The translations under genes were made by a program, and so were the position numbers. Shown here one piece after another: positions 1 through 36,926 of a DNA stretch of 36,926 nt. Origin of the DNA: Burkholderiaceae bacterium. Lineage in GTDB: Bacteria; Pseudomonadota; Gammaproteobacteria; Burkholderiales; Burkholderiaceae_E. The stretch is taken from NCBI GenBank assembly GCA_900299025.1, contig OMIE01000036.1, forward strand, positions 1-36,926. The letters run 5' to 3'. The notes under the pieces are model-generated. The model saw only the letters and a list, made by a program, of their open reading frames with translations. It searched no databases and had not been told where the DNA came from. How positions within the stretch are numbered: position 1 is the first letter of the stretch; each line of letters begins with the position of its first letter.

Positions 1-1
1 C

Positions 2-679
2 TTCGCACTGCGACGTCAGGCCCTGGGGGTTTTGCGGATGCTATTGGAGTGCAAGCTCGATTTAAGTCTCAACGAATTAATCGATTGTGGTTTGCGTGGA
101 CTTGAGCAAAAACAAACCCATCCGAGCGCAAGCGCCGATCTGATCCGATTTTTTAACGACAGGCTGGCGGTTTATCTTCGAGAACAAGGCTGGGCACAAA
201 ACCTTATTCAAGCCTTGCTCGCGCGACCGCAAGCGCAGTTATATCGACTTCAGGAGCGGCTTAAAGCCTTGGAGGCCTTTAGTCGCGAAGAGGCTGCAGT
301 CTCGCTGGCGGCTGCCAATCGGCGTATCGCTAATTTATTGCGCAAACAAAACCATGGGCAAGACAGCAAAGTCGACGGACAAGACGGCAAGGTAGGTGCA
401 CAAGGCAAGGTCGATCCGGGATGGCTCAAGGAACCCGCGGAATTGGCGCTTTGGGCCAAAGTTTGCGACCTTCAACCCCTTATCGCAGCCGCCACAGCCG
501 AGCACGATGATGCAGGCGTCTTAGGACTGCTTGCACAGGCGAGACCCGAAGTCGATCAATTTTTTGAATCGATCATGGTGATGGTCGACGATCCCGTCTT
601 ACGCGGCAACCGAATCGCACTGCTCGTCCAATTACATGAGATGATGAATCAACTCGCCGACTTGTCGGCGCTCCATTGA
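2..679 (+). CDS. glyS: Glycyl-tRNA synthetase beta subunit, 3' part (5' end outside window)
   Basis: This is the C-terminal part of the beta subunit of tetrameric (alpha2beta2) glycyl-tRNA synthetase, which charges tRNA-Gly in the cytoplasm. The frame is open from base 2 and begins FALRRQALGVLRMLLE, a hallmark GlyS segment, so the gene starts before the window. The C-terminus has the expected ANRRIANLLRK, LKEPAELALW and VMVDDPVLRGNRIALL segments of the helical and anticodon-binding region. A linker near bases 350-420 is expanded by short repeats of a GQDxKV type. The stop overlaps a possible TTG start of gmhB. Identification is secure; only the 3' portion is visible. Confidence 0.95.
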   Translation, partial: FALRRQALGVLRMLLECKLDLSLNELIDCGLRGLEQKQTHPSASADLIRFFNDRLAVYLREQGWAQNLIQALLARPQAQLYRLQERLKALEAFSREEAAVSLAAANRRIANLLRKQNHGQDSKVDGQDGKVGAQGKVDPGWLKEPAELALWAKVCDLQPLIAAATAEHDDAGVLGLLAQARPEVDQFFESIMVMVDDPVLRGNRIALLVQLHEMMNQLADLSALH

Positions 680-687
680 GCAAGACC

Positions 688-1230
688 ATGCTGCAATCGC
701 GCTTTCTGATGCTTGACCGTGACGGCGTCATCAACCTAGACTCAGAGGCATACATCAAAGCACCCGAGGAATGGACTCCGATTCCTCGAAGTCTTGAAGC
801 GATCGCACTCCTCACCCAAGCGGGTTGGCGCATCGCTGTGGCAACGAACCAAGCTGGTCTTGCCCGCGGACTCTTTGACCTTGCAACCCTCAACCGTATC
901 CACGCGCGCATGCATGACATGGTGCAACGACAAGGTGGTCGGATCGAGGCAGTGTTCTTTTGCCCCCACCGTTCACAAGACAATTGTGCTTGTCGTAAAC
1001 CCAAACCAGGGATGTTGCTTGAAGCTGCCGACCGATTCGGTGCCGACTTCAGCGGGCAGGCCTTTGTGGGTGATAGTTTGCGCGATTTGCAGGCCGCAAG
1101 CGCTGCACACATGCAACCCGTGCTTGTGCGCACCGGCAATGGCATGCAAACCCTCGAGCAGGCCAGCCTCATCCCCGATGGCACCCAGGTTTATGATGAT
1201 TTGATGGCTTTCGCAGAAACCCTGCTTTAA
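688..1230 (+). CDS. gmhB: D-glycero-beta-D-manno-heptose 1,7-bisphosphate 7-phosphatase
   Basis: This HAD-superfamily phosphatase removes the C7 phosphate from heptose 1,7-bisphosphate, a cytoplasmic step making ADP-heptose for the LPS inner core. The N-terminus has the nucleophile motif LDRDGVIN, followed by VATNQAG (motif II). FFCPHRSQDNCACRKPKPGM carries the Cys/His zinc ligands of the GmhB subgroup and the motif III lysine, and FVGDSLRDL is motif IV. Length (about 180 aa) is normal. I chose the ATG at 688; a TTG at 676 that overlaps the glyS stop (ATTGA) is the alternative and would add four residues. It directly follows glyS and precedes plsC, a familiar Burkholderiales order. Confidence 0.93.
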   Translation: MLQSRFLMLDRDGVINLDSEAYIKAPEEWTPIPRSLEAIALLTQAGWRIAVATNQAGLARGLFDLATLNRIHARMHDMVQRQGGRIEAVFFCPHRSQDNCACRKPKPGMLLEAADRFGADFSGQAFVGDSLRDLQAASAAHMQPVLVRTGNGMQTLEQASLIPDGTQVYDDLMAFAETLL

Positions 1231-1262
1231 GTCATCACCCCTGGCTAAGGCTCACGCAGAAG

Positions 1263-1997
1263 ATGGCAGCCCTCGGTAGTTTGCTCTTTGCACTCGTGAT
1301 GCTGATCACGGTGATTCCCTACGCCTTTCTCACTTTGCTGTGGTCCCCCCTACCCTTGCATTGGCGATACAAGCTTACCGTCGGCTGGCCTAAAGCGATG
1401 CTATGGGTAGGACGATGGTGTTGCGGCATGCGTTGGACCTGCAAAGGCTGGGACAAATTGCCGGATGGACCAGCCATTATCATGCCGAAACATCAATCGA
1501 CCTGGGAGACTTTTTTTCTTATTGCCTACATGCCGAGAGAGGCCGTGTTTGTCTTCAAACGTGAACTGTTATGGATTCCATTTTTTGGATGGGGTTTAGG
1601 GCTGTTACGGATGATCCATATTGACCGCTCAAAGGGCGCTGATGCCTTTGAACACGTGGTACGACAAGGCGCAGAAAAGCTCGCGCAAGGACGATGGATC
1701 GTTATGTTTCCAGAGGGTACGCGGACGGAACCAGGTAGCGAGGGTCGCTATAAAACCGGCGGCGCACGACTTGCTTTAAGAACGGGCGTACCCGTTGTTC
1801 CTATTGCTGTAAACAGCGGCGAGTGTTGGCCAAAAGGTGCCTGGATTAAGCGGCCCGGTCTTATCACCGTCTCGATCGGCGATCCGATTCCATCGGAAGG
1901 TAAGCGCCCCGAAACATTAACCGAAGAGGTTCGTCTCTGGATCGAAGCCGAAATGCGAATACTGAATCCAGAACGTTATCACAACACTGATCGATGA
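1263..1997 (+). CDS. plsC: 1-acyl-sn-glycerol-3-phosphate acyltransferase
   Basis: This is a membrane-bound acyltransferase that turns lysophosphatidic acid into phosphatidic acid in phospholipid synthesis. A hydrophobic N-terminal segment (about residues 3-26) precedes the catalytic KHQSTWETF block. The family motif is HX4D, but here the acidic residue is glutamate (HX4E), a variant I have seen in betaproteobacterial homologues. The FPEGTRT block (motif III, phosphate binding) and the VPVVPIAVNSG block (motif IV) are intact. Length (244 aa) is usual. It lies 32 bases after gmhB and just before the YgjP-like gene, so the cluster is probably one transcript. Confidence 0.92.
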   Translation: MAALGSLLFALVMLITVIPYAFLTLLWSPLPLHWRYKLTVGWPKAMLWVGRWCCGMRWTCKGWDKLPDGPAIIMPKHQSTWETFFLIAYMPREAVFVFKRELLWIPFFGWGLGLLRMIHIDRSKGADAFEHVVRQGAEKLAQGRWIVMFPEGTRTEPGSEGRYKTGGARLALRTGVPVVPIAVNSGECWPKGAWIKRPGLITVSIGDPIPSEGKRPETLTEEVRLWIEAEMRILNPERYHNTDR

Positions 1998-2013
1998 TTG
2001 CCTGGAGAAGTGT

Positions 2014-2829
2014 GTGACAGGCAAAAGACTTTCGCGTTGGCTTAATGAACTACTGGGCCGCAAAGCACCTGAGCCAGCGCTCAAGCCCTTGGTTCAAGAC
2101 CGTTTCTTTATGTATGACGATCAAAAAATTGCCTACACGCTCATTCGACGCCCAAGAAAGAGTATCGGTTTTAGGATTACAGAAAAGGGGCTTGAGGTCA
2201 GTGCTCCGAGCTGGGTAAGTGTCAAAGCGATCGAAGAAGGTCTTATCGAGAAGGCAAGCTGGATAAAGAAGCATATGAGCCGTATCGAAAGCGCATCAGC
2301 GTTGCGCCAGGACCGGTATGAATATTATCTAGAACATAAAAGGATTCCTCTTTGGGGACAATCGATTCCCATGGTTAACACCGACAAGCAGGGATTTCGA
2401 TTAGTGCAAGCAAATCATGTCGCAGACGAACAAAGCCCCGCCTTAGTCTTACACCTGGCCAAAGATGTCTCAAGAGAGCGCCTGATCGCCTGGCTCAAGC
2501 GAGAGGCTCATCGCGACTTCGAGCCTCGAATCAAGCGTTTTACCAGCGCATTAGGATTTGAGCCGTCGAGCTGGCAACTCAGTTCAGCGCAGTCGCGCTG
2601 GGGCAGCTGCAACTCAAAAGCTGTCATACGCTTAAATTGGCGTTTGATTCACTACCAACCCGAGTTGATTGACTATGTCGTCGTCCACGAATTAGCGCAT
2701 TTAAAGGAACTCAACCACAGCCCTCGATTCTGGGCAATCGTGGAATCCGTCTTGCCGGACTATCGTGAGCGCCGCCAGCTTTTGAGGCATGATCACGACC
2801 CGGGTACCACTGTTCTCAAGGAGACCTAG
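2014..2829 (+). CDS. YgjP-like (DUF45) zinc metallopeptidase
   Basis: This is a predicted soluble zinc metalloprotease of the YgjP/WLM (DUF45) family, 271 aa, with no firmly established substrate. The C-terminal half has the motif [18 protein letters not shown], an HExxH-type motif (HELAH) with a downstream His as the third ligand. The upstream block [19 protein letters not shown] is diagnostic of the family. The N-terminus has the typical [21 protein letters not shown] segment. The GTG start at 2014 is supported by a GGAGAAG ribosome site at 2004-2010. It sits between plsC and gloA, its usual position in Burkholderiales. Confidence 0.9.
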
Positions 2830-2830
2830 C

Positions 2831-3223
2831 ATGCAACTTTTGCACACCATGTTGCGCGTGGGCGATTTACAGCGCTCGATCGATTTTTACACCCGTGTGA
2901 TGGGCATGAACTTACTTCGCACAACCGATCGTCCCGATCAGAAGTATTCGCTAGCTTTTGTCGGCTATGGACAAGGCAATCAAGAAGGTCAAGCTGAGAT
3001 CGAGCTCACCTACAACTACGGTGTTGATCGCTACGAGTTGGGATCCGCCTATGGTCATATCGCTCTGCTGACCCAGGACGCTTATGCCCAATGCGAGAAA
3101 ATCCGCGCAGCAGGTGGAAAAATCACCCGCGAAGCTGGGCCTGTTAAAGGTGGAAGCACGGTGATTGCTTTTGTCGAAGACCCAGATGGTTATAAAGTTG
3201 AGTTAATCGAACGCAAACGCTGA
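2831..3223 (+). CDS. gloA: Lactoylglutathione lyase (glyoxalase I)
   Basis: Glyoxalase I isomerises the hemithioacetal of methylglyoxal and glutathione to S-lactoylglutathione, a cytoplasmic detoxification step. The 130-aa protein is the short bacterial metal-dependent type. It has [20 protein letters not shown] with a metal-binding His at residue 5, the segment [10 protein letters not shown] with a Glu ligand, YGHIAL with the second His, and [12 protein letters not shown] with the C-terminal Glu. The ATG at 2831 follows a good AAGGAGA site (2818-2824) that lies inside the end of the preceding gene. It is convergent with rsmA; only 18 bases separate their stops and no clear terminator is seen. 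Confidence 0.94.
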
Positions 3224-3241
3224 GCCGACGTTTCCTTAAGT

Positions 3242-4084
3242 TTAAGCCCGCTTTCCACCGAGTCTCATCGCCATCGCGCACCAAGCCGATACAGGAATTT
3301 CTTGGGCGCGAGCCTCGGGCTCAAAACCCAGTGCACGCGCCTCGTCGGCTTCCACGCCTTGATCACGGAGCCAACGAAGTAAGTGCGCGCGTAACATTTT
3401 GCGGCGCTGCTCAAAGCCAACTCGTAAAAGCGTCTCCAGTTTTTCTTGAGGAAAGTCAGCGCCAGGCTGAGGCCATCGATGATCTTGCCGAACGACCAAG
3501 CGAAACACCGAAGAAAGTACTTTAGGCGGTGGATGAAAAGCTTGTGCGGGCACATCAAGTAAATGCCAGGCCTGATAACAAGACTGCATCATCACACTCA
3601 AACGCCCGTAGTCCGAGCTTCCCACTGGCGCGATGATGCGATCGACCACTTCCTTTTGCAGCATAAAGACCTGGTCCGATATTGCTGCTCGTTGATCCAT
3701 CAGGTGGAACAATAAGGGTGTTGAGATGTTGTAAGGAAGATTGCCAACGATATGAATTTGCTGCCCAAGCTCCGACGCAAGTTCTATAAAATTGAAGTTT
3801 AAAACATCAGACTCGACGAGCCGGCAAAAGTCTAAGTTTTCAGCGTGAATCCGCCTTCGCAGGCGCGCAGCCAGATCCCTGTCAATTTCAATCAGAGTTA
3901 GGGAAGAAGGCTTTGCCGCAACCAAACCCTCGGTGAGTGCCCCCGTCCCGGGACCGATCTCGACGCAATGTTGCGTTGAGCGCAAACCGATTGCTTCATG
4001 AATAGCAGCGAGCACCGACTGGTCATGCAAAAAGTGCTGGCCAAAGCGCTTTCTAGCCCGTACATGGGTCAGCGATACAGTCAT
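3242..4084 (-). CDS. rsmA: 16S rRNA (adenine1518-N6/adenine1519-N6)-dimethyltransferase
   Basis: RsmA (KsgA) dimethylates two adjacent adenines in helix 45 of 16S rRNA late in 30S subunit maturation, using SAM. The N-terminus has ARKRFGQHFLHDQSVL, then the SAM-binding motif VEIGPGTGALTEGL and the catalytic motif IV GNLPYNIS followed by TPLLFHLM. Length (280 aa) is normal. Its ATG overlaps the surA stop by one base (TAATG), a typical translational re-initiation arrangement. In Enterobacteria and many Burkholderiales pdxA lies between surA and rsmA; it is missing here. Confidence 0.95.
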   Translation of the reverse strand: MTVSLTHVRARKRFGQHFLHDQSVLAAIHEAIGLRSTQHCVEIGPGTGALTEGLVAAKPSSLTLIEIDRDLAARLRRRIHAENLDFCRLVESDVLNFNFIELASELGQQIHIVGNLPYNISTPLLFHLMDQRAAISDQVFMLQKEVVDRIIAPVGSSDYGRLSVMMQSCYQAWHLLDVPAQAFHPPPKVLSSVFRLVVRQDHRWPQPGADFPQEKLETLLRVGFEQRRKMLRAHLLRWLRDQGVEADEARALGFEPEARAQEIPVSAWCAMAMRLGGKRA

Positions 4085-5376
4085 TAAAGGCTATCGCCGC
4101 GATATTCCACATAGGCGCGATCGCGCAATTCCTGTAGCCAGCTATCGTAGGCCTCTTCGGCTTTTCGCTCTCGAAGTGCCTGCCTGATTTGCGCTCGTTG
4201 CCGCTCAATCGGGGGGACATCAGTTCTTTTTTCTAAAACTTGAATGACATGAATGCCAAAGGGTGAACGCACGGGGTCGCTGACTTCTTTCGCTTCAAGT
4301 CGACTCATGGCACGCTCAAACTCGGGGACCGTATCACCGGGAAGCAACCAGCCAAGATCACCGCCCTTAGCCGCACTGCCATCGGCAGAATGTTTTTTTG
4401 CCAATTCGGCAAAATCCTCACCTGCCTTCAAACGCGTCACCATGTCCTGTGCCCTTCGCGTGGCTTCGGCTTCGGGTAGCGATTCACTCACCCGAAAAAG
4501 AATATGCCTGGCACGCCACTGGGCAACCGGCGGACCAGCGACTGCGGAGACCTGGCGTTGATCATTTAAGCGAAGCAAGTGAAAGCCAGCTGCACTTCGA
4601 ATCACCTGACTCAACTGTCCCGGTTTGAGCTTTTCAATTTCTCGAACGAATAAGGTAGGTAGTCTTTCGGCAGCGCGCCAACCCAAGTCGCCCCCCGCGC
4701 TCGCTTCTGGTGCTTCAGAGTTTCCGGCGGCAAGTTGCGCAAAATTGGCACCCGTTGCCAATTGCTGACGCAAGCCCGTGATTCTTGCGCGCGCCTTTTC
4801 GGTTTGCTCAGGACTTGCCGACTCGGGCACGCGAATCAGGATTTGGGCTAATTGATACTCCGTATTGGCCGATGCCCCCAGCGAGGAAAGAACGGCATCA
4901 ACATCAGCTTCGCTTACCTGTACGCGCGCATCAACTTCGCGCTCCCGAAGTCGCTGCATCAACATTTCGCTGCGCAATCCTTCACGAAAACTCGATAGAT
5001 CACGGCCCTGGCTTGCAGCGCGTCGTAGCAACTCGTCACGCTCAAGTTGATTATTTCGGGCGATTTGATCGATCGCACGGTCAACCGCAGCATCATCGAC
5101 CCGCATATTCATCTCTTTAGCTAACTGCTGACCGGCGCGCTCAACCACCATTTGTTCAATCACTTGCCTTCTGACCACATCCTCACTGGGTGCTGCGATC
5201 CCGCGTTCTGCAAGCATGCTGCGTGCTTGAACCATGCGCTGCTTGACTTCGAGGTCGGTGATCGCCTCATTATTCACAACGACCGCGATTCGATCCAAGC
5301 CTAATGATTGTCCCCAGGTTGGCGCACTCACCAAGAGCAGGGATAGGCTCGCAATCAACAGTTTCTTAGGGTTCAT
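4084..5376 (-). CDS. surA: Periplasmic chaperone/peptidyl-prolyl isomerase SurA
   Basis: SurA escorts unfolded outer-membrane proteins across the periplasm to the BAM complex. The 430-aa product begins with a signal peptide (MNPKKLLIASLSLLLVSAPTWGQ, written as two parts: charged start, then a hydrophobic core ending at AxG/Q). The SurA N-domain follows with DRIAVVVNNEAITDLEVKQRM. Two parvulin domains are visible, one around YQLAQILIRV to FHLLRLND and one around ARHILFRV to HVIQVLEKR, each with GGDLGW. I chose the ATG at 5376, seven bases after the lptD stop, because it gives the signal peptide; upstream in-frame starts lie inside lptD. It is co-transcribed with lptD, a substrate of SurA. Confidence 0.95.
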   Translation of the reverse strand: MNPKKLLIASLSLLLVSAPTWGQSLGLDRIAVVVNNEAITDLEVKQRMVQARSMLAERGIAAPSEDVVRRQVIEQMVVERAGQQLAKEMNMRVDDAAVDRAIDQIARNNQLERDELLRRAASQGRDLSSFREGLRSEMLMQRLREREVDARVQVSEADVDAVLSSLGASANTEYQLAQILIRVPESASPEQTEKARARITGLRQQLATGANFAQLAAGNSEAPEASAGGDLGWRAAERLPTLFVREIEKLKPGQLSQVIRSAAGFHLLRLNDQRQVSAVAGPPVAQWRARHILFRVSESLPEAEATRRAQDMVTRLKAGEDFAELAKKHSADGSAAKGGDLGWLLPGDTVPEFERAMSRLEAKEVSDPVRSPFGIHVIQVLEKRTDVPPIERQRAQIRQALRERKAEEAYDSWLQELRDRAYVEYRGDSL

Positions 5377-5383
5377 CGCATTC

Positions 5384-7699
5384 TCATTCGTAGGCAAAAA
5401 ATGGTGAATCTGGCATGCGCTCTCGCACTCGCGTGTAGCCTGGTATGCCCCGGCGCAATATATCAAAGGGGTTGTTTCCGATGCCGCCGAGCCCATTAAG
5501 TTCAAGCTGGACAAATACAGCGGTGTTAAAAAGTTCAGGACCGGTCACATAACGTTGCAAGACAGCACGAAAAGCCCAGCAGTCGGCCTTTCGCTCAGCG
5601 CCAAGCAGACCTTCGATCACGCCAGGCCGAGCATCAATCGTTTGTAAGGTGACCGGGTTTAGCACTTTTCGCTGAAACGAATAATTGCTTCGACCAAGTA
5701 ATGACCAGGAAGCACCCAATGGCCAGCGCCATGAGGCGTCGATCTGGCCAACTTGATTCTCAATAAATCGCATTTGTACATTCGCTAAACGCACTTCATC
5801 GGGCTGATAGCGCGTTCCGAGATAGGCACGAGCGAGATTACTTCGGCTCAAGCCAACTTGAACGCCACCATCAAGACTCCATGCTGCAAGCGGCTTGCCG
5901 CTTGCGACCATTAATAAGTCGCTTTGCGGATCGGTAAGCTGGGGTTGCCCAGCTATTTGCAGACGTGGCTCAGTCAGGTGATGCCTCAAAGCCGCTGCAG
6001 CGCGAAAAAGCTCACGGCCGGTGTCGCTGCGCAACAATCTCGAACTCAGCGCGAAGGTCACTTGATTGGCGTCAGCGATCCGATCGTGGCCGACAAATCG
6101 GTTCTCAGCAAACAATTGGGCGTAGCTGATGTCGGCAACGGCGGTGTCGTATATCGGCAAATGCTTTTGATCGCGATAAGGCACATAAAGGTAGAACAGC
6201 CGCGGCTCGAGCGTTTGCTCCAAGCCATCAAGTCGTGCCACCCGGCGCTCCAGAAACAGGCCACTGTCGATTGAAATTTGCGGAAGAACGCGTTGAGCCG
6301 CCGCACGATCAAGGATTTCCGGGCTTAGACCACTACGACGGAGTGCTTCTGAGGGAACAAATCGATAGTCAGCTGCGTGAAGGGCAATGCTCGGTGTGAT
6401 GTAGCCCCAAGGCTGTCGCCAGGGCATTTGTAGGCTTGGGTTGATAACGGTTCGCCACCCTTCGATCGAATCAAGCAAGGGTCTGCGAAAGCGTGCAAGC
6501 TCAAGCGTTCCGCCCATATCGAGGTACTGCTCAGCCCATTGGTTTGCCTGGCGATCGGAAAATCGATGCCAGCGCCACTCGAGTCGAGGCACCGCTTCAT
6601 AGGGCGGTGAAGTTCTGGCGTCGAGAACGTTCTGATAAGTTGTTGCCGAAGCGGTAAATCCAATGTCGCCAAAGCTGCGACTAGCATTGAAGGCTCGCGG
6701 AATGCTGCGCAGTGAGCTACCCAAAATATTACGGCTGTAGTCGACCAGATATTGGTCGTCTGAAACCCCACGGACATCCCACTGTCCGCTCCACCCCGCA
6801 AGGTTTTGGAAGCGATGCAGGCTTGACCAGTAATACCTTGCATCGCCGGTTTTCAAGTCCTGAGGATTAAGCTCAAGACGCAATTCGCCTTGAGCCCTAG
6901 GCTCCAAGTAGCGACCCCATGCCCCGATCGAGACACCCCTGAGCACTGAAAGCCGTGGATAAAGCGTCAAGTCGCGGTTGCTCGCAATATTGACGTAATA
7001 GGGCATGCTTAGATCGGCGCCTGTGCGCGATGTCACACCCATCGTTGGTGGAAGCCAGCCACTTCGCCGAGTGTCGGAGAGCGGAAAACTGAGCCTTGGA
7101 ATCGTCGGTGCGGCCACGCCCTGAAAAATTAGACGAGCCTGCTCAGCCTGGCCCTGTTCGCTGTCTTGATCCAATCGCAGTTTGTCGGCTTGCAGTGTCC
7201 AACCCGCTTCGTCGGGACGACACGTGGTAAACATGGCCTGCAATAGGTTCACCTTGCCTGGGCCGTCAAACTCAATTCGCCTTGCCGTACCGAACCCACC
7301 AAGCGCAGGAATGGCAATCCCGGCATCTTCCATCACACCGATCTGGGTATCGAGCTTAAGCCTCAGTTCTGGACCTTGCACAATCGTGCCAGATTTAGCC
7401 AGCCGGACTTGTCCCCTGGCAAATAGCTCCTCGTTTTGATGCTGATAATCAATTTGAGCCGCTGACAGGGATGTGCCAGCCTGTCTTAGTTGAGCCTGGC
7501 CGCGAAGACTGAGCTTTTCTTCAACCGAGCCCTCTATGTGCTCAGCCCATCCGTAGACCGGTCGTTTACCTGGGAGCTTGGCGAGCGCTGCCGAAGGCTC
7601 GATCTCGATTCGCAACCGGATCGCGTCATCCGATTGCGCCATCCCTATGAAGGGCAAAAGGCTTGGTAAAGCTATCAAAAGGCAGAGCTTGCGGCGCAT
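5384..7699 (-). CDS. lptD: LPS-assembly outer-membrane protein LptD
   Basis: LptD is the outer-membrane beta-barrel that, with LptE, inserts lipopolysaccharide into the outer leaflet. The ATG at 7699 gives a 771-aa protein with a signal peptide (MRRKLCLLIALPSLLPF...MAQ). An OstA-like N-terminal beta-jellyroll (about residues 30-150: GWAEHIEGSVEEKLSLRG, FARGQVRL) and a long barrel follow. Apart from the signal-peptide Cys, I see only two cysteines, one in TTCRPDEAGW after the jellyroll and one in ADCWAFRAVL near the C-terminus. E. coli LptD has four. The protein ends FFAYE. It is first in lptD-surA-rsmA and divergent from amgK across 76 bases. Confidence 0.94.
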   Translation of the reverse strand: MRRKLCLLIALPSLLPFIGMAQSDDAIRLRIEIEPSAALAKLPGKRPVYGWAEHIEGSVEEKLSLRGQAQLRQAGTSLSAAQIDYQHQNEELFARGQVRLAKSGTIVQGPELRLKLDTQIGVMEDAGIAIPALGGFGTARRIEFDGPGKVNLLQAMFTTCRPDEAGWTLQADKLRLDQDSEQGQAEQARLIFQGVAAPTIPRLSFPLSDTRRSGWLPPTMGVTSRTGADLSMPYYVNIASNRDLTLYPRLSVLRGVSIGAWGRYLEPRAQGELRLELNPQDLKTGDARYYWSSLHRFQNLAGWSGQWDVRGVSDDQYLVDYSRNILGSSLRSIPRAFNASRSFGDIGFTASATTYQNVLDARTSPPYEAVPRLEWRWHRFSDRQANQWAEQYLDMGGTLELARFRRPLLDSIEGWRTVINPSLQMPWRQPWGYITPSIALHAADYRFVPSEALRRSGLSPEILDRAAAQRVLPQISIDSGLFLERRVARLDGLEQTLEPRLFYLYVPYRDQKHLPIYDTAVADISYAQLFAENRFVGHDRIADANQVTFALSSRLLRSDTGRELFRAAAALRHHLTEPRLQIAGQPQLTDPQSDLLMVASGKPLAAWSLDGGVQVGLSRSNLARAYLGTRYQPDEVRLANVQMRFIENQVGQIDASWRWPLGASWSLLGRSNYSFQRKVLNPVTLQTIDARPGVIEGLLGAERKADCWAFRAVLQRYVTGPELFNTAVFVQLELNGLGGIGNNPFDILRRGIPGYTRVRERMPDSPFFAYE

Positions 7700-7775
7700 C
7701 AGTCTATGATATCGCTTGCTCTCGAAGCAGCACTGCATTCTTCATCGAACCCCGTCAAGGACAAGCATTCGTTTC

Positions 7776-8792
7776 ATGGATTCCCGTTACGCCTTCATGG
7801 AAGCCTGGCTTCAGTCGATTGGCTCCAAACACAAGCTGCTTTCCACAAAGCCCGAGGTCGCATCCAACGACGCCAGTTTTCGTCGCTACTTTCGGGTTGC
7901 CTGCGAGGGACCTGAGCAATCGCTGATCGTCATGGACGCCCCGCCGCCTCATGAGGATGTCAGGCCATTTGTCAAAGTGGCCCAGCTTTTTGCGTCAGCA
8001 GGGATGACCACCCCCAAGATTTTGGACCAATCGCCTGAGCAGGGATTTTTGCTCCTCGAGGACTTTGGCTCGCATACCTATCTAGACATTCTTGAGCAGC
8101 ATGCCAAGCCCTCAGAGCGGGTTGCGGTGGCAAGTGCGCTTTATCGCGAGGCCGGTCAGTCGCTTTTGTCGATCCAAAGCGCCACCCAAGCCAACAGCTT
8201 GCCCCTGTATGATGAAAAACGCCTGCGCGATGAAATGGAGCTTTGGCCAAGCTGGTATATCGCTCGCCACAAAGGCAAAACGCTTTCGGTGGCGCAACGG
8301 CAGGTCATCGATCAGGCCTTTGATTGCATTGTCCAACAATGCCTTGCCCAACCACAGGTCTACGTGCACCGGGACTTTCACAGTCGTAATCTGATGCTCC
8401 TTGCGGGCGATCGCAATCCGGGCGTTTTGGATTTTCAAGATGCTGTCATCGGCCCCATGACCTACGATCTGGTGTCTTTATGGCGCGATGCGTACATCGC
8501 CTGGGATGAAGAGGTACAGCTCGATGGGTTAATCCGTTGGTGGGAGCTGGCAAAAAAAGCCGGTTTGCCTGTTGCCGGTGATTTCCCTGATTTTTGGAGC
8601 CAGTTTGAATGGATGGGTTTGCAACGCCATCTGAAAATACTGGGAATCTTCGCAAGGCTTCATTACCGGGACGGCAAGCATCGTTATCTCGCCGACTTAC
8701 CGCTTGTTTTGTCTTACGTGTTACCTGTACTGATGCGCTATCAAGAGCTCGCCGCACTTGCCGATCTGGTGATCGAGTGGCTGGAATCCTGA
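7776..8792 (+). CDS. amgK: N-acetylmuramate/N-acetylglucosamine 1-kinase (APH-like)
   Basis: AmgK phosphorylates MurNAc (and GlcNAc) at C1 in the peptidoglycan recycling route that feeds UDP-MurNAc synthesis and bypasses de novo, fosfomycin-sensitive synthesis. The 338-aa protein has the aminoglycoside-phosphotransferase fold. It has SNDASFRRYFRV near the N-terminus, LLLEDFG as the hinge region, the catalytic loop VHRDFHSRNLML at about residues 197-208, and the metal-binding GVLDFQDAVIGPMTYDL. The ATG at 7776 matches family starts (MDSRYAFMEAWL). The next gene, murU, is its known pathway partner, which makes this assignment strong. Confidence 0.92.
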   Translation: MDSRYAFMEAWLQSIGSKHKLLSTKPEVASNDASFRRYFRVACEGPEQSLIVMDAPPPHEDVRPFVKVAQLFASAGMTTPKILDQSPEQGFLLLEDFGSHTYLDILEQHAKPSERVAVASALYREAGQSLLSIQSATQANSLPLYDEKRLRDEMELWPSWYIARHKGKTLSVAQRQVIDQAFDCIVQQCLAQPQVYVHRDFHSRNLMLLAGDRNPGVLDFQDAVIGPMTYDLVSLWRDAYIAWDEEVQLDGLIRWWELAKKAGLPVAGDFPDFWSQFEWMGLQRHLKILGIFARLHYRDGKHRYLADLPLVLSYVLPVLMRYQELAALADLVIEWLES

Positions 8793-8820
8793 CCGAAAGG
8801 CCTGTAGCAGGGCTTGAGCC

Positions 8821-9543
8821 ATGAGAGCCATGATTCTTGCTGCGGGACGTGGCGAGCGTATGCGCCCGCTCACGGACCAGATCCCCAAAGCACTTGTACC
8901 CGTTGCCGGTGAGCCCTTAATTCATCGACATTTGCGTGCCCTCGCGTCTGCCGGGATTCGCGAAGTGGTCATTAACCATGCGTGGCTAGGCGAACAATTA
9001 GTGAGCTCGATCGGCGACGGTGCCGCTTGGGATTTGCACGTGCAATGGTCTGCTGAAGCGCAGGCGCTTGAGACAGCCGGCGGTATTGCCAATGCCTTGG
9101 CCCTATTAGGCAAAGAACCTTTTTTGGTCGTCAATGCCGATATCGTTTGCGATTTTCGCTTTCAAGATGCTTTCGATTTCGCTGCTCAATTAAGCCTGAG
9201 CGAAGAATCCTTAGACTCGGCACTCGCCTTCAGCTTGCTGGTTGACAATCCGGATCATCATCCTGTGGGAGACTTTGAATTTGAAGGACAGCGGCTTACC
9301 TTTAGCGGGATTGGTGTTTATCGTCCGGCGCTTTTCGCTGGGATCGAAGCCGGGCAAAGCGCAAAACTCGGGCCGCTGCTTAAGGATGCCAAGGCAAAGG
9401 GACGCTGGCGGGCGAAGCATCATGAGGGCTACTGGTGCGATGTCGGTACGCCCGAACGACTAGCCGAGGCTGAAAGCTGGTTGGCTGGCCACTCGAAAAT
9501 GCCAATCCACCCACCACTGGGCAGCAGCGCTACGCGTCGATGA
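8821..9543 (+). CDS. murU: N-acetylmuramate-1-phosphate uridylyltransferase
   Basis: MurU joins MurNAc-1-phosphate with UTP to give UDP-MurNAc, completing the AmgK/MurU recycling pathway in the cytoplasm. The 240-aa protein is a nucleotidyltransferase with the signature MILAAGRGERMRPLT, the lysine segment PKALVPVAGEPLIHRHL, the metal-binding VVNADIVCDF and the late WCDVGTPERLAEAE block. It starts 28 bases after amgK. Its last codons overlap the start of the following flavoprotein gene (ATGA at 9540-9543), suggesting coupled translation. Confidence 0.93.
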   Translation: MRAMILAAGRGERMRPLTDQIPKALVPVAGEPLIHRHLRALASAGIREVVINHAWLGEQLVSSIGDGAAWDLHVQWSAEAQALETAGGIANALALLGKEPFLVVNADIVCDFRFQDAFDFAAQLSLSEESLDSALAFSLLVDNPDHHPVGDFEFEGQRLTFSGIGVYRPALFAGIEAGQSAKLGPLLKDAKAKGRWRAKHHEGYWCDVGTPERLAEAESWLAGHSKMPIHPPLGSSATRR

Positions 9544-10823
9544 GCGGCAAACCCTTGATGACAAGGCTTGAGATTCACGGCCATGGACCGGGTGCCCTGG
9601 CCCTGCACCGCATGTTGCAGCGCGAAGGATGGGAGGGTGATACGGGACTACGCGAACGGCAGCAAGTCCCCGATGGCCACACCACGGCACAGGCTTTACA
9701 AGCAGCACAGGCTTCGCTTGCCACACGCAGCCTCGCGCTTTCGGCTGGTTCGCTGCAGTTGATCAAGGCCTGCACCGGATCAATTCCCGCAGGTAGCGAC
9801 ATCACCTGCGTCGAAGTACAAATTGGAGCAAGAGCAGCGCGCGCTGTCGGTGAGGGCTTGGTCATGCGGCACAGCGACTTGGCGCTTGAGCAACTCGGGC
9901 GGGTTGTATCCTGGTCGACGCTGGTCGACCATCTTGATGCCAAAGCGATGCCTGGGGGAAACAGCACAGCGCTACCCCTGGGAAGGCCTCCTCATGACCT
10001 TAGTGAGACGAGCCACCACGAGGACCAACGTCCAACCGCGCGCTCGACGTCGGCTTGGAACATCCGGGTTTGGGCCGATGGCGATCCGGGTGAGGACGCC
10101 GTTGAAGAAGATGCTGATCAGTCGGCGATCGTCGGTCGTGTTTATGTAAGAGGTGCGCCTCAAGGCTGGGCCTTGGAGCGCTTTCTTGCCGATGGCCCAC
10201 TCGCCTTATTACCCGATCAATCCCCGCAAAGCATGCAACTGGTCTGGTGTGCCAACACAAGTCAGAGCGAATCGCGACTAAGAACACTGCGTGGAGGCCC
10301 CAGTCGAAGCGGCGAGCAGAGCCTCTTGAGAGAGCTCGGTATGGCGCTACCCAAGGGGATCGAACTGACGGCTATTGACCCCGGGTTGCAATGTGTCAGG
10401 CTCAAACGCCGGGCACGTGCGCAAATCTTGCAGATTTGCCCGGAAGATCGACAGGTCGACGTCTGGATTGCCAACGCGGCGCAAAGCCTACACCCGGTCG
10501 CCGGTCAGGGCCTTAATTTGGGATTGCGCGATGCAGCCGAACTCGCCCGCTGCCTGGTGACGATTCAACACACCGAGCGCCAGAGCGAGACCCCGCAGGC
10601 CAACCGAATGATTGGGCTATTGAGGCGCTTTGAAGAGCATCGACAACGCGATCGTTGGCTACTCATGCGCATCACCGATCAGCTTGCCCGACAAAGCACC
10701 CGCTTTTGGTTTCAGGCCTTAGCCCCGCAGGCGCTAAAAATTGCCAGACAAAGTCAACTCAAACGATTCATCACTCGCACCTTTGCCTTCGGACCACGCG
10801 AACCCTGGCCGCTCTGGGCCTAG
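9540..10823 (+). CDS. UbiH/UbiF-family FAD-dependent hydroxylase homologue with degenerate cofactor motifs
   Basis: The C-terminal part has the UbiH-family signature NAAQSLHPVAGQGLNLGLRD (about residues 317-336), and the middle part (ALERFLADGPLALLP, then MQLVWCA) also matches that family, which hydroxylates the ubiquinone ring. The gene sits before dusB, where Burkholderiales carry ubiH. Several cofactor residues deviate. The dinucleotide motif is HGHGPGALAL, with the third Gly of GxGxxG replaced by Ala. The Gly before the Asn in the usual GNAAQ block is Ala (IANAAQ). Length (427 aa) is near normal and the frame is intact, so it is not an obvious pseudogene. Activity is uncertain. The start overlaps murU; a second in-frame ATG lies at 9558. 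Confidence 0.75.
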   Translation: MSGKPLMTRLEIHGHGPGALALHRMLQREGWEGDTGLRERQQVPDGHTTAQALQAAQASLATRSLALSAGSLQLIKACTGSIPAGSDITCVEVQIGARAARAVGEGLVMRHSDLALEQLGRVVSWSTLVDHLDAKAMPGGNSTALPLGRPPHDLSETSHHEDQRPTARSTSAWNIRVWADGDPGEDAVEEDADQSAIVGRVYVRGAPQGWALERFLADGPLALLPDQSPQSMQLVWCANTSQSESRLRTLRGGPSRSGEQSLLRELGMALPKGIELTAIDPGLQCVRLKRRARAQILQICPEDRQVDVWIANAAQSLHPVAGQGLNLGLRDAAELARCLVTIQHTERQSETPQANRMIGLLRRFEEHRQRDRWLLMRITDQLARQSTRFWFQALAPQALKIARQSQLKRFITRTFAFGPREPWPLWA

Positions 10824-10879
10824 AGCCTTTCCGAGCTTGCTATGATCGGCAAAACCTGTTGAAACCAAGCCCAGCGTCA

Positions 10880-11944
10880 ATGCCACTAAACCCCCTCATG
10901 ATCGGTCCCTACCGGATCGCCCATCCGGTCTTGGTTGCCCCGATGGCTGGAGTCACCGACCGCCCGTATCGGCAACTATGCCGACGCTTCGGTGCAGCCT
11001 ATGCGGTATCAGAAATGGCTGCCTCCAACCCTGCCCTATGGCGGAGCGTTAAAACATCACAGCGGCTCAATCACCAAGGCGAACCAGCGCCGATTGCCGT
11101 ACAACTCGCTGGTGCTGATCCCCTTATGATGGCCGAAGCAGCACGTTACAACGCTGATCGTGGCGCGCAAATCATCGACATCAATATGGGCTGCCCGGCC
11201 AAAAAGGTCTGCGCCGTCGCCGCAGGTTCTGCACTCATGGGGCAGGAAAAGCTGGCCCTCGACATCATTGATGCAGTTGTTCAAGCCCTGGCAAATCGTC
11301 GCGAACCCATCCCGGTGACCGTGAAAATGCGCACCGGCATCTGTGATTCAAAGCTCAATGCGCCACATCTCGCGCTTGCGATGGAAGCTTTGGGCGTTTC
11401 AATGATTGTGGTCCACGGGCGAACACGAGAACAGGGTTTTCAAGGCTGTGCTGAGTACGAAACCATCCGGCAGGTCAAGCAAGCTGTCTCAATTCCTGTG
11501 GTTGCCAACGGCGACATCGACTCGGCAGCAAAAGCTAGACAGGTTTTAGACCAAACCGGCTGTGACGCTGTCATGGTCGGACGAGCTGCACTGGGAAGGC
11601 CTTGGCTTTTTGCACAAATCGCCACTGAATTGACCGGGCAGCCAGCAATGGCTGACCCCAGCCTCGACGATGTTCGCGAAGCGATGTTTGATCATTTTGA
11701 AGATCACATCAACTTCTATGGCGAAGCAAGCGGTGTCCGAAGCATTCGCAAGCATGTCGCTTGGTACCTTCCCCAGTGGGCCAGCCTCAGCGGCTTGCAA
11801 CAAGTCAATGGACTGCTCGTAAAGGACTGGACCGAGCAGACTCTGCAGCGCTTCTTTGTCATCGACAGACCCGAATCCCAGCGTGTATTCTTAGCACAAT
11901 GTTTTGATCTTCTTTCACAAAATCAATGGCTTGCGGCAGCTTGA
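10880..11944 (+). CDS. dusB: tRNA-dihydrouridine synthase B
   Basis: DusB is an FMN-dependent enzyme that reduces specific uridines in the tRNA D-loop to dihydrouridine. The 354-aa TIM-barrel protein has the opening LVAPMAGVTDRPYRQLCRRF, the catalytic-cysteine segment DINMGCPAKKVC (about residues 100-111), VKMRTG, the FMN-binding VHGRTREQGF, ANGDI and VMVGRAALGRPWLF. The ATG at 10880 is chosen from family starts; ATG 10898 is also possible, and earlier in-frame starts lie inside the preceding gene. It is followed by fis, the conserved dusB-fis pair of proteobacteria. Confidence 0.94.
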   Translation: MPLNPLMIGPYRIAHPVLVAPMAGVTDRPYRQLCRRFGAAYAVSEMAASNPALWRSVKTSQRLNHQGEPAPIAVQLAGADPLMMAEAARYNADRGAQIIDINMGCPAKKVCAVAAGSALMGQEKLALDIIDAVVQALANRREPIPVTVKMRTGICDSKLNAPHLALAMEALGVSMIVVHGRTREQGFQGCAEYETIRQVKQAVSIPVVANGDIDSAAKARQVLDQTGCDAVMVGRAALGRPWLFAQIATELTGQPAMADPSLDDVREAMFDHFEDHINFYGEASGVRSIRKHVAWYLPQWASLSGLQQVNGLLVKDWTEQTLQRFFVIDRPESQRVFLAQCFDLLSQNQWLAAA

Positions 11945-11993
11945 TCACCTACGGCATGGCGCATTCAGCAAATCATACAAATCAACAAAAACC

Positions 11994-12254
11994 ATGAAGC
12001 GCGCCAACGCCCATCCGATGACCCTCGCTGTTGAACAAAGCCTCGAGCGTTATTTTGCCGACCTAGAAGGCGCCAAGCCTGCCGGCATTTACGATATGGT
12101 GATCCTAACGGTGGAGAAACCCATGCTGCAACGCGTGATGCTCGAAGCAGGTGGCAATCAATTGCGGGCATCGGAAATGCTTGGCATCAATCGCAACACC
12201 TTGCGCAAAAAGCTGCAACAACACGGTTTACTCAACAAAACCATGGCGCCCTAG
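11994..12254 (+). CDS. fis: DNA-binding protein Fis
   Basis: Fis is a small nucleoid-associated protein that bends DNA and activates rRNA and other growth-linked promoters. The 86-aa product has an N-terminal dimerisation part (LAVEQSLERYFADLEG) and a C-terminal helix-turn-helix, NQLRASEMLGINRNTLRKKL, the strongly conserved recognition region. The ATG at 11994 gives the normal betaproteobacterial short form; a longer version would run back into dusB. It lies 49 bases after dusB, as in most proteobacteria, and is probably expressed from the dusB promoter. Confidence 0.93.
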   Translation: MKRANAHPMTLAVEQSLERYFADLEGAKPAGIYDMVILTVEKPMLQRVMLEAGGNQLRASEMLGINRNTLRKKLQQHGLLNKTMAP

Positions 12255-12278
12255 CCCAAGTTACCAAAGGCCAACAAA

Positions 12279-13910
12279 GTGATTCTTCCGATTCGTCGTG
12301 CGCTACTTTCGGTTTCCGACAAAGATGGACTGCCTGAGCTTGCAAAGGGTCTCGTTGCACTCGGTGTCCAACTCATAAGTACGGGCGGCACGGCGGCCTT
12401 ATTGCGCTCGCTTGGATTGGATGTCACCGAAGTCAGCGAGCTCACCGCCTTTCCCGAGATGCTCGATGGCAGGGTCAAGACCCTCCATCCGAAAGTACAC
12501 GCCGGTTTGTTGGCAAGGAAAAATAGCCCCGAACATATGGCAAGCCTTCAAGCTGAGGGCATTCAGACCATCGATTTATTGGTGGTCAATCTGTATCCCT
12601 TTGAGCAAACCATCGCCAACAAGGATTGCAGTCTCGAAGATGCCATCGAGCAAATCGACATTGGCGGCCCAGCCATGTTGCGCTCAGCCGCCAAGAATTG
12701 GCAAAGTGTGGCTGTGGTCACGCATGCGTCGCAGTATCAGCATGTGCTTAGCAGCATGCTTTTGGCAAAAACCGAGCATGATTGCGCCGGCCTAAGCGAT
12801 AGTCAGCGCTTTGAGCTTGCTGTCAGCGCCTTCGAGCGTGTGAGCGAATACGATATTGCGATTAGCCAATTTCTCAGTACTCGCAAGCCAAGCCAAGAGG
12901 CAAGCCAGAGCCTAAGCCAGGAATCGGGTTTTCCCGCACGATGGACGCAAAGTTTTATCAAGCTTCAAGATCTTCGCTACGGGGAAAACCCCCACCAAAC
13001 GGCTGCACTTTACCGTGAGTCCATGCCCGCTCCAGGATCGCTTGTGACTGCCCAGCAAATGCAGGGAAAAGAACTTTCGTTTAATAACCTTGCCGATGCA
13101 GACGCCGCCTGGGCATGTGTTCGCAGCTTTACTGCCCCGACCTGCGTCATCGTCAAACACGCCAATCCATGTGGTGTGGCTTCGGCTGATGATTGTCACG
13201 ACGCTTATGCAAAAGCATTCGCCTGTGATCCCACCAGTGCTTTCGGCGGCATTATTGCTTTTAACCATGAGCTTGATGAGCGCACGGCACTTGCAGTCTC
13301 GCAACAATTTTTAGAGGTCTTGATTGCCCCGGCCTACAGCCCCAAGGCGCTCGAAGTACTGGCAGCCAAAGCCAATATGCGAGTGCTGGCGATTGATTGC
13401 CGTGCTATTGCGTCGCATCCGACAGGCAGTCCAGACGCCACAAGCGACTGGGACATCAAGCGAATCGGTTCGGGCCTTCTTATCCAGAGCGCAGATCGAC
13501 ACGACCTACACACAAAGGACTTGCGCATCGTGACCAAGCGCAAACCAAGCGCTCAACAACTCGCCGATTTATCGTTTGCCTGGCGTGTTGCGAAATTCGT
13601 TAAGTCCAATGCCATCGTCTTTTGTAAGGATCAGCAAAGCCTCGGCATCGGGGCAGGACAAATGAGCCGCCTCGACTCGGCCAGGATAGCGTCCATCAAG
13701 TCCGAAGCGGCAAAGCTTAGTCTTGTTGGATCGGTGGTCGCGAGCGATGCTTTTTTCCCCTTTAGAGATGGACTCGATGTGGTGATTGATGCCGGTGCTT
13801 CGGCCGTGATACAGCCAGGCGGATCGCTTCGCGATCAGGAAGTCATTCAAGCGGCCGACGAGCGCGATATTGCCATGGTGTTTACTGGGGTGCGGCATTT
13901 CAGGCACTGA
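12279..13910 (+). CDS. purH: Bifunctional AICAR formyltransferase/IMP cyclohydrolase
   Basis: PurH catalyses the last two steps of de novo purine synthesis, formylating AICAR and closing the ring to IMP. The N-terminal MGS-like cyclohydrolase domain shows [14 protein letters not shown] and [20 protein letters not shown]. The formyltransferase domain shows [45 protein letters not shown] and [12 protein letters not shown]. The 543-aa length is slightly above typical because of a serine/glutamine-rich linker near residue 205 ([13 protein letters not shown]). The GTG start at 12279 has an AAAGG site at 12266-12270. The fis-purH-ruvC order is common in Burkholderiales. Confidence 0.95.
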
Positions 13911-13920
13911 GGGTTTGCTC

Positions 13921-14439
13921 GTGCTGGGCATTGATCCCGGCTTGCGTCGAACGGGCTTTGGCTTGGTACGGCTTGAATCCGGTCAACAACGCTGGGTTGG
14001 TAGCGGTACCATCCAAACAGGTGAAGGGTCGACCGCCGAACGCCTCGCTAAGATCGTTGAAGGCATTGACCAACTCATTCATAGCTATCAGCCCGACGAA
14101 GCTGCGGTTGAAGAGGTCTTTGTTAATGTCAATCCAAGGTCGACACTGCTACTTGGCCAAGCTCGTGGTGCAGCAATTGCCGCCCTTGCGCTCCACAAGC
14201 TACCGGTCCACGAATATGCTGCGATGCAAATCAAGCAGTCGATTGCTGGGCACGGGCGCGCGGCGAAGGCTCAGATGCAATGTATGGTCCAACGGTTGCT
14301 TTCGCTCGAGGGCAGTCCGACACCAGACGCCGCCGATGCGCTCGCCTGTGCGCTCTATCATCTGCAATCGCGAAAACTTGGCGCACTTCAAGCGCTTGCC
14401 TACGGGCGAGGCAGGCTACTTGCGCGAAAAAAACGCTGA
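13921..14439 (+). CDS. ruvC: Holliday junction resolvase RuvC
   Basis: RuvC is the dimeric endonuclease that cleaves Holliday junctions in concert with the RuvAB motor. The 172-aa protein begins LGIDPGLRRTGFGLV with the first catalytic Asp. AAVEEVFVNVNP carries the catalytic Glu, GHGRAAKAQMQ is the conserved DNA-contacting region, and PDAADALACAL carries the C-terminal Asp pair. I chose GTG 13921 because a GAGGG site lies at 13909-13913 with good spacing; a TTG at 13915 is the alternative. It begins ten bases after purH and leads the ruvC-ruvA-ruvB set. Confidence 0.94.
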   Translation: MLGIDPGLRRTGFGLVRLESGQQRWVGSGTIQTGEGSTAERLAKIVEGIDQLIHSYQPDEAAVEEVFVNVNPRSTLLLGQARGAAIAALALHKLPVHEYAAMQIKQSIAGHGRAAKAQMQCMVQRLLSLEGSPTPDAADALACALYHLQSRKLGALQALAYGRGRLLARKKR

Positions 14440-14472
14440 TTCAAGCGCTTAAAACACTGATAATAGGTAACC

Positions 14473-15060
14473 ATGATCGGTCGAATTCAAGGCATCCTGA
14501 TCGAAAAATCACCACCTGCCGTCTTGGTTGATGTGCAAGGGGTCGGGTATCAGATCGATGTGCCCATGAGCAGCTTTTATGACTTGCCAGCGATTGGCGA
14601 GAAAGTCACGCTACTCACCGAATTCATCGTTCGCGAGGATGCCCAACTACTTTATGGATTTCTCAGCGCCTCCGAGCGAGAAGCCTTCCGCCTGTTGATC
14701 AAAATCTCAGGGGTAGGACCGCGAACCGCCCTGAGCATTTTATCGGGGCTGTCGGTTGAGGACTTGGCCCAGGCTGTTGCCGCCCAAGAAAGCATCCGGC
14801 TTACTCGGGTCCCGGGTATCGGCAAAAAAACTGCCGAAAGGCTTTTGCTCGAATTAAAAGGAAAATTTACCGCTCCCCGGGCCGCAAGCCAGCACCAGGC
14901 GCCCCGCGATGATTTGCTCGAGGTCCAGCGTGCCCTCGTGGCCTTGGGCTATTCGGAGAAAGAATCAGGCGCAGCGCTTCAGTCAGTGGCGCCGGGCGCG
15001 AGCGTTTCTGAAGGTATTCGCCAGGCACTTAAGCAGCTGTCAAAAGGCTCGGCACGATGA
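14473..15060 (+). CDS. ruvA: Holliday junction branch-migration protein RuvA
   Basis: RuvA binds four-way DNA junctions as a tetramer and loads RuvB. The 195-aa protein has the N-terminal OB domain ([29 protein letters not shown]) and two helix-hairpin-helix motifs ([16 protein letters not shown] and [19 protein letters not shown]). After a linker it has a C-terminal RuvB-binding domain ([15 protein letters not shown]). Its stop overlaps the ruvB start by four bases (ATGA), as expected for subunits of one machine. Confidence 0.95.
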
Positions 15061-16151
15061 GCATCCAACACGATCAGCTAAGTGCCACCCGCCTTATTGC
15101 CCCGCAGCCCCAAACACCTCAAGAAGAGGCCATCGAGCGCGCCCTTAGACCCAAAACCCTCAATGATTACGTGGGGCAGGCTCGAATCAGAGAGCAACTG
15201 GGCATTTTCATTCAAGCGGCTCGCCAACGCGACGAACCGCTCGATCATGTTCTGCTTTTTGGCCCACCTGGACTTGGTAAAACAACCCTCGCCCATATTC
15301 TGGCCCAGGAAATGGGTGTGAATTTGCGTCAGACCTCCGGACCAGTGCTTGAACGCGCGGGCGATCTCGCAGCGCTTCTGACCAATCTTGAGCGCCACGA
15401 TGTGCTTTTTATCGACGAGATTCACCGCCTCTCACCGGTTGTCGAGGAGATTCTTTATCCCGCCCTTGAAGACTATCAAATCGACATCATGATCGGCGAA
15501 GGTCCTGCAGCGCGTTCGATCAAACTCGATTTACAGCCCTTCACGCTGGTCGGAGCAACCACGCGAGCCGGGATGCTCACCAATCCACTGCGTGATCGAT
15601 TTGGTATCGTTTCAAGATTAGAATTTTATAATGTTACTGATCTAACAAGCATTGTGATGCGATCTGCAGGCCTACTCAAAGCAGACAGCGACGAAGCCGG
15701 AGCTCGCGAGATCGCCGCTCGTTCGCGGGGCACGCCTCGCATCGCCAATCGCCTTTTGCGCCGGGTACGTGATTTTGCCCAGGTGCGGCACGGCGGCAAG
15801 ATCACAGCCCAGGTGGCCGATCAAGCGTTATCGATGCTTGATGTGGACATACAAGGGCTAGACCTGATGGATCGCAGCCTTCTTGAAGCGATCACTCGCA
15901 AGTTTGCAGGCGGTCCAGTCGGCCTCGATAATCTGGCCGCAGCCATCGGTGAGGAGCGCGACACCATCGAAGATGTGATCGAACCGTTTTTGATTCAACA
16001 AGGCTATTTGCAGCGCACACCGCGCGGTCGTATGGCCACCGAACTAGCGTGGCAACACCTCGGACTTGAGCGAGCCGCCTCAAATCAGGCTGCCATCGTC
16101 AACCCAATTTCCAGCCCTTCGTTATTCGATCAGGATCCCTCTAAGCCATGA
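15057..16151 (+). CDS. ruvB: Holliday junction branch-migration ATPase RuvB
   Basis: RuvB is the hexameric AAA+ motor that drives branch migration. The 364-aa protein has the family opening [12 protein letters not shown], Walker [15 protein letters not shown] (about residues 64-77), Walker [13 protein letters not shown] (about residues 115-126), LVGATTRAG containing the sensor region, and a C-terminal winged helix ([28 protein letters not shown]). The end overlaps the tolQ start by four bases (ATGA). The recombination genes therefore run directly into the Tol-Pal envelope operon. Confidence 0.96.
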
Positions 16152-16828
16152 GTGCCCATGCCGATATGTCCATTTTGTCGCTGGTTCTAAATGCCAGCGT
16201 CCTCGTCCAAATTGTGATGTTGGTGCTACTGGGTATATCGGTTGCATCCTGGACGGGCATTTTTAGAAAAGGTTTCAGCATTAGAGAAGAAAAAAAGCTT
16301 ACCGTGGCTTTTGAAGATGCCTTTTGGACCGACGGCGATCTTGGTGCGCTTTATCGTGAGCTTCAAGACGACAGCAATCATCAACGCGGGGCGCTCGCGA
16401 GAATTTTTGCAGCGGGCATGGGTGAATTTCTTAAAGTTCGTCAGCAAAAGCCTGGCGATGTGGCCGCAATGCTCGACGGTTCACGCCGGGCCATGCGAGC
16501 CTCAAGTCAGCGTGAAATGGATAGCCTTGAGGGCGGACTTCCGTTTTTGGCGTCAGCCGGGTCGGTTAGCCCTTATATCGGTTTATTTGGCACCGTCTGG
16601 GGAATCATGAATTCGTTTCGGGGTTTAGCCAATGTCCAGCAAGCCACGCTTGCTGCTGTTGCCCCAGGCATTGCTGAAGCGCTCGTAGCAACAGCGATTG
16701 GGCTATTTGCAGCAATTCCCGCGGTTGTTGCCTACAACCGATATGCTACTGAGATCGATCGCCTGGCGAATCGTTTTGATACCTTCACTGAAGAATTTCT
16801 GAATATTTTGCAAAGGCAGGCGCGCTAA
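16148..16828 (+). CDS. tolQ: Tol-Pal system proton channel subunit TolQ
   Basis: TolQ with TolR forms the inner-membrane proton-driven motor (MotA/ExbB type) that energises Tol-Pal outer-membrane constriction during division. The 226-aa product has an N-terminal transmembrane helix (about residues 14-36, [17 protein letters not shown]), a cytoplasmic loop, and two further helices including [17 protein letters not shown] and the stretch [20 protein letters not shown]. The start lies within the last codon of ruvB. The ybgC thioesterase gene that normally precedes tolQ is absent here. Confidence 0.95.
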
Positions 16829-16830
16829 TT

Positions 16831-17274
16831 ATGGGAGCCGGCGCATCATCAGGCTCATCACGACGATCGCGACGGATGGTGGCGGAAATCAACGTGGTTC
16901 CCTATATCGACGTCATGCTGGTCTTACTTGTGATCTTCATGGTCACAGCTCCCCTGCTGCCACCGGGAGCAATCGATCTGCCGTCGGCAGGCCAAAGCAA
17001 TGCAAAAACCGAAGGCTTTATTGAACTGGTCATTCAACGCAATGGTTCGATGAGTGTTCGCACCCGCAACACCCGAGACGCTGAGCAAGTCAAGGATCGG
17101 ATTGGTAAGAGCGAATTGCTCGAGACGGTCAAACGTCTTCAAGCCGATCAGAATCTACCGGTCGTCATCAGTGCCGACAAATCGATTGCCTATGAAAAGG
17201 TGGTTGAGGCCATGGATTTGCTAAGGCGTGGGGGCATTCAACGGGTGGCTCTAATGGTCAAGGCTGCGAGTTGA
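16831..17274 (+). CDS. tolR: Tol-Pal system protein TolR
   Basis: TolR is the single-span partner of TolQ (ExbD/MotB type), carrying the proton-binding aspartate in its membrane helix. The 147-aa product has a Ser/Gly/Arg-rich start, then VAEINVVPYIDVMLVLLVIF with the key Asp in YIDVML, and a periplasmic domain ending MDLLRRGGIQRVALMVK. It begins two bases after the tolQ stop. The short basic N-terminal extension (SSGSSRRSRR) is ordinary for this group. Confidence 0.95.
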   Translation: MGAGASSGSSRRSRRMVAEINVVPYIDVMLVLLVIFMVTAPLLPPGAIDLPSAGQSNAKTEGFIELVIQRNGSMSVRTRNTRDAEQVKDRIGKSELLETVKRLQADQNLPVVISADKSIAYEKVVEAMDLLRRGGIQRVALMVKAAS

Positions 17275-17348
17275 TAGCCCATCAAGCAGCATGATCTTCC
17301 ACACCCCGATCAAGCGACAGTCCGCCTTCTAGCGCATTCACAGACTCG

Positions 17349-18362
17349 ATGAATCAACAAAAGCAAGAACGGCTATCGGTCACGCTTGCGGTACTTATGC
17401 ATGCTGCGCTCGCCGCCTTGTTGCTCATTGGCCTTTCGTGGAAGAATCAGGAGCCACCACCAGTGCAGGCCGAGCTATGGCAGGCGAGCGACGCCTCATC
17501 AGCAACCGTGCCAAAACTTGAGCCCACAAAACCCGAGCCCAAGCCAGAACCAAAGCCAGAGCCCAAGCCAATCAAACCCGAGCCTGAGCCCCCAGTTGCC
17601 AAACTCGCGCCGAAGCCACCCAAGGTGATTGAACCAAGCGCAGCCGACATCGCGCTGCAAAAAAAGAAAGAAGAAGAGCGGCGAAAAGAAGAAGCCAAAC
17701 GTATCGCCGAAGAAAAAAAGCGCCAGGAAACCAAAAAATTAGCTGAAGAAAAAGCAAAACGCGAGGCCGAAAAAGCCAAAAAAGAGGCTGAGCAACGAAA
17801 GCTTGCCGAAGAGAAGCAAAAGCACGACGATGAGCGCAAAAAGAAACTAGCTGAAGCCGAGAAGAAAAAGGAAATCGACCGAACGTTGAGAGAAGCCGAG
17901 GAACAAAAACTCGCCGAGCGTTTGCGTGCCGACCAGATCGCCCGTATGCAGCAGACAGCCCCCGAGACCAAATCCAGGCAAGAGGTCTCCCGCCAGGGCA
18001 GCCAACAAGGCTCACGCGAGGGGAATAGCGCTCAGGGACTTTCAGCAGGCGTTGGTGGGCAGGGGAATAGCTTAGACGCCTCCTACGCCGCACGGCTCAG
18101 AGCAGCAATCCGGGCGAATACCGTTTTTGGACAAGCAGTCAACGGTAACCCGCGCGCCGAATTCACCGTTAGTCTTTCTGCAAACTGCGAGGTCCTTCAA
18201 GTAAGGCTTAAGTCGAGTAGCGGAAACAAGAGTTGGGATGACGCTGCTGAAAGAGCGATCAGCAGGACCACGCCGTTTCCGAAACCCTCATCGGGCAGCT
18301 GCCCAGGGTCGATGCTCATTTCGCATCAACCTAAGGACAGCTCAAAAGACGGCATGATGTAA
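17349..18362 (+). CDS. tolA: Cell envelope integrity protein TolA
   Basis: TolA links the TolQR motor to TolB and Pal across the periplasm. The 337-aa protein has one N-terminal membrane helix (about residues 10-27), then a Pro-Glu/Pro-Lys repeat (PEPKPEPKPEPK, about residues 60-100). A long Lys/Glu/Ala-rich helix follows (about residues 100-195), then a Gln/Ser/Gly-rich spacer, and a C-terminal TolA/TonB-like domain (SYAARLRAAIRANTVF, two cysteines in SANCEV and SGSCPG). A 74-base gap separates it from tolR, the largest inside tolQRA, so an internal promoter is possible but I see no clear one. Confidence 0.93.
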   Translation: MNQQKQERLSVTLAVLMHAALAALLLIGLSWKNQEPPPVQAELWQASDASSATVPKLEPTKPEPKPEPKPEPKPIKPEPEPPVAKLAPKPPKVIEPSAADIALQKKKEEERRKEEAKRIAEEKKRQETKKLAEEKAKREAEKAKKEAEQRKLAEEKQKHDDERKKKLAEAEKKKEIDRTLREAEEQKLAERLRADQIARMQQTAPETKSRQEVSRQGSQQGSREGNSAQGLSAGVGGQGNSLDASYAARLRAAIRANTVFGQAVNGNPRAEFTVSLSANCEVLQVRLKSSSGNKSWDDAAERAISRTTPFPKPSSGSCPGSMLISHQPKDSSKDGMM

Positions 18363-18391
18363 ACTTTAACGGCAATGTTAGTGTGCATCCT

Positions 18392-19690
18392 ATGAACTTA
18401 ATCCCCCGGCGTTTGATTCTTTCAAGAATCCTTGCGGCACTGTTCACGCTCCCCATCTACCTCGTCCTCGGTCTTCAGCCCTTCGCCCAGCAACGCGTTG
18501 ACGTTTCGGGCGTCGCGCAATCACTGCTACCCCTCTCAGTAGCAAATTTCGCCTCCGATCAACGCGCCCGCACCGACGTATCTGGCGTTGTGCATAGCGA
18601 TCTCGGTCGAAGCGGCCTATTCAACATGATCGACAGCGGTATGGTGCTTGCCGATACAGGCCCGGTTCCTGCAGAACTGCGCGGCAAGGGTATCGACATG
18701 CTTGTTTCGGGCTCGGTTTCGCGACTCGCCGATGGTCGGTTTGATGTGCGTTACCGCCTCAATGACTTGGTCAAGCAACGTGCAATTTTTCAGCGCTCGA
18801 TTGTTGTCCACCCCGATGACTTACGCATGGCCGGGCACCGTATCGCCGACGAAGTTTTTGAGGCCCTCACAGGCGAGAAGGGCATTTTCTCCACAAGGAT
18901 TGCTTATGTGAGTAAGCAGGCCACACGCTACGTCTTGCAAATCGCCGATTGGGATGCCGAAAACCCACAACTCGCACTTAGCTCGGCCGAGCCGATCATA
19001 TCGCCGCGTTGGTCGCCTGACGGATCAAAACTCGCCTACGTGTCATTCGAAAGCAAAAAGCCTGTCGTTTACGTACACAACCTGGCCACCGGGGAACGCT
19101 TAGCGGTTGCGAATTTCCGCGGCAGCAATAGTGCACCGGCCTGGGCCCCTGATGGCCAACAACTCGCAGTGTCTCTCACGATGGATGGCATGTCCCAGAT
19201 TTATCTGGTGTCAGCACGAGGCGGATCGCCGCGGCGATTGACCTCATCCAATTCGATCGACACCGAACCTGTTTTTTCCCCCGATGGGCGTTCGGTTTAT
19301 TTCACCTCAGATCGGGCCGGAAGCCCTCAGATCTATCAAGTTTCCAGCCAGGGCGGCGAGGCTAGGAGGGTTACCTTTGGTTCACCCTACTCAACCTCGG
19401 CAAGGGTGAGTCCCGATGGGAAATTACTCGCCTACATCACGCGCCGTGAGGGGCGCTATTTGGTAGCCGTGAGGGAGCTTGCAAGTGGCAACGACACGCT
19501 CGTGTCGGAAACCGGCCGCGAGGAAGCGCCATCGTTTTCACCAAACGGTAAATGGGTGATGTATGCGAGCAGGCGCAGTGGGCGCGACGCCTTAATTGCT
19601 GCTTCGGTTGATGGCAAAGTCAAGCAACAACTTGCAAGTCTCTCGGGTGATATGCGTGAACCAGCATGGGGCCCGCTCCCATCAAAGTAA
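18392..19690 (+). CDS. tolB: Tol-Pal periplasmic beta-propeller protein TolB
   Basis: TolB is the periplasmic partner that toggles between Pal and TolA. The 432-aa protein has a signal peptide (MNLIPRRLILSRILAALF... ending near QPFAQQ), an N-terminal D1 domain (IAVANFASDQ-like segment LPLSVANFASDQ), and a six-bladed propeller with repeats such as SPRWSPDGSKLAYVSFE, APAWAPDGQQLAVSL, EPVFSPDGRSVYFTSDR and APSFSPNGKWVMYASRR. I prefer the ATG at 18392; a GTG at 18383 would add three residues. No strong ribosome site precedes either start. Confidence 0.95.
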   Translation: MNLIPRRLILSRILAALFTLPIYLVLGLQPFAQQRVDVSGVAQSLLPLSVANFASDQRARTDVSGVVHSDLGRSGLFNMIDSGMVLADTGPVPAELRGKGIDMLVSGSVSRLADGRFDVRYRLNDLVKQRAIFQRSIVVHPDDLRMAGHRIADEVFEALTGEKGIFSTRIAYVSKQATRYVLQIADWDAENPQLALSSAEPIISPRWSPDGSKLAYVSFESKKPVVYVHNLATGERLAVANFRGSNSAPAWAPDGQQLAVSLTMDGMSQIYLVSARGGSPRRLTSSNSIDTEPVFSPDGRSVYFTSDRAGSPQIYQVSSQGGEARRVTFGSPYSTSARVSPDGKLLAYITRREGRYLVAVRELASGNDTLVSETGREEAPSFSPNGKWVMYASRRSGRDALIAASVDGKVKQQLASLSGDMREPAWGPLPSK

Positions 19691-19771
19691 TACAGCAGAG
19701 AAGCCATTCACGATCGAAGTCATTCAAATGAGAACTCAGGCTCAACCCATTCACTCCAAGGAGAACCTTTC

Positions 19772-20344
19772 ATGAAACAAGTAACCCGCCGCCTGGCTAT
19801 GCTCACAGCCATTGCATTGACCCTGGGTGCCTGCTCATCGGTTCCCCTTGAGGAAGAAAAGGGAGCACCAATCGATAATCGAGGTGCAGCTGGCAGCGGC
19901 GGTACGCCTGCCCCGAGTGAGCCGGCAGCACGCTCTGCGGTTGCACCGGTTCAAGCAGCGAGTACAGCCAGTACGGGCTTGCCAGCAGCACTTAGCGACC
20001 CTTCAAGCCCTGTGTTTCGAAAAATTGTTTATTTTGATTTTGATAGTTTTGAGATTCGAGAAGAGTTCCGCGGACTCATTCAGGCACACGCTAGCTTTTT
20101 ACAAGCTAATAAACAATTGAAAGTTGCCATCCAGGGGCACACCGATGAGCGTGGTACCAGGGAGTACAACCTGGCACTTGGCCAAAAACGTGCTGAGGCC
20201 GTACGCAAAGCGCTTGTCACCTTAGGGGTAGCTGATGCGCAACTTGAGGCTGTGAGCTTCGGAGAAGAAAAGCCGATGAACCAGGCCACTGACGAGGCTG
20301 CTTATGCACAGAATCGCCGGGCTGAGCTGGTCTATCAACAATGA
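19772..20344 (+). CDS. pal: Peptidoglycan-associated lipoprotein Pal
   Basis: Pal is the outer-membrane lipoprotein that anchors the membrane to peptidoglycan. The 190-aa protein has a lipoprotein signal with lipobox LGAC (Cys 21), a Ser/Pro/Ala-rich tether, and an OmpA-like C-terminal domain. This domain has VYFDFDSFEI, IQGHTDERGTREYNLALGQK, and the following RA of the peptidoglycan-binding motif. An ideal AAGGAGAA site at 19758-19765 indicates strong translation, consistent with Pal abundance. Its stop overlaps the cpoB start (ATGA). Confidence 0.96.
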   Translation: MKQVTRRLAMLTAIALTLGACSSVPLEEEKGAPIDNRGAAGSGGTPAPSEPAARSAVAPVQAASTASTGLPAALSDPSSPVFRKIVYFDFDSFEIREEFRGLIQAHASFLQANKQLKVAIQGHTDERGTREYNLALGQKRAEAVRKALVTLGVADAQLEAVSFGEEKPMNQATDEAAYAQNRRAELVYQQ

Positions 20345-21273
20345 TGCGAAGACGCTTAAGCGCTGCTTGCTTGCAAGCGGATCCCAAACGGTGGCTAGCG
20401 GGGGGATCAGCCCTCAGCTTTTCACGTCTTGTCGTACTCACGATCAGCGGTGCTATGTTGTTGGCACCGGCTGCGTACCCAGTCAACGCTCAGGCAGCGA
20501 TCTTTTCTGACGACGAAGCGCGCAAAGCGATTCTAGATTTGCGTATTCGCTTTGAAGAATTGCGCAACCAAGTCCAAGATTTGGGCAAACAAATCCAGGC
20601 CTTGAATACCGAGCTCAAAGAGACTCAGCAAGTGGTACAAAAAAAGGCCGATGGTCAAGGCCAACTTGGCGTTCAGTCCGACATGGAGCGCCTTCGCCAG
20701 GAATTAGCGCGGGCGAGGGGTCAAATCGAAGAACTTGTCAACGAACTCACAACCACCCAAAAGCGACAACGCGACTTGGACCAGATGGTCGATAAGCGCA
20801 TCGCTGAGGTTAAAACCAAAGTGGGCGAGGTGGACAATCGGCTCACTGCCTTTGAGCCTATCGTCGTTAACGTTGACGGCATGGAAATTCGCGTCGATCC
20901 TGCTGAGAAGCGCCTTTTTGATGCTGCGATCGAATCATTTCGTGCTGGCGAGTTCAAACAATCGGCCGCCCAGCTGCGCAGCATGATGGATCGTTTCCCA
21001 GACTCGGCCTATATGCCGAGCCTGGTTTTTTGGTTCGGCAGTGCCAACTACGCACAGCGCGAATTTAAGGGTGCGATCACCAGTTTCACGGCCTTTTTGA
21101 AGACTTACGCCGAACATCCGCGTGCGGCCGACGCGCGGCTTAATTTGGGACTGGCACAAGCGGATGCCGGTGAGCGTGCCGCCGCGAGAAAAACCCTTCA
21201 AAACGTCGTCGATCGCCACCCAGAGAGTAATGCTGCGGTCGTGGCGAAAGAACGCCTTAGCAAGCTGAAGTGA
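20341..21273 (+). CDS. cpoB: Cell division coordinator CpoB (YbgF)
   Basis: CpoB is a periplasmic Tol-associated protein that coordinates outer-membrane constriction with septal peptidoglycan synthesis. The 310-aa protein has an extended N-terminus, a hydrophobic signal region ending near VNAQA (about residue 52), a trimeric coiled coil (about residues 65-140, LRIRFEELRNQVQDLGKQI), and a C-terminal TPR domain (residues about 185-310, FDAAIESFRAGEFKQSAAQ, LNLGLAQADAGE). It overlaps pal by four bases and its stop overlaps the next gene (GTGA). The long N-terminus before the signal suggests the true start may be internal (an ATG in the GAMLLAP stretch seems too late). Confidence 0.92.
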   Translation: MMRRRLSAACLQADPKRWLAGGSALSFSRLVVLTISGAMLLAPAAYPVNAQAAIFSDDEARKAILDLRIRFEELRNQVQDLGKQIQALNTELKETQQVVQKKADGQGQLGVQSDMERLRQELARARGQIEELVNELTTTQKRQRDLDQMVDKRIAEVKTKVGEVDNRLTAFEPIVVNVDGMEIRVDPAEKRLFDAAIESFRAGEFKQSAAQLRSMMDRFPDSAYMPSLVFWFGSANYAQREFKGAITSFTAFLKTYAEHPRAADARLNLGLAQADAGERAAARKTLQNVVDRHPESNAAVVAKERLSKLK

Positions 21274-22361
21274 ACGAGGCAGCCAATGCCCTGGTGCTCG
21301 GGGCTGCCGCCTTGATCAGTATTGTGCTGGGTGTGTTCATGAATCGTTATCACTTTTGCACCATGGGTGCACTAAGCGATTGGTTCAACATGTCCGATTT
21401 TGGACGTATGCGACAGTGGCTTGCTGCTTTGCTAAGCGCCATCTTGCTCACCCAAATCATGTGGGCTCACCAACATATTCATGTCGAAGCATCTTTTTAC
21501 CTCACGCCTAAACTGACCTGGCTCAGTCACCTCGTAGGCGGGATTTTGTTCGGCTTCGGAATGGTGCTTGCTTCAGGCTGTGGCAGCAGGGCACTGATTC
21601 GCTTGGGCAGCGGTTCGCTAAAAGCCCTTGTCGTTGTCATCGTGATGGGTTTAGCAGCCTACATCACGATGCGTGGCTTGCTCGCGATCCCAAGGGTGAG
21701 CCTGATAGAGACCCAGGTCATTGAGCTCGGTGTTGCACAGGATCTACCACGACTCATTTTTGGAAGTAAAGCCGGACCTTGGGAGCGTGTTTTGATCGCC
21801 TGCGGTGTGTGCGGGCTACTGATCGGGTTGATCACTTTCTTGGCAAGACCTTCTGATCAAAGCAAATCCCAACTGTTGAGCGGCCTAGTGATCGGCGCAA
21901 TGATTGCGGCAATGTGGTTCGTGTCGGCATCGCTTGGTTATGTCGACGAAGACCCCAATACCTTGAAAGAAGGCTTTGTAGCGACCAATTCGCGCGGTCC
22001 AGAATCGTTTAGCTTCGTTGCACCAATAGCCTACACCATCGACTATTTGATTCTTTTCAGCGATAAAAGCAAAACACTCACCTTGGGGATCGTTTCAGTG
22101 TTTGGTATGGTATTAGGCGCCTTCCTTGATTCAATCTTCAGCGGACGCTTTCGGCTTGAAGGCTTTGCAGGCCTTGAGGACACGCGTATGCATTTGATCG
22201 GTGCGACCCTGATGGGTGTTGGCGGTGTCACCGCGTTTGGTTGCACCGTTGGCCAGGGACTAAGCGCTGCATCGCTACTTGCTGTTGGCGCTGCCATCAG
22301 TCTTCCCGCCATTGCACTCGGGGCCTGGCTTGCGATGAAATGGCAAATTAGCAGAATATAA
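21270..22361 (+). CDS. YeeE/YedE-family sulfur-compound (thiosulfate) transporter
   Basis: This is a 363-aa integral membrane protein of the YeeE/YedE family, whose characterised member TsuA takes up thiosulfate through a cysteine-lined path. Conserved motifs are FMNRYHFCTMGALSDW (Cys 30), FGMVLASGCGSRALIRLG (Cys 104) and GGVTAFGCTVGQGLS near the C-terminus, matching the family's cysteine positions. I count about nine or ten hydrophobic helices. The GTG start overlaps the cpoB stop (GTGA), so it is translationally attached to the tol-pal operon, an unusual position. It is convergent with dctM. The substrate is inferred from the family only. Confidence 0.88.
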   Translation: MNEAANALVLGAAALISIVLGVFMNRYHFCTMGALSDWFNMSDFGRMRQWLAALLSAILLTQIMWAHQHIHVEASFYLTPKLTWLSHLVGGILFGFGMVLASGCGSRALIRLGSGSLKALVVVIVMGLAAYITMRGLLAIPRVSLIETQVIELGVAQDLPRLIFGSKAGPWERVLIACGVCGLLIGLITFLARPSDQSKSQLLSGLVIGAMIAAMWFVSASLGYVDEDPNTLKEGFVATNSRGPESFSFVAPIAYTIDYLILFSDKSKTLTLGIVSVFGMVLGAFLDSIFSGRFRLEGFAGLEDTRMHLIGATLMGVGGVTAFGCTVGQGLSAASLLAVGAAISLPAIALGAWLAMKWQISRI

Positions 22362-22426
22362 GCAATAAATTCGCTCGTACTGCCCAGCCAATTAACGAGG
22401 CTGACCTTCCCAACCCACCAAGCCGC

Positions 22427-23698
22427 CTAACCCATTAATTGAGTGGGAAGCCAAGTCGAGATGATGGGCACATATGTGACCAAAAACAACATACCAAGCA
22501 TGATCATGAAAAAGGGGACCGTTCCCTTCAAGACTTCGGCAAGCGGTATGCGGGAAATATTACTGATCACAAAGAGATTAAGCCCAACCGGCGGCGACAT
22601 TAAAGCCAGCTCCATGTTGATTACCAACATCACACCGAAGTGAATTGGATCGATCTTCAGCGGCTCGAGTAGGGGCAACACAATAGGAACAACAATCAGC
22701 AAAATCGAGAAAACTTCCAAAAACATGCCAAGAACAATGAGAAGCAAATTGACGATCAGCAAGAACTGCCAGTCGGTGATCTGATAGGTTTGCATCAGCT
22801 CGAGAACTTTTTGCGCCAATCCGGTTTCAGTAATCAAATGGCCAAAGGCAAGCGCCATCGTGATAATAATCATAATAGCCGCTGCGCTTCGGATCGAATA
22901 AACCAAAATATGAAAGAAGTCGCTGAGCTTCACACCCTTGTAAACATATAAAGCGAGCACGATCGCCACCACCGCCGACAACGCAGCGGTTTCGGTGAGC
23001 GTGACCACACCCCCATACAAGCCCCCTAAGACCACAACAGGAATCATCAATGCCGGAATGGCACGCACTGAGGCTGCAATCTTGTCTTGCATCGGCACAT
23101 CAGAGCGAACCTTATAGCCCTCTTTGCGTGCGAAGTAATACACATACATACCCATCAGCGCTGCAGCGAGTAGGCCAGGTATAACGCCGCCCAAAAAGAG
23201 TCGTGGGATCGAGGCGTCGGCCAAGACACCATATACGACAAAGGCCAAGGAGGGTGGAATCAAAATACCTAAGGTACCTGCACAGGCCAAAATGCCCCCT
23301 GCAAAGCGCGGAGCGTAGCCTTCGCGAAGCATGGCCGGAATCATGATTGTTCCCATAGCAATCGCTGTAGCCACCGACGAGCCACACATGGCAGAGAAAA
23401 TGGCACAGGTCAGCACAGAAACTAAACCAAGCCCGCCAGAGACCCAGCCTATCCATGCGGTCGCCGCATCAATGAGTGCTTTGGCTACACCGCCTCGTTC
23501 CATGAAGGTTGCTGCGATAACGAAGTAAGGCACGGCCAGAAGCGTTGTTGAATTAAGTTCATCGATCACTTTCTGCGCCAGCGGCACCAGACTGCCATCG
23601 TGAGCAAACACGATGCCCGAGGTGATGCCCATCGTCAGAAAAATGGGAAATCCCAAAAAAAGCAGGATTAAAAAAAGAGGCGAAATCAGCGCAAGCAT
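22427..23698 (-). CDS. dctM: TRAP transporter large permease (DctM type)
   Basis: This is the large (about 12-helix) ion-coupled permease of a tripartite ATP-independent periplasmic transporter. The 423-aa product begins MLALISPLFLILLFLGFPIF, a typical DctM start, and has CAIFSAMCGSSVATAIAMG and GILIPPSLAFVVYGVLADAS, both diagnostic family segments. The C-terminus carries PPVGLNLFVISNISR. I chose the ATG at 23698, preceded by an AAAGAGG site. It follows dctQ by 13 bases in a dctP-dctQ-dctM operon. Substrates are likely organic acids, but nothing here identifies which. Confidence 0.94.
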   Translation of the reverse strand: MLALISPLFLILLFLGFPIFLTMGITSGIVFAHDGSLVPLAQKVIDELNSTTLLAVPYFVIAATFMERGGVAKALIDAATAWIGWVSGGLGLVSVLTCAIFSAMCGSSVATAIAMGTIMIPAMLREGYAPRFAGGILACAGTLGILIPPSLAFVVYGVLADASIPRLFLGGVIPGLLAAALMGMYVYYFARKEGYKVRSDVPMQDKIAASVRAIPALMIPVVVLGGLYGGVVTLTETAALSAVVAIVLALYVYKGVKLSDFFHILVYSIRSAAAIMIIITMALAFGHLITETGLAQKVLELMQTYQITDWQFLLIVNLLLIVLGMFLEVFSILLIVVPIVLPLLEPLKIDPIHFGVMLVINMELALMSPPVGLNLFVISNISRIPLAEVLKGTVPFFMIMLGMLFLVTYVPIISTWLPTQLMG

Positions 23699-23711
23699 TG
23701 AATCAGCCTCT

Positions 23712-24290
23712 TTAGTGTGTTGCGGGCTGACCAGGCCTGCGCAAGAGCCGCAAGGCAAACGCAAAAGCCATCACAAGTGCACCGGCCGGTAAGGCAGCGA
23801 AATAAATCCAAAGCGGCGTACGCAACATGGTTGTTGAGACATCACCGAAGTCGTAGGCCTGATAAGCAACCTGCCCTCCGTAATAGACTAGCATCAGCGA
23901 AAAACACAAACCGATCACTTCTACAGAGCGTGTTATCACTTGTTGTATCGCTACGGGAAACATATTCACAAAGAAGTCTGACTTCACGTGGCGATCCATG
24001 AGCGTGAGACTTCCGAGCGATAGGAACACAGCCCAGATGATCAAATAGACCTGCACCTCGTCGACAAAATCAAAGACCAAGTGCGGAACAAAATAACGAA
24101 CAATAACGTTATAAGCGCACATCAATAGTGATGCGCTGACCAACACCCCGATGACGATGGCTTCAAGCGGATGGGCCCGAGGGACGTGATGCGACTCCGC
24201 ATCCAAGTCCGCTTGGGCTTTTTCACGCAGAGCAGCAAAAAGCCTGCTGCCCTTTGCCTCCTCATTAGGCTCTTGCGGCGAGAAACTCAT
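23712..24290 (-). CDS. dctQ: TRAP transporter small permease (DctQ type)
   Basis: This is the small four-helix membrane subunit of the TRAP transporter. The 192-aa protein has a hydrophilic N-terminus (about 45 residues), then helices around AIVIGVLVSASLLMCAYNVI, VYLIIWAVFLSLGSL, VIGLCFSLMLVYYGG and LWIYFAALPAGALVMAFAF. The segment LSLGSLTLMDRHVKSDFFV is typical of the family. It lies between dctP and dctM with small gaps (34 and 13 bases), so the three form one operon. Confidence 0.92.
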   Translation of the reverse strand: MSFSPQEPNEEAKGSRLFAALREKAQADLDAESHHVPRAHPLEAIVIGVLVSASLLMCAYNVIVRYFVPHLVFDFVDEVQVYLIIWAVFLSLGSLTLMDRHVKSDFFVNMFPVAIQQVITRSVEVIGLCFSLMLVYYGGQVAYQAYDFGDVSTTMLRTPLWIYFAALPAGALVMAFAFALRLLRRPGQPATH

Positions 24291-24324
24291 TTGTTCACTT
24301 ACGCGGGCTCGTTACGAAAGCATG

Positions 24325-25347
24325 CTAGTAGCCAACACCAGCATCTCGTAACGCCTTCATCACCTGCTCGACCACATCCTTGTCCATCTTCATCTTTTCA
24401 ACGAGCTCGGCCTGACCTTGCATAAGTATTTTGCGCATGTTTGCGATGTCACCATCAGCGGGCGCAACAACCTTCAAGCCAGCCTTCTTCAAATCGTCTT
24501 CTGAAGACTTTTGCGCTTCTCCCGCAGCATCCCTTTGCCAAGCGACAGCGATGTTCCAGGACTCAATAATCGCATCCTGAACGTCTTTGGGTTGTTTTTT
24601 CCAAAAAGACTCGCGAATCATCGGCACGTATTGTCCAAAATATTGCTTATCTCTGAAGGCGTATTTCAAACCTGAGTCCATCAACTTCGATGAGCGTACG
24701 CTCTCGAAGGTCGTCATCATGGCATCCATAACGCCTTGGCTCATGGCAAGCGGCACGTCGGGCCAGGGTACCAGCAGCGCCACACCACCCATCGCCGTAG
24801 CGCGTGCCGCGTTAGCGGTGCCGCCTGGATAGCGAATCTTTATCCCTTTTAAATCGCTATAACCATTTATAGGTTTATTGATCGAGTAGTAGTGCTGATG
24901 GCCCAAATCCATCCACTTACCAGGTATTTTCACTTTGAGTCGCTCTTCAAAGCGCCTGTTTAAAAAGTCACCTGCCTTGCCGTCCATAACTTTGTAGACA
25001 ACGTCTCGCTCAAGGCCGTAAAACATAGGCAAGGTTTGCAGCGCTGCGTTGGGCTCTGCACTGTCGAGTTGCCAGGTTCCCGGAACACCCATCTCAAGCG
25101 CATCCTGACGCAGCGCCCGTGGTACATCGCGATCACGGAATAACTGACCGCTCGGGTAAACCTCAATTGCAAATCGATTACCCGTGCGCTTTTTCAATTC
25201 TGCTACAAAGACTTCAACGCCTTTATTGCGAACATGAACCGGATTGGTATCAAGTGCAATGCGCAGCTTTTCCTGGGCTAGCGCTGGACTTGCCCCGGCT
25301 GCCAATAATAGTCCTAGGGCCACGGTCAAAACAGAACGTCGCTTCAT
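24325..25347 (-). CDS. dctP: TRAP transporter periplasmic solute-binding protein (DctP family)
   Basis: This is the periplasmic ligand-binding subunit (P subunit) that delivers substrate to the DctQM membrane pair. The 340-aa protein has a clear signal peptide (MKRRSVLTVALGLLLAAGAS...ALAQ) and the family core: EVYPSGQLFRDRDVPRALR, then DLKGIKIRYPGG with the arginine that usually salt-bridges the ligand carboxylate, and a QGVMDAMMTTFESV segment. A good GAGGAGAC-type ribosome site precedes the ATG at 25347. The ligand is probably a carboxylate; identity cannot be read from sequence. Confidence 0.93.
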   Translation of the reverse strand: MKRRSVLTVALGLLLAAGASPALAQEKLRIALDTNPVHVRNKGVEVFVAELKKRTGNRFAIEVYPSGQLFRDRDVPRALRQDALEMGVPGTWQLDSAEPNAALQTLPMFYGLERDVVYKVMDGKAGDFLNRRFEERLKVKIPGKWMDLGHQHYYSINKPINGYSDLKGIKIRYPGGTANAARATAMGGVALLVPWPDVPLAMSQGVMDAMMTTFESVRSSKLMDSGLKYAFRDKQYFGQYVPMIRESFWKKQPKDVQDAIIESWNIAVAWQRDAAGEAQKSSEDDLKKAGLKVVAPADGDIANMRKILMQGQAELVEKMKMDKDVVEQVMKALRDAGVGY

Positions 25348-25556
25348 TGCATAGTCTCCTCGTTATACGCAAACAGTCATCTGCTTTGTGCGTCCTCATG
25401 CTTTGCCTCGACGTTGGACGCTTCAAGCTGGTATCCCAATGAAAGTCAGTCAAAGTCGGCATGGAGCGCTTCTTATGGGCTTGAGCCTAACGGCTGAGCG
25501 CCTCGCTGTAAAGCACCATGCAACATGTAATGAACTGTTTGCCCAGTTGAGATCCT

Positions 25557-25601
25557 TTGAGCAGTTCACTAGTTGAGCAGTTCAGGTCCTATGAGCAGTC
25601 A
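25557..25601 (+). repeat. Three iterated TGAGCAGT boxes upstream of tRNA-Lys
   Basis: TTGAGCAGTTCA occurs at 25557-25568 and again, identical, at 25573-25584; a third imperfect copy TATGAGCAGTCA is at 25590-25601. The spacing is 16-17 bases. The array ends about 31 bases before the -35 element of the tRNA-Lys promoter. A GAACTG (inverse of CAGTTC) lies just upstream at about 25533. These could be binding sites for a regulator of the tRNA or of dctP, or a small local duplication. Confidence 0.6.
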
Positions 25602-25632
25602 AGGTCTATTACCCACAGGAGAGTCGTTCAGT

Positions 25633-25662
25633 TTGACCCGCAATTCCGATTATTTGTATAAT
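25633..25662 (+). promoter_or_regulatory. Sigma-70-type promoter for tRNA-Lys
   Basis: A TTGACC -35 at 25633-25638 and a perfect TATAAT -10 at 25657-25662 are separated by 18 bases. The expected start point (about 25669) lies just ahead of the mature tRNA 5' end at 25675, so the pre-tRNA leader would be very short. This is the best promoter match I found in the window. Confidence 0.85.
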
Positions 25663-25674
25663 GGAAGGCTTCGT

Positions 25675-25750
25675 GGGTCGTTAGCTCAGTCGGTAGAGCA
25701 GCGGACTTTTAATCCGTTGGTCGCTGGTTCGAATCCAGCACGGCCTACCA
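25675..25750 (+). tRNA. tRNA-Lys (anticodon TTT)
   Basis: The 76-base sequence folds as a standard cloverleaf with the CCA end encoded (25748-25750). The anticodon loop CTTTTAA puts TTT at 25708-25710, giving Lys. The D arm GCTC/GAGC, a five-base variable loop and the T arm GCTGG-TTCGAAT-CCAGC are normal. The acceptor stem GGGTCGT/ACGGCCT contains two G-U wobbles (G1-U72 and U4-G69), and the anticodon stem has G27-U43. Common bacterial tRNA-Lys genes have a fully paired GGGTCGT/ACGACCC stem. I see no terminator immediately after. Confidence 0.96.
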
Positions 25751-25836
25751 CCAAGATTCAGATTGGTCATACGACCGTCTTCAGCAAAAGCTTGGTAGGA
25801 TCGTCTCGTTGACCTGATAATAAAAGAGGTTTGCCA

Positions 25837-26922
25837 GTGAGACGCTACTTCATCCGCCGCTCTGCAGAGCGGTCCATACAAACCTTTGGGACGATCCGTG
25901 GGCTGGCCGCACTTAGCGCCCGCTCTATCGGGAGGGAAAAAAGCGCACTCGCAAGTGCTACTACTGGCCTTGCAGCTATGTCCGCAGCAGGCATGCTGAC
26001 TGAGGCTAAGGCACAAAACGATCGCTTTCCGTCTCGCGCACTCACCATGGTCGTACCATTTCCTCCAGGGGGTGTTGCAGATACGGTCGGTCGACCGATC
26101 GCCGAGGCAATGAGCCGAGCACTCGGACAGTCGGTCGTCGTTGAAAATAGAGCGGGTGCAGGTGGTGCGATTGGCATGTCCCATGTTGCCAGGGCGAAGC
26201 CCGATGGTTACACCTTGCTGATGGCGCTTGTGTCGATTTCGACCATCCCGGTCGCCGACGAAGTCCTGGGCAGACCCCCGTCCTTCAGTCTCCAACAACT
26301 GCGGCCCATTGCAAGAATCACCGCCGATCCAACCGTCTTAGCCGTTGCTGCAGACGCACCATACAAAAACTACGCATCTTTTGAACGTTATGCCAAAGAT
26401 AATCCAGGCAAACTCAACTTCGGATCCTCGGGTAATTACGGCACGATGCACGTGCCCATGGAGATGCTCAAACTCGCACGTGAACTGAAGATGACGCATG
26501 TGCCCTACAAGGGCGCAGGACCCGCAGTGCTTGGGCTTCTCAGTGGCGAAATTAATCTCGTGGCAACCGGCCCAGCCTCGATTCTTTCGCATGTGAAGGC
26601 AGGCAAGATAAGAGTGCTTGCCCATTGGGGTAAAGAGCCTTTGCAAAGCATGCCCGATGTGCCAAGTTTTGACGGACTCGGCATACCGATCCATTTTTCA
26701 CAATGGTCCGGGATTTTTGTGCCTTCGGAGACACCGCCGCTGGTTATTAACCAACTAAGGCAGGCGGCCAAACAAGCAGCATTCGACCCGAAAGTACAAG
26801 CAGCCATTACCAGCGCTGGCAGCCCTATCCAATATCTTGATGCACCCGAGTTTGCCCAGTTTTGGGCCGAGGACGCCAAGACGCTCGCCGAAGTCGTACG
26901 CCGTATCGGAAAAGTCGATTAG
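25837..26922 (+). CDS. Bug/TctC-family tripartite tricarboxylate transporter binding protein
   Basis: This is a periplasmic substrate-binding protein of the Bug (TctC) family, abundant in Burkholderiales, which bind small carboxylated compounds. The core begins FPSRALTMVVPFPPGGVADTVG, followed by VVENRAGAGGAIGMSHVARA, DGYTLL and FGSSGNYGTMH, all family hallmarks. The 361-aa length exceeds the usual 320-330 because of a leader of about 60 residues. The start GTG at 25837 has an AAAGAGG site at 25823-25829 and opens with RRYFIR, similar to a twin-arginine motif; cleavage probably falls near AKAQ. No TctA/TctB membrane genes are adjacent, which is usual for Bug orphans. Confidence 0.9.
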   Translation: MRRYFIRRSAERSIQTFGTIRGLAALSARSIGREKSALASATTGLAAMSAAGMLTEAKAQNDRFPSRALTMVVPFPPGGVADTVGRPIAEAMSRALGQSVVVENRAGAGGAIGMSHVARAKPDGYTLLMALVSISTIPVADEVLGRPPSFSLQQLRPIARITADPTVLAVAADAPYKNYASFERYAKDNPGKLNFGSSGNYGTMHVPMEMLKLARELKMTHVPYKGAGPAVLGLLSGEINLVATGPASILSHVKAGKIRVLAHWGKEPLQSMPDVPSFDGLGIPIHFSQWSGIFVPSETPPLVINQLRQAAKQAAFDPKVQAAITSAGSPIQYLDAPEFAQFWAEDAKTLAEVVRRIGKVD

Positions 26923-26932
26923 GGCGCAGCAT

Positions 26933-27037
26933 GGCTAGTCGCCTAAGACCTCGTTCGAATCGCCTACGCCAAGGTTTGATTCGTCTAACACCTCGTTCGA
27001 ATCGCCTAGGATTGTGTTTGAATATGGGCCTGGTTAC
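26933..27037 (+). repeat. 21-bp-period imperfect tandem repeat array
   Basis: Five 21-base units run from 26933 to 27037. Units 1 and 3 (from 26954 and 26996) share TTCGAATCGCCTA exactly. Units 0 and 2 (from 26933 and 26975) share the ending ACCTCG, so there is a 42-base super-period; 26939-26966 and 26981-27008 match at 26 of 28 positions. Unit 4 is the most diverged (TTTGAATATGG). The array fills most of the 159-base gap between the Bug gene and the SGNH-like gene. It is open in several frames, so coding potential is ambiguous. Confidence 0.8.
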
Positions 27038-27081
27038 CGAACGAATTTCACGCAACCCCGCTCTTTGAGATCGACGACACT

Positions 27082-27549
27082 ATGATGGACTGTCTCATTC
27101 TTGGTGATGAAATCGCCGAAGGCATTAAGCAGTTTCGCCCCGAATGCGTGACGAAGACGCAGGCAAATGCTCCCACCGATCGATGGATTCGAGAAAACGG
27201 TGTGAAATTTGCAGCGAAAACAGTGGTCATCAGTCTTGGGACTTATGACGCGCCGAGCCAGACGCTTGAAAACGAGGCGCTGGACAATTTAAGAAAACTA
27301 CGAGCAGGCATTGAGGCTGATCAAGTATTCTGGCTTCTACCGGCCAAGGCCAAACCAGCAGACGCGATGCGCGAACTTGCAAGGCTTTATAAAGATCATC
27401 TGATGATCATTGAAGAAAAACAACGCAATCAAATTCACCCGACAGAACGTGGCGCAGAACTGCTTGCGACCCAGTCGCATACCAAAGGGAAAATGGATTG
27501 GACCAAGCCGACCTGGCCAAAGCGGGCACCACCCTTAATTGGCGGCTGA
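27082..27549 (+). CDS. Small SGNH-hydrolase-like protein lacking catalytic residues
   Basis: The 155-aa protein follows the layout of short SGNH-fold proteins: CLILGDEIAEGI (block I position), TVVISLGTYDAP (block III position), VFWLLPA and IHPTERGAELLA (block V position). The catalytic residues differ. The block I Ser of GDS is Glu (GDE), the block III Asn of GxND is Tyr (GTYD), and the Asp of DxxH is Asn (NQIH); only the His remains. It therefore looks like a pseudoenzyme. No signal peptide is visible, so it is probably cytoplasmic. The tail is basic and Pro/Trp-rich (MDWTKPTWPKRAPP). The family assignment is my reading of motifs, not a database match. Confidence 0.6.
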   Translation: MMDCLILGDEIAEGIKQFRPECVTKTQANAPTDRWIRENGVKFAAKTVVISLGTYDAPSQTLENEALDNLRKLRAGIEADQVFWLLPAKAKPADAMRELARLYKDHLMIIEEKQRNQIHPTERGAELLATQSHTKGKMDWTKPTWPKRAPPLIGG

Positions 27550-27647
27550 TTTAGGCAATTTCTTCGATACTCCGACGCCACAAAACCTCTGGGCAAGGCT
27601 AATTCACAACAATTTGCACCAAGTTGTCATATTGATACTAGACTTAC

Positions 27648-27663
27648 TGTGCGATGTCGCACA
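27648..27663. promoter_or_regulatory. TGTG-N8-CACA palindrome, possible Crp-type operator
   Basis: TGTGCGATGTCGCACA is a perfect palindrome with 7-base arms and a 2-base centre. It matches the 16-base layout of a CRP site (TGTGA-N6-TCACA) except for symmetric changes at the fifth position. It lies about 25 bases ahead of a TATAGT (27680-27685) that could be a -10 element, so it would sit over the -35 region of a promoter for the MarR-like gene. A Crp/Fnr-family regulator is encoded about 600 bases downstream. Confidence 0.5.
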
Positions 27664-27712
27664 TAATCGCGACGGTTGTTATAGTCTTTGAGTCTTAGTC
27701 TTTAATAAACCT

Positions 27713-27732
27713 TAACGGTTGCGCTAACGGTT
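27713..27732 (+). repeat. Direct repeat TAACGGTT x2 upstream of MarR-like gene
   Basis: TAACGGTT occurs at 27713-27720 and 27725-27732, 12 bases apart. Just upstream AGTCTT is repeated three times between 27683 and 27703. The pair lies 48-67 bases before the ATG at 27780, a plausible place for an operator or leader element. No factor is identified. Confidence 0.4.
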
Positions 27733-27779
27733 TACCTGTTTGCTTGCCCTTGACCCTTCCCTAAGAGGAGGCCTGTGCC

Positions 27780-28145
27780 ATGGCCACGAAGTCGAATCAA
27801 AACCAAGTTGATCTTTATTTCCACTACCAATCGCTTTTGCAAAAGGCGACCACATCACAAGGGCTCGAAGAGTTATCGCCCGATCATGTGGCTTTGCTCG
27901 TCTTGATCGGACAGCACTGGCACGAAGGTGAAGCCCTATCGGTACGCCAGTTGATGCAAATGCGTGAAGTTGCCTCACCCGCCACGATTCACAAGCGTTT
28001 GCACCAACTTAAGGATGCCGATCTCGTGAGCTTCGAGGAATCTGCGACTGATACGCGCAAGCGGATGATTACGCCGACCAAGCGCGCACTCGCCTACTTC
28101 TCGGCAGCATCCAAAGCGATGATGCAGGCTGTTAAAGCCTCCTAA
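27780..28145 (+). CDS. MarR-like winged-helix DNA-binding protein
   Basis: This 121-aa protein looks like a compact winged-helix regulator. It has an N-terminal helix (QVDLYFHYQSLLQKA), a predicted helix-turn-helix around LSVRQLMQMREVASPATIHKRLHQLKDADLV split over about residues 58-84, and a wing with basic residues (DTRKRMITPT). The last helix (AYFSAASKAMMQAVKA) may dimerise. The ATG at 27780 follows an AAGAGGAGG site, so translation should be strong. It sits alone, followed by a good terminator. The target and ligand are unknown. Confidence 0.75.
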   Translation: MATKSNQNQVDLYFHYQSLLQKATTSQGLEELSPDHVALLVLIGQHWHEGEALSVRQLMQMREVASPATIHKRLHQLKDADLVSFEESATDTRKRMITPTKRALAYFSAASKAMMQAVKAS

Positions 28146-28164
28146 TCGGGCCACGGACATGTAC

Positions 28165-28202
28165 GAAGCGGCGCGTGAACTGCGCGCCGCTTCATTTTGT
28201 TT
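28165..28202 (+). terminator. Rho-independent terminator after MarR-like gene
   Basis: GAAGCGGCGCG (28165-28175) and CGCGCCGCTTC (28183-28193) form a perfect 11-base-pair, GC-rich stem with a 7-base loop (TGAACTG), followed by ATTTTGTTT. It isolates the MarR-like gene from the downstream Crp/Fnr gene. Confidence 0.88.
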
Positions 28203-28244
28203 CCCCGCAGCTTTTACCGGCTGCTGATCTGTCAGTATGTTCGT

Positions 28245-28985
28245 ATGCCCTACAGGGACCGTCCGTCGCCTAAGGCGAATCTTTTGCTTCGTAGCATCAC
28301 CGAAGAATGCTTTGAGCGTTGGCATGCAAAGCTGCGTTGGATCGATTTCCGAGTGGGCTGGTCTTTTTACGCTCAAGGGGATGTGATAGGTCACGCCCTT
28401 TTCCCGGTCTCTGGGGTGTTTTCAATGGTGATGACCCTTGAAGATGGCGAGACGGTTGAAACAGCGACAGTCGGGCGCGAGGGTTTTGTTGGATTTCCCT
28501 TGGCCCTTGGGGCAAGCCAGTCGATTAATGCGGCGATTGCCAAGGTTGCCGGTGGTGGCTACACCCTAGACGCAAGCAGCATGCGCGCTGAGCTGTTACG
28601 CTTTGAATTACATAATCAGCAACTCTTTTGGCGCTACACCCAGGCGATTTTGGCCCAAGCAAGCCGAATGACAGGTTGCGCCCATCATCATCAACTTGAA
28701 CAGCGTTTATGCCGCTGGTTGCTCCAAATTCTCGATCGAGTCGATCAGCCCGTGTTGCAACTCACCCACCAAACCATGGCTGAACGGCTCAGTGTCAGGC
28801 GCGAGGGCATCAGCACGGTCGCTGCCCTTTTACAAGATGCCGGATTGATTCGATACAGCCGTGGCCGCGTTGAGATCATGGATCGAAAAGGACTCGAGCA
28901 ACGAGCTTGTGAATGTTACCGAGGCGTTGTGAATGACTATCGACGCCTGCTCGATCCTGGATTGTTCAAAAGCTCAAAAACCTAA
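28245..28985 (+). CDS. Crp/Fnr-family transcriptional regulator
   Basis: This 246-aa protein has an N-terminal cyclic-nucleotide-binding-type beta roll (FYAQGDVIGHALFPVSGVFSM, ETATVGREGFVG), a dimerisation helix (LFWRYTQAILAQASRMTGC), and a C-terminal winged helix with LTHQTMAERLSVRREGISTV and AGLIRYSRGRVEIMDR. It has no Fnr-type cysteine cluster and lacks the typical CRP cAMP pocket signature, so it belongs to the large uncharacterised branch of the family. The ATG at 28245 lacks a clear ribosome site; an upstream TTG at 28197 lies on the terminator T-tract. Its stop is only four bases from the convergent RND gene stop. Confidence 0.88.
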   Translation: MPYRDRPSPKANLLLRSITEECFERWHAKLRWIDFRVGWSFYAQGDVIGHALFPVSGVFSMVMTLEDGETVETATVGREGFVGFPLALGASQSINAAIAKVAGGGYTLDASSMRAELLRFELHNQQLFWRYTQAILAQASRMTGCAHHHQLEQRLCRWLLQILDRVDQPVLQLTHQTMAERLSVRREGISTVAALLQDAGLIRYSRGRVEIMDRKGLEQRACECYRGVVNDYRRLLDPGLFKSSKT

Positions 28986-28989
28986 GGGA

Positions 28990-31900
28990 TTAAGTAGGCG
29001 CCTTCACGCGATAAAACCGCACGTAAAGTGCTGGAACTACTAAAAGGGTCAAAAGCGTCGCAACCAACAATCCGCCCATGATGGCGAGTGCCATAGGACC
29101 CCATAAGACGTCGCGTGATAAGGGAATCATCGCAAGAATTGCCGCAGCCGCGGTCAAGACAATCGGTCTGAATCTTCGGACTGCCGATTCCCGTACGGCC
29201 TGCCAGGCAGGCGCACCCTGTTCACGATCGATGCGGATCTGCTCGACCAAGATTACGGTATTTCGCATGATCATCCCCCCGAGTGCGATCGTACCAAGCA
29301 TTGCAACAAAGCCGAATGGCTTTGAAAACAGTAGCAAAGCTCCGGCAACGCCAACAATGCCAAGAGGCGCTGTGATCAAGACCAGCAAACTTAAACCTAG
29401 GGTTCTAAGTTGGAGCATCAATAAGGCACAAACGATGGCAAGCATCATGGGCATACCTGCGTTAATCGAGGCCTGAGCCGCAAGATTGTCCTCAAATGGC
29501 CCGCCGATTTCGACGCGATAATCAGGCGGTAATTTTTGTTTGATGGCTCCAAGCTTTGCATCAATGGCCAGTGCTAAATCAGGTGCCTGAATCCCATCAA
29601 CCATGTCAGCACGAACCGTGAGGGTGGGGATACGACTGCGGCGCCAATAAATCGGCTCTTCCATCGCCAACTCGATGCGTGCGAGTTGCTCGAGCGGAAT
29701 AGATTTCCCAAATCCATTGGTCACCTGTATCGAAGCAATACGATCGAGTTGCTCGCGTTCATCGGGCGTTGATCTCAAAACAATATCGATCAACTGGTCA
29801 TTTTCTCGATACTGGCCAATGGCCGTGCCATTCAAAGTGCTCGATACCGATCGCCTGATCTGCGCTGTTGATACCGCAGCGGCACGCGCCTTGTCCTGAT
29901 CTACTTCGACCCTCAGCACGGGGCTTCGGTCGCCCCAATCGATATGAGTTTCGACGGTGTTGGGATTGGCGCGAACCTGATCGGCAACCTGCGCGGCAAT
30001 CTCCTTTAAGCGCACGGGGTCAGGTCCCATCACCCGAAACTGAATCGGATAAGCAACCGGTGGTCCAAGCGGGGTACGGAATACTCGGGCACGTACCCCA
30101 GGAAAATCCTCAGCGAGCTGTCTTCTCAGGCTTGCAAGTACTTGATCACGACTTGCCACATCCGATGTGAGAATGACAAATTGTGCGAAGTTAGGCCGAT
30201 AGAGTTGCTGGTCGAGCGACAAATAATAGCGCGGTGATCCATTGCCAACATAGCTCACAAAGGTTGAAACCTGCTTATCGGCCAAGAGTATGTTTTCCAA
30301 ACGCTTAGCCTCGAGCTCGGTCGCTTTCAGACTCGAGCCTTCCGGAAGCCACATCTCGACCAGCAGTTCAGCACGATCAGACGAAGGAAAAAATTGCTTC
30401 TCGGTTGCCGCCATACCAAAAACACCGAGCACAAAACTCAGAACAGTCGCCAGAATCGTCAGGTTTGCGTGGCGCATGCACCAGTTGATCAGCGCCCTCA
30501 GGCGCCGATAAAAGAGGCTATCGAAGACTTCGCTGTTATGACCGCCCTGCGCCTCGGCCTGACCTTGATTGGCATGACCACCCGGTACCGCCGCCTGCCC
30601 CTTTATGGGGTCATCGTGCTTTGACTTAAGCAGGTAATAACCTAGAAACGGCGTTGCGAGCACGGCAGCAATCCATGAGACCAATAGCGCTAAGGACACC
30701 ACGGCAAAGATCGCAAAAGTGTATTCACCGGTTGAAGACTTAGCCGTCGCAATCGGCAAAAATCCAGCAGCCGTAATCAGGGTTCCGGTGAGCATAGGGA
30801 AAGCGGTGTGTTGGAAGGCATAGGTTGCTGCCGCGAAACGATCAAAACCTTCCTCGATTTTTCGCGCCATCATTTCTACAACGATCATCGCATCGTCAAC
30901 GAGAAGGCCTAGCGCGATAATCAAAGCGCCGGTCGACACCCGATGTAAATCAATACCAAACCAAGCCATGCCAAGAAAGGTTGCGGCAAGGACCAGTGGA
31001 ATCGTTAGCGCAACCACCCCACCCGCTCGCAGGCCTAAGCTTAAAAAACTAACTGCAAGGACAATGGCGACTGCCTCAAGCAGCGATTGCATAAAGAGGC
31101 CCACCGCCTTTTTAACCAAACGCGGTTGATCAGAAACCTTAGCCGCTTGGATCCCAACAGGCCACTCTTGTTGCATCGCGAGCATAGCCGCATCAAGATT
31201 TGATCCAAGTTTTAAAACATCACCACGTCGAACCATCGATACAGCAAGCCCGATCGCTTCTTTGCCGCCGTAGCGCATCGTATAAACCGGCGGGTCTTGG
31301 TAGGCCCGATGAACCCGTGCGATGTCCGATAATTGCAAGCTGCGGCCGTTGATAAAAATCGATAGCTTTGAAATCGAATCAAGGGACTCAAGCCCACCAC
31401 TGATTCGTAAAGGAATCGACAATTGAGGCCCGTGGATGACCCCTGAGGGGGAAATCAAATTTTGCGTTTGTAACTGGGTAATCAGCTGACCTGGATCGAG
31501 GCCGAGCGCAGCGAGTTTGGAGCTCGACACTTCGATATAAATCTTCTCATCTTGAACGCCTATAAGTTCAATTTTTGACACATCCGGAATTCGTAATAGG
31601 TTTTGGCGGACTTGCTCGACATGGCGTTTGAGTTCAGCAAGACTCAAGCCATCGCCTGTAAAAGCCCAAATCGAACCAAAAACATCACCAAACTCGTCAT
31701 TAAAAAATGGACCCACTACATCAGCCGGTAGCTGTCCTTTCAAGTCACCAATCTTTTTGCGAACCTGGTACCAAATCTGGGGAACCTCAGCTGCAGGCGC
31801 AGTATCGAGTAGTTCCAAGACAATCAAGGATTCGCCAGCCCTTGAGTAGCTCCTCGTGTGCTTGAAGTACGGGATCTCCTGGAGCTTTTTCTCAATTCGA

Positions 31901-32133
31901 TCGGTCACCTGCTGATCGGTTTGCTCGGCGCTCGCGCCAGGCCATATACTGCGGATCACCATGGCTCGAAAAGTGAAATCGGGATCTTCGCGCTGACCTA
32001 ACTTGAAGTAAGACATCGCCCCGGCGATAGCGATGACCGCAATAAAAAATATACTTACCTGAGGCCAACGCAGAGCGAGCGCAGAAAGATTCCAAACCGA
32101 GCTTTGGCTCGGTGTGTAAGGAGCTTGTTTCAT
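28990..32133 (-). CDS. RND efflux pump inner-membrane transporter
   Basis: This is a proton-driven RND permease of the AcrB/TriC type (1047 aa, normal length). It has 12 predicted helices, a first helix followed by KLGQREDPDFTFRAMVIRS and WPGASAEQTDQQVTDRIEKK, and the proton-relay pair in LGLLVDDAMIVVEMM (about residue 412). The late segment GAPAWQAVRESAVRRFRPI is the family signature. REDPDFTFR resembles TriC-like pumps more than AcrB. The cytoplasmic linker between helices 6 and 7 (about residues 507-533) carries an unusual Gln/Gly-rich GGHANQGQAEAQGGH stretch. Three bases separate it from the adaptor gene. Substrate is not identifiable. Confidence 0.93.
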   Translation of the reverse strand: MKQAPYTPSQSSVWNLSALALRWPQVSIFFIAVIAIAGAMSYFKLGQREDPDFTFRAMVIRSIWPGASAEQTDQQVTDRIEKKLQEIPYFKHTRSYSRAGESLIVLELLDTAPAAEVPQIWYQVRKKIGDLKGQLPADVVGPFFNDEFGDVFGSIWAFTGDGLSLAELKRHVEQVRQNLLRIPDVSKIELIGVQDEKIYIEVSSSKLAALGLDPGQLITQLQTQNLISPSGVIHGPQLSIPLRISGGLESLDSISKLSIFINGRSLQLSDIARVHRAYQDPPVYTMRYGGKEAIGLAVSMVRRGDVLKLGSNLDAAMLAMQQEWPVGIQAAKVSDQPRLVKKAVGLFMQSLLEAVAIVLAVSFLSLGLRAGGVVALTIPLVLAATFLGMAWFGIDLHRVSTGALIIALGLLVDDAMIVVEMMARKIEEGFDRFAAATYAFQHTAFPMLTGTLITAAGFLPIATAKSSTGEYTFAIFAVVSLALLVSWIAAVLATPFLGYYLLKSKHDDPIKGQAAVPGGHANQGQAEAQGGHNSEVFDSLFYRRLRALINWCMRHANLTILATVLSFVLGVFGMAATEKQFFPSSDRAELLVEMWLPEGSSLKATELEAKRLENILLADKQVSTFVSYVGNGSPRYYLSLDQQLYRPNFAQFVILTSDVASRDQVLASLRRQLAEDFPGVRARVFRTPLGPPVAYPIQFRVMGPDPVRLKEIAAQVADQVRANPNTVETHIDWGDRSPVLRVEVDQDKARAAAVSTAQIRRSVSSTLNGTAIGQYRENDQLIDIVLRSTPDEREQLDRIASIQVTNGFGKSIPLEQLARIELAMEEPIYWRRSRIPTLTVRADMVDGIQAPDLALAIDAKLGAIKQKLPPDYRVEIGGPFEDNLAAQASINAGMPMMLAIVCALLMLQLRTLGLSLLVLITAPLGIVGVAGALLLFSKPFGFVAMLGTIALGGMIMRNTVILVEQIRIDREQGAPAWQAVRESAVRRFRPIVLTAAAAILAMIPLSRDVLWGPMALAIMGGLLVATLLTLLVVPALYVRFYRVKAPT

Positions 32134-32136
32134 CGC

Positions 32137-33357
32137 TTAAGCCCCCGTCCAACGAATCTTTTGACCTTCGCGCAGAAAATGAACCCCAGCCGTAACAACC
32201 CGATCACCCGCGCTGAGGCCTGCCAGGGCATCTTGAGGGTTTGAAGCTTTAAGGCGCACACCTTGATCGCTGAATCCGATCACAGTTACAGCAACAAGTT
32301 TCACGGTGGCAGACCGTTCATCGACTTTCCAAACATAAGTCTTTCCGTCACGCGAGTACAACGCGGTAGCGGGGGTCAGAAAATCATCGGTTGGCAATGC
32401 GCTTCGCTGCCCCACTGCCTGCGCTTGCAAGCTAATGCCCAATGGCAGCGCGCCGACGGCGCCAGTCATTGCGAGTCTTACTGCAAAGGTTCGGGTGCCC
32501 GGCTCAGCAAGCGGTGAGATCTCCCGAATAACAGCCGGGAATCGCTTCGCATCGCTGCTGCTCTCGCTAGCAAGCCACACGGACCAGGTCTGGCCCAGGG
32601 CGAGCCCAGGCATTTTGGCCTCGGGCAGATAGACAAGTGCTTCGCGTTCACCATCTCTAGCAACACGGACGACCGACTGACCGGCGGCAATCACTTGGCC
32701 TAATTCAGCGTCAAGCCCCACGACAACGCCTGGTGCATCGGCTCGAATGACTTGAAATTCAACCGTGTTGCCGGCTTGCGCTAACTGGGCTTGCGCCGCC
32801 TCGAGCCGTGCCTTGGCCGCATCGTAGGCTGCACGCTGCCGATCAACTTGGGCCTCGCTCACAAAGCCCTTGCTTCGCAAGTCAATCAATCGCTGCAGAT
32901 CAATTTGTGCAAGCTTTAAATCGGTCTCAGCACCCAGCAATTGCGCTTTGGCAGCGGCGGTTTGTGGCGCTGTCTCCGTGGGATCCAAGCGGGCCAAAAT
33001 TTGCCCTGCAACCACCCGGTCACCGGCTTGTACTTGCCTCGCAACAAGCTTGCCAGCAAGCCTAAAGCCAAGTCGGCTTTCGTGACGTGCACGAAGCTCT
33101 GCCGGATACACCGTGTTTTGCTCGCTTGGCGAATGCTGCGCAAGCACCACAGTGCGAACCGGTCTTGCTTTGTCCTCCCCGGCCACGGATGAAGGGTGGG
33201 AGTCTTCGGGCTTGGAACAAGCCGAAAGCATGACAAAGACGACCGCAGCAAGCAAAAAACGCGATCGGCTCGGGCTTTGTCGACCGAAAGATGGCGAAAG
33301 GCCGCAGGCCTGGGAGCCTGGGTCGGCGTCCCGAGACGCCTGAGCAAAGGATTTCAT
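32137..33357 (-). CDS. RND efflux periplasmic adaptor (membrane fusion lipoprotein)
   Basis: This is the periplasmic adaptor linking the RND pump to an outer-membrane channel. The 406-aa protein has a lipobox MLSAC near residue 47, so it is probably a lipoprotein anchored to the inner membrane. It has a barrel-sandwich half RARHESRLGFRLAGKLV, a hairpin (about residues 130-195, AQIDLQRLIDLRSKGFVSEAQ), the second lipoyl half ADAPGVVVGLDAELGQVIAAGQ, and a beta-barrel/membrane-proximal domain (LTPATALYSRDGKTYVW). The N-terminus before the hydrophobic core is about 33 residues, longer than usual. It is coupled to the pump gene; no TolC-like gene is present in the window. Confidence 0.9.
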   Translation of the reverse strand: MKSFAQASRDADPGSQACGLSPSFGRQSPSRSRFLLAAVVFVMLSACSKPEDSHPSSVAGEDKARPVRTVVLAQHSPSEQNTVYPAELRARHESRLGFRLAGKLVARQVQAGDRVVAGQILARLDPTETAPQTAAAKAQLLGAETDLKLAQIDLQRLIDLRSKGFVSEAQVDRQRAAYDAAKARLEAAQAQLAQAGNTVEFQVIRADAPGVVVGLDAELGQVIAAGQSVVRVARDGEREALVYLPEAKMPGLALGQTWSVWLASESSSDAKRFPAVIREISPLAEPGTRTFAVRLAMTGAVGALPLGISLQAQAVGQRSALPTDDFLTPATALYSRDGKTYVWKVDERSATVKLVAVTVIGFSDQGVRLKASNPQDALAGLSAGDRVVTAGVHFLREGQKIRWTGA

Positions 33358-33449
33358 GGGCGAGGAGATTTTTAATGTTTAAACGGCGAACGGAAAAGTT
33401 TCGCCTCATTCTAGACCCAAGCCCATATGTCCTTGTTAATAAACCTTAC

Positions 33450-33459
33450 ATCGTACGAT
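33450..33459. promoter_or_regulatory. ATCGTACGAT palindrome upstream of the RND adaptor gene
   Basis: A perfect 10-base palindrome lies in the 122-base gap upstream of the adaptor start. It could be an operator for the efflux pair. A palindrome this short is expected by chance in a window this size, so support is weak. Confidence 0.25.
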
Positions 33460-33479
33460 CAAAGCCGGTGGTCGAGCGA

Positions 33480-33851
33480 TCAAGCCGTTGCGTAGCGTAG
33501 CCTTCTCCGACGCATGCCGTCGAGTACGCGCAGTGGATTAAGCCGACGAACCCACTGCCGCTTACGTGCCTGGATAGCCTTCATCGCCGCATGCTGTAGG
33601 GCGTGTTCAAGCGCCTGAGTCGTATTGCGCGCCCTCGCTGTGATGAGAATCGGTGCAATGCCATCAACCCTAAGCAGCAACTGGCATTGTCTGTTCGCAC
33701 CTCCGAGCGGTGCGGATACAGGCGCCAAACGAATGCGAACCAAGTTGATCGCCTTTTCGTGGCGACGCAACAAGTAGCGAACGCGCGCTTGGATCGAAGC
33801 TCTTGAGAGTGCGTATTGGTCAACAACCGAAGATTCAATCACGATTTGCAT
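33480..33851 (-). CDS. HPF/RaiA-like ribosome-associated protein
   Basis: The 123-aa product starts MQIVIESSVVDQYALSRASI and shows the beta-alpha-beta-beta-beta-alpha pattern of ribosome hibernation factors (HPF/RaiA/YfiA), with CQLLLRVDGIAPILITAR as the central strands and ALEHALQHAAMKAIQAR as the final helix. It then has an unusual basic tail (RKRQWVRRLNPLRVL, then RRRRLRYATA). The ATG at 33851 is preceded by an AAGGATAG site; upstream in-frame codons are not needed. It is expected to bind the 30S subunit under slow growth or stress. The assignment rests on fold pattern and length. Confidence 0.65.
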   Translation of the reverse strand: MQIVIESSVVDQYALSRASIQARVRYLLRRHEKAINLVRIRLAPVSAPLGGANRQCQLLLRVDGIAPILITARARNTTQALEHALQHAAMKAIQARKRQWVRRLNPLRVLDGMRRRRLRYATA

Positions 33852-34012
33852 ATGCCTATCCTTTTTAAAGACTTGTTTTTCAACAAAAAGCCCTTTGCAA
33901 CGGCTCAAGGATAGTGAAAGTCTTACATCGAAAAAACCATGTTTTATATGATTAACATTAAGTTTTTATCGAATCATTATCTGGAAGCTTCCGTGTTGAA
34001 TGTACGCTGCCC

Positions 34013-34030
34013 TCGATGGCTAGCCATCGA
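34013..34030. repeat. 18-bp perfect palindrome spanning the LysR stop codon
   Basis: TCGATGGCTAGCCATCGA is a perfect 18-base palindrome; the lysR stop codon TAG lies at its centre. As RNA it could form a hairpin with a tight loop. No T-tract follows on the minus strand (GGGCAGCG), while the plus side has ATTTT. It may act as a partial terminator or 3' end stabiliser for the caiB-lysR transcript. Confidence 0.5.
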
Positions 34031-34925
34031 ATTTTGCGGGGGATCCAGCAGGGTGCAACATCAACAAAACCGCCGGATGCTGCCGGGCGCGCCGGGTGTT
34101 GATGAGATAAAGATCTTCGCCAAGTTGGGTCGTACCCAGACAAAGCAGACCTGGCATCGCCTTTAAGTCTTCTGCACCAAGCGCGCTCACCGGGAATACA
34201 CCCATGCCTTGCATCGCAAACAAGCTCATTAATGCGCTGTCTTCGAATTCACCACTGATATGAACATGAAGATGCTCTGTCTCAAACCATCGATCAAGCG
34301 CGTGTCGCAACGGCGTGTGGGTTGTAGGCAGCAAAATCGGTAGCTGGCTCAAACACCCCGGGAAATCCGCTTGCGAAGGCTTAAGCTTGCCAAGCAAAGC
34401 TTCGGGTCCGTACCAGTGAATATGGCTCGACGCAATTTTATGGCTGAAAAGTCGAAGGTTTGGATTGGCAGGTGCCGGCTGGTTGGCGATTACCGCATCG
34501 AGTTGATGCATGGCAAGTTCGCCGATCAACGGGTCAAACTCCCCCTCATGACAAAGTAATCGCAAATTCGGAAGCTGCAACACGGGCTCGAGTAAACGGT
34601 GAACCGCAAGCTTCGAAACACCATCTGGCAACCCCAGGGAAAACCTAAGGACAGATTGAGCGCCAACTTGCGCCAATTCTTCAATCAGAGTTGAACCGAG
34701 CTGAAAAATTTCTTCAGCACGTCGATACGCAGTTTGACCTGCCTCACTAAGAACCACGCCACGCCCAGAGGGCTTAAGTAATTGCTGCCCGAGGCTTGAT
34801 TCGAGCTCTCTAACTTGTGCGCTGACGGTTTGTACAGCCATGTCAAGCCGATTAGCCGCCTTTGAAAAACCACCCTCACGCGCCACCACCCAAAAGTAGT
34901 AGAGATGGCGATAATTGAGATTCAT
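34020..34925 (-). CDS. LysR-family transcriptional regulator (NhaR-like)
   Basis: This 301-aa LysR regulator has the N-terminal winged helix (MNLNYRHLYYFWVVAREGGF, then SKAANRLDMAVQTVSAQVRELESSLG) and an effector-binding domain. The opening NYRHLYYFWVVAREG is characteristic of the NhaR subgroup, whose E. coli member senses sodium. Here the ligand is unknown. It overlaps the CoA-transferase stop by four bases (ATGA), so the regulator is translated with the enzyme rather than transcribed divergently, which is uncommon for LysR genes. I see no nhaA-type antiporter nearby. Confidence 0.9.
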   Translation of the reverse strand: MNLNYRHLYYFWVVAREGGFSKAANRLDMAVQTVSAQVRELESSLGQQLLKPSGRGVVLSEAGQTAYRRAEEIFQLGSTLIEELAQVGAQSVLRFSLGLPDGVSKLAVHRLLEPVLQLPNLRLLCHEGEFDPLIGELAMHQLDAVIANQPAPANPNLRLFSHKIASSHIHWYGPEALLGKLKPSQADFPGCLSQLPILLPTTHTPLRHALDRWFETEHLHVHISGEFEDSALMSLFAMQGMGVFPVSALGAEDLKAMPGLLCLGTTQLGEDLYLINTRRARQHPAVLLMLHPAGSPAKFDG

Positions 34926-36148
34926 GGCGACTGCTGCTCACCGAATGCACCCTCTTGTGCTAATCGGCTGATTTCATCAGCACCAAATCCTGCTTGGGCA
35001 AGTATGTCGGCAGCGTGCTCGCCCAAGCCAGGTGCAGCTGCCCGCGGCCCGAGCGGCACACGGTCCAACTGAAAAGGCACAGCCAGTGTCTCGGGCATCC
35101 CTGGTGACAAACTCGGTACCACGGCGCCACTCGCTCTGGCTTGCACATCATCGGGCAAATCCTGCAAGCGACCGATCAATCCGATCGGAATGCCTGCAGC
35201 ATCACACTGTTCGCGCCACCATGACCAAGGTTTAGCCGCCATGACAGGATCGAGTAATGCGACAAGTTCGGCAGAGGCTGCACGGCGCTTTGCTGTTGTG
35301 TCAAAACGTAGATCGGTCAACCAATCCGAACGATCGATCAACTTGCAAAAGATGGGCCAATCACGCTCTTCGCGAACGATTGACAATTGGACCCAGCGCT
35401 GATCGGCGGTCTGATAGGCATTGGTCAAAGCATTTCGCGGTCGATCTCGCGGTGGCCTCGGCGGCAGGAATCCACCAAGCAATGCAGCCTGAGCGCCTAC
35501 GCCGTTTGCCCACAAGCCATTTGCGAGCAGCGAACTGCTCACAAAACTCCCCTCACCGGTCCTCTCGCGCATCCAAAGCGCGATCATGATGCCCGCAAAA
35601 AGACTGATGCCAGAGCTTCGATCGCCTTGCGCTGGCATGACCACACCAGGTGGCTGACCCTCGTAACGATTGCTGTCAAGTAGACCCGAGCGAGCAAAAA
35701 AGGCAGTCACATCAAAACCGACCAAATCTTTGTCGGGTCCCTCTTCCCCATACCCACTGAATGCTGCGTAAATCAGTTTTGGATGTTTAGCTTTAAGGTC
35801 TTCGTAGCGTATACCCAGGCGTTCTCGAACCGGCTGAGGATAATTGGTAATGACGATATCGATCGTATTTACCAAACGATATAAAACTTCTCGGCCCGCA
35901 CGAGATCGCAAATCCAAGGCAATCGAACGCTTGCCACGCGAATCCATCTCCCAAGGGAAATTGACTCCTGCCTTTGGATAACTTGCAAGTTCCCAAGTCT
36001 GACGGTTTGGGTCACCATGACCCGGGGGCTCGACCTTGATGACATCAGCGCCGTAGTCAGCAAAGATAGTGGCCGCAACCGGTGCGGCGATGAAGGAAGC
36101 TATATCAAGTACACGGATCCCTGCAAAGGGAAGTGAGGCTTGATCCAT
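34922..36148 (-). CDS. CaiB/BaiF-family (class III) CoA-transferase
   Basis: Class III CoA-transferases move CoA between carboxylic acids through a catalytic Asp. The 408-aa protein has the opening FAGIRVLDIASFIAAPVAAT, ADYGADVIKVEPPGHGDPNR, RGKRSIALDLRS and a VITNYPQPVRERLG segment. The catalytic-region Asp is in LVGFDVTAFFARSG (about residue 146), followed by the tail MPETLAVPFQL. I chose the ATG at 36148 (a TTG at 36151 precedes it). The substrate cannot be deduced; the partner genes are a LysR regulator downstream and an unknown gene upstream. Confidence 0.92.
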   Translation of the reverse strand: MDQASLPFAGIRVLDIASFIAAPVAATIFADYGADVIKVEPPGHGDPNRQTWELASYPKAGVNFPWEMDSRGKRSIALDLRSRAGREVLYRLVNTIDIVITNYPQPVRERLGIRYEDLKAKHPKLIYAAFSGYGEEGPDKDLVGFDVTAFFARSGLLDSNRYEGQPPGVVMPAQGDRSSGISLFAGIMIALWMRERTGEGSFVSSSLLANGLWANGVGAQAALLGGFLPPRPPRDRPRNALTNAYQTADQRWVQLSIVREERDWPIFCKLIDRSDWLTDLRFDTTAKRRAASAELVALLDPVMAAKPWSWWREQCDAAGIPIGLIGRLQDLPDDVQARASGAVVPSLSPGMPETLAVPFQLDRVPLGPRAAAPGLGEHAADILAQAGFGADEISRLAQEGAFGEQQSP

Positions 36149-36185
36149 CAAAACATCAATGGCAGATTGCTATAGCTTTCTAAGC

Positions 36186-36926
36186 CTAGGGGCAGCGGAT
36201 CATCGTCATTTGCAAGACGTTGCCAAACTCCAGGCTCTCTTGCACAGAACAGATATTGTGCGACTTTGTTCTAAGCCCCAAAGGACCGAGTTCAAATTCA
36301 TAAAGCTCAAGCACTGCGCTTTGATCAGAGGTTTCATCAACCGCGAAGGAACGCAAAGCGAGGCTAAAAGAACGCGTGCTTGCTGATGCTGGAAAGGTGG
36401 GCTGAAGCCGTTTAGCCCAAGCCGACATTTTCGAAACCGGATTAGCTTCCGATATCTCAGCACGGTGCACGAAGCTTTCGAGCAAACGACCGTCACGGTG
36501 AGCAACTGTTGATGCACCTAGTGCGTAGCTGCGCCCGAGTTGCCACTGGTGAGGCACCTTTGGGGAGGCCTCGAGCCTCAGCACACGATTGCCCTGCTCC
36601 CACCCGAGTAGCTGCAAGCCTTCAGGGTCGTAGTAATGGGTCGTCTGATCCGAAAAAGCACCAAGCCGTCCGAGCCGCCCCCCGTCGCTTTGGGTGGTGA
36701 CGCAGACCTTGAGGGCTCGACGCCCAGCAAATTCGGCCTCTACAGCTTTATCAAAGAGCACGGTGCAAGGCCCCTTCTCAAGCGTCTCAAGACCATCGAC
36801 TTTCACCAGCTGAAAACTAGCTGAAAGCCTTATCGCTTCCCGAAATCCCCTGGTGTATCCACCTGCCATCACCGCGGGCAAACCACCAGGAATAGCGAGC
36901 CGGCGCTCTTTAACACGCTCGCGAAC
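36186..36926 (-). CDS. Conserved-looking protein of unknown function (5' end outside window)
   Basis: The frame is open from the stop at 36186 to the window edge, so the start is probably beyond 36926; in-frame ATG (MAGGYTRGF) and TTG codons near 36869-36881 are possible internal starts. I recognise no named domain. The visible part is rich in short beta-strand-like stretches (CTVLFDKAVEAEFAGRRAL, HYYDPEGLQLLGWEQGN, SYALGASTVAHRDG). It has cysteines in GPCTVLF, LKVCVTT, HNICSV and MIRCP, suggesting a secreted or lipoprotein domain, but no signal peptide is in view. It lies 37 bases upstream of the CoA-transferase and may share its transcript. Confidence 0.6.
   Translation of the reverse strand, partial: VRERVKERRLAIPGGLPAVMAGGYTRGFREAIRLSASFQLVKVDGLETLEKGPCTVLFDKAVEAEFAGRRALKVCVTTQSDGGRLGRLGAFSDQTTHYYDPEGLQLLGWEQGNRVLRLEASPKVPHQWQLGRSYALGASTVAHRDGRLLESFVHRAEISEANPVSKMSAWAKRLQPTFPASASTRSFSLALRSFAVDETSDQSAVLELYEFELGPLGLRTKSHNICSVQESLEFGNVLQMTMIRCP

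Follow-up and report, generated by a model that had tools for sequence, protein, structure and literature searches.

The window, the 36,926-nucleotide stretch of DNA analyzed here, encodes a 155-amino-acid protein that is probably a domesticated SGNH-fold pseudoenzyme of mobile-element ancestry, located in the cytosol and with a binding or regulatory role. Its open reading frame (ORF) is uninterrupted, sits on contig C36, and is present in single copy in a draft genome of 2.97 Mb (Table 1). The protein starts with MMDCLILGDEIAEG, and the original prediction had correctly read from the sequence both the intact frame and the motifs GDE, GTYD (residues 53-56), and NQIH (within NQIHP, residues 116-120).

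Table 1. Features of the pseudo-SGNH locus, in window coordinates.
Feature	Position	Strand	Basis or conservation
tRNA-Lys(TTT), 1.3 kb upstream of the pseudo-SGNH gene	25675-25750		prophage attachment site in sister genome G001
TctC/Bug-type solute-binding protein, upstream neighbor	25831..26922	+	PF03401; syntenic in G001, G003
Pseudo-SGNH ORF, 155 aa, stop codon within coordinates	27082..27549	+	orthologs in 4/4 genomes of the genus
SGNH-like core, residues 1-132	27082..27477	+	alignment to phage/plasmid relatives; AlphaFold2 model
Codon 10, catalytic Ser to Glu (block I, GDS to GDE)	27109..27111	+	
Codon 29, block-II Gly (oxyanion hole) to Asn	27166..27168	+	
Codon 55, block-III Asn (oxyanion hole) to Tyr (GxND to GTYD)	27244..27246	+	
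Codon 116, block-V Asp to Asn (DxxH to NQIH)	27427..27429	+	
Codon 119, block-V His kept	27436..27438	+	
Codon 125, Tyr to Ala (HPxxxGY to HPxxxGA)	27454..27456	+	Tyr invariant wherever the column is aligned
C-terminal extension, 23 aa, basic, GKxDWTxxxWPKxxPxLIxG	27478..27546	+	
Small MarR-like winged-helix protein, downstream neighbor	27780..28145	+	PF12802, below family cut-off; syntenic in G001, G003
RND efflux transporter	28990..32133	-	neighbor also in G002

The family assignment was reached through relatives and through structure. No Pfam model matched the window protein, and neither Pfam nor PHROG yielded a dedicated family or a useful name for the short SGNH family described here. Phage relatives with 29-43% identity carry the motifs GDS, (K)GG, GSND, and D-x-x-H-P. 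Of the 57 family members aligned, 52 have a hit to Pfam PF13472 at E<=1, the best at 3e-9. Both results back the earlier alignment by eye with SGNH hydrolases. The homology spans the whole core, which is equal in length to that of the phage and plasmid proteins, with tblastn E-values of 4e-16 to 2e-26 obtained in small candidate sets. The AlphaFold2 model of the window protein, for which 55 aligned sequences served as input (pLDDT 86.1, pTM 0.83; 98.0 and 0.92 for a phage relative), and the structure searches made with it agree on a three-layer alpha/beta/alpha SGNH fold. The best Foldseek matches in the PDB were GDSL lipases, PatB, OatA, and TesA, and the best 50 rows from VIA-align were all SGNH/GDSL-type proteins, headed by the Staphylococcus aureus OatA catalytic domain (Z 13.3, 2.5 A, 130 residues) and continuing with esterases and TesA (Z 11-12). 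By sequence, the alignment profile matched DUF459/PatB and TesA weakly among solved structures. Structure prediction and fold search thus place the protein inside SGNH, as had been proposed.

What has changed is the catalytic set. Positions S10, G29, N55, D116, and H119 (window numbering) are invariant in 96/96 of the relatives first aligned, whereas all four genus members have Glu, Asn, Tyr, and Asn at the first four, leaving only His119; the Ser, block-II Gly, block-III Asn, and block-V Asp that characterize SGNH enzymes are missing in every one of them. The Ser/His/Asp triad of peptidoglycan O-acetylesterases is likewise incomplete in the window protein. The original prediction had counted three catalytic losses beside a retained His; those losses hold, but the count was too low, as the block-II Gly has also been replaced. 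It had also described the scaffold as kept, which is right for the fold but overlooked the change of an invariant Tyr to Ala at position 125. We considered a misalignment of block II and rejected it: the alignment is free of gaps from the block to the next Thr/Trp and all first-set relatives have Gly at that column, so the loss of this residue stands.

Among 63 relatives remaining after redundancy removal at 90%, 24 columns are at least 97% invariant, and five of these are changed in the genus (S10, G29, N55, D116, and Y125). By arithmetic from these counts, a chance choice of columns would place S, G, N, and D among the five with a probability of about 5e-4 (20/42504). The invariants that the genus has retained include C4, G8, D9, C22, G53, D56, R74, W84, A100, D105, H119, and P120, and the sole deviations within the retained set are at positions 12 and 14 and affect single genomes. 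The start M-x-[DE]-C-L-I-L-G-D is also shared with the short phage and plasmid proteins. C4 and C22 sit on strands 1 and 2 and show no variation in any relative of the invariance analysis, active or not; they may serve in a disulfide, in redox chemistry, or structurally.

Extending the comparison to 171 relatives added few exceptions to the catalytic set. Ser is absent in two proteins, L194 and L207 (described below), and the block-II Gly is replaced by Ser in two phage copies that are almost identical and by Arg in four sphingomonad plasmid copies (L209, L210, L212, and L213) that retain Ser, Asn, Asp, and His. Active PatB1 likewise has a block-II Arg (PMC9487903), and by this precedent the sphingomonad copies may be active. 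The search patterns accepted Glu as well as Ser in block I and Tyr as well as Asn in block III; the contrast between active-looking and replaced sequences is therefore no search artefact, and we rejected a search bias toward active members. When only the four genus sequences served as queries, the search returned one additional phage pseudo-member, L194, and no E/N/Y/N combination outside the genus.

In the Streptomyces rimosus lipase, Ala in place of Ser10, Asn82, or His216 yields an inactive enzyme (PMC10779480). Since one substitution among these residues is enough to kill that lipase, and Ser, Gly, Asn, and Asp are all replaced here, hydrolysis by the SGNH mechanism is very unlikely in the window protein, to judge from its residues and from this analogy.

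The gene has nevertheless been kept as a protein-coding gene, which is the point on which a pseudoenzyme parts from a decaying copy. Our sample comprises a single genus with four genomes, three of which are close to one another, and orthologs are present in all four, with identities of 95, 88, and 74% to the window protein; two of the members are public Betaproteobacteria MAGs (VGHV01000114 and VGHO01000016). Differences at the three codon positions number 15/7/83 between the window and G003 and 33/22/93 between the window and G002. For the window and G003, dN is about 0.07 and dS 1.5-3.4, for a dN/dS of about 0.02-0.05; for the window and G001 the ratio is about 0.16, and synonymous sites are saturated or nearly so for the other pairs. 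E10, N29, Y55, and N116 are retained in the four genomes despite synonymous codon changes at each of them. Within the genus, 29 of 34 pocket columns are invariant, against 69 of 98 in the rest of the core (p = 0.065), which is only suggestive of an added constraint on the pocket. Selective constraint acts on the protein as a whole. With an uninterrupted frame, retention in related genomes, and strong purifying selection, and with the Glu, Tyr, and Asn replacements, together with N29, found in all four members, the earlier preference for a pseudoenzyme over a lone decaying copy is well supported.

The conserved protein includes a C-terminal extension of 23 amino acids that is found across the genus and is absent from the phage relatives. 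The model has low confidence there (pLDDT 42-56), and the tail carries a net charge of +4 against -2 for the core of the window protein. At the other end, we found no feature of export to the cell envelope: the first residues form beta-strand 1 of the AlphaFold2 model, and stop codons lie 10-20 codons 5' of the ATG in G003, G001, and the window. These upstream stops leave no room for a signal peptide, and by this reading of the sequence the protein should be cytosolic.

The surroundings of the gene are chromosomal. The window, G001, and G003 share the gene order TctC-type receptor, pseudo-SGNH gene, MarR-like protein, and Crp-type regulator, followed in the window and G003 by a convergent RND transporter; the G001 contig stops short of the RND position. 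In G002, the most divergent genome, the RND gene is still a neighbor, and a 35-residue MarR remnant lies between it and the pseudo-SGNH gene. These conserved neighbors and the retention in G002 identify a fixed chromosomal gene of the genus that has outlasted its MarR neighbor. A strict dependence on that neighbor was rejected, as the MarR gene has decayed in G002, and a present location in a resident prophage is unsupported, the neighbors being chromosomal in all four genomes. The MarR-like family has six matches in the window's genome, one of them broken by stops, four in G001, and three in G003, and the remaining genomes of the bacterial family have few. Directly upstream of the pseudo-SGNH gene, at 26939-27008, lie 3.3 copies of a 21-bp tandem repeat with the unit TCGCCTAAGACCTCGTTCGAA, present in G001 and absent from G003; the 14-mer GTTCGAATCGCCTA within this unit occurs nowhere else in the genome, and the repeats are possibly an operator array. 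Promoter and terminator scans gave chance-level results only, and the locus bears no sign of a defence island.

Outside the genus, none of 70 other genomes of the family carries the gene, the one positive among 399 genomes searched at the level of the order was the window itself, and a class-level search returned only distant, longer open frames with weak E-values. The short SGNH family, of about 130 amino acids (usual length of the relatives, 130-136), is carried mainly by freshwater phages and conjugative plasmids. A profile search found more than 570 matching stretches in viral contigs, and copies are present in the annotated podovirus MW202640 and the unannotated phage scaffold MT835823. 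The plasmid copies are alphaproteobacterial or from Azospira, with about half of the larger set typed conjugative, and a few further copies lie in bacterial contigs. We infer from this distribution that the gene of the genus came from a mobile element, in the direction from phage to host. No phage relative exceeds about 43% identity to the window protein, and in a tree the genus sits on a long branch (1.69 changes per site) with no resolved sister. The tRNA-Lys gene is a possible entry route for a phage gene: in G001 (L016, 4300-4760) its anticodon-to-3' part borders directly on an integrase gene and a phage-like block, and the step from there to the present locus would be a conjecture built on this arrangement.

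The genus is not alone in lacking the catalytic set. L194, on the viral contig IMGVR_UViG_3300032284_002195 (1828-2238), reads GDQ, a block-II Ala, GVND, and NKSYP; its ORF is intact and overlaps the stop that precedes it, and hhalign assigns the protein to the family with a probability of 99.6. L207, on the Acidisoma sp. PAMC 29798 plasmid NZ_CP126995 (5986-6993), joins an SLT lytic transglycosylase domain (PF01464, residues 156-284) to an SGNH-like domain (hhalign 99.5 to the family) that reads GDG and GASD, lacks both the Ser and the Asn, and is devoid of block V. Its neighbors, TraF, a type IV secretion DNA-transfer protein, and a relaxase, mark a conjugation locus; the existing annotation names it a lytic transglycosylase domain-containing protein and nothing more. 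Both proteins share C4, C22, R74, W84, A100, and D105 with the window protein. By their sequences the two have lost the catalytic set independently, and as each is a single sequence, decay is possible for both.

Weak but converging hints suggest that the active members of the family work on esters in the cell wall or in other polysaccharides. Transglycosylase genes lie near several plasmid and contig copies, a weak hint given that such genes occur on conjugative plasmids in any case; the L207 fusion is a better one. MW202640 has a lysozyme two genes away from its copy, a cell-wall hydrolase lies near 11 phage copies, and, by eye, the Rhodopila copies have a probable MBOAT gene nearby and the plasmid copy L208 has a start that resembles a signal peptide. 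The closest folds, OatA and PatB, point the same way. Lytic transglycosylases are blocked by O-acetylation of MurNAc, which Ape esterases reverse (PMC6174289). Many phage copies (L013, L087, and others) have a different neighborhood, with an AhpC/TSA peroxiredoxin gene before (28 loci) and a CMD-family gene after (26 loci), an arrangement that gives no hint of a cell-wall function.

A binding or regulatory role is, by analogy with other SGNH proteins, the most economical reading that remains once hydrolysis is set aside. We envisage that a short SGNH protein of a phage or conjugative element would have become a fixed chromosomal gene in one betaproteobacterial genus; that the changes Ser to Glu, Asp to Asn, Gly to Asn, and Asn to Tyr, in leaving the His alone, would have abolished serine-ester hydrolysis while the fold and the non-catalytic invariants were retained; that the refurnished pocket (E10, N29, Y55, N116, and H119) may be a cytosolic binding site for a small ligand or for a macromolecule; and that the basic Trp-Pro tail specific to the genus could supply an additional docking surface.

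The closest precedent, by analogy, is the OSK domain of insect Oskar, an inactive SGNH domain of likely bacterial descent that binds RNA (PMC2848206, PMC7250577, PMC6191285, PMC12247748). Like the window protein it has the SGNH fold, has lost key catalytic residues, and has been retained by selection, in its case after a likely horizontal transfer from bacteria. Oskar, however, belongs to another kingdom, has a LOTUS partner domain that the window protein lacks, and has lost the Ser and His of the triad (PMC2848206), whereas the window protein keeps the His; OSK would serve as a precedent only. In CtCE2 of Clostridium thermocellum the esterase active site doubles as a cellulose-binding site (PMC2661963), so that an SGNH-type active site serves non-catalytic ligand binding, but that enzyme retains its own Ser-His dyad and esterase activity. 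Peptidoglycan esterases of the OatA/PatB/Ape type offer the closest solved folds (PatB, Z 11.8, after the OatA catalytic domain), and some active short-SGNH relatives adjoin the cell-wall genes described above; these enzymes are active and extracytoplasmic, whereas the window protein has no signal peptide and none of the catalytic Ser, Gly, Asn, and Asp. Escherichia coli TesA (thioesterase I/protease I) has the fold in common (Z ~11.3) and differs in being periplasmic and in having an active Ser-His-Asp triad. The open-licence papers that we searched contained no bacterial or phage SGNH pseudoenzyme of this kind.

The main rival to a binding or regulatory role is an enzyme whose pocket has been rebuilt for other chemistry, in which the roles of acid/base, nucleophile, or metal ligand would fall to E10, Y55, and H119. 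Glu, Tyr, and Asn are chemically functional residues, they are fixed beside the kept His in all four genomes, Glu or Gln has arisen at the Ser position in two lineages (Glu in the genus, Gln in the phage protein L194), and the OatA catalytic domain, the closest solved fold, has a Zn-bound entry (6wn9). We nonetheless regard a rebuilt enzyme as unlikely: no SGNH enzyme with Glu replacing Ser was found among known ones, L194 has lost the His as well, so that Glu or Gln at this position is not tied to a retained His, and no metal-binding pattern is evident. Neutral decay, in which a phage-gene remnant would stay open by chance, would account for the joint loss of several catalytic residues, but we give it next to no credence and rejected it on the codon pattern and the retention. 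The dN/dS values of 0.02-0.16 were obtained at near-saturated synonymous sites, the frame is uninterrupted and the replaced residues are identical in all four genomes, and in G002 it was the adjacent MarR gene that decayed.

Two further readings are each improbable. A captured, inactive phage protein could interfere with an incoming phage or plasmid by poisoning or competing with its active homolog; the overwhelmingly phage affiliation of the relatives, their presence on conjugative plasmids, and a locus 1.3 kb from a tRNA-Lys that is a prophage attachment site in a sister genome are all in keeping with this, but the modest identity to the phage relatives, the lack of defence-island signs around the locus, and the presence in all four genomes of a gene where defence genes are usually patchy tell against it. 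Slightly less probable again is an allosteric or scaffolding partner for the remaining active SGNH hydrolase of the genome. Pseudoenzymes often regulate active relatives, and each genome of the genus has exactly one PF13472 match above cut-off; that single enzyme, however, is encoded on a different contig and is a remote member of the family, and the features of the pseudoenzyme all indicate the separate phage/plasmid subfamily.

The SGNH fold and the idea of an SGNH pseudoenzyme were already known. Our search of open-licence papers turned up no conserved pseudoenzyme from bacteria that belongs to a phage/plasmid SGNH family with recurrent loss of catalysis. More speculatively, and against the balance of probability, the short SGNH family may have discarded catalysis at least three times because its scaffold has a second conserved activity, marked by C4, C22, R74, W84, A100, and D105, for which the bacterial copy would have been domesticated, perhaps as a sensor of, or a defence against, mobile elements with the active enzyme.

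Few SGNH pseudoenzymes have a known non-catalytic role, and Oskar, the best known that we found, probably derives from bacterial DNA. The 155-amino-acid protein adds a bacterial case, conserved through saturated synonymous change and joined by many active-looking relatives, and the comparison with these offers a clean before and after of the change from an esterase pocket to a binding site. The recurrent loss in phage and plasmid, once in a lytic transglycosylase fusion, makes a second function of the fold in mobile elements testable. For proteins such as these, the automatic transfer of an "SGNH/GDSL hydrolase" annotation would be wrong.
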